From contig JAFEGB010000333.1 of assembly GCA_018240295.1 (NCBI GenBank), positions 1 to 64,000 on the forward strand: a stretch of 64,000 bases of DNA, read 5' to 3'. The notes under the pieces are model-generated. The model ran no database searches. It was given only the letters and a program-made list of their open reading frames with translations, and had not been told where the DNA came from. The position numbers were made by a program, and so were the translations under genes. The stretch's first letter is position 1. Every line of letters begins with the position of its first letter. This document shows positions 1 through 64,000 of this stretch, in pieces. The stretch is from Pseudomonadota bacterium (GTDB taxonomy: Bacteria; Pseudomonadota; Gammaproteobacteria; Competibacterales; Competibacteraceae).

Positions 1-80
1 ATCCCCGGCTCTTCCCCCAGAGGGAAAAGAGTGAAATGCGATCGCTGGATCAGTGCCTTGCAAGGTTTGGCAACGCTCTC

Positions 81-149
81 TCACTCCCCTGCCCCGCCGG
101 CAAACATCACCTCGGCCACCGGCACGAGCCAGCGCGTGGCGCGGATGCG
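81..149 (-). other. In-frame extension beyond the helicase amber stop
   Basis: After the TAG at 150-152 the same frame runs 22 more codons to a TGA at 81-83 and encodes RIRATRWLVPVAEVMF followed by a Gly/Ala tail. A charged stretch followed by W-x-VP-x-x-E looks like a natural C-terminus for this helicase family, as far as I recall it. The TAG may therefore be a nonsense mutation, a sequencing error or a read-through site. The rest of 1-80 shows no gene that I can support. Confidence 0.45.
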
Positions 150-3100
150 CTAGATGAAGCCGGCGTCCTCGTCCTCGCGCCGGCGCACGACCAGCGCGAG
201 CAGCGTCACGCGCCGCACCCGATCGAGCCGCGCCCGCCAGCGGGCGGCGGCGGCTTTCGACAGCCGGGCGAGGCGGCGGCCGCCGGCATCGAGCAGGTAC
301 AGATGCTCGCCATCGGCGGCGAGCGTCAGCGCATCGCCGGGCTGCACGGCGGCAAGTGCCCGGTGGATGGCGGCGCTGTCCGGCTGCAGGCCGGCGTAAC
401 CGAGATAAATGTCTTCGAGCGTCAGCACCTCGTAGCGCTGCGCGAGCACCGCCGCCGGCAGTTCGATGCCGGGCGGCTGCGGGCGCTCGAAGCGGCAGTC
501 GCCTTCGATCCGCTTCAGCATCGGCGCCGGACAATCCCGGCGCGCGCAGAGCAGCAGCACTTCGCGCGCCCGCGTCATCGCCACGTAGTACAGCCGCCGC
601 TCGGCCTCGGAATCGGCGTCTGCATCGCCGCGCACGCGCCAGTCGCCGAGCACCGCGACCACGCGGAATTCCAGCCCCTTGGCGCCGTGGGCGGTGCCGA
701 GGTACGCGCCGCTGCCGACGGCCTGACCGCTGCGCGCCTCGTTGAGCCACTGCAGCACGGCCTCCAGCAGCTGCGAGGCCGGCGGGCCGATCGCGCTGTG
801 GCGCGGGGCCGGGTCGGCGCTGCCGCTGCCGTCGTCGTCGGCCTCGTCGGCCGCGGTCTGTTCGGCGGCGTATTCGTCGGCGAGCGCGCCGAGCAGCGTG
901 CGCAGGCCCGGCGTCCACGGCAGCGCCGCCGGCAGGCGGGCGGCCAGCGCGCGCGGGTCGATGGCGGCGTAGCCGGCCTCGCGCAGCTCGTCGAGGCGCT
1001 CGACGATGCCGGCGACCTGCCACGGCGCGGGCAGCGTGCGTGCGGCGCTGCTCCAGGCCATCGGGATGCCGCGCGCATCGAGGGCGGCGCGCACCGGCAT
1101 CAGTTCCTCGTGCGTGCGGGCGAGCACGGCGAAGTCCTGCCAGTCGAGCGCGGGACACAGGCCGCGCAGGCGCTCGAACTCCGCGACCAGCGCCGTTGCC
1201 TGCGCTGCGGCATCGGCGACGTGCAGCACCTGCACCCGCCCCTGCGCCAGCGGATCGCGCGCCTGCCAGTCGCCGCCGGCCGCGGCATCGCGGCGGGCGC
1301 GGTCGGGGCGGATCGGCTGGTCGGCCTTCATGCGCTCGCGGTTGTGGGCGATCAGCGTGTTGGCGGCGTCGATGATGTGGCGGGTCGAGCGGTAGTTCTC
1401 GGTCAGGAAGTGCGTCTCGCCGCCGTAGTCCTCGCTGAAACGGCGGATGAAGGCGGTGCTGGTGAAGCGGAAGTCGTAGATGTTCTGGTCGTCGTCGCCG
1501 ACGGCGAGCAGCGTCAGCTTGCGGTCGGGGTCTTCGAGCGTGCGCCCGGCGATGGCGGCGACCAGTTCGTACTGGGCGGCGTCGATGTCCTGGTATTCGT
1601 CGACGAGGATGTGGCGGTAGCCGGCGAGCAGGCGTTCGCGCAGCTCGTCGCCGGGCACGCCGATCTGCTCGCGCTCGCCGCGCAGCAGCGCCGTGGCCTC
1701 GGCGAGCAGCGCCTCGAAGTCGATGCCATCGCCGTCGCCGCTGCCGGTCCGGGCGCGCCGGCGGCCGTCGAGCGCGTGGCCGGACAGCGCCAGCGCCAGG
1801 CCGTGGAAGGTCTGCACGGTGACGCCGCGCGCCTCGGCCCCGACCAGCGCCGTCAGCCGCCGGCGCAGCTCCAGCGCGGCGTTGCGGTTGTAGCAGAGCA
1901 CCAGCACGGCCTGCGGCGGCACGCGGCGCACGCGCAGCAGCCAGGCGACCCGGTGCACGACCACGCGCGACTTGCCGGCGCCGGGGCCGGCGAGCACGAG
2001 CAGATTGGTCTCGTCGCCGGCGGCGACGATCTCCTGCTGCGCCGGGTTGCCGAGCGCCTCGACGATGGCGCGGAAGGACTCGGGCGAGGTCTGGATCTTC
2101 AGCTCCTGCTCGCGGCCGGCGAAGTAGCGGCGCAGGAAGGCCTTCTGGCCGAGCGTGAAGTAGGCACCGACCAGCTCCAGCGCCTGCGTGATGCGCGCGA
2201 GGGCCAGCCGCGCGTACTCGGCCATCACGTGCACCTGCAGCGTGCGCGCGTGGTAGTGGGCATCGAGCAGCGCGTAGTCGCCGACCGTGTAGCGCCGGCC
2301 CCGGGCTTCGGGCGGCACGCGCAGCGTCATCGCGCTGCGGAACACCGCCAGCCCCTGCTGCAGCGTGATCACCTGCTGCTCGTGCAGGTACAGCAGCGCG
2401 CGCTCGATCGCGGCCAGCGGATCGCTGATGCGGTTCGCCAGCAGCGCATCGGCTTTCAGCGCCGTGCGCAGGTCTTCGAGCGCGAAGTCGACCAGCAGCA
2501 GGTCCTGCTGCGGCGCATCGGCCGGCACGCGCGCGAGCAGCGTCTGCAGCAGGCGCTGCGCCAGCGCACGGCGCAGCTCCGAGGTCTCGCCGATCGCGCT
2601 CCAGGTGCGGCGCAGGCGCACGCGCAGCCATTCGCGCCCGAGCGCGCGCAGCGTCAGGCTGGGCTTGCGCGCCGCGAGTCCGATGCCATCGAGCGACAGG
2701 CTTTTCAGCAGCTTGCGCAGCAGCTCGGGATCGCTCGGCAGGCCCTCGTCGAGCAGGCGCTGGTTCAGCGGCCGCAATTCCAGCGGCCATTCCTCGCCGC
2801 CGGCATCGGGCGCGGTTTCCGACAGCAGGCGGATCAGCGCCGATTCGATCGCGCTGACCTGCTCGAAGCGGCTCATCGCGCCGCGCTCGCGGCCGGCGCC
2901 CTTCGGTCGCAGCCAGGCGGTGAGCTGCAGGCCGAGCTGCAACAGGCCGGCGCGGTGCATGTCATCGAGCAGGCGCAGCACCGGCACCGGCTTCTCGTCC
3001 GGCCCGGGGCGCAGCGCCGGCAGTAGCGCGAGCGTATCGACGCTCAGGCCGTCGTCGGCATCGGTCTGCAGCAGCACGGCGAGCACCGCTTCCCAGCGCC

Positions 3101-5402
3101 GGCGCGCGCGCGGCGCGAGCTCGAGCGCATCGAGCTTCGCGCGCGCCTCGGCCATCGAGCCGACCGAGGGCCGGCCCTGGAACACGCCGGTGCGGTTCTC
3201 GTTGCGCTCGACCAGTTGCGCCTTCTCCAGCCACGCGAGCGCGGTGCGCACGCGGGTATCGGCATCTTCGGTCTCGAAGCCGGTGAGCAGGCTGTCGCTG
3301 CGCAGCAGCTCGCCGGCGGTGACGACGACCGGCTCGTCGGCATCGCGCTTCTGCTGCAGGCGGCGCAGCGCGCGCAGGATGCCGGCGATGTCCTGGCGGC
3401 TCAGGCGGCTGCGCGCACCCCAGCGGAACTGCCGTTCGATGTCCTCGGGCGCGTACAGCAGCACGCAGTCGGCCGGCTCGCGATCGCGCCCGGCGCGGCC
3501 GGCCTCCTGCAGGTAGTGCTCCAGCGACGAGGGCGCATCGGCGTGGATGACGAGGCGCACGTCGGGCTTGTCGATGCCCATGCCGAAGGCATTGGTCGCG
3601 CAGATCACGCGCAGCTCGCCGGCGAGGAAGCGCTCCTGCACCGAACGCTTGTCCGGTGCCTTCATGCCGCCGTGAAAGGCTTCGGCCGCCCAGCCCTCGC
3701 TGTCGAGGAAGCGGGCGAACTCGACGGTGCTGTCCTGCTTCGCGCAGTAGACGATCGCCGCGCCCGGCGCGTGTTCGAGGCGCTCGCGCAGCAGCTGCAG
3801 CACCTGCGCCGGCTTGCTGGCACTCGTGACCGCGCGCACCTCGAAGCGCAGGTTGTCGCGCTCGACGCCGCCGGCGTACAGCGTCAGCTCCAGCCCGAGT
3901 TCCTCCCGGAAGTGGCGGCGGATCTCGTCGATCACGTCCGGCTTGGCGGTGGCGGTGACGGCGCTGACCGGCGCGAGCGGCAGTTTGTGCCGCTCGCCGA
4001 ACTCGCGGATGAAGCGCGCGCAGTACAGGTAATCGGGCCGGAAGTCGTGGCCCCACTGCGACAGGCAGTGCGCCTCGTCGAACACCCAGGCGCCGATCTC
4101 GCGGCTTTCGAGGAGGCTGCGGAAGCTCGCGTTGCGAAACTGCTCGGGCGCGACGTAGAGCACGGCGATGTCGCCGAGCTGCACGCGCTCGATCAGCGCA
4201 CCGCGCTCGGGCGGCGTCAGGTCGCCGTACAGCGCGCCGCAGAGCTCGAAGCCGACGCGCCGGTTCAGGCCATCGACCTGATCCTTCATCAGCGCGCGCA
4301 GCGGCGAGATCACCACCGTCAGCGCGCCGCGGTTGCGGTAACGCGCGAGCGCCGGCACCTGATAGCACAGCGACTTGCCGCCGCCGGTCGGCAGGATGCC
4401 GAGCAGCGAGCCGTGCCCGAGCCCGGCAGCGACGATCGCGCGCTGCAGGCTGCCGCCCTCGGCCGTGGCCGGCTCGGCGCGGAAGTCCGGGAAGCCGAAC
4501 CAGCGTTCGAGCTGCCCGCGCGGGTCGTGCGCGTCGCGACACCAGGCGCAGGCCGGGTCGCTGCAGGGCTCGTCGCGCAGGCGGCGCACGGCCTCCGGCA
4601 GCGCCGGAAACCGGTGCCGCAGCCAGGCCGGCAGCACCGAATTGCCGCCGGCGACCATCAGCCAGGTGACGAGATAACCGAGCAGCGGCCGCAGCCCCGG
4701 CTGCATCAGCAGCGGCTGCAGCGCCGCCGAGCGCCGGCTTCGGCAGGTGCGGGCGTCGATCAGGCGCTCGATCAGCGCGCCGGGATCGGCCGGCGGCCGG
4801 CCGCCGAGGCGCTCCCAGAGCCACAGGAAAGCCGTCGGCGACAGGCCGTCGCGCCCGGCCGCCGCATCGGTCCACGCATAGCGCAGCAGATCGGCCCAGT
4901 CCGGCCCGCCCTGCGCGCGCGCCGCAAAGGCCGCGACCTGTTCGAGGAACACCCGGCCGGCCAGCCGGGCATCGGCAACCGGGTCGTTGACGCTGTCGCG
5001 CACCAGCTTGTAGTCCTTGACCAGCGCGTGATACGGGTTTTCCGGGAATGCGAGCGGCGACAGATACAGCGTGTCGAGCACCGGCAGGCGCAGCAGCCCG
5101 GCCTGCGGCGCCTGCGCGCGCAGCAGCGGCCAGTCGTGATCGAGCAGGTTGTGCCCGAGCACGAGCCGCGCACCGTGCGCGAACCCGGCCAGCTCCGCCA
5201 GCACGGCACCGACCTGCAGCCGGCCTTCGCGCAAAAAGCACTGGCCGCGGAATTCGGCGCCGATCGCGAGGATGCGCCCGTCCGGCGTGGATTCGAGATC
5301 GAAGAGCAGCGCGTCATCGAGCAGCGCGGCTGCCGCCTGTCCGGCGGCGGTGGCGGCGGCGGTGGCGGCAATCGGGTCCGGAGGCGGCGGGGCGCTGTCC
5401 AT
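150..5402 (-). CDS. Exonuclease-RecQ-UvrD fusion DNA helicase
   Basis: A protein of about 1750 residues fusing three DNA-processing modules. Residues about 30-190 resemble a DnaQ-like 3'-5' exonuclease (DLE, GHN..D and a later Asp motif). A Cys cluster (CSDPACAWC..H) follows, then a RecQ-type SF2 helicase with Walker A TGGGKS near residue 337 and DEAH near 441. The C-terminal half is a UvrD-type SF1A helicase, with GPGAGKS near 1142, DEYQD near 1269 and YYVAMTRARE near 1610. Fusions of this kind are known in proteobacteria and are presumed to act in DNA repair or recombination. I chose the start at MDSAPPP because the residues upstream in the frame look non-coding and face the divergent gene at 5501. 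No clear ribosome binding site is seen. The frame stops at an amber codon at 150-152 but continues with plausible sequence to 81. Confidence 0.9.
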   Translation of the reverse strand: MDSAPPPPDPIAATAAATAAGQAAAALLDDALLFDLESTPDGRILAIGAEFRGQCFLREGRLQVGAVLAELAGFAHGARLVLGHNLLDHDWPLLRAQAPQAGLLRLPVLDTLYLSPLAFPENPYHALVKDYKLVRDSVNDPVADARLAGRVFLEQVAAFAARAQGGPDWADLLRYAWTDAAAGRDGLSPTAFLWLWERLGGRPPADPGALIERLIDARTCRSRRSAALQPLLMQPGLRPLLGYLVTWLMVAGGNSVLPAWLRHRFPALPEAVRRLRDEPCSDPACAWCRDAHDPRGQLERWFGFPDFRAEPATAEGGSLQRAIVAAGLGHGSLLGILPTGGGKSLCYQVPALARYRNRGALTVVISPLRALMKDQVDGLNRRVGFELCGALYGDLTPPERGALIERVQLGDIAVLYVAPEQFRNASFRSLLESREIGAWVFDEAHCLSQWGHDFRPDYLYCARFIREFGERHKLPLAPVSAVTATAKPDVIDEIRRHFREELGLELTLYAGGVERDNLRFEVRAVTSASKPAQVLQLLRERLEHAPGAAIVYCAKQDSTVEFARFLDSEGWAAEAFHGGMKAPDKRSVQERFLAGELRVICATNAFGMGIDKPDVRLVIHADAPSSLEHYLQEAGRAGRDREPADCVLLYAPEDIERQFRWGARSRLSRQDIAGILRALRRLQQKRDADEPVVVTAGELLRSDSLLTGFETEDADTRVRTALAWLEKAQLVERNENRTGVFQGRPSVGSMAEARAKLDALELAPRARRRWEAVLAVLLQTDADDGLSVDTLALLPALRPGPDEKPVPVLRLLDDMHRAGLLQLGLQLTAWLRPKGAGRERGAMSRFEQVSAIESALIRLLSETAPDAGGEEWPLELRPLNQRLLDEGLPSDPELLRKLLKSLSLDGIGLAARKPSLTLRALGREWLRVRLRRTWSAIGETSELRRALAQRLLQTLLARVPADAPQQDLLLVDFALEDLRTALKADALLANRISDPLAAIERALLYLHEQQVITLQQGLAVFRSAMTLRVPPEARGRRYTVGDYALLDAHYHARTLQVHVMAEYARLALARITQALELVGAYFTLGQKAFLRRYFAGREQELKIQTSPESFRAIVEALGNPAQQEIVAAGDETNLLVLAGPGAGKSRVVVHRVAWLLRVRRVPPQAVLVLCYNRNAALELRRRLTALVGAEARGVTVQTFHGLALALSGHALDGRRRARTGSGDGDGIDFEALLAEATALLRGEREQIGVPGDELRERLLAGYRHILVDEYQDIDAAQYELVAAIAGRTLEDPDRKLTLLAVGDDDQNIYDFRFTSTAFIRRFSEDYGGETHFLTENYRSTRHIIDAANTLIAHNRERMKADQPIRPDRARRDAAAGGDWQARDPLAQGRVQVLHVADAAAQATALVAEFERLRGLCPALDWQDFAVLARTHEELMPVRAALDARGIPMAWSSAARTLPAPWQVAGIVERLDELREAGYAAIDPRALAARLPAALPWTPGLRTLLGALADEYAAEQTAADEADDDGSGSADPAPRHSAIGPPASQLLEAVLQWLNEARSGQAVGSGAYLGTAHGAKGLEFRVVAVLGDWRVRGDADADSEAERRLYYVAMTRAREVLLLCARRDCPAPMLKRIEGDCRFERPQPPGIELPAAVLAQRYEVLTLEDIYLGYAGLQPDSAAIHRALAAVQPGDALTLAADGEHLYLLDAGGRRLARLSKAAAARWRARLDRVRRVTLLALVVRRREDEDAGFI

Positions 5403-5500
5403 GTGCACGCGGGCTCGGGTAGCGGCCTGAAAACCGGGCATCATGCGCAGTCGCGGGCGGCAGGTCACGCCCGCGCCCGAAATACCCTGCTGCAAGCCCC

Positions 5501-6274
5501 ATGAATCCGCCGAAGATCTACGACCGTCCCGAAGCCGTCTGGGCGCACATGCCGGACCGCCAGCCCTTCCTGTACATGGCCGACGGCCTGCTGTCGCTGC
5601 ACTTCGAGGCCGCCAGCGTGCAGAGCCGCATGGACCCGGCCGCACCGGCGCGCCTCACGCTCGGCTACACGCGCACGATGATGGGGGCGGCGCTGCTGCT
5701 GCTCGGCCCGGTCCCCGGGCGCATCGCGATGATCGGGCTCGGCGGCGGCTCGCTGGTCAAGTACTGCCGCCAGCACCTGCCCGAAGCCGTCATCGAGGTC
5801 GCCGAGATCAGCGCCGAGGTCATCGCGCTGCGCGAGCGCTTCTGCGTCCCGGCCGATTCCGACCACCTGCGCGTGCTGTGCACCGACGGCGCGGCCTTCG
5901 TCGCGACGGCCGGCGCCGGCGAGTGGGATCTGCTGCTCGTCGACGGCTTCGGCCCCGGCGGCCAGCCGCCGCAGCTCGGCTCGCAGCGCTTCTATGACGA
6001 CTGCCGCGCGGCACTCGGCGCCGACGGCCTGCTGGTCGCGAACCTGGCCGGCAGCGACCCCAGGCTCGATCTGTACCTGTCGCGGCTGGAAACCGCCTTC
6101 GGCCGCGTGCTGAACCTGCCGGCCGCCGACTCCGACAACCGCATCGCCATCGCCGGGCGCGGGGTGGCCACCGCCGACGGCCGGCTGTGCGCCCGGCTGA
6201 AGCGGCTCGCGCCGCAGCACGACCTCGACCTCGGCCGGACCTGCGCAGCGCTGCTCGATGCACGCCGCGCCTGA
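5501..6274 (+). CDS. Spermidine synthase-like methyltransferase-fold protein
   Basis: A 257-residue protein with the Rossmann fold of the spermidine synthase family. A glycine-rich SAM/decarboxy-SAM site, GLGGGSLVKY, lies near residue 80. An acidic residue follows at the end of the next strand (VAEIS), and the post-motif Asp lies in LLLVDGFGPGG. Many bacteria carry such stand-alone homologues whose substrate is unknown, so true spermidine synthesis should not be assumed. It is divergent from the helicase gene, with about 100 bp between the two starts. Its stop codon TGA shares its last base with the first base of a palindromic repeat element. Confidence 0.8.
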   Translation: MNPPKIYDRPEAVWAHMPDRQPFLYMADGLLSLHFEAASVQSRMDPAAPARLTLGYTRTMMGAALLLLGPVPGRIAMIGLGGGSLVKYCRQHLPEAVIEVAEISAEVIALRERFCVPADSDHLRVLCTDGAAFVATAGAGEWDLLLVDGFGPGGQPPQLGSQRFYDDCRAALGADGLLVANLAGSDPRLDLYLSRLETAFGRVLNLPAADSDNRIAIAGRGVATADGRLCARLKRLAPQHDLDLGRTCAALLDARRA

Positions 6275-6375
6275 TACCGATCACACGTAAACGCATGATT
6301 TTCCCCCCTCTCCCCAACCCCTCTCCCGCGAGGGGCGAGGGGCTGAAAAGCGAAGCGTTCCGATGCGATCGGTAT
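6274..6375 (+). repeat. Palindromic intergenic repeat, copy A
   Basis: A 102-bp non-coding element bounded by the inverted ends ATACCGATC and GATCGGTAT (9 of 9, extending to 11 of 12). Inside lies a C-rich then G-rich palindrome (CCCTCTCCCC.. and GAGGGGCGAGGGG). A second copy in the opposite orientation lies at 50401-50503 and is clearly alignable over its whole length. Both copies begin within 0-3 bases of a stop codon. There is no open frame, so this is a REP/MITE-like dispersed element. Confidence 0.8.
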
Positions 6376-6425
6376 GAGCATCTGGCCGCCCGGCCGGCGC
6401 TTCGGCTATCCTTCGCGCCCTCTGC

Positions 6426-6516
<91 letters not shown>

Positions 6517-6529
6517 TCCGCCCCGCCTC

Positions 6530-6560
6530 CGAAAGCCCGCCCCGTGCGGGCTTTCGGACT
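6530..6560 (+). terminator. Intrinsic terminator after tRNA-Ser
   Basis: An 11-bp perfect stem (CGAAAGCCCGC/GCGGGCTTTCG) with the 5-base loop CCCGT lies 13 bases after the tRNA and is followed by a short, weak T-rich tail. It also sits at the 3' end of the convergent cyclase gene. Confidence 0.75.
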
Positions 6561-6593
6561 TTGCAGCCCCGGTAGCCGCAGCCCCGGCAGGCT

Positions 6594-8243
6594 TCAGCCC
6601 TGCGCGGTCTGCTCGGCAGACTCGTCGTTGCCGGCCGGGGACGGGTGACCCGCCACCCGAAAGCCATCCCGCCCGGCCCGCTTGGCCGCATACATCGCCG
6701 CATCGGCGGCCGCGAACAAGGCCTCGGAGTTCTCGCCGTGCTGCGGGTACAGCGCGATGCCGATGCTCGCCGACACGCGCGCCTGGGTGCCGGCGTGCGG
6801 CACCGGCCGGGCGATTGCGGCGATGACCTTGCGCGCGAGCCACAGCGCGTCCTCCTCGGCCGTGTCGCCGAGGATCAGCACCAGGAATTCATCGCCGCCG
6901 AGGCGTGCGGCCAGGTCGGTGCGCCGGGTCTCGGCACTCAGCCGGGTGGCGACCGTGCGCAGCACCATGTCGCCGGCGATGTGGCCGAGCGTGTCGTTGA
7001 CCTGCTTGAAGCCGTCGAGGTCGATGATCAGCAAGGCCAGCGGCCCGCCGCCGGTCGCGATCACGTGCGCCAGCGTGTCGAGCGCGCGCCGGCGGTTGGC
7101 GAGGCCGGTCAGCGGGTCGTGCGCGGCCTCGTGGGCAATCTCCAGATGCGCGGCGTGCAGCGTGTCGAGCATGCGGTTGATCGCGCGCCCGAGCCGGCCG
7201 AGTTCGTCCTGCCCGGCATCGTGGATGCGGTACTGGCGGGTGTCGCGGCTCTGCTCGACTGCATCGACGATCGCGTCGATCGCGGCGATGCGCCTGAGCA
7301 CCCAGTTCTCCAGCAGCAGCAGCACCAGCAGCAGGCAGCCGCCGCCGAGCACGAGCAGCGCGGCGCTCAGGTATTTCTCGGCCGCCGCCGCCTGGGCACC
7401 GAGATCCGGCAGCCGGTCGCTGCGCAGCACCGCCACGGTGTTGCCGAAGGGATCGTGCAGGCGCAGGCGCCCGACCAGGGCGCCGTCCTCGCCACGCGCC
7501 AGCGCGATGTCGGCGTCCGCCTGCGGCCAGTCGAGGGCCGGCTCCTCGAAGCGCAGCGGCAGGTGCGTGACCTGGCTGAGGCTGGCGAGCAGCGTTGCGT
7601 CGAGCCGCCGGCCGAGCACCAGCGCGCCGTGGGCCGGCCCCTGACGCTGGCTGGTCAGCACCGGCCGCACGGCGATCAGGTAGGCATGCGCGCCGAGACG
7701 CACGCTGGCGCGCAGGACCTCGCTTTCGCCGCGGGCCAGCGCCGGCAGCTCGGGCAGCTGCGCCAGGGCCTGCACCGCTTCGGGCGGCAGCCGCCGCAGC
7801 TGCGGCGGAATGCGCAGGCCGTCGTGTTCGCCTGCCTCGTCCTGCGACGGTGCAGGTCCGCCCTCGCTGCCCGGCGGGCGGGTGCGCAACGGCCGCTGCA
7901 CGGCGAACACCGGCCGGGCGCTGTCCGCATACAGCGCGAACAGGTCGACGCGGATCGCATCGAGGCCGCCGTCGGTGAGGTTCACGTCGAGGTATTCCTG
8001 CGCCGGCGCCAGCGCGAAGCGCCAGGTCTCGTCCCAGGCCGACCAGTCGATGGTCACGTCATCGAGCGCGCGCAGTTCGTAGTCGATGAGCTGGCGCACG
8101 CTTTCGAGGTGGGTGCGCGCCTGCGCCGTTTCGGCCTCCCGGTAGCCGCGCTGCAGTTCCTCGCGACCGAGACCGTACAGGGCAGCCAGCAGGCTGCCGA
8201 GCACGACGGTGGTCGCGAGCAGGATGCGGTTGCGCAGACTCAT
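6594..8243 (-). CDS. Membrane diguanylate cyclase with CHASE4-type sensor
   Basis: A 549-residue inner-membrane enzyme predicted to make cyclic di-GMP from two GTP. A transmembrane helix at about 7-25 is followed by a periplasmic domain with CHASE4-like features (IDYELRALDDVTIDWSAWDET). A second helix lies near 290-312, then a HAMP-like linker. The C-terminal domain has an intact GGDEF active site at residues 449-453 and the RxxD inhibitory site (RRTD at 440-443) spaced exactly five residues before it, so an active, product-inhibited cyclase is expected. It is transcribed divergently from a degenerate EAL protein across an AT-rich gap. Confidence 0.9.
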   Translation of the reverse strand: MSLRNRILLATTVVLGSLLAALYGLGREELQRGYREAETAQARTHLESVRQLIDYELRALDDVTIDWSAWDETWRFALAPAQEYLDVNLTDGGLDAIRVDLFALYADSARPVFAVQRPLRTRPPGSEGGPAPSQDEAGEHDGLRIPPQLRRLPPEAVQALAQLPELPALARGESEVLRASVRLGAHAYLIAVRPVLTSQRQGPAHGALVLGRRLDATLLASLSQVTHLPLRFEEPALDWPQADADIALARGEDGALVGRLRLHDPFGNTVAVLRSDRLPDLGAQAAAAEKYLSAALLVLGGGCLLLVLLLLENWVLRRIAAIDAIVDAVEQSRDTRQYRIHDAGQDELGRLGRAINRMLDTLHAAHLEIAHEAAHDPLTGLANRRRALDTLAHVIATGGGPLALLIIDLDGFKQVNDTLGHIAGDMVLRTVATRLSAETRRTDLAARLGGDEFLVLILGDTAEEDALWLARKVIAAIARPVPHAGTQARVSASIGIALYPQHGENSEALFAAADAAMYAAKRAGRDGFRVAGHPSPAGNDESAEQTAQG

Positions 8244-8379
8244 TGCGCGTCAGGGCCTTGATGCAGGGTCGGGTTGTCCATGGGCGTCGCAGTATGCCGG
8301 CTTGCACCCCGGCCTGCACGGCTGGCCGGTCCGGTTCCCGGGACCGGTTCCGGAGGCATTCGCGCAGTCTTTAATAACT

Positions 8380-8401
8380 AAATATTATTATAATAATATT
8401 T
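8380..8401. promoter_or_regulatory. AT-only 22-bp perfect palindrome between divergent c-di-GMP genes
   Basis: Each half is AAATATTATTA and its exact complement, so all 22 bases are A or T within a GC-rich chromosome. The surrounding 8370-8420 is also strongly AT-rich. It lies between the cyclase start at 8243 and the EAL-like start at 8504, where a shared operator, an AT-binding nucleoid-protein site or an extruding cruciform would be plausible. The function is inferred from position only. Confidence 0.55.
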
Positions 8402-8503
8402 TATATTATTTATTTGAATATCACTCCGGCCGTATCTTGGCTCCGCGGCTCCGGCCGAAAGCACGAAATCCGCCCGTCCGGTTCCGGCAAGGGAGAACTG
8501 AGC

Positions 8504-9556
8504 ATGTCGATGTCGATCCTGTTGACGCTGTACCTGTTGCCCAGCGTGCTCGTGGTGCTCTGGGCCGAGCGGCGCGCCCGTCTGCGCGAGAGCGCTGCCG
8601 CAGCCGTGCGGACGACCCGCGAGGCCGGCACGCCGGCCGTGCACCGGCTGCCGCGTCAGGCTGCGATTCCGGCACCGGCACCGGCACCGGCACCGGCCAT
8701 GACCACCGAAACGCTGGGCCGGCTCGTCGATGGCCTGAACGCCTATTTCTCCGGAGGTGACGGGGCCGGGGACGAGGCGCGCCTCGCGATCGAAAGCGAT
8801 GGCAGTATCCGCGCCCGCTACCGCGGGCTGCAGCTGCACAGCCGCTACGCCGCGCTCCATGCCCGCAGCGGCGTGGTCAGCGGCCGGCAGGCCGGCGTGC
8901 AGGTCTTCACGGCACGCGGCGAGGCGGTGTCGAGCTGGATGCCGTATGCACGCACGCTCGACAAGGATCAGGTCGTGCGCCTGGACCGGCTGATCCGCAC
9001 GCTGCACGTGCTGAACGCCACGCATACGCCGTGGAACGGCCGCACGCTGCCGCTGTGGCTGCCGGTACATCCGCTGCACCTGCGTTCGCTGCCGGGGGCT
9101 TTCGGAGCGGCTTTTGCCGACATCCTGCAGCGCTGCGGGCGCACGCCGGCGGACATCGTGCTCGAATTCACCGATGCCGACCGGCTGCCGGCGGAACGGC
9201 TGACGGCCGCGATCGAAGGCTTCCGCAGCCGCGGCTTCGGCATCGCCTGCCTGCTGCGCGGCGACGATCCGGACTGGCTGAAGCGCATCCTGGCGCTGGC
9301 CCCGGATGCGCTCCGGCTCGGCCCGGCGCATCTGGAAGCGGCCACGGGTTCACATCACGAACGCCGGCGGCTCGCCGCCCGCATCACGCAGGCCCGGCAG
9401 GCCGGCGTGAAGGTCTGGCTGTCCGGTGCCTCGACCAGCGACCGGATCGATCTGGCCATGGCGCTCGGGGCCGACGGCTGGCTCGACGAGGCCGTGTCCG
9501 CCGACCTGGCCCTGCCGGACACCGGCACGGCCGGCCTGCCGCTGGCCGCCCGCTGA
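8504..9556 (+). CDS. Membrane-anchored degenerate EAL-domain protein
   Basis: A 350-residue protein with an N-terminal transmembrane helix (LLTLYLLPSVLVVLW), a Pro/Ala linker and a C-terminal EAL-like fold. The start at 8504 has AAGGGAGA upstream; the longer frame from 8414 runs through the AT-rich promoter region and is unlikely. Catalytic signatures are lost. The ELTE-like strand is EFTD, and where DDFG is expected the sequence reads LRGDDPDW. It is therefore probably not a phosphodiesterase but a sensor, binder or scaffold. Being divergent from the cyclase at 6594-8243 suggests co-regulation with it. Confidence 0.7.
   Translation: MSMSILLTLYLLPSVLVVLWAERRARLRESAAAAVRTTREAGTPAVHRLPRQAAIPAPAPAPAPAMTTETLGRLVDGLNAYFSGGDGAGDEARLAIESDGSIRARYRGLQLHSRYAALHARSGVVSGRQAGVQVFTARGEAVSSWMPYARTLDKDQVVRLDRLIRTLHVLNATHTPWNGRTLPLWLPVHPLHLRSLPGAFGAAFADILQRCGRTPADIVLEFTDADRLPAERLTAAIEGFRSRGFGIACLLRGDDPDWLKRILALAPDALRLGPAHLEAATGSHHERRRLAARITQARQAGVKVWLSGASTSDRIDLAMALGADGWLDEAVSADLALPDTGTAGLPLAAR
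8671..8694 (+). repeat. GGCACC hexamer tandem repeat
   Basis: Four in-frame copies of GGCACC encode the PAPAPAPA linker of the degenerate EAL protein. The copy number may vary by slippage without changing the frame. Confidence 0.8.
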
Positions 9557-9568
9557 GCGTCCGGCGCC

Positions 9569-11848
9569 TCAGCGCCCCGGATTGATCTGCGCGTCGACCA
9601 CGGCCACCGCCGTCATGTTGACGACGCGGCGCACGGTCGCCGCCGGCGTCAGCACGTGGCCGGGCAGCGCGAGGCCCATCAGCATCGGGCCGATCGCCAC
9701 CGAGTCGGTGACCATGCGCAGCAGGTTGTAGGCGATGTTGCCGGCATCGAGCGAAGGCATGATCAGCAGGTTGGCGGTGCCCGAGAGCCTGGAGTGCGGG
9801 AACAGCCGCCGGCGCAGCACCTCGGAGAGCGCCGTGTCGCCCTGCATCTCGCCTTCCACTTCGAGTTCCGGCGCCTGCTCGCGCAGCAGCGTCAGCGCCT
9901 TGGCCATGCGCCGCGACGAGCGCGTGTCGTCGCTGCCGAAGTTCGAATGCGACAGCAGCGCGAGCTTCGGCACCAGACCGAAGCGGCGCACCTGATCGGC
10001 GGCCATGAGCGCCATCGATGCGATCGCGCTGGCGCTCGGCTTCGGCGTCACGTGCGTGTCGCAGAGGAACAGCGGTCCGCGCGGGCCGAGCAGCAGGCTG
10101 ATCGCCGCCGGTGCGGCGACGCCCTCCGGCAGGCCGAACACGTCGACCAGGTATTCGAGCTGGCGGCGGTAGCGCGCCTGCAGGCCGGTGATCATCGTGT
10201 CGGCGTGCCCGAGCTTGACGAGCAGCGCGCCGAGCACGGCCGGGCGCGTGCGCACGCGGTGCTGGGCGTTGGCCTCGGTGATGCCCTGACGCTCCAGCAG
10301 CCGGTGGTATTCCTTCCAGCACGGGTCGAAATAGATGTGGTCGCGCTGGTCGATCAGCTCGAAGTCCTCACCGATGTACAGGTGCAGGCCGAGCTGCTCG
10401 ATGCGCTCGCGGATGCGCTCGCTGCGCCCGATCAGGATCGGCCGCCCGAGCCCCTCGTCGACGACCATCTGCACGGCGCGCAGCACGCGGTCGTCCTCGC
10501 CGTCGCAGTAGACGACGCGCTTCGGATCGGCCTTCGCGCGCTCGAACACCGGCTTCATGATCAGGCCGCTGCGATAGACGTGGCGCGAGAGCTCCTCGCG
10601 GTAGGCGTCGAAGTCCTCGATCGGCCGCGTCGCGATGCCCGACTCCATCGCCGCCCGCGCGACCGCGACCGGCAGCTCCAGGATCAGGCGCGGATCGAAG
10701 GGCTTCGGGATCAGGTAGTTCGGCCCGAAGCTCAGCGTGTGCTCGCCGTAGGCGGCCATCGCGATCTCGTCGGGGTCCTCCATCGCCAGATCGGCGAGCG
10801 CGTGCACGCAGGCGATGGTCATCGCCTCGTTGATCGTGCTCGCCCCGCAGTCGAGCGCGCCGCGGAACATGTACGGGAAGCACAGCACGTTGTTCACGTG
10901 GTTCGGGTGATCCGGCAGGCTGGTGCAGACGATCGCGTCGCTGCGCACCAGATGCGCGTGCTCGGGGCGGATCTCGGGCTCGGGGCTCGCGAGCGCGAGG
11001 ATCAGCGGGTTCGGCGCCATGCCGCGCAGGTCGGACGGATGCAGCACCTCCGGCGCCGACAGGCCGAGGAACACGTCGGCGTCCTTCAGCAGCCCCGCGA
11101 GCGTGCGCTCGGCGGTGTCGCGCACCCACTTCGCCTTGTACGGGTCGAGCCGCTCGGCGCGGCCGCTGTGCAGCACGCCCTCGGAATCGATGACGCTGAT
11201 GCGCGCCGCCGGCAGGCCGAGCCGCACCAGCAGGTCGAGGCAGGCGACCGCCGAGGCGCCGACGCCGGCGCAGACGAGGCGGATCTCGGAGATGTGCTTG
11301 CCGACCACGCGCAGGCCGTTGAGCAGCGCCGCGGCGACGACGATGGCCGTGCCGTGCTGGTCGTCATCGAACACCGGGATCTTCATGCGCTCGCGCAGGC
11401 GCTGCTCGACCTCGAAGCACTCCGGCGCCTTGATGTCTTCGAGCAGGATGCCGCCGAAGGTCGGCTCCATGCGCGCGATGACCTCGACCAGCATCGACGG
11501 GTCGTTCTCGTCGAGTTCGATGTCGAACACGTCGATGCCGGCGAACTTCTTGAACAGCACGCCCTTGCCTTCCATGACCGGCTTCGCGGCCAGCGGCCCG
11601 AGCGGCCCGAGGCTCAGCACCGACGAGCCGTTGGTGACGACGGCGACCAGGTTGCCGCGCGCGGTGAGGTTGGCGACCTCGGCCGGATCGCGGGCGATCG
11701 CCTCGCAGGCGGCGGTGACGCCGGGCGCGTAGGCGAGCGCCAGGTCGCGCTGCGTGGCGAGCGGCTTGGTCGGCACGACCTCGATCTTGCCGGGCGTCGG
11801 CGCCCGGTGGTACTGCAGCGCAAGCTGCTTCAGGACTTCGTCGCTCAT
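9569..11848 (-). CDS. maeB: NADP-type malic enzyme fused to phosphotransacetylase-like domain
   Basis: A 759-residue MaeB-type enzyme that oxidatively decarboxylates malate to pyruvate with reduction of NADP. The N-terminal half is the malic enzyme, with the catalytic KPVMEGKG and DDDQHGTA segments and the Rossmann motif GVGASA near residue 195. The C-terminal half, from about 430, resembles phosphate acetyltransferase; in this family it is usually a regulatory domain that senses acetyl-CoA. AGAGGT lies just upstream of the ATG. It converges with the EAL-like gene across 12 bases. Together with ppsA and acs in this window it fits growth on organic acids. Confidence 0.95.
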   Translation of the reverse strand: MSDEVLKQLALQYHRAPTPGKIEVVPTKPLATQRDLALAYAPGVTAACEAIARDPAEVANLTARGNLVAVVTNGSSVLSLGPLGPLAAKPVMEGKGVLFKKFAGIDVFDIELDENDPSMLVEVIARMEPTFGGILLEDIKAPECFEVEQRLRERMKIPVFDDDQHGTAIVVAAALLNGLRVVGKHISEIRLVCAGVGASAVACLDLLVRLGLPAARISVIDSEGVLHSGRAERLDPYKAKWVRDTAERTLAGLLKDADVFLGLSAPEVLHPSDLRGMAPNPLILALASPEPEIRPEHAHLVRSDAIVCTSLPDHPNHVNNVLCFPYMFRGALDCGASTINEAMTIACVHALADLAMEDPDEIAMAAYGEHTLSFGPNYLIPKPFDPRLILELPVAVARAAMESGIATRPIEDFDAYREELSRHVYRSGLIMKPVFERAKADPKRVVYCDGEDDRVLRAVQMVVDEGLGRPILIGRSERIRERIEQLGLHLYIGEDFELIDQRDHIYFDPCWKEYHRLLERQGITEANAQHRVRTRPAVLGALLVKLGHADTMITGLQARYRRQLEYLVDVFGLPEGVAAPAAISLLLGPRGPLFLCDTHVTPKPSASAIASMALMAADQVRRFGLVPKLALLSHSNFGSDDTRSSRRMAKALTLLREQAPELEVEGEMQGDTALSEVLRRRLFPHSRLSGTANLLIMPSLDAGNIAYNLLRMVTDSVAIGPMLMGLALPGHVLTPAATVRRVVNMTAVAVVDAQINPGR

Positions 11849-11969
11849 GGCGGCGGGACCTCTGCGAATACGGCGACTGCGATGAATGCGGCGAATACGG
11901 CGAAAAATCCGTCGAAACTCGTCGAAATCCGTCGGGATGCGCCCGGAACAGGACAGGAACGTCAGCGGC

Positions 11970-12383
11970 TCAGCACGGGTCCTGCGCGGTCGGCGGCGGC
12001 AGCACGCGCGGCCGGCGGCCCTGATCGAGCGCGACGAAGGTGAAGTTGGCCTCGGTCACGCGCACGCGGTCGTCGCCGTCGCGCGAGCGGCGCCAGGCCT
12101 CGACGTGGATGGTCATCGACGTGCGCCCGACGCGCACGACGCGCGCGTGCAGGCTGACCTCGTCGCCGACGTAGACCGGGCTCAGGAAGGCGATGTGATC
12201 GACCGACACCGTCACGCAGCGGCCGCGGGCGCGGCGCGCGGCGACGTTGCCGGCGGCGAGATCCATCTGCGCCATCAGCCAGCCACCGAAGATGTCGCCG
12301 GCCGGATTGGCATCGGCCGGCATCGCGATCGTGCGGATCGCGGGTTCACCTTCGGGTTGCAGGGAAGGAAGCGGATCGGACAT
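11970..12383 (-). CDS. yciA: YciA-type acyl-CoA thioesterase
   Basis: A 137-residue single hot-dog domain protein that hydrolyses acyl-CoA thioesters. The family signature AMPADANPAGDIFGGWLM is present near the N-terminus, with the Asp used in catalysis, followed by VGDEVSLHARVVRVGRTSM. I chose the ATG at 12383, giving MSDPLPSLQPEGE, because the residues before it are low-complexity and family members start just before the conserved block. It lies downstream of the HupE-like gene on the same strand, with about 95 bases between them. Confidence 0.9.
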   Translation of the reverse strand: MSDPLPSLQPEGEPAIRTIAMPADANPAGDIFGGWLMAQMDLAAGNVAARRARGRCVTVSVDHIAFLSPVYVGDEVSLHARVVRVGRTSMTIHVEAWRRSRDGDDRVRVTEANFTFVALDQGRRPRVLPPPTAQDPC

Positions 12384-12478
12384 GGACGACGGAACCGGCA
12401 GCGGCGGCGGGGCCGCACAGCGTAGCGCGAGCCTCGGCAATGCTCATCCGCGATGTGCTGCACCCTGCGCGATGGATT

Positions 12479-13609
12479 TCACGCCAGCGGGCCGTGCCCG
12501 AGCGCGGCGGCCAGATACAGCAGCCCCACAAGCGAGATCGCGACCGAGGCGCCCCGGCGCAGGGCGCGCGGATCGCTGCCGGCGCGCCGGTGGCGCAGCG
12601 TCGCGAGCAGCGCCCACAGCGGCAGCACGACCGCGAGATGCCCGCCCTCGACGCCGACGCTGAACGCGAGGATGGCCGTGACGGCCGCACCGCCGCCGAG
12701 ATCGGCGAAGGCCTCCAGCAGCCCGCCGGCAAAGCCGAGACCGTGGAACAGCCCGAAGCCGAACGCACACAGCAGCCGCCGGCGCGGCGTGCGTGCATCG
12801 GTGCTGCCGAACACGTTCAGCAGCGCGACCGCGACGATGCTGGCGGCAATCATCGGCTCGACGAGGCCGGACGGCAGCCGGATCACATCGAGCGCCGACA
12901 GCGCGAGCGTCAGCGTGTGCGCGAGCGTGAACGCACCGACCAGCCAGACCAGCTCGCCGAGGCGCCGCGCACCGAGCGTCAGCGCCGCGACGAACAGCAG
13001 GTGGTCGTAGCCGGCGAGGATGTGCCGCAGGCCGTGGGCGATCCACTGCGCCACCGGCACGGCCGGGGCCGGCGGTGCCGCGGCCGGAGCGGACGGCGCC
13101 GGGCTTAACGACAGGCTCAGCGTCTGCGCCGAAGCCAGCAGCCCGCCTTCGCCGGCTCCGGCCCCGGACACGCGCAGCACGTAGCTCGCCTCCCACGGAT
13201 TGCCCGGCGCGTACTCGATCTCGCGCAGCACGTCCTGCCAGAGCCTCAGGCGCGCCGGCCGGCTGCCGGCCGGCAGCGGGAACACCAGCCGCCACGCCGC
13301 CCGCCCCGGCCGCGCCGCCAGGGCTTCGGCCGGACCGGCCTGCAGGGCCACGTCATCGGCCGCGAGCCTCAGGTGCGCACGCAGATAGTCACCGTGCAGG
13401 CGGATGCGCTCGGGCAGCGTGGCCGTGGCCGCCGGGCCGTAGGCGGCCTGCACCAGCACCTGCTCCATCGACGCATGCACGTCGAGCACGATGCGGCCGG
13501 GTTCGAGCTGCAGTTCCATCGCGCCCTGCGCAACCGGATGCGCTGCAGCCGGCCACGGCAGCAGCCACATCAGCAGCAGCCATCGGCCGAAGCGTTCAGC
13601 GATGCGCAT
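12479..13609 (-). CDS. HupE/UreJ-like membrane protein with exported N-terminal domain
   Basis: A 376-residue protein. A signal peptide (WLLLMWLLPWPAAA) precedes a periplasmic beta-rich domain of about 160 residues. A membrane domain of roughly six helices follows, with the family motif HGLRHILAGYDHLLF and a later FGLFHGLGFAG. This is the HupE/UreJ_2 type; relatives near hydrogenase or urease genes are thought to move metal ions, but no such genes lie here. Its start overlaps the stop of the TPR gene by 14 bases, so the two are translationally coupled and probably cooperate. Confidence 0.85.
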   Translation of the reverse strand: MRIAERFGRWLLLMWLLPWPAAAHPVAQGAMELQLEPGRIVLDVHASMEQVLVQAAYGPAATATLPERIRLHGDYLRAHLRLAADDVALQAGPAEALAARPGRAAWRLVFPLPAGSRPARLRLWQDVLREIEYAPGNPWEASYVLRVSGAGAGEGGLLASAQTLSLSLSPAPSAPAAAPPAPAVPVAQWIAHGLRHILAGYDHLLFVAALTLGARRLGELVWLVGAFTLAHTLTLALSALDVIRLPSGLVEPMIAASIVAVALLNVFGSTDARTPRRRLLCAFGFGLFHGLGFAGGLLEAFADLGGGAAVTAILAFSVGVEGGHLAVVLPLWALLATLRHRRAGSDPRALRRGASVAISLVGLLYLAAALGHGPLA

Positions 13610-14879
13610 GGAAAGCCTCGTAGCGCGGATTGACCGCCGCGGCCCGCGCGAGCAGCGCCCGGCCCTGCTGTGCGTCGCCGGTCGCGAGCCGGATCAGCGC
13701 CGCGTGCACGAGCAGCGGCGCATCGGCAGCCCCGGCGGCCAGCACCGGCTCGCTCGCGGCCTTCGCCTCGTCATAGCGCCCGGCGCGGTACAGCGCCCAC
13801 GCGTACTGGTCGGCGGCGAGGAAGTTCGGCCGAAGCTGCAGGTCGCGCGCCGCGAACGGCAGCGCCGCCTCGCCGTCCTCATCGACATCGGCGTAGTAGC
13901 CGGCGAGATGGTGCAGGTACTGGACCTCGCCGCGTTCGACCGAGGCGAGATAGCCGGCGAGCGCCTGCGCATGCCAGGGCGCGGCGCGTTCGGGCTGGCC
14001 GCTGCGCCGGTACAGGTCCCCGAGCGCCTGCGCGATCTCCGGGCGCGGTGCGCGCGCAAGCAGCGCCTGATAGGCGGCGATCGCCTCGTCGAAGCGGCCT
14101 TCGGCACCGAGCCATTCAGCCTGCAGGTCGGCCGTGCGCCAGTCGCCGGGCAGCGCGCGTTCGGCGCGCGCGTAGTGCGCGGCGGCGTCCTCGTGCCGGC
14201 CGCGCATCAGCGCCAGCAGCCCGCGCTCGCGGGCGAGGAAGGCATACTCGGGCAGTTCGAACGCGCTCAGCCCGTCCTGGGCTTCCGCGTACAGCGCGTC
14301 GGCCTGCGCGTCGTGGCCGGTCCGGGCCGCGAGCCAGGCGACGCGGGCGAGCACGTCCCAGTCGCGGCTGCGGGCGAGCAGCGCCTCCCAGGCCGCCTGC
14401 GCCGTCGCGAGTTCACCGCGCTCCCGGGCGAGATCGGCCGCGAGCAGCCGCGCCTCCTTCGACTGCACGAGCGGCCCGATCCTGCCCAGCGCCGCCTGCA
14501 CGCAGGGCAGATCGTGCAGGCGCAGGCAGAGCTGCGCGTGCAGCAGCGCCAGATCCGGGCGCGGCCCGAAGCGCTGTCCGGCCTGCGCGATCTGCGCCAG
14601 CACCTGCCCCGGCGCGGCCGGGTCCGGCGACCAGCCGGCGCGCTCGGCCGCCAGTGCCAGCGCGCGCAGCCGGGCCGGCGCATCGTCGGGCGCGGCATCG
14701 GCGGCGGCTTCGGCGCGCGCGAGCGCGGCGTCGAGGCGCGCGAGTTCCTGCGCGAGCGATCCGGGCTCGCGCGCCGCTGCCGCCATCACGACGAGCGCAC
14801 ACAGACCGGCGGCGACACGGGCAATGCGGCCCGGAGTGTTCACGGCGGTGGTGCATGCAGGACGGCTCGAACCGATCAC
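13596..14879 (-). CDS. Exported tetratricopeptide-repeat protein
   Basis: A 427-residue alpha-helical repeat protein. Units such as GRFDEAIAAYQALLARAP and SGQPERAAPWHAQAL are typical TPRs. The N-terminus has a signal-like stretch (VAAGLCALVVMAAAA). The GTG at 14879 is preceded by GGGGG at good spacing; a second GTG at 14843 would give a cleaner signal peptide, so the start is uncertain. It probably scaffolds or loads the HupE-like membrane protein encoded by the overlapping gene downstream. No enzymatic motif is present. Confidence 0.8.
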   Translation of the reverse strand: MIGSSRPACTTAVNTPGRIARVAAGLCALVVMAAAAREPGSLAQELARLDAALARAEAAADAAPDDAPARLRALALAAERAGWSPDPAAPGQVLAQIAQAGQRFGPRPDLALLHAQLCLRLHDLPCVQAALGRIGPLVQSKEARLLAADLARERGELATAQAAWEALLARSRDWDVLARVAWLAARTGHDAQADALYAEAQDGLSAFELPEYAFLARERGLLALMRGRHEDAAAHYARAERALPGDWRTADLQAEWLGAEGRFDEAIAAYQALLARAPRPEIAQALGDLYRRSGQPERAAPWHAQALAGYLASVERGEVQYLHHLAGYYADVDEDGEAALPFAARDLQLRPNFLAADQYAWALYRAGRYDEAKAASEPVLAAGAADAPLLVHAALIRLATGDAQQGRALLARAAAVNPRYEAFHAHR

Positions 14880-14966
14880 GGTGAATCCCCCGTCGTTCAG
14901 TTCTTCTTCCGTTGCAGGAAAGGGGGCGGGCAGCCCGGGTGTGCAGCCTTGCGGGAAAACGCTATT

Positions 14967-15470
14967 TCAGCTCAGCAAACCCTTGATATCCTTGATCATC
15001 AGGAACAAGTGATACGGATCACTCGGGCTGGGCTCGAATTCCCAGGATTCGTACCAGCGTCGTGCCGCATCATCCTTGGCATGGATCAGCAGGCAACGGA
15101 TGCCGGCGATGTCGGCGGCCTGTGCGGTTCGCAGCAGGGCGTCCCTGAGCAGGGCCTGACCCAGGCCCTTGCGCTGATGCTGGGTGTCCACTGCGAGCCG
15201 GGCCAGGATCATGACCGGCACCGGATGACGTGCCAGCCCTTTCATCACCCTCGACGGCGCGGCCTCCGGATCGACGCTGCCGACCACCAGGCTGTAGAAG
15301 CCGACCACCACGTCATCGCGGCAGCAAACGTAGGTCTGCGCGCTGCCGGCCTTCTGGTTGACGAGCGCGTAGCGCTGCAGGAACTGGTTCAGCGCCGCCT
15401 GGCCGCAGTCGAAGGCATCGACCTGATCCGTTGCGGCCAGCTTGCGAACGGCTGCGTAGCCATGGCTCAA
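14967..15470 (-). CDS. GNAT-family acetyltransferase toxin of a type II TA pair
   Basis: A 167-residue GNAT protein of the TacT/AtaT type. These toxins acetylate the amino group of charged aminoacyl-tRNA and block translation. The family opening is visible (FDCGQAALNQFLQRYAL), as are the SAQTYV strand, the acetyl-CoA loop QHQRKGLGQALL and a C-terminal Tyr/Trp helix (ARRWYESWEF). The start codon is TTG in a 4-base TTGA overlap with the antitoxin stop, so translation is coupled to the antitoxin. Confidence 0.9.
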   Translation of the reverse strand: MSHGYAAVRKLAATDQVDAFDCGQAALNQFLQRYALVNQKAGSAQTYVCCRDDVVVGFYSLVVGSVDPEAAPSRVMKGLARHPVPVMILARLAVDTQHQRKGLGQALLRDALLRTAQAADIAGIRCLLIHAKDDAARRWYESWEFEPSPSDPYHLFLMIKDIKGLLS

Positions 15471-15745
15471 CCGAGCAGCCCGGGTTCACGCAGCAGCTTC
15501 TTCAGGCGCGGCTTGCTTTGCACGGGACGATCCAGCGCTTCCTGGAATGCCTGCCACTGCGCGTCGTCGAGTACGAACTGGCGACGATCCGCGAGCGTCT
15601 GCGCGGCCGCAGTGACGCCCGCGTCGAGCAGGAATTCGCTGACGCTCTTGTGGCAGGCGCGCGCGGCTTCCTGCAGCAGTTGCTTGACTGGCGTGCTTGC
15701 CCGAACGTCGATGCGTTCGGTCTTGGAAAGATTCAGGGTGCTCAT
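15467..15745 (-). CDS. DUF1778 ribbon-helix-helix antitoxin
   Basis: A 92-residue partner of the GNAT toxin. The N-terminus (LSKTERIDVRASTPVKQLLQ) is a typical DUF1778 ribbon-helix-helix DNA-binding segment. The C-terminal part (DDAQWQAFQEALDRP) is the usual toxin-wrapping helix and tail. I chose the ATG at 15745; the frame extends far upstream but through the operator-like region. The pair should autorepress by binding the repeats just upstream. The operon is isolated, with a structured non-coding stretch behind its promoter. Confidence 0.9.
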   Translation of the reverse strand: MSTLNLSKTERIDVRASTPVKQLLQEAARACHKSVSEFLLDAGVTAAAQTLADRRQFVLDDAQWQAFQEALDRPVQSKPRLKKLLREPGLLG

Positions 15746-16055
15746 GGCGCCGCTCCGGATTCTGGATGCAATCATTGTAGTTGTCCGGACATTGTCCTGA
15801 CGAACTGTATTTGTTGTCCCTGCTTTCTCCACCTGCCCACGGTATCCAGGCTGCGCCGAGGGCGGGGACTCATGGGGTCTCCGCCCTCGTCGGGGGGGTG
15901 ATTTCCCCTGTGCGGGTGTCCATGGAAACCGGACCACGACACCCGGAGGGAAAGGGGCTTGAAAACGTGGTCTGCAACGTTTTCCCGGCCCCGCCCTCGT
16001 CACGGGGGAAAGTGCCGGGCCGCAAAAGCCGCTCCGGACCGACGCACGAGCGCCC
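15746..16055. other. 310-bp gap rich in hairpins between DUF4331 and TA genes
   Basis: No gene is seen. The gap holds the TA operator at its left end and then three consecutive inverted repeats. These are a 13-bp stem with one mismatch (15857-15869/15877-15889), an 8-bp stem (15913-15920/15938-15945) with outer TTTCCC/GGGAAA, and GAAAACGT/ACGTTTTC (15961-15968/15977-15984). A near-identical G-rich direct repeat (CCGCCCTCGTC then G-run) occurs at 15881 and 15991. No T-run follows any stem, so ordinary intrinsic termination is not supported. Confidence 0.6.
15782..15820 (-). promoter_or_regulatory. Probable autoregulatory operator of the TA pair
   Basis: The perfect palindrome TGTCCGGACA at 15782-15791 lies 37 bases before the antitoxin ATG. 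TTGTCC recurs three times in 40 bp (15781, 15792 and 15814). Ribbon-helix-helix antitoxins bind such repeats. The assignment is inferred from position and repetition. Confidence 0.5.
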
Positions 16056-17708
16056 TCACCACGGATCGGCGAGATACGGGAATTGCTTCAGGAAGGGCTT
16101 GTCGTTGTGCAGCGGATTCGGCGGCGTCTTCGGCTCGATCGGCGCGCCGTCCCACAGCGCCTGCTGGCTCAGCGTCTCGACGTTGCACGGCTTGCCGCCG
16201 CAGCCGGTCTTCATGTCGAGGAACAGCGACAGGAAGCGCGTCGCGACCTGGTCCTCCAGCCGCCGGCCGTACGGCCAGCTGCCGTTGGTATCCATGTCGA
16301 TGCCGCTGACGTTCGGGATGAAGATCTCGAACGTGCGCTTCAGCGGGATCGGCAGGCCGCGCGGGTTCCAGCTCGCGTCGGGCATGTTGACCTCCTGGAA
16401 GAAGCAGGTCTTCGCGCGCGGGAAGGCCTCGATCGCCAGCCGGTCGTAGCGGTGGATCGACACCGGCGAGTGGTCGTGGTCGAAGCAGGTCCTGAGGCCC
16501 AGCGCGTCGATCGACGGTCCGAAGCCCCAGCCCAGATGCGCGAAGCGGATCACGAAGCGCCGCGCCAGCGACAGGTTGTCGGCGCCGAGCTGGCGGGAGT
16601 CCTCGCGCTCGCTGAGCGCGGCATCCTCGAAGGGCACGCCGTCGGTATCGACGCGCTTGTAGCGCTCCAGCTCGCGCTCGAACTCGCTGCGCTCGCCCTG
16701 CGGCAGACGCTTTTCGAGCCACGGCCCGAAGCCCTTCTGCTCGTCCGGGATGGTCTCGACCTTGTTCGCGGCCTTCAGCACCCAGCTCTCGCCCCAGGCG
16801 CTGACGACGCGGTTCTTGTCCGGTGCCTCGGTCACGTAGCCGAGCGGCAGTTCGAGGATGATGGCGTTGACGTTGCGCCCGGCCTGCGCGTCCCTGCCGC
16901 TGTAGACGAAGCGGTAGTTGCCGTTGGCGTCCTTGCGGTAGGGCACGCCCTGCAGCTCGCGCGGGCCGCTGTCGGGCAGCGGCAGCTTCTCGTCCTCCCC
17001 GAGCCGTGGATGCGCCGGATCGAAGTTGAACAGCGTGTTGCCTTCGAGTTCGAGCAGCGTCTTCGGGATCGCGAACTCGCGCAGGTCCGGATCGGCACCG
17101 AGCGGGATCAGGTAGAACTGCGGCCCGTAGTTGATCGAGCGGAAGAAACCCGGCAGGTCGTTGAAGAAGGCATCGTCGCGACCGCCGACAAACACCTGCA
17201 GCGCCTGGCCGTCCGGCGCCTGCACGCTCACCGGCGTGTTGGTCGGGATGATCTTCGTGAAGCTGCCGGACGGGAAGCCGATGAAATCGACCTTGGCCTG
17301 CTGGCGGGCATCGACGCGCACGCGCACCTCGGCGGTGCGGCTGTCGAGGTAGCGATCCTTCAGCGCGCCGGCGTAGGCGAGCACGGTGTCGAGGCTCCAG
17401 TCCTCCTTCGACGGCCGCACCAGCCGCGCCTCGGGGTGGATGCGGATGCGGTACAGCAGGTCGGGATCGAGCACGCCGGTCTTCGGCACCGACGCGAAGG
17501 TCAGCGCCATCACGACCTTCTCGCCCTGGCTGCGGTCGTCGGCCGGAAAGCCGAAGAAGTCGTACAGGTCGGCCGGGCTGACCGGAATGTCCGAGAAGAT
17601 GGAATTGATCGCGTTCGGATCGTTGTGATCGGCCGCGAAGGCCGCCGATCCGGCCAGGGCGAGCGTGACGACGGCGGCCAGACGGCTGGCGCGGATGGGA
17701 ACACCCAT
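16056..17708 (-). CDS. Exported DUF4331 protein
   Basis: A 550-residue secreted protein. The ATG at 17708 is preceded by AGGAGG at good spacing, which decides the start against the longer frame. A signal peptide (LAAVVTLALAGSAAFA) precedes the mature start ADHNDPNAINSIFSDIPVS. The family hallmarks DLYDFFGFP and repeated beta-rich segments identify DUF4331. The function of this family is not established. Cys residues near the C-terminus (TGCGGKPC) could form a disulphide. It is monocistronic and divergent from a diguanylate cyclase gene. Confidence 0.85.
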   Translation of the reverse strand: MGVPIRASRLAAVVTLALAGSAAFAADHNDPNAINSIFSDIPVSPADLYDFFGFPADDRSQGEKVVMALTFASVPKTGVLDPDLLYRIRIHPEARLVRPSKEDWSLDTVLAYAGALKDRYLDSRTAEVRVRVDARQQAKVDFIGFPSGSFTKIIPTNTPVSVQAPDGQALQVFVGGRDDAFFNDLPGFFRSINYGPQFYLIPLGADPDLREFAIPKTLLELEGNTLFNFDPAHPRLGEDEKLPLPDSGPRELQGVPYRKDANGNYRFVYSGRDAQAGRNVNAIILELPLGYVTEAPDKNRVVSAWGESWVLKAANKVETIPDEQKGFGPWLEKRLPQGERSEFERELERYKRVDTDGVPFEDAALSEREDSRQLGADNLSLARRFVIRFAHLGWGFGPSIDALGLRTCFDHDHSPVSIHRYDRLAIEAFPRAKTCFFQEVNMPDASWNPRGLPIPLKRTFEIFIPNVSGIDMDTNGSWPYGRRLEDQVATRFLSLFLDMKTGCGGKPCNVETLSQQALWDGAPIEPKTPPNPLHNDKPFLKQFPYLADPW

Positions 17709-17922
17709 GTCCTGTCCCTCCTGAGGGTCCGGTGAGGCGCCGCGGGCGGTTCGCATCGCCGTCCGTCGGCGTGCCTGCGGTATAGCAGAGCCGCACCCCG
17801 CGCAAGGCAACGGCGACTTGCCGCGTCCGCTCAAGGGCTTGCACGGGCGGCATGGCCCTTCGCTGCATACGGCATCCGTCGTATATGCTTGCCCGGTCGA
17901 ACCTGCTGCCAAGGAGCTGCGC

Positions 17923-19086
17923 TTGCCTCCACGCCCCCCGCCCGGTTTCCACGAACGCCGGCGTGGCGACCGCCGCGTGCTGCAGTTCAGCGAATCCCCG
18001 GGCTGGATCGGCAGTGCCGGCCTGCGGCCGGCCTCGTGGGCCGAGATGCGCGTGCAGTTCCTGACGCGCTTTCTGTTCGTGAGCATCGCGCTGTTCTACT
18101 TCAGCGGCCGGCCGGGCGAGCAGCCGTTCTGGTATCCGGTCTGGGCCGTGTGGCTGCACGTCGGCAGCTACTGGCTGCTGAACGCCGTGAACATGTGGCA
18201 CGCCTGGCTCGGGCGCTATGGCGAATCGCGCATCCGGCTGGCGATGGTGCTCGACGTGGCCAGCATCTCGCTGTTCCTGGTCAACGATCCGTACAGCGTG
18301 CCGCCGTCGCTGCTCGCCTATCTGATGGTCATCCTCGGCAACGGCATGCGTTACGGGCTGCGCATGTACGGCGAATCGCTGGCCTGGAGCTTCGGCTGCG
18401 CGCTGCTCGCGCTCGTCGTGCGCTATCAGGACTCGCTGACCGACCTGCGCGCCGGGCTGATCTTCCTGCCGCTGTTCAGCGCGATCATCGTCATGTACGC
18501 GTACTTCCTGCTGCTGCGCCTCGAACAGGCGCGCGTGCAGCTCGAACGCGTCAGCCGCTACGACGGCCTGACCGGCCTGCTGAACCGCCGCGGCCTCGCC
18601 GAATCGGTCGAACTGCTGCAGCGGCTGATGGATCGCGACACCGACCGCATCACCGTCGTGTTCGCCGACATGGACCGCTTCAAGTCGGTCAACGACACGC
18701 TCGGCCACACCGCCGGCGACGCGGTGCTGCAGGAGATCGGCCGCATCCTGCGCGAGGGCGTGCGCCGCTCCGACCTGATCGCCCGCTACGGCGGCGACGA
18801 GTTCGTGTTCGTGCTGCCGCACACCGGCCGCGAACAGGCGCTGCAGGTCACCGGCCGGGTCGAGCGGCGCATCCACGAGCTTTCCCGGCGCACCGGCATC
18901 GACTTCGGCATCACCTTCGGCATGGGCGAGACCGGTGCCGGGCATCGCGCCGATGTGCTCGAACTGATCGACGCGGTCGATCGCGAGATGTACGAGGCCA
19001 AGCGCGCACGTCGCCAGCAGCGCGAGACCACGCTGCGGGCCGATGCGGCTCCGGCCTGGGACACTCCCGCCGCGGGCGGCGGCTGA
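17923..19086 (+). CDS. Integral-membrane diguanylate cyclase
   Basis: A protein of about 387 residues with some six N-terminal transmembrane helices of MASE type (for example FLFVSIALFYF and VILGNGMRYGL), then a GGDEF domain. The active-site motif GGDEF lies at residues 290-294, and the inhibitory RxxD site (RRSD) is five residues upstream, so an active cyclase is expected. I chose a TTG start because AAGGAG sits seven bases before it and a -10-like TATGCT lies near 17884. The in-frame ATG at 17818 would lie upstream of that promoter. Confidence 0.85.
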   Translation: MPPRPPPGFHERRRGDRRVLQFSESPGWIGSAGLRPASWAEMRVQFLTRFLFVSIALFYFSGRPGEQPFWYPVWAVWLHVGSYWLLNAVNMWHAWLGRYGESRIRLAMVLDVASISLFLVNDPYSVPPSLLAYLMVILGNGMRYGLRMYGESLAWSFGCALLALVVRYQDSLTDLRAGLIFLPLFSAIIVMYAYFLLLRLEQARVQLERVSRYDGLTGLLNRRGLAESVELLQRLMDRDTDRITVVFADMDRFKSVNDTLGHTAGDAVLQEIGRILREGVRRSDLIARYGGDEFVFVLPHTGREQALQVTGRVERRIHELSRRTGIDFGITFGMGETGAGHRADVLELIDAVDREMYEAKRARRQQRETTLRADAAPAWDTPAAGGG

Positions 19087-19165
19087 GGCGCCACTGGCCG
19101 GCTGCGCGGCAGCGGCCTAGCATCGCGCCATCCCGCTTCGGCCGACTCCGCAGGTGTACCCGACC

Positions 19166-19804
19166 ATGTCCCGCCCGCTGCCCGCCCGTGACGAAGTCTG
19201 GAGCGCCGAGGACTATCTCGGCTGGCCGAGCGACACGCCGCGCTGCGAGCTGATCGACGGGCGCGTGTATGCGATGTCGCCGGCACCGACGCTGGATCAT
19301 CAGCAGATCGCCCTGACTTTCGCCTCCGAACTGCGCATATCGCTGCGCTCGCGGCGCGGGCAGGATGGCAGCGGAGGAAACTGCAGCTGTCAGGTCTTCA
19401 TCGCCCCGACCGACGTGCGTCTCGACTCCCACACCGTCGTGCAGCCCGACGTGCTGGTCGTCTGTGACCCGGCGAAGCTCGCCAATGGCCGCCATGTCGA
19501 TGGCGCACCCGATCTGGTCGTCGAGGTGCTGTCGCCGTCGAACGCGCTGAAGGACCGGCGGCTGAAGCGGCGCGTCTACGAGCGTGCCGGCGTGCCCGAA
19601 CTGCTGCTGATCGACCCGGAACAGCGCTACGTCGAAATCCACCGCCTCGGCAGCGACGGCCGTTACGCCGCCCCGGAGCTGATCGCGCCGCAGGAGCCGC
19701 TGCCGCTCGCGCTGCTGCCGGACTGGCAGCCGACACCGGGCGAGCTGTTCGGCTGGCCGCCGGCCGACCTGTCGCTCGACGAAGACATGCCGGCGGCGCC
19801 GTAG
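19166..19804 (+). CDS. Uma2 (DUF820) family nuclease-fold protein
   Basis: A 212-residue protein with a PD-(D/E)XK-like fold. The family motifs are visible: CELIDGRVYAMSPAP, then VQPDVLVVC with the catalytic-type Asp, then PDLVVEVLSPSNALKD with the E-x-x-SP pattern, and RRVYERAGVPELLLIDP. Uma2 proteins are abundant in cyanobacteria and sporadic elsewhere, and their role is unknown. I prefer the ATG at 19166; a GTG at 19154 is also in frame. It converges with tpm, with four bases between the stops. Confidence 0.85.
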   Translation: MSRPLPARDEVWSAEDYLGWPSDTPRCELIDGRVYAMSPAPTLDHQQIALTFASELRISLRSRRGQDGSGGNCSCQVFIAPTDVRLDSHTVVQPDVLVVCDPAKLANGRHVDGAPDLVVEVLSPSNALKDRRLKRRVYERAGVPELLLIDPEQRYVEIHRLGSDGRYAAPELIAPQEPLPLALLPDWQPTPGELFGWPPADLSLDEDMPAAP

Positions 19805-19808
19805 CCGC

Positions 19809-20471
19809 TCAGCCGCCCGCCAGCGCTCCGAGCACGAAGGCGCAGTCCTCGATGCGGCTCATGCCGCGCTCGCGATAGCGCGGCTCGCTGGCGAGCAGAT
19901 CGACGCGCTCGACGCAGCGCACCGGCCAGTGCGGCTCGTACAGCGCGCGCACCTCGGACTCCGGCACGCTGAACGGCGGGCCGTCGCGCTCGGCCTGCTC
20001 GTAGTCGAGCGTGATCAGCAGCGTCGGCAGCGGCGGGCAGAGCGCCTGCAGATGCGCGACATAGCGCCGGCGCATCGGCGGCGGCAGGGCGATCAGCGCC
20101 GCGCGGTCGTAGATCGCCGCAACACCGGCCAGATGCGCGGCCTGCAGCGCGAAGAAGTCCCCGCACAGCAGCTCGATGCCCGCGCCCCGGAAGCGCTCGA
20201 ACGGGCCGTCGTGGCTTCGCTCGAATGGCAGGCCGTTGTCGGTGAAGAACTCGGTGCACGCGGTTTCCGACAGCTCGACGCCGAGCACCGGATGCCCCTG
20301 AGCGGCCAGCCACTGCAGATCGAGGCTCTTGCCGGCGAGCGGCACGAACACGCCCGCGCCGGCCGCCAGACCGAGCCGCGGCCAGTGGCGCTGCAGCAGC
20401 GGATTGATTTCGGACTGATGGAAGCCGAGATCACGGCGTTCCCATTTGTCGTGCCAGAAGGACGGTTCCAC
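19809..20471 (-). CDS. tpm: Thiopurine S-methyltransferase
   Basis: A 220-residue SAM-dependent methyltransferase of the TPMT family, which in bacteria handles thiopurines and selenium or tellurium compounds. The N-terminal signature FWHDKWERRDLGFHQSEINP and the SAM loop VFVPLAGKSLDL are both characteristic. YDRAALIALPPPMRRRYV is the conserved post-motif helix. It is divergent from dmeF, with about 90 bases between the starts. Confidence 0.95.
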   Translation of the reverse strand: MEPSFWHDKWERRDLGFHQSEINPLLQRHWPRLGLAAGAGVFVPLAGKSLDLQWLAAQGHPVLGVELSETACTEFFTDNGLPFERSHDGPFERFRGAGIELLCGDFFALQAAHLAGVAAIYDRAALIALPPPMRRRYVAHLQALCPPLPTLLITLDYEQAERDGPPFSVPESEVRALYEPHWPVRCVERVDLLASEPRYRERGMSRIEDCAFVLGALAGG

Positions 20472-20561
20472 GAGTCATCTCCCGAGGCAGGATGGCGGCT
20501 GCCGATGATAAGCGGCGGCGGCGTACACTCGGCCCTCCCGCCTGCCCGATGCGTGATCGCC

Positions 20562-21557
20562 ATGACCGAGCCCGCCGCCCCGCCGTGCGCGCACAGCCAC
20601 GCCTTCCACAGCAGCGCGCCGCAGGCCGAGCAGCGCGCCTGGCACGTCGTCTGGCTGACGGCGGTGATGATGCTCGTCGAGATCCTCGCCGGCTGGTGGT
20701 CGGGCTCGATGGCGCTGCTCGCCGATGGCTGGCACATGGCCTCGCACGTCGTCGCGATCGGGCTGGCCGCCCTCGCCTACCGCCACGCGCGCCGCCACGC
20801 CGGCGATCACCGCTACGCCTTCGGCACCTGGAAGGTCGAGGTGCTCGGCGGCTTCGCGAGCGCGGTGCTGCTGGCCGCGGTCGCGGTGCTGATGGCCTTC
20901 GAATCGCTGCTGCGGCTCGCAAACCCCGTCGACATCGCCTTCGGCGAGGCGATGGGCGTCGCGGCCATCGGCCTGCTCGTCAACCTCGCGAGCGCCTGGC
21001 TGCTGCACGACGACGGCCATGAGCACGGGACGCACGCGCACGAGGCCGCCCATGCGCACGGGCACGGGCACGGGCACGGGCACGACGCTGCCGGCTGCCC
21101 CGAGGCCGGGCAGCCCCATGCGCACGGCCATGATCTCAACCACCGCGCCGCCTACCTGCACGTGCTCGCCGATGCGCTGACCTCGGTCGCGGCGATCCTG
21201 GCGCTGGCCGGCGGCGAGTGGTTCGGCTGGAACTGGCTGGATCCGATGACCGGGCTGGCCGGCAGCCTGATCATCGGCGTCTGGGCACGCGGACTGCTGA
21301 TCGAGACCGGCCGCGTGCTGCTTGATCGCGAGATGGACGACCCGCTGGTCGGGCGCGTGCGCGCAGCCCTCGAGGATGACAGCGGCACCCGCGTCGAGGA
21401 CCTGCACCTCTGGCGCATCGGCCGCCGCCAGTACGCCTGCATCGTCGCCGTCAGCGATGCGCTGCGCCTGGCCCCGGCGACCTACAAGGCCCGGCTCGCC
21501 GGCTTCCCGCAGATCGTGCACGTGACCGTCGAGGTCAACGAGCGCGGCCTGTCCTGA
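20562..21557 (+). CDS. dmeF: DmeF-type cation diffusion facilitator
   Basis: A 331-residue CDF metal/proton antiporter expected to export Co(II), Ni(II) or related divalent ions. Six membrane helices are present, with the metal-site pattern LLADGWHMASH in helix 2 and LHVLADALTS in helix 5. The loop between helices 4 and 5 is strongly His-rich (HAHGHGHGHGH), encoded by a tandem GGCACG tract at about 21055-21084. The start at 20562 gives the family's typical His-containing N-terminus (CAHSHAFHS). No dedicated metal regulator is adjacent. Confidence 0.93.
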   Translation: MTEPAAPPCAHSHAFHSSAPQAEQRAWHVVWLTAVMMLVEILAGWWSGSMALLADGWHMASHVVAIGLAALAYRHARRHAGDHRYAFGTWKVEVLGGFASAVLLAAVAVLMAFESLLRLANPVDIAFGEAMGVAAIGLLVNLASAWLLHDDGHEHGTHAHEAAHAHGHGHGHGHDAAGCPEAGQPHAHGHDLNHRAAYLHVLADALTSVAAILALAGGEWFGWNWLDPMTGLAGSLIIGVWARGLLIETGRVLLDREMDDPLVGRVRAALEDDSGTRVEDLHLWRIGRRQYACIVAVSDALRLAPATYKARLAGFPQIVHVTVEVNERGLS

Positions 21558-21594
21558 CCGGGCCGCCGCCAGGCAGGCCGGACAAGCCGCCCCC

Positions 21595-21628
21595 AAAAAA
21601 AACGGGGGCGACCCGAAGGTCGCCCCCG
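21595..21628 (-). terminator. Intrinsic terminator of the acyl-CoA dehydrogenase gene
   Basis: Read on the minus strand, an 11-bp perfect stem (CGGGGGCGACC/GGTCGCCCCCG) with a 4-base loop is followed by eight T residues, 46 bases after the acyl-CoA dehydrogenase stop. Confidence 0.92.
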
Positions 21629-21673
21629 AGCCCTGTCGACCGAGGGTTCACTACGAAAGGAAACCGGACCGGA

Positions 21674-23455
21674 TCAGAACTGCTCCGGGTCGAGCGCCAT
21701 CATCGATGCCGCACCTGCCTTGGCGACGGTCAGCAGCGCGCCGGCGCGCGGCAGCAGCTGTTCGGCGTAGAAGCGCGCGGTCACGAGCTTGGCGCCGTAG
21801 AACTTCGGATCCCCGCCGGCCGCGAGCTGCGCACTCGCCGCCAGCGCGGCCCGCGCCATCTGCCAGCCGCCGCAGACGCAGCCGGCCATCATCAGCAGGT
21901 TGAAGGCGGCCCCGAGCACGTCGGCCTGGCAGGCCTCGTAATTTGCGACCACCCAGTCCGCAGCCTCTTCGAGCGCATCGACGGCCGGAGCGAGCCGGGT
22001 ACGGATCACGGCCAGGTCCTCGCCATCAGCGGCATCGAGACCGGCGAGCGTCGCGCGCATGTCGGCGAGCAGCGCCTGCATCGCCGCGCCGCGATCCAGC
22101 GCCAGCTTGCGCCCGACGAAGTCGTTGGCCTGGATCGCGGTCGTGCCCTCGTAGATCGTCGTGATGCGCGCATCGCGGAAGTACTGCGCCGCACCGGTCT
22201 CCTCGACGTAGCCCATGCCGCCGTGCACCTGGATGCCGATCGAGGTCACGTCCTGACCGGTCTCGGTAGACCAGCCCTTGACGATCGGGATCATCAGGTC
22301 GACGCGCGCCTGCGCGGCCTTGCGCACGGCCTCGTCGGGATGGCGGCGGGCGATGTCGACCTGCGCGGCGGTGGTGTAGGCGACCGCGCGCATGGCCTCG
22401 GCCTGCGCCCTCATCGTCATCAGCATCCGGCGCACGTCCGGGTGGTTGATGATCGGCGACCTGGCATCGCCCTGATCGACGACGGTGCGGCCCTGGATGC
22501 GGTCATTCGCGTACCAGCGCGCCTGCTGGTAGGCCCGATCGGCCTGCGCGAGCCCCTGCAGGCCGACCTTCAGGCGCGCCTCGTTCATCATCGTGAACAT
22601 GTGCGCGAGGCCCTTGTTGGCGGTGCCGACCAGATAGCCGATCGCTTCCTCGAAGGCGAGCACGCAGGTCGGGCTGCCGTGGATGCCGAGCTTGTGCTCG
22701 ATCGACACGCACTGCACGGTGTTGCGCTCGCCCGGCGTGCCGTCGGCGTTCAGCAGGAACTTCGGCACCAGGAACAGCGAGATGCCGCGCACGCCGGCCG
22801 GGGCGTCGGGCAGGCGCGCGAGCACGAGATGCACGACGTTGTCGGTCATGTCGTGATCGCCCCAGGTGATGAAGATCTTCTGGCCGCTGATGCGGTAGTG
22901 ATCCCCTTCGGGCACGGCCTTGCTGCGCACCGCGGCCAGATCCGAGCCGGCCTGCGGTTCGGTCAGGTTCATCGTGCCGGTCCAGGTGCCGGCGACCATG
23001 TTCGCGAGGTACGCGGCCTTCAGCTCGTCGGTCGCGTAGTGCTGGATGGCCTCGATTGCGCCGAGCGTCAGCATCGGGCACAGCGCGAAGGCCATGTTCG
23101 CGGCGTTCCACATCTCGTGCGTGGCGGTGCCGAGCAGTTCCGGCAGGCCCTGGCCATCGTATTCGGTCGGGCAGGCCAGACCGTTCCAGCCACCTTCGAT
23201 GAACTGCTGGTAGGCCTCGGCGAAACCGGGGGCGGCGACGACGCCGGCCTCGGTCCAGCGCGCGCCGTTGCGGTCGGCCTGCTGGTTCAGCGGATCGAGG
23301 ACGTTGCCGGCGAGCTTGCCCGCCTCCTCCAGCACCGCCTCGACGAGGTCGGGACCGACGTCCTCGCAGCCCGGCAGGGCGGCGATGGCGTCGAGGTCGA
23401 CGAGTTCACCGATGACGAAGCGCATGTCGCGGACGGGGGCGGTATAGCTGCTCAT
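21674..23455 (-). CDS. Acyl-CoA dehydrogenase, long form with extra C-terminal domain
   Basis: A 593-residue FAD enzyme of the large acyl-CoA dehydrogenase group that includes DmdC-like and FadE-like members. The flavin and substrate signatures are present: GTMNLTEPQAGSDL, GQKIFITWGDHDM, and the late QVHGGMGYVEET with GTTAIQANDFVGRKL. Residues after about 470 form the extra C-terminal domain of this subgroup. Electrons would pass to the flavoprotein encoded immediately upstream by etfBA on the same strand. The substrate cannot be read from sequence; fatty or methylthio-acyl-CoA are both possible. Confidence 0.9.
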   Translation of the reverse strand: MSSYTAPVRDMRFVIGELVDLDAIAALPGCEDVGPDLVEAVLEEAGKLAGNVLDPLNQQADRNGARWTEAGVVAAPGFAEAYQQFIEGGWNGLACPTEYDGQGLPELLGTATHEMWNAANMAFALCPMLTLGAIEAIQHYATDELKAAYLANMVAGTWTGTMNLTEPQAGSDLAAVRSKAVPEGDHYRISGQKIFITWGDHDMTDNVVHLVLARLPDAPAGVRGISLFLVPKFLLNADGTPGERNTVQCVSIEHKLGIHGSPTCVLAFEEAIGYLVGTANKGLAHMFTMMNEARLKVGLQGLAQADRAYQQARWYANDRIQGRTVVDQGDARSPIINHPDVRRMLMTMRAQAEAMRAVAYTTAAQVDIARRHPDEAVRKAAQARVDLMIPIVKGWSTETGQDVTSIGIQVHGGMGYVEETGAAQYFRDARITTIYEGTTAIQANDFVGRKLALDRGAAMQALLADMRATLAGLDAADGEDLAVIRTRLAPAVDALEEAADWVVANYEACQADVLGAAFNLLMMAGCVCGGWQMARAALAASAQLAAGGDPKFYGAKLVTARFYAEQLLPRAGALLTVAKAGAASMMALDPEQF

Positions 23456-23562
23456 GACTCCTCACTCCTGTCTTGTCGAATGCCGGCAGGGGCCGCGCCG
23501 CAACGGACGGGCGGTGCGGCTCCTGCCGGGGTACTGCCGGGTGATCCGGGATATGCCGGTGA

Positions 23563-24489
23563 TCAGAGGCTCTGCGTCAGTTCCGGAACGAGCTGGAACA
23601 GGTCGCCGACCAGGCCGTAGTCGGCCACCTGGAAAATCGGCGCCTCCTCGTCCTTGTTGATCGCGACGATGACCTTGCTGTCCTTCATGCCGGCGAGGTG
23701 CTGGATCGCGCCGGAGATGCCGACGGCGATGTACAGCTGCGGCGCGACGATCTTGCCGGTCTGGCCGACCTGATAGTCGTTCGGCACGAAGCCGGCATCG
23801 ACGGCGGCGCGCGAGGCACCGACCGCGGCGCCGAGCTTGTCGGCCAGGGCTTCGAGGATCGCGAAGTTCTCGCCCGAACCGAGACCGCGGCCGCCGGAGA
23901 CGACGACGCGGGCGCTGGTGAGCTCGGGACGCTCGGACTTCATGATCTCCTGGCCGACGAAGCGCGCGACCCCGCTGTCCGCGGCGCCGCTGATGCGCTC
24001 GATCGGCGCGCTGCCGCCGCTCGCTGCCGCAGCCGCGAAGGCCGTGCCGCGCACGGTGACGACCTTGACCGGGTCGGCCGACTGCACGGTGGCGAGCACG
24101 TTGCCGGCGTAGATCGGGCGCACGAAGGTATCGGGCGAGACGATCTCGATGATGTCGGAGACCGGCGCCACGTCGAGCAGCGCGGCGATGCGCGGTGCGA
24201 CGTTCTTGCCGGCGGCGGTGGCCGGCGCCAGCACGTGGCTGTAGCCGCCGGCGAGGCCGGTGACCAGCGGCGCGAGGTTCTCGGCCAGCGCATGCGCGAG
24301 CGCGGCGTCGTCGGCGAGCAGCACCTTGCTGACACCGGCGACTTGGGCAGCGGCCTCGGCGACCGCGCCGCAGCCCTGGCCGGCGACCAGCACGTGCACC
24401 TCGCCGAGCCCGGCGGCGGCGGTGACGGTGTTCAGCGTCGCGGCCTTCAGCACCGCGTTATCGTGTTCGGCAATGACGAGGACGGCCAT
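23563..24489 (-). CDS. etfA: Electron transfer flavoprotein alpha subunit
   Basis: A 308-residue EtfA. The C-terminal FAD-binding signature is intact ([13 protein letters not shown], then [19 protein letters not shown] and [12 protein letters not shown]). It pairs with EtfB to carry electrons from acyl-CoA dehydrogenases to the ubiquinone pool. The gap to etfB is two bases, so the two are one transcription and translation unit. Confidence 0.97.
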
Positions 24490-24491
24490 GA

Positions 24492-25241
24492 TCAGAGCAC
24501 CTGCGCGACGTTCTTGAGCTTGTCGACCAGTTCGGCAACCGAGGCCACCTTGACGCCACCGGCGCGCTTGGGCGGCTCGGCGACCTTCAGCGTCTTCAGC
24601 CGCGGCGTCACGTCGACGCCGAACGCCTCGGGCTTCAGCACTTCGAGCGGCTTCTTCTTGGCCTTCATGATGTTCGGCAGCTTGACGTAGCGCGGCTCGT
24701 TCAGGCGCAGGTCGCTGGTGATGACGGCCGGCAGCTTCAGCTCGACGGTCTCGGCACCGCCATCGACCTCGCGGGTGACGGTGACGAGGCCGTCGCCAGG
24801 CTCGACCTTCGACGCGAACGTGCCCTGGCCGCAGCCGAGCAGCGCGGCGAGCATCTGGCCGGTCTGGTTGCAGTCATCGTCGATCGCCTGCTTGCCGAGG
24901 ATCACGAGGCCGGGCTGTTCCTTGTCGACCACGGCCTTCAGCAGCTTCGCGACCGCGAGCGGCTGCAGTTCGGCATCGGTCTCGACCAGGATCGCGCGAT
25001 CGGCGCCCATGGCCAGGGCGGTGCGCAGCGTGTCCTGACAGGCGGAAACGCCGAGCGAGACGACGACGACCTCGCTGGCCTTGCCGGCCTCCTGCAGGCG
25101 CACGGCTTCCTCGACGGCGATCTCGTCGAAGGGATTCATCGACATCTTGACGTTGGCAGTCTCGACGCCGGTGCCGTCCGCTTTCGGACGCACCTTGACG
25201 TTGTAATCGACCACCCGTTTGACGGCGACCAGGACTTTCAT
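24492..25241 (-). CDS. etfB: Electron transfer flavoprotein beta subunit
   Basis: A 249-residue EtfB. The N-terminus [18 protein letters not shown], the [14 protein letters not shown] segment and the AMP-binding [19 protein letters not shown] loop are typical. The C-terminal recognition loop ([12 protein letters not shown]) that docks to dehydrogenases is present. It leads the etfB-etfA-acyl-CoA dehydrogenase cluster and is divergent from phaJ. Confidence 0.97.
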
Positions 25242-25315
25242 CGATGCGGTACCTCGGTGGGATATATGCGGCTTCCCGTCCGGCCCGGCCGCGATCGGCG
25301 ACGCTGGATACCGGT

Positions 25316-25349
25316 ATTATCGGAATGAGCACTAAGGGAAAACCCTAGT
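25316..25349 (-). promoter_or_regulatory. Possible etfBA promoter with dyad operator
   Basis: On the minus strand GATAAT (25316-25321) could be a -10 box. The interrupted dyad ACTAaGGG-AAAA-CCCTAGT at 25331-25349 covers the place of the -35 box, which is itself a poor match. This arrangement would suit an activator or repressor, but it rests on position and symmetry only. Confidence 0.3.
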
Positions 25350-25485
25350 ACGACTTTACCGATTACCCAGTGCCGTCGCAAGATGCCGGGATCGTCCGGG
25401 GCGAGCCGGCACAGTCTATGCGCCGGGCCCGGGTTTTCTTACCCTGTCCTGCCCTCTCCCTCCCCACCCCCGAGGCTGCTTGACC

Positions 25486-25920
25486 ATGTCCGATCTGCAC
25501 GGCTACTACATCGAAGACCTGAGCGTCGGCCAGAGCGCGTCCTACGCGAAGACCGTCACCGAAGCCGACGTGATCCTGTTCGCCGGCATCACCGGCGACG
25601 ACAACCCGGTGCACATCAACCAGGAATTTGCCGAAACGACGATGTTCAAGGGTCGCATCGTGCACGGCATCTTCTGCGGCGGGCTGATCTCGACGGTCGC
25701 CGGCACGCGGCTGCCCGGACCGGGCGCGATCTACATCGAGCAGTCGCTGAAGTTCAAGGCGCCGGTGCGCATCGGCGACACGGTCACCGCGACCGTCACC
25801 GTCACCGAGATCAACGCCGCCAAGCGCCGCGTGCACGCCGACACCGTCTGCACGGTGCACGGCAAGGTGGTCGTCGAGGGCAAGGCGACCTTCATGGTCG
25901 ACAACCGCCCGGCGGGCTGA
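25486..25920 (+). CDS. phaJ: (R)-specific enoyl-CoA hydratase, PhaJ-like MaoC
   Basis: A 144-residue single hot-dog MaoC protein. The hydratase motif is intact (ITGDDNPVHIN, with catalytic Asp and His), followed by GRIVHGIFCGGLIS. PhaJ converts trans-2-enoyl-CoA from beta-oxidation to (R)-3-hydroxyacyl-CoA, the PHA precursor. Placement next to acyl-CoA dehydrogenase and etfBA, and the presence of phaC in the window, support this role. Other MaoC proteins of this size hydrate short enoyl-CoAs, so chain length is uncertain. The ATG at 25486 is preferred to a TTG at 25480. Confidence 0.85.
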   Translation: MSDLHGYYIEDLSVGQSASYAKTVTEADVILFAGITGDDNPVHINQEFAETTMFKGRIVHGIFCGGLISTVAGTRLPGPGAIYIEQSLKFKAPVRIGDTVTATVTVTEINAAKRRVHADTVCTVHGKVVVEGKATFMVDNRPAG

Positions 25921-25945
25921 GCCCGCGCTGCCGTCACACGCCGGC

Positions 25946-25987
25946 TTGATGCAGATCAACGCGCCTGCGCGAGCCCGGGCGTTCAAT
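25946..25987 (+). promoter_or_regulatory. FNR/ANR box and -10 of a class II promoter
   Basis: TTGATGCAGATCAA at 25946-25959 is a perfect TTGAT-N4-ATCAA FNR/ANR site. TTCAAT at 25982-25987 is a 4/6 match to the -10 consensus. With +1 at about 25994 the FNR site is centred at -41.5, the classic activating position. It lies 25 bases past the phaJ stop and has no coding gene downstream on this strand. Confidence 0.75.
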
Positions 25988-25993
25988 ACGCCT

Positions 25994-26134
25994 CAAGGTC
26001 GCATTGAGGAATGGCGGTGTGTGACCTTGAGCTTCACGGCGGAGCCGTTCTCGCGGGCGGCTCCGGGCGACAAGCTCGTTTGATCTCCTGAGGCAGGTTT
26101 ATCTTGAGCGGGGACTTCGGTCCCCGCTTTTTTT
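25994..26134 (+). ncRNA. Candidate FNR-activated small RNA
   Basis: A predicted transcript of about 140 bases between the FNR promoter and a strong terminator, with no convincing open frame. Visible structure: CTCAAGGTC (25992-26000) can pair with GACCTTGAG (26023-26031), or alternatively CCTCAA with TTGAGG (25991/26004). A second stem is CGGAGCCG/CGGCTCCG (26040-26047/26058-26065). A single-stranded stretch holds TCTCCT at 26084-26089, complementary to Shine-Dalgarno sequences. It ends in a terminator with seven T, as Hfq-binding RNAs do. FNR-activated sRNAs such as FnrS are known in other bacteria; homology here is not claimed. Confidence 0.6.
26107..26134 (+). terminator. Strong intrinsic terminator
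   Basis: A 9-bp perfect stem AGCGGGGAC/GTCCCCGCT with a stable TTCG tetraloop, followed by seven T. It would end the candidate small RNA and any read-through from phaJ. Confidence 0.95.
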
Positions 26135-26203
26135 ATGCCCGGACAGCACGACGCCCCCGTCGCAGACGGGGGCGTCGTGAACGCGGAGGCAGGACTTGCG
26201 GCT

Positions 26204-26716
26204 TCAGGCGCTGATGCGGCGCTCCCGCACCGTCAGCTGGCGCCGGGCCTGAGCCTGACCGTGGCCGTGGCCCTGCGTCTGGCGCAGCGCGTTGCGCTCG
26301 GCCATCTCGCGCACCGCCGGGCGGTCGACGAAATCGGCGAGCGTGATGCCGGTCAGGAAGGTCGCGATGCGCTCGCTCAGGTCGTTCCAGAGATCGTGCG
26401 TCAGGCACTGGCGGCCGTTGTCGCAGTCGCCGCGCCCCTGGCAGCGGGTCACATCCACGCGCTCGTCGACGGCGGCGATGATGTCGGCAACGCTGATCGC
26501 ATCGGCACGCCGCGCCAGCCGGTAACCACCACCGGGTCCGCGCACGCCCTCGACCAGTCCCGAGCGACGCAGACGCGCGAACAGCTGCTCCAGATAGGAC
26601 AGCGAGATACCCTGGCACTGCGAGATGTCCGCCAGCGTCACCGGTCCGTGTGAATCATGGATCGCCAGATCCATCATCGCCGTCACCGCGTAGCGCCCTT
26701 TCGTCGAAAGCTTCAT
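26204..26716 (-). CDS. iscR: IscR-type Rrf2 iron-sulfur regulator
   Basis: A 170-residue Rrf2-family repressor. The N-terminal winged helix ([18 protein letters not shown]) is typical. The cluster-binding set is complete: Cys-x5-Cys-x5-Cys-x2-His in [16 protein letters not shown] matches the IscR [2Fe-2S] ligands. The start at 26716 has GGAGGT upstream; 31 codons further upstream are in frame but lie across the promoter. No iscSUA genes follow, so this copy is separated from the usual operon. The Gln/His/Arg-rich tail ([15 protein letters not shown]) is typical only of some homologues. Confidence 0.93.
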
Positions 26717-26788
26717 GAGTACCTCCGCAGCCGTCTTGCGCACCGCCGGCCCGGGTGACCTTCGGCGCAGTCTGGTTTCGATGCTACG

Positions 26789-26813
26789 ATACCCAAGCGA
26801 TTCGATCAACTAT
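26789..26813 (-). promoter_or_regulatory. IscR type-1-like operator at the iscR promoter
   Basis: On the minus strand these 25 bases begin ATAGTTGA and end TTGGGTAT. They match 20 of 25 positions of the type-1 IscR consensus as I recall it. TTGATC and TAGCAT with a 17-bp spacer form a plausible sigma-70 promoter overlapping the site. Autorepression by cluster-bound IscR is inferred. The site also overlaps the last codons of the upstream DUF1249 gene. Confidence 0.6.
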
Positions 26814-27342
26814 TGTGCGACGCACCGCTGGCGGATGCGAAACCGTGCCCCTGGCGCGTGCAGTAACACAGCCATTTGTACAGGAAACGGTTGGCCCGGC
26901 AGCGCGCGTACAGCTCGCTCGCCTCCTCGGCGGCCCCGAGCCGGTACGGCGGTGCGTGGCGCAGCCGCGCGACCATGACCTCGGCGAGCCGCGCATCGTG
27001 ATAGATGCGCACGTGCAGGTCCGGCTCCAGCAGCACCTGGCCGTCGCCGTGCTCGAAGCGGTAGGTCAGGGACAGCTCGCTGGTGTAGCGGAAGCGCTCG
27101 CTGACGTGCAGGTGCAGGTCGAGCGCCCCGGCTGCCTGCGAGACCTGTCTCGCATCTGCCGGCAGCATGGCCGGCAGCAGCCGGCGCAGCAGCATGTAGT
27201 TGCGCTCGTAGAGGTCCATCAGGCCCGAGAAGCTGCCGGGACGCGGATCGAGGCCGGCGTGGGCCCGGACCGGAAAGATCAGATTCACCAACGCGTGGTC
27301 CCGCCGTGCTTTTGTGAGGACTGGATACAGCCGCGCCGGCAT
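26806..27342 (-). CDS. DUF1249 (YqiB-like) family protein
   Basis: A protein of up to 178 residues. The family pattern is clear: a leading helix ([19 protein letters not shown]), then [16 protein letters not shown], and a C-terminal [16 protein letters not shown] block. The function is unknown. The start at 27342 is the longest option; a GTG giving [12 protein letters not shown] lies 18 codons inside and is equally plausible. It shares a divergent promoter region with ppsA, and its 3' end overlaps the iscR operator by eight bases. Confidence 0.8.
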
Positions 27343-27365
27343 CCCCGAGATGGATGCCGAAATCC

Positions 27366-27395
27366 GTTCCGTCCCTGTGGGGGCGACATTATAAT
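27366..27395 (+). promoter_or_regulatory. Promoter with perfect -10 before ppsA
   Basis: TATAAT at 27390-27395 is a consensus -10, with TTCCGT 17 bases upstream as a weak -35. The surrounding ATTATAAT is itself a palindrome, so TATAAT is also present on the minus strand (27388-27393), facing the DUF1249 gene. This is a candidate bidirectional promoter. Confidence 0.6.
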
Positions 27396-27527
27396 CGCGC
27401 GCCTCGCGCGGCCCGGGCTTTCGTGCCGGGTCACCAGGACAGCGCCGTACGCATCGGCACGGCGGTCCCGGTACCTGCGCAGCCGGCTTTCCCAGGCTTC
27501 TAAATGCGTTCCGAAGAGGAAACTACA

Positions 27528-29903
27528 TTGGCAGAGTACGTCGTTTGGTTTGAAGCCCTCGGCATGGGCGACGTGGACCGCGTCGGCGGCAAGAACGCGT
27601 CGCTCGGCGAGATGATCAGCCATCTGTCTGCTGCCGGCGTCCAGGTACCGGGCGGGTTCGCGACCACGGCCGAGGCCTTCCGCGAGTTCCTGACCGTCAA
27701 CGGCATCATCGACCGCATCAACGCCGAACTGGCGAAGCTCGACATCGAGGATGTGAACGCGCTGGCCGAGACCGGTGCGCGCGTGCGCCAGTGGGTCATC
27801 GATGCGCCGTTCCAGCCGGCGCTGCTCGACGCGATCGAAACCGCGTACCGCGACATGACATCGCGCTACGGTGCCGAGCTGTCGGTCGCGGTGCGCTCCT
27901 CGGCGACCGCCGAGGATCTGCCCGATGCCTCGTTCGCGGGCCAGCAGGAAACCTTCCTGAACGTGCGCGGCCTCGATCAGGTCATGGCTGCGATCAAGCA
28001 CGTGTTCGCCTCCTTATATAACGACCGCGCCATCGCCTACCGCGTGCACCACGGCTTCGAGCACGGCGAGGTCGCGCTGTCGGCCGGCATCCAGAAGATG
28101 TGCCGCTCCGACCTCGGTGCCGCCGGCGTCATGTTCACGCTCGACACCGAATCCGGCTTCGACGACGCGGTGTTCATCACCGCCTCCTACGGCCTCGGCG
28201 AGACCGTCGTGCAGGGCGCCGTGAACCCCGACGAGTTCTACGTGCACAAGCCGACGCTCGCCGCCGGCCGCCCGGCCGTGCTGCGCCGCAACCTCGGCGG
28301 CAAGGCCATCAAGATGGTCTACAACAGCGCCGAGCAGACGGTCGGACGCAGCGTCAAGACCGTCGATGTCGAACTCGCCGAGCGCCGCCGCTTCGCGCTT
28401 GCCGATGCCGAGGTCGAGGCACTCGCCCGTCAGGCGCTGATCATCGAGCGCCACTACGGCCGGCCGATGGACATCGAATGGGGCAAGGACGGCACCGACG
28501 GCCAGCTCTACATCCTGCAGGCCCGCCCGGAGACCGTGAAGAGCCGCGCCGACTCGCAGGTCATGCAGCGCTACCAGCTGTCGCGCCGCGGCGAGGTCAT
28601 CGCCACCGGCCGCTCGATCGGCCAGCGCATCGGCTCGGGCGTCGTGCGCGTGATCAGCGACATCAAGGAGATGGCCAAGGTCCAGGCCGGCGACGTGCTC
28701 GTGACCGACATGACCGACCCGGACTGGGAACCGATCATGAAGCGCGCCTCCGCCATCGTCACCAACCGCGGCGGCCGCACCTGCCACGCGGCGATCATCG
28801 CCCGCGAGCTCGGCATCCCGGCGGTGGTCGGCTGCGGCGATGCCACCGAGCGCGTGCGCGACGGCGAACCGGTGACGGTCTCCTGCGCCGAGGGCGACAC
28901 CGGCTACATCTACCGCGGCCTGATCGACTTCGACATCCGCGAGGTCAGCCTCGACGCGATGCCGCAGCTCGCGTTCAAGATCATGATGAACGTCGGCAAC
29001 CCCGACCGCGCCTTCGACTTCTCGCGGCTGCCGAACGCCGGCGTCGGTCTGGCGCGGCTGGAGTTCATCATCAACCGCATGATCGGCGTGCACCCGAAGG
29101 CGCTGCTGAACTACGACGCGCTGCCCTCCGACATCAAGGTCCGCGTCGACTCGCAGATCGCCGGCTACGCCTCGCCGGTCGACTTCTACGTCGACAAGCT
29201 CGCCGAAGGCATCGCGACGCTGGCCGCGGCCTTCGCGCCGAAGCCGGTCATCGTGCGCATGTCGGACTTCAAGTCCAACGAGTACGCGAACCTGATCGGC
29301 GGCCCGCTGTACGAGCCGCACGAGGAAAACCCGATGATCGGCTACCGCGGCGCCTCGCGGTACGTCTCGGAGAGCTTCCGTGACTGCTTCGAGCTCGAAT
29401 GCCGGGCGATGAAGAAGGTGCGCAACGACATGGGCCTGGACAACGTCCAGGTCATGATCCCGTTCGTGCGCACGCTGGAGGAAGCGCGTCAGGTGGTCGA
29501 GATCCTCGCCGCCAACGGCCTGGAACGCGGCCGGGACGGCCTGAAGCTGATCATGATGTGCGAGCTGCCGTCGAACGCGCTGCTCGCCGATGAGTTCCTC
29601 GAATACTTCGACGGCTTCTCGATCGGCTCGAACGACCTGACCCAGCTGTCGCTCGGACTCGATCGCGACTCCGGCCTGATCGCGCACCTGTTCGACGAGC
29701 GCAATCCGGCGGTCAAGAAGCTGCTGTCGATGGCGATCCAGGCCTGCCGGCGCAACGGCAAGTACATCGGCATCTGCGGCCAGGGCCCGTCGGATCACCC
29801 GGATCTGGCCAAGTGGCTGATGGAGGAAGGCATCGAGAGCGTGTCGCTGAACCCGGACACCGTTGTCGAGACCTGGATGTTCCTGGCCGGCGAAGCCGCC
29901 TGA
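27528..29903 (+). CDS. ppsA: Phosphoenolpyruvate synthase
   Basis: A 791-residue PEP synthase (pyruvate + ATP + H2O to PEP + AMP + Pi), the gluconeogenic entry from three-carbon acids. It contains an ATP-binding N-terminal domain, the swivelling phospho-His domain with His420 in [13 protein letters not shown], and a PEP-binding barrel with [17 protein letters not shown] chose a TTG start preceded by GAGGAAA, because the protein then begins [12 protein letters not shown] as homologues do; an ATG at 27504 would add eight residues. The usual PpsR kinase/phosphatase gene is not adjacent. Confidence 0.95.
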
Positions 29904-29945
29904 TCTGCGGATTCACTGCTGAATCCGCCTGAACAGCCTGAACGG

Positions 29946-29983
29946 ACGGGGTGCGGTCGCCAGCGCGGCCGCACCCCGTTTTT
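29946..29983 (+). terminator. Intrinsic terminator after ppsA
   Basis: An 11-bp perfect stem ACGGGGTGCGG/CCGCACCCCGT with a 12-base loop and five T, 42 bases after the ppsA stop. Confidence 0.9.
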
Positions 29984-30034
29984 CATGGCGCGATTGCGCG
30001 ACGATAGCGAGACAATCAACACGGTATCCGTTTC

Positions 30035-30050
30035 TTCTTACGCGTAAGAA
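30035..30050. promoter_or_regulatory. 16-bp perfect palindrome upstream of the Kef-type antiporter
   Basis: TTCTTACGCGTAAGAA is a perfect 16-bp palindrome in the gap between the ppsA terminator and the antiporter start at 30138. The size and symmetry suit a dimeric repressor operator. TTGCCA directly follows as a possible -35 box. No regulator gene is adjacent. Confidence 0.5.
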
Positions 30051-30137
30051 TTGCCAAGCCGGATTCGAGCCGCGACACTGCCCAACCCCCCTACGGGCGG
30101 CAGCGCACCGCCCCCTGCAACGAGGCCCGGAGAAGCA

Positions 30138-31400
30138 ATGGCAATCCACGAATTCTTCCTGATGCTGGCGGTGCTGCTGCTGACCGCCCGCCTCTTCGGC
30201 GAGCTGGCCAGCCGCCTCGGCGCCCCATCCGTGATCGGCGAACTGCTCGCCGGCCTGGTGCTCGGCCCCTCGGTGCTCGGCTGGGTGCAGCCGACCGAGA
30301 CGCTGATGACGCTCGCCGAGGTCGGCATCATCCTGCTGCTGTTCGAGGTCGGCCTCGACACCAACCTGTTCCGGCTCGCCGAAGCCGGCCGCAAGCCCTT
30401 CGTCGTCGCCGCCGTCGGTGCCTTCCTGCCGCTCGTGCTCGGATTTGCCGCGGGCTGGCTGCTGTTCGACACCTCGATCCTGGCCGCGCTGTTCATCGGC
30501 GGCACGCTGACCGCCACCAGCATCGGCATCACCGTGCGCGTGCTCGACGACCTGATGCGCCGGCGCAGCGACGAGGCGCAGATCGTCATCGGCGCAGCGG
30601 TCATCGACGACATCCTCGGCGTCATCATCCTCGCCTTCCTGTACGACTTCTCGTCGCCGAAGGGCGTGTCGCTGGCGAGCACCGCCAGCATCGCGCTGTT
30701 CATCGTCGTGTTCATGGTGCTCGCGCCGATCGCCGGCAAGATCATCGCCTGGGCGATCGATCACACCGACCGCAAGCTCGAATCCGAGGGCCTGCTGATC
30801 ACGCTGGTCATCAGCCTGATCATGCTGTTCTCGTGGCTCGCCCACGCGGTCGGCGCTCCGGCGATCATGGGCGGCTTCGCGGCCGGCATCGCGCTGAGCC
30901 AGCACTTCCGGATGTCGATCACGCAGCGCCTGCGCCTGCCGTTCCGGCGCACGCTGGAGCGCGCGTTCGCGTCGCGTCCGGAGCTCACGCACCGGCTCGA
31001 AAAGCAGTTCCGGCCGCTGCTGCACACCTACACGCCGATCTTCTTCGTGATGGTTGGCGTGTCGCTGGACCTGTCGGCCGTCGACTGGTCCTCGGCGCGC
31101 GTCTGGCTGATGGCCGGCGTGCTGGTCGTGCTGGCAGTCGCCGGCAAGGTGGCGAGCGGCTGGTTCATCGCCGAACCGACGCTGCGCCGTGCCGCGATCG
31201 GCCTGAGCATGGTGCCGCGCGGCGAGGTCGGGCTGATCTTCGCGAAGCTCGGACTCGGGGCGGCGATCCTGAGTCAGGAGCTGTACGCGGTGCTGCTGAT
31301 CGTCGTCGCGCTGTCGACGCTGCTGCCACCGTTCGCGCTGAAGGCCTTCTACCAGCGTTACGGCGACCGGCCCGAACTGGTGATGCGCGACGACGACTGA
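30138..31400 (+). CDS. CPA2-family (Kef-type) cation:proton antiporter
   Basis: A 420-residue membrane protein with about 12 helices of the monovalent cation:proton antiporter-2 family. The family features GAPSVIGELLAGLVLGPSVLG, the paired acidic residues AAVIDDILGVIIL in the transport helix, and SMVPRGEVGLIFAKLG are present. It lacks the C-terminal RCK domain of true KefB/KefC, so it is a short K+ or Na+/H+ exchanger. The ATG at 30138 has GGAGAA upstream. The ion is not predictable from sequence. Confidence 0.9.
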   Translation: MAIHEFFLMLAVLLLTARLFGELASRLGAPSVIGELLAGLVLGPSVLGWVQPTETLMTLAEVGIILLLFEVGLDTNLFRLAEAGRKPFVVAAVGAFLPLVLGFAAGWLLFDTSILAALFIGGTLTATSIGITVRVLDDLMRRRSDEAQIVIGAAVIDDILGVIILAFLYDFSSPKGVSLASTASIALFIVVFMVLAPIAGKIIAWAIDHTDRKLESEGLLITLVISLIMLFSWLAHAVGAPAIMGGFAAGIALSQHFRMSITQRLRLPFRRTLERAFASRPELTHRLEKQFRPLLHTYTPIFFVMVGVSLDLSAVDWSSARVWLMAGVLVVLAVAGKVASGWFIAEPTLRRAAIGLSMVPRGEVGLIFAKLGLGAAILSQELYAVLLIVVALSTLLPPFALKAFYQRYGDRPELVMRDDD

Positions 31401-31428
31401 TTTCCTGACCGCCCCCCGATCGCCCCGC

Positions 31429-31461
31429 CCGCCCGGCACGACCGTCAGCCGTGCCGGGCGG
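31429..31461. terminator. Shared hairpin between convergent antiporter genes
   Basis: A 12-bp perfect stem CCGCCCGGCACG/CGTGCCGGGCGG with a 9-base loop separates two convergent genes. There is no T-run on either side, so it may act as a roadblock or an RNA 3'-end protector rather than a classic terminator. Confidence 0.55.
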
Positions 31462-31469
31462 ATGCGGGT

Positions 31470-32810
31470 TCAGAGATAGCGCAGGTACAGATAGACCGTG
31501 CTGATCGCGATGCTCATCAGCATCAGCGGAAACGCCATCAGCAGGAAGGTCTTGAAGCGGATCGGCTGGCCGGCACGCTCGGCGAAGCCGGCGACCACCA
31601 GATTGGCGCTGGCTCCGACCAGCGTGCCATTGCCGCCGAGACAGGCCCCGAGCGACAGCGCCCACCACAGCGGCAGCAGGTTGTCGGCCCCGAAGGTCGG
31701 CGCCATGTTCTGGATCACCGGGATCATCGTCGCGACGAACGGAATGTTGTCGACCACTGCCGACAGCACGGCCGACACCCACAGGATCGCCATCGCCGTG
31801 GCCTTGTAGTCCCCCTGCGTGGCCGCAACGATCCAGTCGGCCATCAGCTTCAGCGCGCCGGCCTTCTCGATGCCGGTGACGACGACGAACAGGCCGACGA
31901 AGAAGAAGATCGTCACCCACTCGATCTCGCGCAGCGCGTGCGCGACCTCCTCGGTCTGGTGCTCGGCATCGTGGCGCACGACCTGCAGCGTCAGCAGCAG
32001 CGCAGCCCCGAAACCGGCGATCGTCGCCGGCTCCAGATGCAGCGGATGCGCGATCATGAAGCCGAAGATCACCGCCCCGATCACCGCCAGCGCCTGCTTC
32101 AGCAGCCGCGGATCCGTGATCGCCGATTTCTCGTCGAAGGCCATGACCTGGGCGCGCGCCTCCGGCGTCGCCCGCAGCGTGCGGCCCCAGACCAGCCAGA
32201 TCGGCAGCAGCGTCGCCGCGAACACGACGAGCACCACCGGCGTCAGGTGCAGCAGGAAGGTGTTGAAGCTCAGGTTGGCGGCCGAGCCGATCATGATGTT
32301 CGGCGGGTCACCGATCAGCGTCGCGGTGCCGCCGATGTTCGACGCGAAGATCACCGTGAACAGATACGGATACGGCGGCACACCGAGCGCCTCGGTGATC
32401 AGCAGGATCACCGGCGTCACCAGCAGCACGGTCGTGACGTTGTCGAGGAAGGCCGAGAACACCGCCGTGACCACCGCCATCATCACCAGCAGTCCCCAGG
32501 GATCGGCCTTCACGCGCTTGGCGGCGACGATCGCGACGTACTGGAACACGCCGGTCTTCTGCGTGATCGCGACGATGACCATCATCGCCGTCAGCAGGCC
32601 GATGGTGTTGAAATCGATGCCGTGCACGGCTTCGAGCTGCGTCAGCACGCCGGAGAGGATCATCAGCCCGGCCCCGAGCGCGGCGATCACGGCGCGGTTG
32701 AGCTTTTCGGAAATGACGATCGCGTAGGTGGCGACGAAGATCGCGAGCGACACCAGCAGCGGCGGCAGCCCGAAGATCACGTGGGAGACGGAAGCCGGTT
32801 CACCGTGCAT
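31470..32810 (-). CDS. ArsB/NhaD-type ion transporter
   Basis: A 446-residue permease of the ion-transporter superfamily (ArsB/NhaD/CitM-like), with two pseudo-symmetric halves. The signature loops are FLDNVTTVLLVTPV with NIGGTATLIGDPPNIMIG in the first half, and VVDNIPFVATMIPV with LGGNGTLVGASANLVVAG in the second. It probably moves Na+ or an oxyanion coupled to protons. Its first codons overlap the stop of the CBS gene by 11 bases, so expression is coupled to that partner. Confidence 0.88.
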   Translation of the reverse strand: MHGEPASVSHVIFGLPPLLVSLAIFVATYAIVISEKLNRAVIAALGAGLMILSGVLTQLEAVHGIDFNTIGLLTAMMVIVAITQKTGVFQYVAIVAAKRVKADPWGLLVMMAVVTAVFSAFLDNVTTVLLVTPVILLITEALGVPPYPYLFTVIFASNIGGTATLIGDPPNIMIGSAANLSFNTFLLHLTPVVLVVFAATLLPIWLVWGRTLRATPEARAQVMAFDEKSAITDPRLLKQALAVIGAVIFGFMIAHPLHLEPATIAGFGAALLLTLQVVRHDAEHQTEEVAHALREIEWVTIFFFVGLFVVVTGIEKAGALKLMADWIVAATQGDYKATAMAILWVSAVLSAVVDNIPFVATMIPVIQNMAPTFGADNLLPLWWALSLGACLGGNGTLVGASANLVVAGFAERAGQPIRFKTFLLMAFPLMLMSIAISTVYLYLRYL

Positions 32811-33279
32811 CGTTCTGCACTCCCCGGCCGAGCAGATGGGTCAGCAGCAGCCGCACGCTGAGCACGCCGACGATGTGGCGATCGGCGTCGACGACCGGCA
32901 GCGGATTGCGCGCCTCGGCCAGCCGGCGCGCCGCCTCGACCAGCGGGCAGTCGGTTTCGAGCGGCACCACGTGCGGATCGGCGACGTCCCCGGCGGTCCT
33001 TGCCGAGAGCTGGCCGAGGTGCGTCGACAGCAGCGAGGCGGCATCGCCGAGAAAGCTCACGTCGGGCTGGCCGATGCCATGACCGAGCCGCAAGCCGGCC
33101 GGCAGGATCTCGTGCAGCAGGTCGGTCAGCGTCAGCATGCCGAGGTAATGCCCGTGCGCATCGACCACCGGCAGGTGGTTGATGGCCAGATCGAGCATCA
33201 GGTTCAGGGCCGCAAGCGCCGAATCGCTGGCCGGGATCGGTTCGATCACATGCAGCAGGGGCAGTGACTGGATGGTCAT
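32800..33279 (-). CDS. CBS-domain pair protein
   Basis: A 159-residue stand-alone Bateman module. Both CBS repeats show the LPVVDA / G.L.. pattern (HLPVVDAHGHYLGMLTLTDLL and PLPVVDADRHIVGVLSVRLLL). Such modules bind adenine nucleotides or S-adenosylmethionine and gate transporters. The stop lies inside the start of the downstream permease gene, which strongly suggests that this protein is its regulatory subunit. ATG at 33279. Confidence 0.88.
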   Translation of the reverse strand: MTIQSLPLLHVIEPIPASDSALAALNLMLDLAINHLPVVDAHGHYLGMLTLTDLLHEILPAGLRLGHGIGQPDVSFLGDAASLLSTHLGQLSARTAGDVADPHVVPLETDCPLVEAARRLAEARNPLPVVDADRHIVGVLSVRLLLTHLLGRGVQNDAR

Positions 33280-33393
33280 GGGGCTGGCTCCGCAAAAACG
33301 CAGCAGCTGGGATCAAGGGGATGGCACGGCCGGAGTGCCTGGGCATCCTCCGGCCGGCATCCGGCATGATCCGCCAGCGCAATCCTTTACGAA

Positions 33394-34329
33394 ATGACAC
33401 AACACACGATGTCGCCTTACACCGGCCGTTTCGCCCCCTCGCCCAGCGGGCCGCTGCACTTCGGCTCGCTGGTCACGGCGCTCGCGAGCTGGCTCGACGC
33501 CCGCGCCGCCGGCGGACGCTGGCTGCTGCGCATCGAGGATGTCGACGGCCCGCGCACGGTGGCCGGGGCCGAAGCGCTGATCCTCGCCGATCTCGAGCGC
33601 CACGGCCTGCACTGGGACGGCGAGGTGCTGCGCCAGAGCCGGCGCACGGCCGTGTACGAGGCCGCGCTGGCGCAACTGCAGGCGGCCGGCCGGCTGTATG
33701 CCCGCACCTGCAGCCGCGCCCGCCTCGCAGCCTCCGGCGCAGCCAGCGGCCCTGCCGGACTCGTCTATCCGGGGTTCTGCCGCAACGCCGGACACGCGCA
33801 GGCGCCGGGACGGGCCCTGCGCCTGCGCATCGACGACGCGATGACGGTCGGTTTCACCGACCGGCTGCAAGGCCCGCAGGCGCAGTGCCTCGGCCGCGAG
33901 GTCGGCGACCACGTGCTGCGCCGTGCCGACGGCCTGATCGCCTACGCGCTGGCGGTCGTCGTCGACGACGGCGAGCAGGGCGTCACGCACGTCGTGCGCG
34001 GGGCCGACCTGCTGACATCCACTCCCCGGCAGATCTTCCTGCAGCAGCAGCTGGGCCTGCCGCAGCCGGCGTATCTGCATCTGCCGCTGGTCACCGATGC
34101 CCGGGGTGACAAGCTCTCCAAACTCACCCGTGCACCGCCCCTGCCGGGGGGCGACCCGCGCCCGGCGCTGCACGAGGCGCTGGCCTTTCTCGGCCAGCCG
34201 CAGCCCCCGGCGGGCCTGTCAGCCACGGAACTCCTGGAGCGGGCAGTACGGGCCTGGGATTGCAATTCCCTGCCCGCCAGCCCCGGCCGCACGTGGGCAG
34301 GCACGCTGACGCTGGCCACCGGCCCCTAA
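33394..34329 (+). CDS. gluQ: Glutamyl-queuosine tRNA(Asp) synthetase
   Basis: A 311-residue GluRS paralogue lacking the anticodon-binding domain. It attaches glutamate to queuosine in tRNA(Asp). HIGH-equivalent PSPSGPLHFGSL and KMSKS-equivalent DKLSKL are present. In the zinc site, Cys (RTC), Tyr and Cys (VYPGFC) are kept, but the first Cys of the usual C-x-C is Arg. The start may be 33394 or 33409; neither has a clear ribosome binding site. queA elsewhere in this window belongs to the same queuosine pathway. Confidence 0.93.
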   Translation: MTQHTMSPYTGRFAPSPSGPLHFGSLVTALASWLDARAAGGRWLLRIEDVDGPRTVAGAEALILADLERHGLHWDGEVLRQSRRTAVYEAALAQLQAAGRLYARTCSRARLAASGAASGPAGLVYPGFCRNAGHAQAPGRALRLRIDDAMTVGFTDRLQGPQAQCLGREVGDHVLRRADGLIAYALAVVVDDGEQGVTHVVRGADLLTSTPRQIFLQQQLGLPQPAYLHLPLVTDARGDKLSKLTRAPPLPGGDPRPALHEALAFLGQPQPPAGLSATELLERAVRAWDCNSLPASPGRTWAGTLTLATGP

Positions 34330-34826
34330 TTGCGCATTGCAGCATTACCAACAGGCAATGTTCCAGCCCGGCCCCTGTCAACTGCAATGGCCGCCTGCAG
34401 AATTATCGCAACTGCTAATTTTTCATGGTTTGAAATTATAATATCGCATCGCAAATAATATAGGTATAAACCCTTATAAAAAAAGGAACAATACTTAGGA
34501 TCAACCTCTCCTGCCCTGCAGGCGGATTCCAGGAACTTCGCCTTTTTCATCAGAGCCTTGTCGCAGACAAAAGCCCTGACGGGCCGGCACCCGACACAGC
34601 CGTTGACTTTGCCGGGAGCGGTAGGGAAAAATGCAGATCGCGCCACGCGCAATCGAACAATAAAACAATAAGCCGTGCTTTCCGGGCGCTCGCCCGGGAC
34701 CATTACCAAGGGGATGAGGCGCTTGATACGGTACTTGCGAATCGCACGCTCGCATTCACCGCACGCCGTCCGGATTATGTTCTGTTCCCGCCGATTTTGC
34801 TGCACTGCGGTCAGCCGCATTTCCAA
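34326..34826 (-). CDS. Doubtful Cys-rich hypothetical protein in the low-GC gap
   Basis: A 166-codon frame encoding CGEC, CVGCRP and FVCDKAL segments, with codon use less GC-biased than the neighbours. I recognise no family, find no clear ribosome binding site, and its 3' end overlaps the gluQ stop by four bases. It could be a real transferred gene, a decayed remnant or chance. It is listed only because the gap is unusually long and the frame spans most of it. Confidence 0.2.
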   Translation of the reverse strand: MEMRLTAVQQNRREQNIIRTACGECERAIRKYRIKRLIPLVMVPGERPESTAYCFIVRLRVARSAFFPTAPGKVNGCVGCRPVRAFVCDKALMKKAKFLESACRAGEVDPKYCSFFYKGLYLYYLRCDIIISNHEKLAVAIILQAAIAVDRGRAGTLPVGNAAMRN

Positions 34827-35074
34827 CCATCAGCCCGATCCGGCGAATGCCGCTGTGGCGCCCCGTCCCGCGCGGAGGGGTCGCGCGGTCGACCATGGCC
34901 GGTCGCCGCGCTTTCCGGTGTCAGCCTGACACCTGCAGTGAACGAGTGCGCGGCCTGCCCGTGCAGGCTGCCGCAGCTTGAAACCGGCATCGCCCGCCCC
35001 CGCGGACGGTGTCAGTGAATCTTGGGGGCGCTCCCGTGCGCGGGAGCCGGCTGTTGATCAGAGGAGTAGCTTGT
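34330..35074. other. 745-bp low-GC gap upstream of acs
   Basis: The first 170 bases are markedly AT-rich compared with all neighbours. They include TATAAT at 34437 inside a palindromic ATTATAAT and an A-run at 34478. A minus-strand frame at 34326-34826 (166 codons) has several Cys pairs but no recognised family. The right part probably holds the acs promoter and leader: a hairpin CTCCCG-TGCG-CGGGAG at 35031-35046 lies just before the acs ribosome binding site. I see no RNA gene or transposon signature. Confidence 0.5.
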
Positions 35075-37012
<1,938 letters not shown>

Positions 37013-37028
37013 GCCGCACCGGCTGATC

Positions 37029-37074
37029 CCGCAGGCCCGGTTCCGCTCGTCGCGGGGCCGGGCCTGCGGCTTTT
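37029..37074 (+). terminator. Terminator after acs
   Basis: A 12-bp perfect stem CCGCAGGCCCGG/CCGGGCCTGCGG with a 17-base loop followed by CTTTTCC, 16 bases after the acs stop. Confidence 0.8.
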
Positions 37075-37090
37075 CCGGCCTCCTGCAGGC

Positions 37091-37118
37091 TTGCAAGCCG
37101 GTCACGGCGGGCCATGCT
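37091..37118 (+). promoter_or_regulatory. Likely sigma-70 promoter for the small acidic protein
   Basis: TTGCAA and CATGCT with a 16-bp spacer lie right after the acs terminator and 34 bases before the next start codon. Confidence 0.4.
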
Positions 37119-37151
37119 TGGCCGGTCCGTAGCCAAGCGGAGAACACTGCG

Positions 37152-37445
37152 ATGAGCGACATGGATCCGATCGTCGGCAACTGGTACCGCGACCTCGAAA
37201 GCCACGCCTGCTTCGAGGTCGTCGCCTTCGACGAGGATGCACGCACCGTCGAGGTCCAGTTTCAGGAAGGCGAGGTCGAGGAGATCGAACTCGACGCCTG
37301 GTATGAACTGGTGCTCGAAGGCATCGAGGCCCCCGATGACTGGGCCGGCGCCTTCGACGATGTCGACGGCGAGGACCTCGGTTACAGCGACCTGCCGACC
37401 GGCGACGGCCGCGACCGCGATGATCCGTTCCGCGCCCTCGACTGA
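37152..37445 (+). CDS. Small acidic DUF6763-like protein
   Basis: A 97-residue, strongly acidic protein (IVGNWYRDLESHACFEVVAFDEDARTVEVQF and EVEEIELDAWYELVLEGIEAPDDW). It looks like one SH3-like beta-barrel domain with a flexible acidic tail. Similar short proteins occur in many gammaproteobacteria, without known function. GGAGA precedes the ATG. It stands alone behind a terminator and its own promoter. Confidence 0.75.
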   Translation: MSDMDPIVGNWYRDLESHACFEVVAFDEDARTVEVQFQEGEVEEIELDAWYELVLEGIEAPDDWAGAFDDVDGEDLGYSDLPTGDGRDRDDPFRALD

Positions 37446-37549
37446 GCCTGGAACCCGCCCGTTGCTTGCACACGGGCACGTGACGGCCCGCCTGCGGCTT
37501 GCGTAATCTTCGCGCGCGCCGCCGCCCCGGCGCCCGTGGAGACTCCCCG

Positions 37550-38362
37550 ATGCCGTACCCGCCGTTACCGACGCCCCGCACCGTCGTCCTGCTGCTGCTG
37601 CTGCTGAGCGGCTGCGCCGCGGCCCCGGAAGGCCCGCAGAACACCGTCCAGGTGCCCCCCGAACGCCTGGCCTCGGCCGGTGCGCGGGCGAGCCTGCAGA
37701 TCCAGCGTCGCGGCGAACTGCTGCGCGAACTCGACACCACGCGCTACGTGCGCTGCGTGGCCGATGCCCTGATCCAGGCGATCCCGGCAGCACCGGCCGA
37801 CTGGGAGGTCGTGGTGATGCGCGACGAGACGCCGGATGCCTGGGCACTCGCCGGCCGCCGGCTCGGCGTCACCAAGGCGCTGCTGCGCGTCACCGGCAAT
37901 CAGGACCGGCTCGCCGCCGTGCTCGCCCACGGCATCGCCCATGAATTGCTCGGACATACCGGTGCGCACATCACGCCCTCGGTCGCCGCCAGCCTCGAAG
38001 GCGATGCCGCGCTGTCGAACGAGGCCATCGCGGCCATCGGCGGGGCGTCCCAGGTCGGGGCGGGTTTTGCGTATTCCGCCAGCGAGGAAGCCGCCGCCGA
38101 CGGTCGGGCGCTGGCCCTGATGGGCGCAGCCGGTTTCGATCCGGCCGCCGCGTCACTGGCCTGGGCGCAGCTGCAGGCCTATCGCGTGCGTGAAGGCACC
38201 TCCGGTGAACGCCCGCCGCCGATGCTGCTGGTACATCCGATCGATCGGGGCCGCATCCAGGCGATGCACACGCCTGCGGCCGCGGTCACAACGGCCTTCG
38301 ATGCCGCGCGCCTGAGCGGCCGGCGACCCGACTGCGGCACACTGGAAGAGTCCGAACGCTGA
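37550..38362 (+). CDS. M48-like lipoprotein lacking the catalytic Glu
   Basis: A 270-residue lipoprotein. The signal ends in the lipobox LSGC at about residue 22. The fold follows M48 peptidases, with LAHGIAHELLGH where active members have HExxH, and the downstream EEAAADGRALALMGAAGFDP that carries the third zinc ligand. The codon for the catalytic Glu is GGC (Gly), two base changes away from GAG, so the protein is probably an inactive relative of LoiP/BepA-type periplasmic proteases. It may act as a chaperone or scaffold at the outer membrane. TGGAGA precedes the ATG. Confidence 0.75.
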   Translation: MPYPPLPTPRTVVLLLLLLSGCAAAPEGPQNTVQVPPERLASAGARASLQIQRRGELLRELDTTRYVRCVADALIQAIPAAPADWEVVVMRDETPDAWALAGRRLGVTKALLRVTGNQDRLAAVLAHGIAHELLGHTGAHITPSVAASLEGDAALSNEAIAAIGGASQVGAGFAYSASEEAAADGRALALMGAAGFDPAAASLAWAQLQAYRVREGTSGERPPPMLLVHPIDRGRIQAMHTPAAAVTTAFDAARLSGRRPDCGTLEESER

Positions 38363-38408
38363 AACTGCGTCCGCCACGGCGCCGGACGCCCCGCTTGTCC
38401 GGGCCGTG

Positions 38409-39458
38409 TCAGCGGCCCGGTGCCGGCTCGGACAGCTTTGCCAGCGCCTTGCGCTCGGCCTCGCCGGGCTCGGTGCGGGCCTGCAGCCAGCTGCGCAGCG
38501 CATCGATGGCGGGCTGGGCCTCGGCAGCACCGAGCTTGCGTGCCCGCAGATACCAGTCCGCGGCGAGTCCGACATCGGCGTTGTCGCCGCTGCGGCCCGG
38601 ATCGTAGCTGGCCGCGAGCAGCAGCGCGGCATCGGCGCTGTTCTGCCCGGCCGCGGCTTCCAGATACAGACGCGCCGCGCCCAGGTCACCAAGTTCCAGC
38701 GCGCGGCGTCCGCGATCGAGCAGTTCGCCGGGACCGGGCTGCGGCGGTTTCGCGGCCGGGGGCGCCGCGGTCCGGGCCTCGGCCCCTGCCGCCGGCAGCA
38801 CCGTGACCTCGACCGCGGCCTCGGCGACCGGCCGGGGCACGCGCAGGCGCTGCAGCGGCTGCGTGCGGATCAGCAGGGTGTAATGGCCCGGTGCGCCGCT
38901 GCGCAGCTTCAGCCCCGGCAGGGCGACGGCATCCAGCACCCAGCGCCCCATCTCGTCGCGGGCACCGGCGCTCAGGCTGGCATCCATCGGCAGTCCGCCG
39001 ATGATGACGCGCTGCCCGCGCGCAGCGATGCCGGGCAGCAGTTCCAGCCCGAACACCGCCTCCTCGCCGACGGCGAACTTCAGCGAGCGCGGAGCCGCCA
39101 GCGTCGGCATCGGCTGCGCGCCCGACAGCAGCGCCTCGTCGTCGGTGATGGACGGATCGCGGACACCTTGGGCGGCCGGGGCCTGCGCCGCCGCGGCCGG
39201 GGCAGTGCCCGGACGCAGTGCCGCCGGGGGTTTCAGCAACTCGACCTCGCCGGCCGTGGGCTCGGGCTCGGCACCCGGCGGACGGATGTTGAAACGCGTC
39301 TGCAGGCCCGCGACCCAGTGCTCGAAGCCGTAGATGAGCCGGTGGCGCAGCTCCGGCACCTGCCATCCATACCAGAGCGCTGTCGCCAGCACGACGATGA
39401 CGAGCATCAGGCCCACCCGCCTGCCGCCACCCGGCCTGACCGGCTTGCTCATACTCAT
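38409..39458 (-). CDS. Membrane-anchored Sel1/TPR-like hypothetical protein
   Basis: A protein of about 349 residues with one N-terminal transmembrane helix (VGLMLVIVVLATALWYGW), a Pro/Ala-rich linker, a central beta-rich domain, and C-terminal Sel1-like repeats (GDLGAARLYLEAAAGQ and ADVGLAADWYLRARKLG). I chose the start MSMSKPVRPGG at 39458; the longer frame overlaps the divergent gene. The function is unknown; an envelope scaffold is possible. Confidence 0.65.
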   Translation of the reverse strand: MSMSKPVRPGGGRRVGLMLVIVVLATALWYGWQVPELRHRLIYGFEHWVAGLQTRFNIRPPGAEPEPTAGEVELLKPPAALRPGTAPAAAAQAPAAQGVRDPSITDDEALLSGAQPMPTLAAPRSLKFAVGEEAVFGLELLPGIAARGQRVIIGGLPMDASLSAGARDEMGRWVLDAVALPGLKLRSGAPGHYTLLIRTQPLQRLRVPRPVAEAAVEVTVLPAAGAEARTAAPPAAKPPQPGPGELLDRGRRALELGDLGAARLYLEAAAGQNSADAALLLAASYDPGRSGDNADVGLAADWYLRARKLGAAEAQPAIDALRSWLQARTEPGEAERKALAKLSEPAPGR

Positions 39459-39487
39459 GATCACTGGCACCTTTTCCGGAGCGCGGC

Positions 39488-39922
39488 ATGCCCGTTGCCG
39501 CGTACCACCGATGGACCTACAACCGACAGGACGGCCGTTCCAGCGCAACGCTCGACGAGCCGTCCGACACCACAGGCTCGACACCCGTGCGCAACGTAGT
39601 CGAATTCTTCAATCCACGGCCGATCATCGGCGTGTTCGTCGATGGACTGGCAGGCTGTGACTGGCAATGCCCGGGCACCGAGGATGCCGAATCAGCCGAA
39701 CTGCAGGACGTGAACCTGCTGCCGTCCGGCCATCTGGTGCTGACGCTGCTGCTGCGCGGCGCCGACGAGCCGACCGAATGGATCGGCCTGAACGGCGTGC
39801 TCGATGCGACCGACGGCTCGATGGCGCTGGAACTGGGCGGCACGCGCTATCTGGCGTTTCCGCCCCGGGAACGCGAACGCGTCAGCGCGCTGTTCCTGAA
39901 ACTCGCGAACCGCCAGTACTGA
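39488..39922 (+). CDS. Hypothetical protein
   Basis: An up to 144-residue soluble protein that I do not recognise. The conserved-looking core begins VVEFFNPRPIIGVFVDGLAGCDW and continues with alternating strands to LAFPPRERERVSALF. A GTG at 39587 just before this core is an alternative start, as the first 33 residues are low-complexity. It is divergent from the Sel1-like gene across 29 bases. Confidence 0.5.
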   Translation: MPVAAYHRWTYNRQDGRSSATLDEPSDTTGSTPVRNVVEFFNPRPIIGVFVDGLAGCDWQCPGTEDAESAELQDVNLLPSGHLVLTLLLRGADEPTEWIGLNGVLDATDGSMALELGGTRYLAFPPRERERVSALFLKLANRQY

Positions 39923-39960
39923 CGCGCACCGGGCCGCCCCGCTCTTTCAGTCATGCACCT

Positions 39961-40272
<312 letters not shown>

Positions 40273-40316
40273 GGTGGCTTCGTCTGGCGTTCGGGATTCG
40301 GGGGGGACAGGCGGGT

Positions 40317-41309
40317 TCACTGGCCCTGGCCGTGCAGCATGACTTCGACGTCGTTGCCGGAATCGTCGAGCGTCTGGATGCGGCAGAGCAGATCGCCCTC
40401 GAACAGCAGCGGCTGGCGGCGCACGCTGCAGACCAGCCCGGCCACCGGCGTGTGCACGTCCTTCAGCAGATCGCCGGTAAAGCCGTCGTACAGGTGACCG
40501 AGCAGCTCGCCGGCCTGCACCCAGCGCCCGGGATCAATGCGTCCGACGAAGAAGCCGGCCTGCTCCGAGAGCACCGCATAGGACTGGCGCAGGCCGAAGT
40601 AGTGCAGGTCCTCCTCGTCATCGGCGAGCGTCAGACCCTCGACGATGCCGGTGCGGTCCAGAAACGCCACCAGCGAACGGAACAGCGTCTCGCAGTGGCG
40701 CGACTGCAGGTCACCGGCCCGCCCGGCCTGCAGCACGAAGTTCTCGCCACCGTGCGCGCGCCAGGCGTGGACCAGCGTCGCCATGAACATCTTGTTCAGC
40801 GGCCGCTCGATGACCGCCGGCAGGCCGAACAGGCAGGCGGTCGCACGTTCGTCGTCGTTCGGCGCGTACAGGCGCACCTGCGGCAGCTCCTCGATGTCGA
40901 GGTTGGAGCTGTGGATGTCGATGCGGTAATAGGCGCCGCGCGTCAGGCGCAGCAGCGCGGCGGCGATGCGCTGCGTGGTCTCGCCGCCTTCGAGGCCGGG
41001 AAACACGCGGTTCAGGTCGATCTTGTCGAACGGCCAGACGCGCGACAGCAGGTTCACGCCGAGCACGTTGACCGCCGGCACCAGCAGCACGCGCTCGCGC
41101 AGCCGCAGGTCCGGACGCTTGCCCTGCTCGACATCGCGCAGGAAGGCCGCGAGCCGCGCGAGCACGAACACACCGTTCAGCTCGTTGCCGTGCAGCCCCG
41201 CCACCAGTGCCAGCCGCGGCGTGCGCTCGACCGGCCCGACGTCGTGGTACGGGATGTCGAAGTCATCCCGCAGCGGCGCCGTCATGCGCAGCAGCGTCGG
41301 CGTGTTCAT
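40317..41309 (-). CDS. Succinylglutamate desuccinylase/aspartoacylase-family hydrolase, second copy
   Basis: A 330-residue zinc hydrolase of the M14-related AstE/AspA family. Zinc ligands are visible in GLHGNELNG (His, Glu) and YRIDIHSS (His), and DLNRVFPG is the substrate Arg loop. The C-terminal part is a lipoyl-like beta domain (VHTPVAGLVCSV). It overlaps the upstream paralogue by four bases (ATGA), so the pair is translationally coupled. The amide substrate is unknown. Confidence 0.85.
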   Translation of the reverse strand: MNTPTLLRMTAPLRDDFDIPYHDVGPVERTPRLALVAGLHGNELNGVFVLARLAAFLRDVEQGKRPDLRLRERVLLVPAVNVLGVNLLSRVWPFDKIDLNRVFPGLEGGETTQRIAAALLRLTRGAYYRIDIHSSNLDIEELPQVRLYAPNDDERATACLFGLPAVIERPLNKMFMATLVHAWRAHGGENFVLQAGRAGDLQSRHCETLFRSLVAFLDRTGIVEGLTLADDEEDLHYFGLRQSYAVLSEQAGFFVGRIDPGRWVQAGELLGHLYDGFTGDLLKDVHTPVAGLVCSVRRQPLLFEGDLLCRIQTLDDSGNDVEVMLHGQGQ

Positions 41310-42280
41310 GCGCTTTCTCCGTTTTCGGGTTCCGCATCGGCAACCACGCGCGCCATCAGCGAGCCTTCGTAGACCAGCGGGTACTCGCGCAGCGTGAACA
41401 GCACGCCATCGCAGGGCGAGCGGACCTCGGCCAGCCGCCGGCCTTCCATCGGCGAGACGATGTGGCCGAGCAGCCCGCCGGCGCGCACGGCCTTCCAGTG
41501 CTCGACCTCGGGCACGAACAGGCCGGAGGTCGCAGCGTTCAGGTAGTGGACGTTGTCCTCGTGTGCGAGCCGGGGCTCGTGCGTGACCGGCGCCAGTTCG
41601 AGGTCGGCGGCGAGCACGCCGAGCCCCTGCCAGACGTTCAGCAGGCCGGTGATCAGCTGCTCGGTGTAGACCGGCGTCAGGCGCATGCCTACGCCCATCT
41701 CGACCACCAGCGCCGGCACGCCGGCCTCGTTGAGGCTATGGGCAATGGTGGCTTCGAGCACGGTCACGGCGCCGTGCAGCCAGATCACGTCGAGATTCAT
41801 GCGCCGCGCGTACGGCAGCAGGGATTCGGCGAACACATGGTTGATGCGCACCTGCGGAATCTCGCGCAGGTAGATGTTGCTGGCATGCACGTCGACGACC
41901 AGCGCGCAGCCGGCGAGTGCCGTCATCGTCGCTGCGGCGATGCGCTGCGGCAGCACGCCCCGCGCGTGCCCGGGGAAGGACCGGTTCAGGTCGACGCCGT
42001 ACGGCGGCACCGTGCGCGCCAGCGTGTCGAGACCGAGCGGATTCAGCGCCGGATAAAGTTCGATGGTGCCGAGCAGCGCCCCGGGCCGGCGCTCGGCGAG
42101 CGCATCGAGCCAGGCGGCGAGCCGGTGACACAGATACAGCCCTTCCAGTTCGTCACCATGGATGCCGGCGACGACGGCGACCCGCGGCCCGTCACCGCCC
42201 CGGAACACGCTGCGCTGCAGCCTCATCCGCTCCCGGTACGGCATTTCCAGGGAGAGGAGGGTTTCCACTCGCTTGTCCAT
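41306..42280 (-). CDS. Succinylglutamate desuccinylase/aspartoacylase-family hydrolase, first copy
   Basis: A 324-residue paralogue of the next gene. GIHGDELEG and VVDVHASN supply the zinc ligands, and DLNRSFPGHARG matches the substrate loop. The C-terminal lipoyl-like domain ends VRSPCDGVLFTLREYPLV. The ATG at 42280 gives MDKRVETLLSLE; the frame upstream runs into the phasin promoter. Tandem pairs of this family often accompany a RimK-type ligase, but none is in this window. Confidence 0.85.
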   Translation of the reverse strand: MDKRVETLLSLEMPYRERMRLQRSVFRGGDGPRVAVVAGIHGDELEGLYLCHRLAAWLDALAERRPGALLGTIELYPALNPLGLDTLARTVPPYGVDLNRSFPGHARGVLPQRIAAATMTALAGCALVVDVHASNIYLREIPQVRINHVFAESLLPYARRMNLDVIWLHGAVTVLEATIAHSLNEAGVPALVVEMGVGMRLTPVYTEQLITGLLNVWQGLGVLAADLELAPVTHEPRLAHEDNVHYLNAATSGLFVPEVEHWKAVRAGGLLGHIVSPMEGRRLAEVRSPCDGVLFTLREYPLVYEGSLMARVVADAEPENGESA

Positions 42281-42466
42281 GTACCGCTCTGCGTTGGTTC
42301 TGCTGATGCCTGCGCCGCAGCCACGGCGAGACGCGTGTCGCGGCGTGGACGGGGGTCCGCCAAAACCGCGCGAGTTTGGCACAGCCTGCCGGAGCTTCAA
42401 ACCGCCGCGGCACCCGGCGGCGCGTCCGGTGATTTTGCGTGATGCGAAAACGGCACGGGTCTTGAT

Positions 42467-42508
42467 TGTTGCGACGCAACATCCACGCTGTTATGCTGCA
42501 TCGCAACA
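42467..42508 (+). promoter_or_regulatory. Phasin promoter with two dyad operators
   Basis: TGTTGCGACGCAACA (42467-42481) and TGCTGCATCGCAACA (42494-42508) are two 15-bp dyads 27 bp apart. They cover the -35 (TTGCGA, 42469-42474) and -10 (TATGCT, 42492-42497, 17-bp spacer) of a sigma-70 promoter, which is the geometry expected of a repressor. The related dyad TGGTGCGGTGCACCA lies before the other phasin gene. Confidence 0.7.
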
Positions 42509-42545
42509 GAAACTTCCTTCACCTTATTCCTTCACTTCCGCCGGG

Positions 42546-42944
42546 ATGCCCGCCATGTACGACCTCGACCCGTTCAACGAAGCCCTTGCCCGTTCCGCCA
42601 CCTGGATCGCGCCGGTGGTGCAGGCCAACAAGCTGTTCGTCGCCAGCCTCGAAAAGCTCGCCGCCTTCCAGTTCGGGCTGCTGCGCTCCTATGCCGGCTT
42701 CGGCCTCGGCCGCCTGCAGGCCGCCAGCGACGTGACCGATGTCGAGAGCCTGAAGGCCTTCTCGGCCGCCCAGCTCGAAGCCGCCGGCGCGCTGCGCCAG
42801 AAGGCGCTCGACGACGCCCAGGCCTACGCCGACCTGCTCGCCGGCTTCAAGGCCGAGTTCGAACAGCTGGTCGCCGCCAACAGCACCGACTTCGCGCCGA
42901 AGCCGATCGTCAAGGTCGCTCGCCGCGCCGCTTCGGCCGCCTGA
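42546..42944 (+). CDS. phaP: Phasin family protein
   Basis: A 132-residue amphipathic helical protein of the phasin family that coats PHA granules. The typical pattern is seen: DPFNEALARSATWIAPVVQANKLFVASLEKLAAFQ, then an Ala-rich helix (VESLKAFSAAQLEAAGALRQKALDDA). Two ATG codons (42546 and 42555) are possible starts; homologues begin near the second. It is preceded by a repressor-type promoter and followed by its own terminator, so it is monocistronic. Confidence 0.85.
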   Translation: MPAMYDLDPFNEALARSATWIAPVVQANKLFVASLEKLAAFQFGLLRSYAGFGLGRLQAASDVTDVESLKAFSAAQLEAAGALRQKALDDAQAYADLLAGFKAEFEQLVAANSTDFAPKPIVKVARRAASAA

Positions 42945-42981
42945 TCGCACGTCCCGCCCTCCCCCGGCGCAGCAGCATCCG

Positions 42982-43008
42982 GCCCGGCTCGTGCAGCCGG
43001 GCTTTTTT
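42982..43008 (+). terminator. Terminator after the phasin gene
   Basis: An 8-bp perfect stem GCCCGGCT/AGCCGGGC with a 5-base loop and six T, 37 bases past the stop. Confidence 0.92.
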
Positions 43009-43061
43009 CATGTCCTCCGGGGTTCCCCCGGCCGGAGCGCACGCCGCGGTTCCGGCCCCGC

Positions 43062-44087
43062 TCAGGCGCGATCGACCGGAAAGGCCAGCACCGCATCCAG
43101 CCCGCCGGCATTGGCCGCGAGCATCAGCAGCCGGTCGAAGCCGAGCGCGACGCCGGCGCAGGCCGGCAGACCGCTGGCCAGCGCCGCCAGCAGCGCTTCG
43201 TCGACCGGCATCACCGGCAGGGCGGCCCGCACACGGGCGCGATTGTCGGCCTCGAAACGGGCGCGCTGCTCGCCGGCATCGCCGAGTTCGTGGAAGCCGT
43301 TGGCCAGTTCGACGCCGTCCAGATACAGCTCGAAACGGCTGCCGACGGCCGGCGTCTCGTCACGGCGGATGCACGCAAGCGCGGCCTGCGCCGGCGGATA
43401 GTCGTACAGGAAGCTCAGCCGCCCGCAGCCGAGCCGCGGCTCGATCACGTGACTGAGCAGCAGGTCCAGCCACGGTTCGACCTGCGCTTCCGGCATGCCG
43501 GGCGGCGGTACCAGCGCGTGCCGGGTGCAGGCCACCCGCAGCGCCGGCACGTCCGCAGCGAACGGATCAACGCCGGCGTGCTGCAGGAAAGCGTCCTGAT
43601 AGCGGATGCGTTCGGGCTCGGCGAGCGCACGCCTGCCGGCGAGCAGCTCGCTGACGAGGTCGATGACCTCGTCCATCAGCGCGTGATGATCAAAGCCGGG
43701 CCGGTACCATTCGAGCAGCGAGAATTCGGGGTTGTGCCGGCGGCCGGCCTCGCCATCGCGAAACACCTTGGCGAGCTGCCAGATCGGGCCGCTGCCGGCG
43801 GCGAGCAGCCGCTTCATCGCGTACTCCGGCGAAGTCTGCAGCCACAGCCGCCCGGGCTCCGGGCCGTGCCAGTCGACGGCGAAGCTCGCCAGCGCCGGAT
43901 CGGTCACCGCCGCCCGCGACAGCGCCGGGGTGTCGACTTCGAGCACGCCTCGCGCCTCGAAAAAGGCGCGCATCCGCGCGAGCAGTCCGGCGCGCAGGCG
44001 CAGGGCTTCGGGCGCACACGACGGCCGCCAGTCAGCCGGGCCGGACAACGGCGTCACGATGCCCGGACGGAAATTCCGGGGCGGCAC
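43062..44087 (-). CDS. epmA: EF-P (R)-beta-lysine ligase
   Basis: A 341-residue class II lysyl-tRNA synthetase paralogue without the anticodon domain. It attaches (R)-beta-lysine to EF-P. Class II motifs are present: motif 2 KVFRDGEAGRRHNPEFSLLEWYRP, and motif 3 with GVALGFDRLLML. It lies directly downstream of efp on the same strand, with 18 bases between, and opposite epmB, completing the main modification set. The ATG at 44087 is the longest option; the first 10-15 residues are not conserved. Confidence 0.95.
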   Translation of the reverse strand: MPPRNFRPGIVTPLSGPADWRPSCAPEALRLRAGLLARMRAFFEARGVLEVDTPALSRAAVTDPALASFAVDWHGPEPGRLWLQTSPEYAMKRLLAAGSGPIWQLAKVFRDGEAGRRHNPEFSLLEWYRPGFDHHALMDEVIDLVSELLAGRRALAEPERIRYQDAFLQHAGVDPFAADVPALRVACTRHALVPPPGMPEAQVEPWLDLLLSHVIEPRLGCGRLSFLYDYPPAQAALACIRRDETPAVGSRFELYLDGVELANGFHELGDAGEQRARFEADNRARVRAALPVMPVDEALLAALASGLPACAGVALGFDRLLMLAANAGGLDAVLAFPVDRA

Positions 44088-44105
44088 GGCGCCGGCAAGG
44101 ACGGT

Positions 44106-44675
44106 TCATTCCTTGACGCGCGAAACGTATTCGCCGGTGCGCGTGTCGACCTTGATCACCTCGTCGGTCTGCACGAACAGCGGCACGCGCACGACCGCGC
44201 CGGTTTCGAGCGTCGCCGGCTTGCCGCCGCCGCCGGAGGTGTCGCCCTTCAGGCCCGGGTCGGTCTCGGTGATGCGGGCGATGATGAAGTTCGGCGGCAG
44301 CACCGACAGCGGCACGCCGTTCCACAGCGTCAGCTGGCAGAGGTCGTTTTCCTTCAGCCACCGGGCGTTGTCACCGACGGCCGTGGCATCGGCGGCGAGC
44401 TGCTCGAAGCTGGTCGGGTTCATGAAGTGCCAGAACTCGCCGTCGCAGTACAGGTACTGCATGTCGATGTCGAGCACGTCGGCGCCCTCGACCGAGTCGC
44501 CGGACTTGAACGTGCGCTCGATCACGCGCCCGGATTTCAGGTTGCGCACGCGCACGCGGTTGAAGGCCTGGCCCTTGCCGGGCTTGACGAATTCGTTCTC
44601 GACGATGGCATACGGGTCGCCATCGAGCATGATCTTCAGACCCGACTTGAATTCGTTGGTACTATAAGTCGCCAT
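44106..44675 (-). CDS. efp: Elongation factor P
   Basis: A 189-residue EF-P, which relieves ribosome stalling at polyproline. Three beta-barrel domains are present. The modified loop carries Lys34 in [13 protein letters not shown], the site of (R)-beta-lysylation. [24 protein letters not shown] is the conserved C-terminal signature. It forms an operon with epmA and is divergent from epmB. Proteins here are rich in PP runs (for example the fusion helicase), so EF-P should matter. Confidence 0.97.
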
Positions 44676-44725
44676 CGTCGCTGACCTGCGTGGAACGGAG
44701 CGTATCCGAGTTGAGAAGGCCGACG

Positions 44726-45730
44726 ATGATAGCCGCTGTCGCGCATGCCGACGACACGCCTGCCACCGACGGGTCCGGGGCCCGTCTGCTCACCGATCCC
44801 GCCACCCTGCTCGAACGGCTCGGCCTCGATGCGGCCCTGCTGCCGGCGGCGCGCCGCGCGGCAGAACGGTTTCCGATGCGGGTACCGGCCGGATTCGTCG
44901 CGCGCATGCGTCCCGGCGATCCGGCCGATCCGCTGCTGCGCCAGGTCCTGCCGCTCGCCGATGAGCTCGCCACGGCCGGGGGCTTCGGCGCCGATCCGGT
45001 CGGCGATGCCGCAGCACGCGTCGCGCCGGGCCTGCTGCACAAGTATGCCGGACGGGCGCTGCTGCTCGTGACCGGTGCCTGCGCCATCCACTGCCGCTAC
45101 TGCTTCCGGCGCGAGTACCCCTATGCCGACACCGGCGCCAGTCCCGCCGGCTGGGAGGCGGCCTTCGCGCACCTGCACGCCGACCGGTCGATCCGCGAGC
45201 TGATCCTGTCGGGCGGCGATCCGCTGACGCTGTCGAACCGCCGGCTGCGTGAGCTGGTGCAGGCCGCCGACGCCGTGCCGCAGCTCGAACGCCTGCGCAT
45301 CCATACCCGCCAGCCGGTCGTCGACCCCGGGCGCATCGACGCCGGCCTGCTCGCTGCGCTGCGCAGCCGCCTGCCGGTCGTGCTCGTGCTGCACGTCAAT
45401 CATGCCCGCGAGATCGATGCCGCGCTGGTGCAGGCCTGCGCACGCCTGCGCGCCGCGGGCGTGACGCTGCTGAACCAGTCGGTGCTGCTCGCCGGCGTCA
45501 ACGACGCGGCGACGACGCTGGCCGCGCTGTCCGAGGCCTTGTTCGCCGCCGGCGTGCTGCCGTATTACCTGCACCTGCTCGATCGCGTGGGGGGTGCGAC
45601 ACACTTTGAGGTTTCCGAGCAACAGGCCTTGTCTATCATGGGCGCACTGCGGGCGATGCTGCCCGGTTATCTGGTGCCCCGGCTGGTACGCGAGGAAGCC
45701 GGCCGGCCCGCCAAGACTCCCCTCTGCTGA
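44726..45730 (+). CDS. epmB: EF-P lysine 2,3-aminomutase
   Basis: A 334-residue radical SAM enzyme that converts (S)-lysine to (R)-beta-lysine for EF-P. The cluster motif [10 protein letters not shown] (Cys-x3-Cys-x2-Cys) is intact, followed by [13 protein letters not shown] and the PLP-lysine region near [22 protein letters not shown] precedes the ATG at 44726. It is divergent from efp-epmA across about 50 bases. EpmC, the hydroxylase found in enterics, is not seen here. Confidence 0.95.
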
Positions 45731-45784
45731 TTCCAGCCTGCACGGAGCGCCATCCGTCGCGTCCTGACCCGAGGTAAACCGCGC

Positions 45785-47875
45785 GTGTCCCTTGATTCGA
45801 CGATCCGTCTGCTGCTGGTCGACCGGCCCCAGGCCGATGCCCAGCCGGTACTGCGCCCGCTGCGGGCGGCGGGTTTCCTGGTGCGCCACTGGCAGGCCGA
45901 CCGCATCGACACGCTGCAGCACCTGATCGACGAACAGACCTTCGACCTCGCCATCGTGCGCATCGGCGAGGGCGTGCTGCCGATCGAGAACGTCCGTGAC
46001 TCGATCGACAGCGCCTTCAAGGACATCCCGGTCATCGCCGTCGCCGACGAGACCGCCGGCATCGACGCCGTGCAGTTGCTCAACGCCGGGGCCGACCGCA
46101 TCGCGGCGCTGAATCACTCGAACTCGCTGCCGCTGGTCGCCCGGCTCGAACTCGGCCGGCTCAACGAACGCCGCCAGGCGCGGCGCTGGGAAGGCCTGTA
46201 CCGCGAGGCCGAGGCCCGCGCGCAGGCGCTGCTCGAAACCTCGCGCGATGCGATCGCCTACATCCACGCCGGCGCGCACATCTACACCAACCCGAGCTAC
46301 CGGGCGCTGTTCGGTTTCGACGACGCGCTGGTCGACACCACGCTGATCGACCTGATCCACCGCGACAGCCGCGACGCGGTCAAGAGCTACCTGCGCGCCC
46401 GCGAGCGCAACCCGAACGCCCCGCTCGGCGACGGCCTCGAATGCCGCGGCGTGCGCGCCGACGGCAGCGAGATCCGCATCGTGCTGCTCGCCTCGGCAGC
46501 GCGCATGAACGAGGAATTCTGCCTGCAGCTGCTGGTGCGCGAACCGCGCGGCGAGCAGCCCGAGGTGCAGGACAAGCTGCGTTACTTCGTCGAACACGAC
46601 ACGCTGACCGGGCTGTTCAACCGCCAGTACTTCACCGAGCTGCTGAACCGCATCCACACCTCGGCGACCACCAGCGGCAGCCTCGGCGGTGCCGTGCTCT
46701 ACGTGCTGATGACCGACTACCGCGGTGTCGCCGAACGCCTCGGGCTCGAAGCCGTCGACGACCTGCTGCGCGGCGTCGCCGAGGCGATCCAGCAGCAGGT
46801 CGGGCCGCAGGAGATCGTTGCCCGCTTCTCGGATGCAACCTTCACGGTGCATACGCCGCTGTCGGCGCGCGGGGCCGTCGCCGAACTCGGCGAGCGCGTG
46901 CGCCAGGGCATCGAGAACCACACGATCCAGGCCGGCGGCATGTTGATCACCGCCAAGGCCAGCATCGGCATCTGCATGATCGGCGACACCAACTCCAGCG
47001 CCACGCAGATCATTTCCTACGCCGACAAGGCCTGCGAGCAGGCCCGCCAGCTCGGCGGCAGTCAGGTGCAGATCTACACGCCGGTCGCCCCGGAGCGCGA
47101 CTCGATCGCGCGGCGCGACACCATCCTGCGCGCCTTCCGTCAGGCCGTGGTCGAACAGCGCGTGCATCTGTACTACCAGCCGATCGCGAGCTTCACCGGT
47201 GCCCGCGGCGAGTTCTTCGATGCCTGCCTGAGCGCGAGCGACGAACAGGGCCAGCCGCTCGACCTGCGCGAGGCGCTGCCGCTCGCCGAGACGCGCGGAC
47301 TGATGCGCCAGCTCGACCGCTGGACGGTGGCGACGGCGCTCGCGGCGATCGCGGCGCGCGGCGCGGCCGGTGCCGGCCTGCCGACCGTGTTCGTGCGCGT
47401 GTCGTCGAACTCGATCACCGATGCCGAATACCGCGACTGGCTGCTGCAGCAGCTCGCCGAGCGCAACCTGCCCGGCAGCGTGCTGGTGCTGGAGGTCGCC
47501 GAGACCGTCGTCGAGCCCTACTTCGCCGACCTGATCCAGCTCAAGCAGGCTGTGGAACCGCGCGGCTGCCGCATCGCGCTCGACGGCTTCGGCGGCCGCC
47601 CGTACTCGGAGCAGCTGCTGCGCCAGTCGCAGCCGGGTTTCGTGCGCATCGACATCGAACTCATGGAGCAGGCCCAGCGCGATGCCGCCTTCAAGCAGCA
47701 GCTCGATCACCTGACGGCGCTCGCCGCCGAGCAGCACACGCAGGTGATCATGACCGGCGTCGACAACCCGGCGCAGATGGCGATCACCTGGCAGTTCGGC
47801 GCCATGCTGGTCCAGGGCGACATCGTGCAGCCTCCGGCCCCGGAGCTGGTGTTCGACTTCAGCCAGTTCGGCTGA
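45785..47875 (+). CDS. FimX-like REC-PAS-degenerate GGDEF-EAL protein
   Basis: A 696-residue protein with a receiver-like N-terminus (about 5-125, phospho-acceptor region altered), a PAS domain (about 145-255), a GGDEF domain whose motif reads SDATF near residue 349, and an EAL domain whose EAL reads DAC near 478. Both enzyme sites are lost, as in FimX, which binds c-di-GMP and controls type IV pilus assembly at the pole. The GTG start has GAGGT upstream. No pilus genes are in the window. A role as c-di-GMP receptor is inferred from architecture. Confidence 0.8.
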   Translation: MSLDSTIRLLLVDRPQADAQPVLRPLRAAGFLVRHWQADRIDTLQHLIDEQTFDLAIVRIGEGVLPIENVRDSIDSAFKDIPVIAVADETAGIDAVQLLNAGADRIAALNHSNSLPLVARLELGRLNERRQARRWEGLYREAEARAQALLETSRDAIAYIHAGAHIYTNPSYRALFGFDDALVDTTLIDLIHRDSRDAVKSYLRARERNPNAPLGDGLECRGVRADGSEIRIVLLASAARMNEEFCLQLLVREPRGEQPEVQDKLRYFVEHDTLTGLFNRQYFTELLNRIHTSATTSGSLGGAVLYVLMTDYRGVAERLGLEAVDDLLRGVAEAIQQQVGPQEIVARFSDATFTVHTPLSARGAVAELGERVRQGIENHTIQAGGMLITAKASIGICMIGDTNSSATQIISYADKACEQARQLGGSQVQIYTPVAPERDSIARRDTILRAFRQAVVEQRVHLYYQPIASFTGARGEFFDACLSASDEQGQPLDLREALPLAETRGLMRQLDRWTVATALAAIAARGAAGAGLPTVFVRVSSNSITDAEYRDWLLQQLAERNLPGSVLVLEVAETVVEPYFADLIQLKQAVEPRGCRIALDGFGGRPYSEQLLRQSQPGFVRIDIELMEQAQRDAAFKQQLDHLTALAAEQHTQVIMTGVDNPAQMAITWQFGAMLVQGDIVQPPAPELVFDFSQFG

Positions 47876-47917
47876 ACCCGGCGCGCCTTTCCGCTCCCCT
47901 TATCCGCCCCCGACGAA

Positions 47918-47941
47918 AAGCCCGCCGCAGGCGGCGGGCTT
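47918..47941. terminator. Shared terminator between FimX-like gene and htpX
   Basis: An 11-bp inverted repeat AAGCCCGCCGC/GCGGCGGGCTT with almost no loop. On the minus strand it continues into TTTTCG, so it mainly serves htpX and probably also the convergent gene. Confidence 0.75.
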
Positions 47942-47966
47942 CCGGGCGTGCGCGGGGCGAGGACGC

Positions 47967-48842
47967 TCAGGCGGCGCGCAGCGCGGCGATGCGCTCTTCC
48001 AGCGGCGGGTGGGTCATGAACAGGCGCTGCACGGTGCCGCCGTTGATGCCGAAGGCCGCCATCTGCGAGGGCAGGTGCGAAGGCTCGTGCATCTGGCGCA
48101 GGCGTTCGAGCGCCGCAATCATGCGGTTTCGGCCAGCGAGGTGCGCACCGCCGGCATCGGCCCGGAATTCACGCCGGCGCGAGAACCACATGACGATCAT
48201 CGAGGCCAGGAAGCCGAACAGGATCTCGCAGATCAGGCTGGTCACGAAGTAACCGATGCCGACCCCGCCCTCGTCGTCGCGGTTGCCGGACAGCGCCCGG
48301 TCGACCACGAAGCCGACCACGCGCGACAGGAAGATCACGAAGGTGTTGACCACACCCTGCACCAGCGCCAGCGTCACCATGTCGCCGTTGGCGACGTGGC
48401 TGACCTCGTGCGCGAGCACGCCCTCGACCTCATCGGGGCTCATGTTCGACAGCAGCCCGGTGCTGACCGCTACCAGCGCGTTGTTGCGGCTCGCGCCGGT
48501 CGCGAAGGCGTTGATCTCGGGCGAGTCGTAGATCGCGACCTCGGGCATGCCGATGCCGGCCGCCGCCGCCTGGCGCTGCACGGTCTCGACCAGCCAGCGT
48601 TCGGTCGGATTCTGCGGCACCTCGATCACGTAGGCGCCGACCGAGGACTTGGCGATCCATTTCGACATCGCCAGCGAGATCAGCGAACCGCCGAAGCCGA
48701 ACACGGCCGCGAAGCCGAGCAGCGCCGGCAGGTTCAGCCCCTGGCGCGTCAGGAAGCGATCGACGCCGAGCACGCTCGCCGTGATGCTCAGCACCACCAG
48801 CACGGCGATGTTGGTCAGGACAAACAGCAGGATGCGTTTCAT
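47967..48842 (-). CDS. htpX: Membrane metalloprotease HtpX
   Basis: A 291-residue M48 inner-membrane protease for damaged membrane proteins. Two N-terminal helices ([15 protein letters not shown] and [17 protein letters not shown]) precede the zinc motif HEVSH in [18 protein letters not shown]. Two more helices are followed by the [13 protein letters not shown] segment with the third ligand. AGGAG precedes the ATG at 48842, which rules out the longer frame. In contrast to the lipoprotein at 37550, the catalytic Glu is intact. Confidence 0.96.
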
Positions 48843-48955
48843 GGGGAGTCTCCTCGACGATCCCCGCGCGCCGGTCTGCGGGCGCGGGACTGCGACGATC
48901 ATGGGGGCGCCGGCAGGCGCCGACAAGGCGTTACCTGTAAGAGCTTCGTAACGGC

Positions 48956-49996
48956 TCAGCCCGCTGGCCGGTGGCCGCGCACGAACATCGCGTCGCCGTA
49001 GCTGAAGAAGCGGTAGCGCGCCGCCACCGCATGCCGGTACGCGGCCATCACCTGCGCATGGCCGGCCAGCGCCGAGACCAGCATCAGCAGCGTCGATTCG
49101 GGCAGATGGAAGTTGGTCACCAGCGCATCGACCACCCGGAAACGGTAGCCCGGCGTGATGAAGATGTCGGTGTCGCCGGCAAACGGCCGCAGCTCCCCGC
49201 CGGCCGCCGCCGATTCGAGGCTGCGCACGGCGGTGGTGCCGACGGCGACCACGCGCGCACCGCGCGCCCGTGCCGCGGCGACGGCGGCCACGGTTCCGGC
49301 GCTGACCTCGACGGATTCGGCGTGCATGCGGTGCTCGCTGATGTGCTCGGTGCGCACCGGCTGGAAGGTGCCGGCGCCGACGTGCAGCGTCACGAACGCC
49401 CGCCCGATGCCGGCCGCGGCCAGGCGTTCGAGCATCGCCGGCGTGAAGTGCAGGCCGGCGGTCGGTGCGGCGACCGCGCCCGGGGCGCGCGCATAGACGG
49501 TCTGGTAGCGCTCGGCGTCGGCCGGCGCGTCGGGCCGGTCGATGTACGGCGGCAGCGGGATGTGGCCGTGCGCATCGAGGATCGCCGGCACCGGCCGGGC
49601 ATCCTCGAAGCCGAGTTCATAGAGTTCGCCGGCGCGCCCGAGCACGACCGCCCCGACCGCCTGCTCCAGCCAGAGGCGCGTGCCGGGCTTCGGCGATTTC
49701 GACGCGCGCAGGTGCGCGAGCACGCGCCGCGCATCGAGGATGCGCTCGACCAGCACCTCGACGCGTCCGCCGCTGCCCGCCTTGATGCCGTGCAGCCGCG
49801 CCGGGATCACGCGCGTGTCGTTGAACACCAGCAGGTCGCCGGCACGCAGGAAGCCCGGCAGATCGTCGAAGCGGGCGTCCTGCAGCCGGCCGTCCGTGCC
49901 GTCGAGGGCCAGCAGGCGGCTGTCGCCGCGCTCGGCCGGCGGCTGCTGGGCGATCAGTTCGGGCGGCAGGTCGAAGTGGAAATCGGAGCGCAGCAT
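48956..49996 (-). CDS. queA: tRNA preQ1(34) S-adenosylmethionine ribosyltransferase-isomerase
   Basis: A 346-residue QueA that transfers the ribosyl part of SAM to 7-aminomethyl-deazaguanine in tRNA, making epoxyqueuosine. The N-terminus ([25 protein letters not shown]), [22 protein letters not shown] and [15 protein letters not shown] are hallmark segments. I chose the ATG at 49996; two upstream ATGs lack the family pattern. The partner tgt is not adjacent. gluQ in this window acts later on queuosine. Confidence 0.95.
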
Positions 49997-50148
49997 CGGG
50001 GGAATCGGGAGCATCGTGGCGGTCACGGGGCGCGCATTGTAGGCCGTCGCTGCTGGCAATGGCGCCGGCGCGTCCTATCGTCACGCTGCCTGCGCCTGCG
50101 CGGCCGGCGCAGGCTTCTCCCAGTGCCGCGCCCTGCCGGAGTACCGCC

Positions 50149-50397
50149 ATGCGCCACCTGCCCGCCTTCTCCGTTGCCGTCCTGCTCGCCGCCCTCGCCG
50201 CCCCGGCCCAGGCCTATCACTGTCCGGTCGACATGAAGCAGATCGACGCCGCCCTCGCCGCGTCACCGAAGCTCGGCACCGAGCAGCTCGCCGAGGTCCG
50301 GGCACTGCGCGCCAAGGGCGAGGAGCAGCACAAGGCCGGGGATCACGCCGGCGCGGTCGATTCGCTCGGCAAGGCCAAGAAGATCCTCGGCATCTGA
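50149..50397 (+). CDS. Small secreted protein of unknown function
   Basis: An 82-residue protein. A signal peptide (VAVLLAALAAPAQA) is followed by a mature helical domain beginning YHCPVDMKQIDAALA and ending KAGDHAGAVDSLGKAKKILGI. Similar small periplasmic proteins occur in other proteobacteria, without known role; the single Cys and the first His could bind a metal. GGAG precedes the ATG. The palindromic repeat copy B begins four bases after its stop. Confidence 0.7.
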   Translation: MRHLPAFSVAVLLAALAAPAQAYHCPVDMKQIDAALAASPKLGTEQLAEVRALRAKGEEQHKAGDHAGAVDSLGKAKKILGI

Positions 50398-50400
50398 GCC

Positions 50401-50503
50401 ATACCGATCACACCGGAACACTTCGCTTTTCAGCCCCTCGCCCCTCGTGGGAGAGGGGTTGGGGAGAGGAGGAGAAAAACCTGCATTCACGCGGGATCGG
50501 CAT
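50401..50503 (-). repeat. Palindromic intergenic repeat, copy B
   Basis: A 103-bp element that aligns along its full length with the reverse complement of copy A (6274-6375). It is bounded by ATACCGATC and GATCGGCAT. The two copies share the CAGCCCCTCGCCCCTCG / GAGAGGGGTTGGGGAGAGG palindrome almost exactly. It is non-coding and abuts a stop codon, as copy A does. Confidence 0.8.
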
Positions 50504-50608
50504 CACGTCCGGAATCCCTGCATGGCCAGCCACCGGACCAGACGCCGGAAATGACAGCGGGCGAACCGTCGCCGGTCCGCCCGCTGCATCACGCGCCCAG
50601 AAGCAGGC

Positions 50609-52405
50609 TCAGGCGAGCTTGGCCTTCACGTAGCTGCCCGGCGCATCTTCAAGGGCACCGAGCGTGTAGCCGGGTATGCGCGCCGGAATCATCTCGCCGG
50701 CATTCGGCTGCACCCAGCCGAGCCAGTTCGTCCACCACGAGCCCGGGTGCTGCTGCGCGGCCTTCAGCCAGGCATCGGGATCCTCGACCAGCGTGTCGTT
50801 CTCCCAGTAGCCGTACTTGCCGCCGGCCGGCGGGTTGACGATGCCGGCGATGTGGCCGGAGCCGCCGAGCACGAACTTCACCGGGCCGCCGAACAGCTTC
50901 GTGCCCATGAAGGTCGACTTCCACGGCGCGATGTGGTCCTCGATCGCCGAGATGAAATACACCGGCACCGTGACCTTGCCGAGATCGAGCGACTGGCCGA
51001 GCACGGTGATGCCGCCCGGCTTGCAGACCAGATTGCGCTGATACATGTTGCGCAGGTAGAAGCTGTGCATCTTCGCCGGCATGCGCGTGGAATCGGAGTT
51101 CCAGTACAGCAGGTCGAAGGGGAACGGCTCCTTGCCGAGCAGGTAGTTGTTGATGAAGAACGACCAGATCAGGTCGTTGGCGCGCAGCATGCTGAAGGTG
51201 CCGGCCATCTGGCTGCCGTCGAGGAAGCCGTCGCGCTCCATGCGCTTCTCCAGCATCGAGATCTGCTCCTCGTCGATGAACACCTCCAGCTCGCCGGGCT
51301 GGCTGAAGTCGAGCATCGTCGTGAAGAAGGTCGCCGAGCGGATGCGCTGGTCGCCGATCGCGGCCAGGTAGGCGAGCGTGGTCGCGAGCAGCGTGCCGCC
51401 GAGGCAGTAGCCGGCCGCGTTGACCTCGTGCTCACCGGTCTCGCGCTCGATCGCATCGAGGGCGGCCACCGTGCCGAGGCGCACGTAGTCCTCGAAGTTC
51501 ATCTCCGACAGCGAGGCATCGGGGTTGACCCAGGAGATCACGAACACCGTGAAGCCCTGATCGACCCACCACTTGATGAAGCTGTTCTTCTCGCGCAGGT
51601 CGAGGATGTAGAACTTGTTGATCCACGGCGGCACGATCAGCAGCGGCTTGCGGTAGACCGACTCGGTGCTCGGCGAGTACTGCAGCAGCTGCATCAGCTC
51701 GTTCTGGAACACGACCTTGCCGGGCGTGGCCGCGATGTTGACGCCGGGCTGGAAGGCCGTCAGGTCGGTCATGCGGATGCTGAGGCTGCCCTTGCCGCGC
51801 TCCAGGTCTTCGAGCAGGTTGGTCAGGCCCTTGAGCAGGTTCTCGCCGCCGGTCTCCAGCGTCGTGCGGATGACCTCGGGATTGGTGGCCGCGAAGTTGG
51901 TCGGCGCCAGCGCGTCGACGAACTGCTTGGTGTAGAACTCCAGCTTCTTCTTGGTGCGCTCGTCGATGCCCTCGACGCCGGCGACCGTGCTCTGCACCCA
52001 CTGCGAGGTCAGCAGGTAGGACTGCTTGATGAAGTCGAACAGCGCGTTGTGTTCCCAGTCCTCGTGCTTGAAGCGCTTGTCGCTGCGCGCCGGCCTGACC
52101 AGCGGATCGGCACCGCGCTGGCCGAGCATCGCGGCGGCGCCCTGCTGCCACAGCGACACGTACTGGGTCCACAGCCCGACCTGCGCTTCCATCAGCTTGA
52201 ACGGGTCGGCCATCAGGCGCTGCGTCATCTCCAGGAAGGCCTTGCCGATGCCCGGATTCTCGACCAGCGCCAGCGCGTTCTGCGCCGACTGACGCTGCAG
52301 GAAATCACTGACCAGGCGCTGGCTGCGTTCCGCGATCTGCGAAACCGCCTTCGACACTTCGACCGGATCGGGCAGCTTGATCTCGGGGGCAAGGACTTCG
52401 GCCAT
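50609..52405 (-). CDS. phaC: Class I poly(3-hydroxyalkanoate) synthase
   Basis: A 598-residue PHA polymerase of the single-subunit class I type, using short-chain (R)-3-hydroxyacyl-CoA. The lipase-like box GYCLGG carries the catalytic Cys334. YWNSDSTRMPAKMHSFYLR precedes the Asp region, and the catalytic His is in GGSGHIAGIVNPP. The C-terminal WWTNWL block is conserved. AAGGTA precedes the ATG. It lies downstream of a phasin gene but behind a terminator, so it needs read-through or its own promoter. phaA and phaB are not in the window. Confidence 0.96.
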   Translation of the reverse strand: MAEVLAPEIKLPDPVEVSKAVSQIAERSQRLVSDFLQRQSAQNALALVENPGIGKAFLEMTQRLMADPFKLMEAQVGLWTQYVSLWQQGAAAMLGQRGADPLVRPARSDKRFKHEDWEHNALFDFIKQSYLLTSQWVQSTVAGVEGIDERTKKKLEFYTKQFVDALAPTNFAATNPEVIRTTLETGGENLLKGLTNLLEDLERGKGSLSIRMTDLTAFQPGVNIAATPGKVVFQNELMQLLQYSPSTESVYRKPLLIVPPWINKFYILDLREKNSFIKWWVDQGFTVFVISWVNPDASLSEMNFEDYVRLGTVAALDAIERETGEHEVNAAGYCLGGTLLATTLAYLAAIGDQRIRSATFFTTMLDFSQPGELEVFIDEEQISMLEKRMERDGFLDGSQMAGTFSMLRANDLIWSFFINNYLLGKEPFPFDLLYWNSDSTRMPAKMHSFYLRNMYQRNLVCKPGGITVLGQSLDLGKVTVPVYFISAIEDHIAPWKSTFMGTKLFGGPVKFVLGGSGHIAGIVNPPAGGKYGYWENDTLVEDPDAWLKAAQQHPGSWWTNWLGWVQPNAGEMIPARIPGYTLGALEDAPGSYVKAKLA

Positions 52406-52485
52406 CGGGGGTACCTTCTGGAATCGGATGTATGGCTCGGCAAGCCGGCAGCACGGCGGGTGATCGCGCGCGTCGGGGCTGCCAG

Positions 52486-52517
52486 AAAAAAACCGCCCGG
52501 CGATCGACCGGGCGGTT
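52486..52517 (-). terminator. Terminator between phasin and phaC
   Basis: On the minus strand a 10-bp perfect stem (AACCGCCCGG/CCGGGCGGTT) with a 7-base loop is followed by a run of seven T. It lies after the phasin stop and before phaC, and so would limit phaC transcription from the strong phasin promoter. Confidence 0.9.
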
Positions 52518-52568
52518 CTGAAGACTCGGCACCCGCGATCGGGTGTGCGGATGCCCGGCCTGTGCGGC

Positions 52569-53021
52569 TTACTTCTTGACGACCAGCGCCTTCAGCTCTT
52601 CCAGGCTCTCGTTGACGCGCTGGTTGATGACGGCGAAGGCTTCGGTGTTGGACTTGTTGACCAGCTCGGCCAGCTCGCGGGCATTGGCGAGCGCCTTCTC
52701 GAAGGCTTCCTTCGCAACGGCGGCCTGCTTGGTGGTCAGCTCCTGCGGGTTCGACGACAGGCTGGCGAGTTCCTTGGCGACGGAGGTCGCTTCGGCCAGG
52801 GCCTGGGCCAGGATCTCGGCCTGACGCTTGGCGACGGCCTGCAGGCCTTCGAGCGCGACCTTGTTCGCGGTGGTCAGCGCTTCGACGTTCTTGCGCTGGC
52901 TGGCGAGCAGCGCCTCGACGTCCACGCCCGGCACCTTGACTTCGCCGAGCATCTTGCTCACGTCGAACTTGCTCATGTCGAACTTGGCGAACTCGGCGAA
53001 CGGGTTGTACTGGTTGCTCAT
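52569..53021 (-). CDS. phaP: Phasin, granule-associated protein
   Basis: A 150-residue phasin of the TIGR01841 type. It opens with MSNQYNPFAEFAKFDMSKFD and continues as a long amphipathic helix (LLASQRKNVEALTTANKVALEG and FEKALANARELAELVNKS). AAGGAG lies before the ATG at 53021, so the ATG five codons upstream is not favoured. The operator-like dyad 43-57 bases upstream matches those of the other phasin. It precedes phaC, with a terminator between. Confidence 0.93.
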   Translation of the reverse strand: MSNQYNPFAEFAKFDMSKFDVSKMLGEVKVPGVDVEALLASQRKNVEALTTANKVALEGLQAVAKRQAEILAQALAEATSVAKELASLSSNPQELTTKQAAVAKEAFEKALANARELAELVNKSNTEAFAVINQRVNESLEELKALVVKK

Positions 53022-53063
53022 CGTCTGCTCCTTCAAGGGGTTGTGAGTGGTTTCCGCTTAATT

Positions 53064-53078
53064 TGGTGCGGTGCACCA
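53064..53078 (-). promoter_or_regulatory. Operator-like dyad before the second phasin
   Basis: TGGTGCGGTGCACCA shares the pattern TGNTGC-N3-GCANCA with both dyads at the other phasin promoter (42467 and 42494). The spacing to the start codon is 42 bases. Confidence 0.6.
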
Positions 53079-53175
53079 TGAAGCGACATGCTACGGAGGC
53101 GCCCGCTGGCTGTCAACGGGGTTTTTGCATCGCAGCAAGCCGTCGCCGCATCGTGCGCACCGCGCCGTACCGCGT

Positions 53176-55818
53176 TCATCCGGCCAGGGCCTTCGACGCG
53201 ATCTCGTAGACATCCGGCGACACGCCCGCACGGGCCAGCACCTGCTCCAGCGCCGCCCGCATCGGCGGCTGGCGGCCGGCATCGTACTGCCGCCAGCGCG
53301 TCAGCGCGCCGAGCATGCGCGCGGCGATCTGCGGGTTCAGCGCATCGAGCACCTGCACCTGCTCGGCCAGGAAGGCGTAGCCGCTGCCGTCCAGCGCGTG
53401 AAAACGCACCGGGTTGGCATTGCAGAACGCGCCGACCAGCGCCCGGACCTTGTTCGGATTGCGGATGGTGAATGCCGGATGTGACATCAGCTCGCGCACC
53501 CGCGCGAGCGTGTCGGCACGCGGCGAGGACGCCTGCAGCGAGAACCACTTGTCGACGACCAGCGCCTCGTGCTGCCAGCGCTCGTAGAACGCCGCGAGCG
53601 CGGCCTCGCGCTGCGGATGATCGCCGTTGGCCATCAGCGCCAGCGCGCAGAGCTGGTCGGTCATGTTGTCGGCTGCCTGCCAGCGGGCGGCAAGCCGCGC
53701 GTGGGCATCGGCGTCCTCCAGGCTCGCGAGGTAATCGAGGCAGCGGTTACGCAGCGCCCGCCGGCCGATCGAGGCGCCGTCGAGCCGGTAGCCGCCTTCG
53801 GGCGCGAGGGCGTCGTGGCGCGCGGTGAGCGCCGCGCGATGCGCGCCGGCCAGCGCCCGGCGCAGGAACTCACGCGCCTCGAACAGGCCGCCCGGGTCGA
53901 TCGGCGTGCGCTGCTCGCCGAGGTAGGCCTCGCCCGGCAGCGTCAGCATCTGCTCGGCCAGCGCCGGGTCGAGGCTTTCATCGGCGAGCACGCGCCCGAA
54001 CAGCGTCGACAGCCCCGCCGGCAGCGTCCAGGCCCGGCCGGCCGCGCGCTCGTCGAGCAGGCCGAGCACCGCGCGCACGCCGAGCTGCTGCGCGGCCTCC
54101 CAGCGGTTGAAGGCATCGGTGTCGTGCGCGGCGAGGAACAGCAGTTCGTCCTCGGCCGGTGCGTGATCGAGCTTCACCGGGGCCGAGAAGCCGCGCAGCA
54201 GCGAGGGCACCGGCGCGGCATCGAGCCCGGTGAACACGAACTCCTGCGTGGCCCCGGTCAGCTCCAGCACCCGCTCCGGCGGCCCGGCCTGCGGCTCGCC
54301 GGCCAGCGTCAGCGGCAGCGCCCGGCCATCCGGGGCCAGCAGGCCGATCGCGACCGGGATGTGGAACGGCAGCTTGGTCGCGGACTCCGGCGTGGGCGGG
54401 CAATGCTGGCTCAGGCGCAGCGTGTAGCAGCGCGCTTCGGCGTCGTAGCGGCCGCTCGCCGTGAGCACCGGCGTGCCGGCCTGGCGGTACCAGCGCAGGA
54501 ACTGCGTCAGGTCGCGACCGCTGGCATCGGCCATCGCCGCACAGAAGTCCTCGCAGCTCACGGCCTGGCCGTCGTGACGGCGGAAGTACAGGTCCATGCC
54601 GCGGCGGAAGCCCTCGCGCCCGAGCAGGGTCTGGTACATGCGCACGATCTCGGCGCCCTTCTCGTAGACCGTGACCGTGTAGAAGTTGTTGATCTCGATG
54701 TAGGACTCCGGCCGCACCGGGTGCGCGAGCGGTCCGGCGTCCTGCGGGAACTGCACGGCGCGCAGCGTGCGCACGTCATCGATGCGCGCGACCGCCGCCG
54801 AGTGCATGTCGGCCGTGAACTCCTGATCGCGGAACACCGTCAGGCCTTCCTTCAGCGACAGCTGGAACCAGTCGCGGCAGGTGACGCGGTTGCCGGTCCA
54901 GTTGTGGAAGTACTCGTGGCCGATCACCGACTCGACACCGATGAAGTCGGTGTCGGTGGCCGTGTCCGGCCGGGCCAGCACGTACTTGGTGTTGAAGACG
55001 TTGAGGCCCTTGTTCTCCATCGCGCCCATGTTGAAGTCCGACACCGCGACGATCATGTAGATGTCGAGGTCGTACTCCAGCCCGAAGCGCACCTCGTCCC
55101 AGCGCATCGCGCGCTTGAGCGAGGCCATCGCGTGTTCGCACTGATCGAGCTTGTCGTGCTCGGTGTAGATCTCGAGCGCGACGCCGCGGCCCGAGGCGGT
55201 CACGAAGCTGTCGCGCACGCAGCCGAGGTCGCCGGCGACGAGCGCGAACAGATAGGCCGGCTTCGGATACGGATCGACCCAGCGCACCCAGTGGCGGCCG
55301 TCGTCGAGCTCGCCGCGCCCGACCGGGTTGCCGTTGGACAGCAGCACCGGATAGCGCGCGCGCTCGGCGACGACCGTGGTCGTGAAGCGCGCCATGACAT
55401 CCGGGCGATCCGGGTAATACGTGATCTTGCGGAAGCCCTCGGCCTCGCACTGCGTGCAGAAGTTGCCGGAGGACCGGTACAGGCCCTCGAGCGCGGTGTT
55501 GGTCTCGGGGTGGATGCGCGTCGTGAGGTCGAGCCGGAATGCCGCCGGCACGTCGGTCACGGTCAGCTGCGCATCGTCGAGCTGATAGCGCGTCGCCGGC
55601 AGCGGCACGCCGTCGAGCGCGAGCGCGAGCAGTTCGAGCTGCTGGCCGTCGAGCACCAGCGGGGCCGGGCCGGCCCCGGCGGCGGGGTTGCGGCGCAGCT
55701 GCAGCGTGGCCTGCACGTCGGTGCCGGTCTCCCCGAGCTCGAAGCGCAGGTCGACGGAATCCACCAGATAGGCCGGGGCGCGGTAGTCGGCGAGACGGAT
55801 GGTCTTGGGATCGCTCAT
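53176..55818 (-). CDS. pepN: Aminopeptidase N
   Basis: An 880-residue M1 zinc aminopeptidase. The substrate loop GAMEN (MGAMENKGLNVFN) and the zinc motif HEYFHNWTGNRVTCRDW with the downstream Glu (SLKEGLTVFRDQEF) are intact. The long C-terminal helical domain is of the E. coli PepN type. I chose the ATG giving MSDPKTIRLADYRAPAY, as homologues begin there. It releases N-terminal amino acids from peptides in the cytoplasm. A gap of about 100 bases follows before the phasin operator. Confidence 0.96.
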   Translation of the reverse strand: MSDPKTIRLADYRAPAYLVDSVDLRFELGETGTDVQATLQLRRNPAAGAGPAPLVLDGQQLELLALALDGVPLPATRYQLDDAQLTVTDVPAAFRLDLTTRIHPETNTALEGLYRSSGNFCTQCEAEGFRKITYYPDRPDVMARFTTTVVAERARYPVLLSNGNPVGRGELDDGRHWVRWVDPYPKPAYLFALVAGDLGCVRDSFVTASGRGVALEIYTEHDKLDQCEHAMASLKRAMRWDEVRFGLEYDLDIYMIVAVSDFNMGAMENKGLNVFNTKYVLARPDTATDTDFIGVESVIGHEYFHNWTGNRVTCRDWFQLSLKEGLTVFRDQEFTADMHSAAVARIDDVRTLRAVQFPQDAGPLAHPVRPESYIEINNFYTVTVYEKGAEIVRMYQTLLGREGFRRGMDLYFRRHDGQAVSCEDFCAAMADASGRDLTQFLRWYRQAGTPVLTASGRYDAEARCYTLRLSQHCPPTPESATKLPFHIPVAIGLLAPDGRALPLTLAGEPQAGPPERVLELTGATQEFVFTGLDAAPVPSLLRGFSAPVKLDHAPAEDELLFLAAHDTDAFNRWEAAQQLGVRAVLGLLDERAAGRAWTLPAGLSTLFGRVLADESLDPALAEQMLTLPGEAYLGEQRTPIDPGGLFEAREFLRRALAGAHRAALTARHDALAPEGGYRLDGASIGRRALRNRCLDYLASLEDADAHARLAARWQAADNMTDQLCALALMANGDHPQREAALAAFYERWQHEALVVDKWFSLQASSPRADTLARVRELMSHPAFTIRNPNKVRALVGAFCNANPVRFHALDGSGYAFLAEQVQVLDALNPQIAARMLGALTRWRQYDAGRQPPMRAALEQVLARAGVSPDVYEIASKALAG

Positions 55819-55878
55819 CGGCGGGCTCCGGTTCGGCTGGAACCGCCGATGGTACACCCGCTCCGCCAGAGCAGGACT

Positions 55879-56784
55879 TCAGGCCGCCTCGTCGTCGGCC
55901 TCCGCCGGCGGCAGCAGCGGCATCACGTCGACCGACACTTCGAGCGCGTGCGAACCGCCGCCGATCATGACGCCCTTCAGCGGCGCGACATCGGCGTAGT
56001 CGCGCCCCCAGGCGAGCGTCACGTGGCGTTCGTCGGGCAGCAGGTCATTGGTCGGATCGAGATCGATCCAGCCGAGGCCGGGGATGAACACCGAGAGCCA
56101 GGCGTGCGAGGCGTCGGCCCCGACCAGCCGCGGCTGGCCCGGCGGCGGCAGGGTCTCCAGATAGCCGCTGACGTAGCGCGCCGGCAGGCCGAGCGAGCGC
56201 AGGCAGCCGATGGCCAGATGCGCGAAGTCCTGACAGACGCCGCGGCGCTCCTCCAGCACCTGCGACAGCGGCGTGGCCAGCGTCGAGAACTGCGGGTCGT
56301 AGGTGAATTCCTTGAAGATGCGCCGGTTCAGTTCGAGCACGGCCTCCAGCAAGGGCCGGCCGGCCGTGAACGACGGCCGCGCATAGGCGGCGAGCGCGGC
56401 GTTCGGGCGGATGAACGGCGATTCGAGCGTGTACTGGCGCGCTTCCATCGCGCCGAGCTCGGGCAGGTCGCGCACCAGGCAGACGACCTCCTCCCAGCCC
56501 GGCGACGGCGTGTCGGTCAGCGACGGGCGCGGGGCGACCGTCACGCGCGAGCGCGCCGTGACCTCCAGCGTCTGGTGGATGTCCTGCACCGAGAAGTTGA
56601 CGACGCGGTTGCCGAAGAAGTCGGTGCGCTCGCGCCGCAGTGCCGGCGCCGGCAGGACCTCCAGCGCCGATTCCTCGACGAACTGGCGGCTGGTCTCGCG
56701 CGGCAGCAGCCGGGCTTCGTTGTGGCACAGCGACACGCGCCCGTAGTAGCGGTAGGTCGTGCGGTGCGTGATCTGATAGTTCAT
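55879..56784 (-). CDS. Transglutaminase-like peptidase-fold protein
   Basis: A 301-residue protein with a bacterial transglutaminase N-terminal beta domain (MNYQITHRTTYRYYGRVSL) and a papain-like core. The Cys near residue 184 lies in RRGVCQDFAHLAIGCLRSLGLPARYVSGY, and His and Asp lie in DASHAWLSVFIPGLGWIDLDPTND, so the triad is complete. It lies downstream of the ATP-grasp/alpha-E fusion on the same strand, 24 bases away. In comparable loci this protein is predicted to cut or form isopeptide or peptide bonds; its substrate is unknown. Confidence 0.9.
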   Translation of the reverse strand: MNYQITHRTTYRYYGRVSLCHNEARLLPRETSRQFVEESALEVLPAPALRRERTDFFGNRVVNFSVQDIHQTLEVTARSRVTVAPRPSLTDTPSPGWEEVVCLVRDLPELGAMEARQYTLESPFIRPNAALAAYARPSFTAGRPLLEAVLELNRRIFKEFTYDPQFSTLATPLSQVLEERRGVCQDFAHLAIGCLRSLGLPARYVSGYLETLPPPGQPRLVGADASHAWLSVFIPGLGWIDLDPTNDLLPDERHVTLAWGRDYADVAPLKGVMIGGGSHALEVSVDVMPLLPPAEADDEAA

Positions 56785-56808
56785 CGCTGGGCTTCCGTGG
56801 CGCGGCCG

Positions 56809-59322
56809 TCAGATCATCTCGATCAGCTGGCGCGGCTTCTCGGAATGGCTGAAGTGGCTGTTGGAAAGCGCCTCGGACAGCTCGGCGAGCGGAGCGCGCA
56901 GCCGGCGCAGCAGCTTGCCGAGCGCGCGCTGGCCCTTCGGATCGCCGTCGGCGGTGACCTCGGCCAGCGTCGCGATGTCGGCGAGCGCGAGCGTGGTCTG
57001 GGCTTCGAGGATCAGCCGCTCCTCGGCGCTGCGGTACGGCGTGGCCTTCGGGTGCGGCAGGCGCTCGATCTGGCGGCGCAGCCGGCGCAGCAGGTAGCCG
57101 ACCGAGCGCGGGTTGTCCTCGTCGAACAGCAGCAGGTCGAGGATCGCGCTCGGGTGCAGCGCCGAGCGGTAGCGGCGGCGGTAGGCGGTCAGGTTGTCGG
57201 TGGTCGCGAGCATGACCTCCCACAGCGGCACGCCCGGGTGCTCGGTCTTCACGAACACCAGTTCGAGCATCGTCAGCGTGCTCAGCACGCGCTCGACGAA
57301 GCGGCCGATGTCGAGGAAGCGCCAGCCGTAGTGGTGCGGCATGGTCTCGTTGCAGAGGCCGAAGAAGGCCGTCAGCAGCGTCAGGTGTTCCTCCAGCGCC
57401 TTGCGCCCGGCGCTCGCGCTCGGCGGACTCGGCAGGTCGCGCAGGCTCTCGCGCAGGCGGTTCAGCACGCGGAAGGATTCGTCGCCGAGGTGATCGCGCA
57501 CGGCGCGGCCGTTGCGCAGCATGCCGGCGAAGATCTCGCGCAGCCCGCCGTCGTTCTGTTCGTCGAACACGCCGAGGAAGGCCCGGCGCAGCGCCAGATA
57601 GCGCCCGCGCGGACCGGCGTCGACGCTGCCGAGCTCGATGCCGAGCGCGATCAGCAGGTCTTCGAGGCAGCCGTCCTCGCCGGCGCCCTCGCCGCGTTCG
57701 AGCAGGCGCAGCAGCGCCTCGCGCAGCAGCCGGGCGCGGCTGTCGTAGCGCTCGCCGTAGCGCCCGAGCCAGAACAGATTGTCGGCCACCCGGCTCGGCA
57801 GGTCGGCGCCGTCGCGCGTGACCACGATCGGGCCGTGCGCCTGGCGCAGCAGGCTCACGTGCGGTTGCGCCGATTCGGCGAGCACCCAGACATCCTTGGT
57901 CGTGCCGCCCTGCACGGCCATGCGCCCGTCGGGGCTGACGGCGCCGAGGGCGCCCGGCATCACGCGGTAGCCGTCTTCCTCGGCCACGCAGAAGCCGCGC
58001 ATCATCACCGGCTGCGCGACCAGCTTGCGCCCGTCCCAGACCGGCGCGTGCGCCGGGCGCACGTGCTCCTGGGCGACGTACAGGTGCGGCGCGCTGCGGA
58101 TGCGCGCGGCCAGCGTGGCGCGGGCGGCGGCATCGAGGTGCAGGCCGTCGGTGATCGTCTGTTCGGTGAGCTGGTGGATGACCAGGCTGTCGAGCCGGTC
58201 GAGCACGGCTTCGAGGCTTTCGCCGTCCCCGCACCAGTAGCTCTTGACCGGCTGCAGCAGCAGTTCCTCGCCGAGCAGCTCGCGACAGAGCGCCGGCAGG
58301 AAGGGTACGAGTCCGGGGTTTTCGATCGCGCCGATGCCGAGCGCGTTGGCCAGCACCACGCCGCCCTCGCGCACCGCCGCCAGCAGCCCCGGCACGCCGA
58401 GCATCGAATCGCCGCGCAGTTCGAGCGGATCGCACCAGCCGTCGGTGACGCGGCGCAGGATCACGTCGATCGGCTGCAGGCCGCCGAGCGTCTTCAGCGA
58501 GACCTTGCCGTCGCGCACGACCAGATCCTCGCCCTGCACCAGCGACAGCGACAGGTAGTTGGCGAGATACGCGTGCTCGAAGTAGCCCTGGCTCGCCGGT
58601 CCGGGCGTCAGCAGCACGACGTTGGGCTTGTCGACGTGGCGCGGCGCCAGACGCGCGAGCGTCACGCGTTCGGTTTCGAGAAAGCTCGCGAGGCGCTTCA
58701 GCGGCGCCTCGCGGTAGACGGTCGGCAGCGCCCGCGCGAGCGTGATGCGGTTTTCCAGCGCATAGCCGGCGCCGGACGGTGCCTGGGCGCGATCGCCGAG
58801 CACCAGCCAGCGGCCCTGCTCGTCGCGCGCGAAGTCGATGGCGTGGAACACCAGCCAGCGCGCCCCGGCCGGCAGCGCCCCCCAGGCCGCGTGCAGGAAG
58901 CCCGGATGGGCATGCACGAGTTCGGGCGGCAGCACGCCGCGGCGAAACACCGTGCGTGCGCCGTAGAGATCGGCGGCGAGGCGGTTCAGCAGCCGGCTGC
59001 GCTGCGCGAGCCCCGCCTCCAGCTGCGCCCATTCGTCGCCGAGGATCGGCAGCGGGATCGGGTCGAGCGTCCACGCGCGGCTCGCGGCGCGGCCGTCCTC
59101 GTGGGCGTTGAACGTGACGCCGTTCTCGCGCAGCAGCCGCTGGGTTTCCTCGTGGCGGGCCTGAAGCTCCCCGAGGCCGAGCGCATCGAGCTGGGCGAGC
59201 AGGTATTCCCAGGCCGGACGCACCTTGCCGTCGGCATCGAGCAGCTCGTCCCAGCCGCTGCCCGGCGCGTAGTCGCTCAGCAGGTCGTGGACCGCCGGCG
59301 GGAAACTGGTCGGCTCGATCAT
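56809..59322 (-). CDS. Circularly permuted ATP-grasp fused to alpha-E domain
   Basis: An 837-residue two-domain protein. Residues about 1-490 are a circularly permuted ATP-grasp ligase (PPELVHAHPGFLHAAWG, GRWLVLGDRAQAPSGAGYALENR, NPGLVPFLPALCRELLGEELLL). Residues from about 505 form the helical alpha-E domain (LFWLGRYGERYDSRARLLRE, then MPHHYGWRFLDIGRFVER). Elsewhere these domains are often separate neighbouring genes; predictions in the literature place them in the synthesis or attachment of short peptides. ATP-grasp enzymes form amide bonds with ATP. It is flanked by two transglutaminase-like genes on the same strand. Confidence 0.9.
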   Translation of the reverse strand: MIEPTSFPPAVHDLLSDYAPGSGWDELLDADGKVRPAWEYLLAQLDALGLGELQARHEETQRLLRENGVTFNAHEDGRAASRAWTLDPIPLPILGDEWAQLEAGLAQRSRLLNRLAADLYGARTVFRRGVLPPELVHAHPGFLHAAWGALPAGARWLVFHAIDFARDEQGRWLVLGDRAQAPSGAGYALENRITLARALPTVYREAPLKRLASFLETERVTLARLAPRHVDKPNVVLLTPGPASQGYFEHAYLANYLSLSLVQGEDLVVRDGKVSLKTLGGLQPIDVILRRVTDGWCDPLELRGDSMLGVPGLLAAVREGGVVLANALGIGAIENPGLVPFLPALCRELLGEELLLQPVKSYWCGDGESLEAVLDRLDSLVIHQLTEQTITDGLHLDAAARATLAARIRSAPHLYVAQEHVRPAHAPVWDGRKLVAQPVMMRGFCVAEEDGYRVMPGALGAVSPDGRMAVQGGTTKDVWVLAESAQPHVSLLRQAHGPIVVTRDGADLPSRVADNLFWLGRYGERYDSRARLLREALLRLLERGEGAGEDGCLEDLLIALGIELGSVDAGPRGRYLALRRAFLGVFDEQNDGGLREIFAGMLRNGRAVRDHLGDESFRVLNRLRESLRDLPSPPSASAGRKALEEHLTLLTAFFGLCNETMPHHYGWRFLDIGRFVERVLSTLTMLELVFVKTEHPGVPLWEVMLATTDNLTAYRRRYRSALHPSAILDLLLFDEDNPRSVGYLLRRLRRQIERLPHPKATPYRSAEERLILEAQTTLALADIATLAEVTADGDPKGQRALGKLLRRLRAPLAELSEALSNSHFSHSEKPRQLIEMI

Positions 59323-59453
59323 GGCCTGCGCGTACCGGGTGACTGAAACGGCCGTCTATCGTAGCGCGCCACGACCGCGGACGGCGCCCCCTACCCCCGA
59401 TGTTCCGGGAGCCGGGTGCGCCGCCGCGGCCGGCGCGTCGTGGTCCAGCCGCC

Positions 59454-62400
59454 TCAGCAGCCCGGACGACGGCGCAGGTCGAGCGTCATCGGCAGGTCGA
59501 GGCTGCGTTCCTCGGCCGGCGCCTGCATCGCGTTCGGCGTGTGGCCGTAGGCCCAGAAGCGGGCCAGACGGCGCGCCTCGGCTTCATTGGCGTTGACCGG
59601 GAACACGACGAAGTTGCGACCGGCCGGGTGCGAGACGTGATACGTGCAGCCACCGATCGAGCGCTGGTTCCAGGTATCGACGAGGTCGAAGACCAGCGGC
59701 GCGTGCACCGGGATGGTCGGATGCAGCGCGGACGGCGGCTGCCAGGCGCGATAGCGCACGCCGGCGACGAACTCGCCCTGACGGCCGGTGGCCGCGAGCG
59801 GCACGCGCCGGCCGTTGCAGGCGAGCACGTAGCGATCCCCGTTGAGGCCTTCGACCTTGACCTGCATGCGCTCGACCGAGGAATCGACGTAGCGCGCGGT
59901 ACCGCCCATGACGGCTTCCTCGCCGAGCACGTGCCAGGGCTCGACGGCCTGACGCAGTTCGAGCTGGATGTCCTGCTGCACGATGCGCCCGTAGACCGGG
60001 AAGCGGAACTCCGAGAACGGCGCGAACCATTCCGGATCAAGGCGCAGGCCGTGACGGTCGAGGTCGGCGAGCACGTCCTTGAGGTCCTCGACCAGGAAGT
60101 GCGGCAGCATCCAGCGATCGTGCAGGCTGGTGCCCCAGCGGCACAGGCGGCCCTGATATGGATCTTCCCAGAAGCGCGCGACCAGCGAGCGCAGCAGCAG
60201 CTGCTGCAGCAGGCTCATGCGCGCGTGCGGCGGCATCTCGAAGGCGCGGAACTCGACCAGACCGAGGCGGCCGGTCGCCGAATCCGGCGAGTACAGCTTG
60301 TCGATGCAGAACTCGGAGCGGTGCGTGTTGCCGGTGAGGTCCACCAGCAGGTTGCGCAGCAGCCGGTCGACCAGCCACGGCTGCGGCACCTCGCCGGTCG
60401 GCATCTCGCGGAACGCGATCTCCAGTTCATACAGGCTGTCGTTGCGCGCCTCGTCGACGCGCGGCGCCTGACTGGTCGGGCCGACGAACATGCCCGAGAA
60501 CAGGTAGGACAGGCCGGGGTGATGCTGCCAGTACGTGACCAGGCTGCGCAGCAGGTCGGGCCGGCGCAGGAACGGCGAATCGGCCGGGGTGGCGCCGCCG
60601 AGCGTGACGTGGTTGCCGCCGCCGGTGCCGGTGTGGCGGCCGTCGAGCATGAACTTCTCGGTGCCGAGGCGCGACTGGCGGGCTTCCTCGTACAGCACGT
60701 GCGTGTTGTGGACGAGTTCGTCCCAGGAGCCGGCCGGGTGGATGTTGACCTCGATGACGCCCGGGTCCGGGGTCACCGCGAACTTCTTCAGGCGCGGATC
60801 GGACGGCGGGGCGTAGCCCTCGATGAACACCGGGATGCTCAGGGCCGCGGCCGTGTGCTCGATCGCGGCGATCAGTTCGAGGTACTGCTCCAGATAGCCG
60901 AGCGGCGGCATGAACACGTACAGATGGCCTTCGCGCGGCTCGATGCACAGCGCGGTGTGCACGATCGTGTCGTCATCGTCGTGCTCGGGCTGTTCCTGCC
61001 AGTCCTGATTGACGCCCTCGTGGTGATGACCCGACACGTCGCGGCCGTCGAGCAGCGCGCTGTAGCGGCGGGCAATCTCGCCGTGCAGGTCGCGCAGCGG
61101 CTTCCTGAACTCGAACAGCGACTGCTCGACCGGCAGGTCGGTGTCGCTGACCCACGGCAGCGCGGTCAGCGGCAGGCGCAGGCCCATCGGCGAATCGCCG
61201 GGGATCAGGTACAGGTGCTCGCGGCGCAGCGGCCACTGCCCGCTCTGCCAGCTGCCGCGCGCGTAGTTCCAGCGCAGCGGCAGCGCGTAGCCGGTCACCG
61301 AGCCGAGGTCGCGCTCCAGCAGCTGCGCCAGGCGGCGGCGCTCCTCGCCATCCTTCAGGTCGTAGTCGAGCGGATCGATGTTGACCGGCAGCGTGCGTTC
61401 GTACCAGAGGTAGTAGTAGGCATCCTCGTAGCCGGGAATCAGGCACTTCGGCGACACGCCGATGCGCGCCGACAGCTCGGCGCCGAAGCGCTGTGCGTCT
61501 GCGGCCGTGACCCGGCCCGGCGCGGTGTCATCGGCGATCAGCGCCTCGTCGCGCCAGATCGGCTCGCCGTCGTTGCGCCAGAAGCAGTTCAGCGCCCAGC
61601 GCGGCAGCGACTCGCCCGGATACCACTTGCCCTGCGTGTAGTGCAGCAGGCCGCCCGGCGAGAACTGCCGGCGCAGGCGCTTGAGCAGCGTGCCGGCCAG
61701 CTTGCGCTTGGTCGGGCCCATCGCGGCGGTGTTCCACTCGGCGCCGTCCATGTCGTCGATCGACACGAAGGTCGGCTCGCCGCCCATGGTCATGCGCACG
61801 TCGCCGGCGGCGAGACGCGCATCGACGGCGTGGCCGAGGGCCTCGATCTCGGTCCACTGCTCATCGGTGTAGGGCTTGGTGACGCGCGGGTCCTCGTGGA
61901 TGCGCGTGACGCTCATCGCGAAGCCGAACTCGACCTCGCACTTGTCGGTGTAGCCGGTGATCGGCGCCGCGCCGGTCGGGTCGGGCGTGGCCGCGAGCGG
62001 GATGTGGCCTTCGCCGGCGAGCAGGCCGGAGGTCGGATCGAGGCCGATCCAGCCGGCGCCCGGCACGAAGATCTCGGTCCAGGCGTGCAGGTCGGTGAAG
62101 TCGACCTCGGTGCCGCTCGGGCCGTCGAGGGCCTTCACGTCGGCGGTCAGCTGGATCAGGTAGCCGGACACGAAGCGCGCGGCGAGACCGAGATGCCGGG
62201 CGATCTGCACCATCAGCCAGGCCGAGTCACGGCACGAACCGGTCCCCTTGGCCAGGGTCTCCTCGGCGGCCTGCACGCCGGGCTCCATGCGGATCACGTA
62301 GCCGACGTCGCGCTGCAGGCGCTGGTTCAGCGCCACGAGGAAGCTCGTGGTGTTGACCGGATCGAGCGAGACATCGCGCAGCCAGTCGAGCAGCAGCGGA

Positions 62401-62771
62401 CCGCGCTCGCGAATCTCCAGGTACGGCGCCAGTTCCTTCTTCAGTTCGGGCGTGTATTCGAACGGGAAGTTGTCGGCGTATTCCTCGACGAAGAAATCGA
62501 ACGGATTGATCACGGTCATTTCCGCGACCAGATCGACCTCGACGTCGAATTCCCTGACTTTTTCCGGGAATACCAGACGGGCCTGGAAATTGCCGAACGG
62601 GTCCTGCTGCCAGTTGATGAAGTGCGGCTGCGGATTGATCTTCAGCGAATACGCCGGGATCGGTGTGCGAGCATGCGGCGCGGGACGCAGCCTGACGATG
62701 TGCGGCGACAGCGATACCGGGCGATCGAAGTGATAAGAAGTCTTGTGGTTCAGTGCAACGCGGATTGTCAT
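59454..62771 (-). CDS. Large transglutaminase-like protein with DUF2126 domain
   Basis: A 1105-residue protein. The N-terminus ([20 protein letters not shown]) and core match bacterial transglutaminase-like proteins. The nucleophile Cys near 179 lies in [20 protein letters not shown], and the His/Asp pair in [21 protein letters not shown]. From about 300 onward is DUF2126, which has glutamine-synthetase/ATP-grasp-like features in some analyses ([30 protein letters not shown]). It heads the minus-strand operon behind a predicted sigma-54 promoter, with AGGGAA before the ATG. It probably joins peptide cleavage and ligation in one protein. Confidence 0.92.
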
Positions 62772-62822
62772 CGGGGGAAGTTCCCTGGGCTCTCACGGCA
62801 ACGGCCGGGCGCGAAGTGTACT

Positions 62823-62838
62823 AGCAACCGGCGTTCCA
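62823..62838 (-). promoter_or_regulatory. Sigma-54 promoter for the transglutaminase operon
   Basis: Minus strand TGGAACGCCGGTTGCT matches TGGCACG-N4-TTGCW with one mismatch and has the invariant GG-N10-GC. The predicted +1 is near 62812, giving a 40-base leader. The NtrC-like sites would be centred near -140 and -172. Confidence 0.65.
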
Positions 62839-62943
62839 GTCCGTGACAATTACGCGGTCCGGAGCATCCGGCAGACAGGCGGGGCCAAAGCCAGGCGAAT
62901 GCCTCTGCGAAGTCCGCCGGTGATCCGACAGTCCTTGCCCTCA

Positions 62944-62992
62944 CGCACCAATGAAGTGCAATTTGCCGTGCAGGACGCACCAATCAAATGCA
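62944..62992. promoter_or_regulatory. Two NtrC-like enhancer sites
   Basis: On the minus strand TGCACTTCATTGGTGCG (62944-62960) and TGCATTTGATTGGTGCG (62976-62992) resemble the NtrC site TGCACC-N5-GGTGCA. Their centres are exactly 32 bp apart, three helical turns, the spacing of the two strong sites at E. coli glnA. They lie between two outward-facing sigma-54 promoters. Confidence 0.7.
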
Positions 62993-63171
62993 CAACGCCA
63001 TGTCCGAGCCGCTTATCCGTCAAAACCAGCCGCCTCACCGGCCTTTTGGTCTAAACCCCTGCCCCATCATGGCGCTGCGAGCGTCCGGCCCCTGCCGCAC
63101 GTCCGGCGGGACCGGCAGGGCTGAGCCGCCGGCACCGTCTGCCGCGATCCCGGACAGCGGAGCCCGGCGAG

Positions 63172-63187
63172 TGGTACGGGGCTTGCT
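63172..63187 (+). promoter_or_regulatory. Sigma-54 promoter for the stand-alone ATP-grasp gene
   Basis: TGGTACGGGGCTTGCT matches the sigma-54 consensus with one mismatch, with GG at 63173 and GC at 63185 separated by 10 bases. The predicted +1 is near 63198, 89 bases before the start codon. The NtrC-like sites would be centred near -214 and -246. Confidence 0.7.
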
Positions 63188-63286
63188 GTTGAAGTAGTCG
63201 TTGCGCCCCCCGGGGAGAGGCAGTTCGGGGGCGCGTCGCAGGCGGCGCCGCATTCAACGGCGCCCGGCACAAGGAATCACACCATC

Positions 63287-64000
63287 ATGAGCATGCTTGA
63301 CTGGCAGCAATACCCCGCAGGGGCCTTCTATGACGAACTGGTCGCGCCCGGCGGTACGCCGCGGCAGGCGGCGCGCACGCTCTGCGAGCACCTCGGCAAG
63401 CTCTCCGATGCCGAGCTGACCGAGCGGCGCACCGCTGCCGAACTGGCGATCAGCGTCATGGGCATCACGTTCACGGTCTATTCCGAAGGCAACATGATCG
63501 ACCGGGCCTGGCCGTTCGACATCGTGCCGAGGATCATCCCGCTGACCGAGTGGACGCGCATCGAGGCCGGCCTGAAACAGCGCGTGCAGGCCCTGAACCT
63601 GTTCATCGACGACCTGTATCACGAGCAGAAGGTCATCCGGGACGGCATCCTGCCGGCCGAGATCCTCGCGCAGTCGGTGAACTTCCGGCCGCAGTGCGTC
63701 GGCATCACGCCGCCGCACCGGGTCTGGGCGCATATCTGCGGCTCCGACCTCGTGCGCGACAAGGACGGCACCGTCTACGTGCTGGAGGACAACCTGCGCG
63801 TGCCCTCCGGCGTCTCGTACATGCTCGAGAACCGCGTGATCACCAAGCGCGTGCTGCCCGAGCTGTTCAAGACCAGCCGCATCCTGCCGGTCGATGACTA
63901 CCCGGCGCAGCTCTTCGAGATGCTGAGCTCGATGTCGCCGCGCCCCGGCGAGGATCCGCGCATCGTCGTGCTGACCCCCGGCATCTACAACTCGGCCTAT
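63287..64000 (+). CDS. Stand-alone circularly permuted ATP-grasp protein (partial, runs off the window)
   Basis: 238 codons are visible with no stop before the window end. The sequence MSMLDWQQYPAGAFYDEL, FDIVPRIIPLTEWTRIEAGL, QRVQALNLFIDDLYHEQK and YVLEDNLRVPSGVSYMLENR is characteristic of the circularly permuted ATP-grasp type 2 family (DUF404/DUF407). AAGGAA lies before the ATG at 63287. It is divergent from the transglutaminase operon and shares its NtrC-like enhancer. In other genomes this gene is followed by an alpha-E and a transglutaminase gene, so more of the system may lie beyond 64000. Confidence 0.92.
   Translation, partial: MSMLDWQQYPAGAFYDELVAPGGTPRQAARTLCEHLGKLSDAELTERRTAAELAISVMGITFTVYSEGNMIDRAWPFDIVPRIIPLTEWTRIEAGLKQRVQALNLFIDDLYHEQKVIRDGILPAEILAQSVNFRPQCVGITPPHRVWAHICGSDLVRDKDGTVYVLEDNLRVPSGVSYMLENRVITKRVLPELFKTSRILPVDDYPAQLFEMLSSMSPRPGEDPRIVVLTPGIYNSAY

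Follow-up and report, generated by a model that had tools for sequence, protein, structure and literature searches.

At the right end of the window, the 64,000-nt stretch of Competibacteraceae DNA analyzed here from a 4.06-Mb genome, two operons face outward from a 515-bp gap (62772–63286). The left operon, on the minus strand, begins with a 1105-aa transglutaminase and DUF2126 protein (59454–62771), followed by an 837-aa protein in which a circularly permuted ATP-grasp is fused to Alpha-E (56809–59322), and then by a second, 301-aa transglutaminase-like protein (55879–56784). The right operon, on the plus strand, begins with a circularly permuted ATP-grasp protein that runs past the end of the window (63287–64000); in relatives, a separate Alpha-E gene comes after the ATP-grasp gene. 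These assignments come from Pfam, which places the transglutaminase, ATP-grasp, and Alpha-E families together at the locus, the combination that marks the system. Both transglutaminase-like cores retain the catalytic Cys-His-Asp residues (Cys180, His229, and Asp245 in the larger protein; Cys184, His227, and Asp243 in the smaller). NCBIfam returned no name for the system’s own proteins.

The gene for aminopeptidase N (pepN; TIGR02414; 53176–55857, minus strand) starts 21 bp past the second transglutaminase gene and is possibly the last gene of the left operon. It was rejected as a conserved operon member: it was seen only beside the operon in the window, and tblastn gave no pepN match at the corresponding locus (L121) of the nearest relative, G001. 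An Anbu subunit was also sought in the source genome and rejected, the sole PF00227 match being on a different contig from the locus and having the length of HslV. Each Competibacteraceae genome searched has one such proteasome-family match, and this single protein looks like HslV. Three relatives, all from one genus, carry urease genes (ureD, ureC, ureF, and ureG were identified) as a cluster downstream of the ATP-grasp and Alpha-E genes on the same strand. The cluster follows Alpha-E by about 150 bp in G019 (locus L142, 4002–12498) and G020 (locus L204); in G016 (locus L205) the distance is about 4 kb. Urease is at another location in most other genomes.

What controls the two operons? A sequence-only reading of the gap had proposed that two outward-facing sigma-54 promoters flank a pair of NtrC sites, and all four elements were found in place. 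The left promoter, TGGAACGCCGGTTGCT, occupies 62823–62838 on the minus strand (read from 62838 to 62823) and would drive the transglutaminase/DUF2126 operon; its +1 is predicted near 62812, leaving 41 bp to the start codon at 62771. The right promoter, TGGTACGGGGCTTGCT, occupies 63172–63187 on the plus strand and would drive the ATP-grasp/Alpha-E operon from a predicted +1 near 63198, with 89 bp between it and the start codon at 63287. Each GG-N10-GC promoter is a single mismatch from the sigma-54 consensus, as had been claimed, and both combine GG and GC dinucleotides 10 bp apart with a TGGCACG-N4-TTGCW context and a distance from the start codon suited to a promoter. Using a matrix hand-weighted from the published consensus, the minus and plus promoters score 16.2 and 16.4 bits. 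These scores were reached in 7 and 2, respectively, of 20,000 dinucleotide shuffles, and jointly in none. No sigma-70-like promoter was found in the 515-bp gap.

The pattern TGGNACG-N4-TTGCW has seven matches in the genome (the reversed control has one), two of them in this gap. Among the others, one precedes nifH, one a HesB/IscA-like gene, and one a gene for a PEP-CTERM-type protein; these genes were named by eye. The promoter upstream of the nifH-like gene (L194; G000:C279:20915–20930) is a strong one, and the source organism appears to carry nitrogenase genes. At L195 and L196, matches precede genes for PEP-CTERM-type and cytochrome c-like proteins, again named by eye.

The first of the two NtrC sites (GCACCAATGAAGTGC, 62945–62959) reads GCACC-AATGA-AGTGC, one mismatch from GCACC-N5-GGTGC, and at 18.5 bits it is the best 17-mer in the gap. 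The second (GCACCAATCAAATGC, 62977–62991) reads GCACC-AATCA-AATGC, with two mismatches, and is the second-best 17-mer at 14.1 bits. The matrix used for these scores was built from 29 sites in glnA and glnK promoters only, with promoters scanned in 14 family genomes, and it retains a prior because the training sites were chosen by their resemblance to the known consensus. The site centers are 32 bp apart, at −140 and −172 of the minus promoter, which agrees with the sequence-only reading, and at about −246 and −214 of the plus promoter. A tandem with 32-bp spacing occurs once in the whole genome, in this gap (reversed control, 0). None of 20,000 dinucleotide-shuffled versions of the gap reached the score of the pair; comparison with shuffled sequence, which had been proposed as a check, thus favors both promoters and the NtrC pair. 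For reference, the glnA promoter of the source genome combines a sigma-54 site and NtrC sites spaced by 31 bp, and its glnK promoter has a perfect NtrC site. Paired sites of the GCACC-N5-GGTGC type upstream of a sigma-54 promoter are the mark of the NtrC regulon, and on sequence grounds both operons would belong to it. A third, weaker NtrC-like site (GCCCCATCATGGCGC, 63061–63075; 11.1 bits), about −130 from the plus promoter, is tentative; a site this good is found in 2.4% of shuffles, and it is absent from the elements listed earlier.

The regulators needed for such control are encoded in the source genome. RpoN is recognized by its Sigma54_DBD domain (E 6e-70), and NtrC scores 752 bits with TIGR01818 (cut-off 558.6), with its gene on the glnA contig, about 3 kb from glnA. 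Among 39 family genomes, 30 have an ntrC above the curated cut-off, including the source genome.

Conservation was assessed by shuffle tests at each of 19 divergent loci, 18 from Competibacteraceae and one from Zobellella endophytica. The plus, ATP-grasp-side promoter is significant (p<0.01) at all 19, the NtrC pair at 17, and the minus, transglutaminase-side promoter at 11 (14 at p<0.05), with no clear match to the minus promoter at the expected place in five. Conservation in relatives, a further check proposed with the sequence-only reading, is seen for every element, to these differing extents. When the spacing was left free between 20 and 69 bp, the best NtrC pair had a spacing of 30–33 bp in 19 of 21 loci. 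In an alignment of the source genome with G001 and G023, the minus promoter is nearly unchanged, and the divergence lies in the central part of the gap; the promoter form TGGAACGCCG[GC]TTGCT is also seen in G001 and G023. The plus promoter is near-invariant in a separate set of ten relatives, mostly in a form like TTGGCTTG-N4-TTTTGCT. Decay has left only half-sites of the NtrC pair in G001, at an unchanged spacing of 32 (p=0.013), and GT replaces GC at −12 of the plus promoter. With its decayed pair and this GT, the G001 gap (L003) offers a natural comparison for how much of the enhancer is needed.

The regulatory unit can also survive rearrangement. In G026, G030, and G033, where the gap is enlarged or rearranged, the ATP-grasp gene still has a sigma-54 promoter to itself and, 71–121 bp upstream of that promoter, an NtrC site. 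Four of the pieces scanned (L092, L098, L099, and L105) were initially too short to reach the ATP-grasp gene. In longer pieces, the unit is present in G030 and G033, and no ATP-grasp gene is within reach in G034 and G038.

The same architecture extends beyond the family. A composite sigma-54 and NtrC score of at least 26 was found in 25 of 80 named loci, which are the best matches to the query rather than a balanced sample, versus about 1.1 on average in shuffles, and 22 of these 25 high composites are directly upstream of a cluster gene. They include loci from Pseudomonas, Burkholderia, Zoogloea and other Rhodocyclales, Methylophilaceae, Methylococcales, Thiocystis, and Zobellella. None of the loci from outside Pseudomonadota (roughly 13 of the 80, judged by record titles) reaches a composite of 26. 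Some loci from Methylococcaceae and one other proteobacterial locus have, in addition, a gene for a 413–436-aa protein with its own sigma-54/NtrC promoter (L018 2643, L023 3482, L027 11767, and L028 692). This gene is divergent from the ATP-grasp gene in L023 and L027, and Pfam gives no confident match for the copy in L018.

Taken together, the gap very probably, at roughly nine chances in ten, holds one NtrC enhancer that is shared by the divergent sigma-54 promoters on its two sides and acts as a nitrogen-limitation switch for both operons. Shuffles, genome-wide counts, and conservation support the elements, which had been suggested to fit one design by their position and spacing. The further proposal that nitrogen limitation switches the system on is supported by the shuffles, the conservation, the glnA/glnK yardstick, and published work on homologous clusters. 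NtrC is well known to act by being phosphorylated, forming a hexamer, and looping to sigma-54 RNA polymerase. At this locus, nitrogen limitation would lead NtrB to phosphorylate NtrC, and NtrC dimers would occupy both sites, three helical turns apart, and assemble into a hexamer. The hexamer could then loop to sigma-54 RNA polymerase at either promoter to drive formation of the open complex. The left operon (transglutaminase/DUF2126, fused ATP-grasp/Alpha-E, second transglutaminase, and perhaps aminopeptidase N) would be turned on together with the right operon (ATP-grasp and Alpha-E). We infer that NtrC binding, looping, and induction take place in the source organism.

Other explanations are far less probable. 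There is some reason to suspect that only one operon is under sigma-54/NtrC control in the source organism, with the other promoter a relic. Five relatives have no recognizable minus promoter, the plus promoter is retained in all, and yet it is the plus promoter that is damaged in the nearest relative. Nonetheless, both promoters score high in the source genome, at levels that shuffles never reach jointly, and the minus promoter is kept almost letter-for-letter in G001 and G023, making a relic unlikely. Even less weight falls on the possibility that the promoters are true sigma-54 promoters served by another enhancer-binding protein with a similar palindrome, in which case the signal would not be nitrogen limitation. 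Candidates are plentiful: the NtrC model matches 31 or more proteins in the source genome, mostly paralogous enhancer-binding proteins. However, a matrix made solely from glnA and glnK sites selects exactly these two sites, and the homologous cluster in B. cenocepacia depends on ntrC itself. The idea that a GC-rich gap produced all four elements by chance can draw on the shortness of the GG-N10-GC cores and the two mismatches in one NtrC site; it is contradicted by the shuffles, the genome-wide counts, and phylogenetic footprinting, and a chance origin is effectively ruled out.

What does nitrogen control imply for the system? The transglutaminase/ATP-grasp/Alpha-E system has no established function, and nitrogen limitation is a condition under which mutants and substrates could be studied. 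NtrC/sigma-54 control is widespread and is kept despite changes in gene order, and this places the role of the system in the nitrogen economy. Within that economy, the probable activity of the enzymes is to make or cleave amide bonds in peptides or proteins, judging from their domains and published co-regulation. Nitrogen control alone does not say what the enzymes do, so storage, scavenging, and tagging stay undistinguished. A more ambitious and rather doubtful proposal is that both modules make up one Anbu-independent nitrogen-starvation pathway that frees or re-routes nitrogen from proteins or peptides. It would work alongside enzymes that release ammonia or amino acids (urease in some relatives, aminopeptidase N here), and in many Pseudomonadota the enzyme system would then be a core branch of nitrogen metabolism under NtrC control.

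There are several known systems with which the locus can be compared. At E. coli glnAp2, two NtrC sites 32 bp apart lie roughly 110–140 bp upstream of the sigma-54 promoter. The NtrC pair here has the same 32-bp spacing, and the family’s own glnA promoters are similar in plan. Unlike E. coli glnA, one enhancer here appears to be shared by divergent promoters, 140–172 bp from one and 214–246 bp from the other.

The closest published parallel is in Burkholderia cenocepacia H111, where I35_5080-83 encode the same gene families as here (a DUF404/407 ATP-grasp, a DUF403 Alpha-E, a transglutaminase, and a large transglutaminase). In an ntrC mutant, expression changes −8.2-fold for the ATP-grasp gene, −9.4-fold for Alpha-E, −9.4-fold for the transglutaminase, and −6.0-fold for the large transglutaminase, and the cluster is listed among the common targets of sigma-54 and NtrC (PMC5491218). 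Related Burkholderia loci (L058, L069, and L084) resemble the window in having a sigma-54/NtrC unit upstream of the ATP-grasp gene. The arrangement differs, with a single four-gene run in B. cenocepacia and two divergent operons sharing an enhancer here, and NtrC/sigma-54 control, shown by expression in B. cenocepacia, is predicted here.

In Pseudomonas putida, the Anbu operon (PP_2685-2688) also has ATP-grasp and transglutaminase genes. PP_2686-2688 are up 11- to 37-fold in nitrogen limitation, an effect assigned to NtrB/NtrC (PMC7801951), and operon genes are attributed to NtrB/NtrC elsewhere as well (PMC3325844). The PP_2688 promoter is induced 3.7-fold by nitrogen limitation, and a PP_2685 promoter fragment is nitrogen-agnostic (PMC8050072). 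PP_2686-2688 are still induced in an rpoN mutant (PMC7801951), so strict sigma-54 dependence does not fit in P. putida. That operon includes Anbu, a proteasome-like subunit, whereas the locus here does not. Proposals for the Anbu version are protein tagging and protein turnover during nitrogen starvation (PMC5666114, PMC6376114). Co-abundance in marine metagenomes has linked the system’s domains with urea metabolism (PMC3597751). A limited search of the literature on Competibacter with nitrogen starvation or NtrC found no paper on this locus, which is not proof of absence.

Nitrogen or NtrC control has thus already been published in P. putida and B. cenocepacia, making this locus a solid further case of an established type of control. 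Added here, as read from the genomes compared, are the predicted divergent layout with a shared enhancer and its conservation, along with the findings that the unit persists through rearrangement and is spread across Pseudomonadota.
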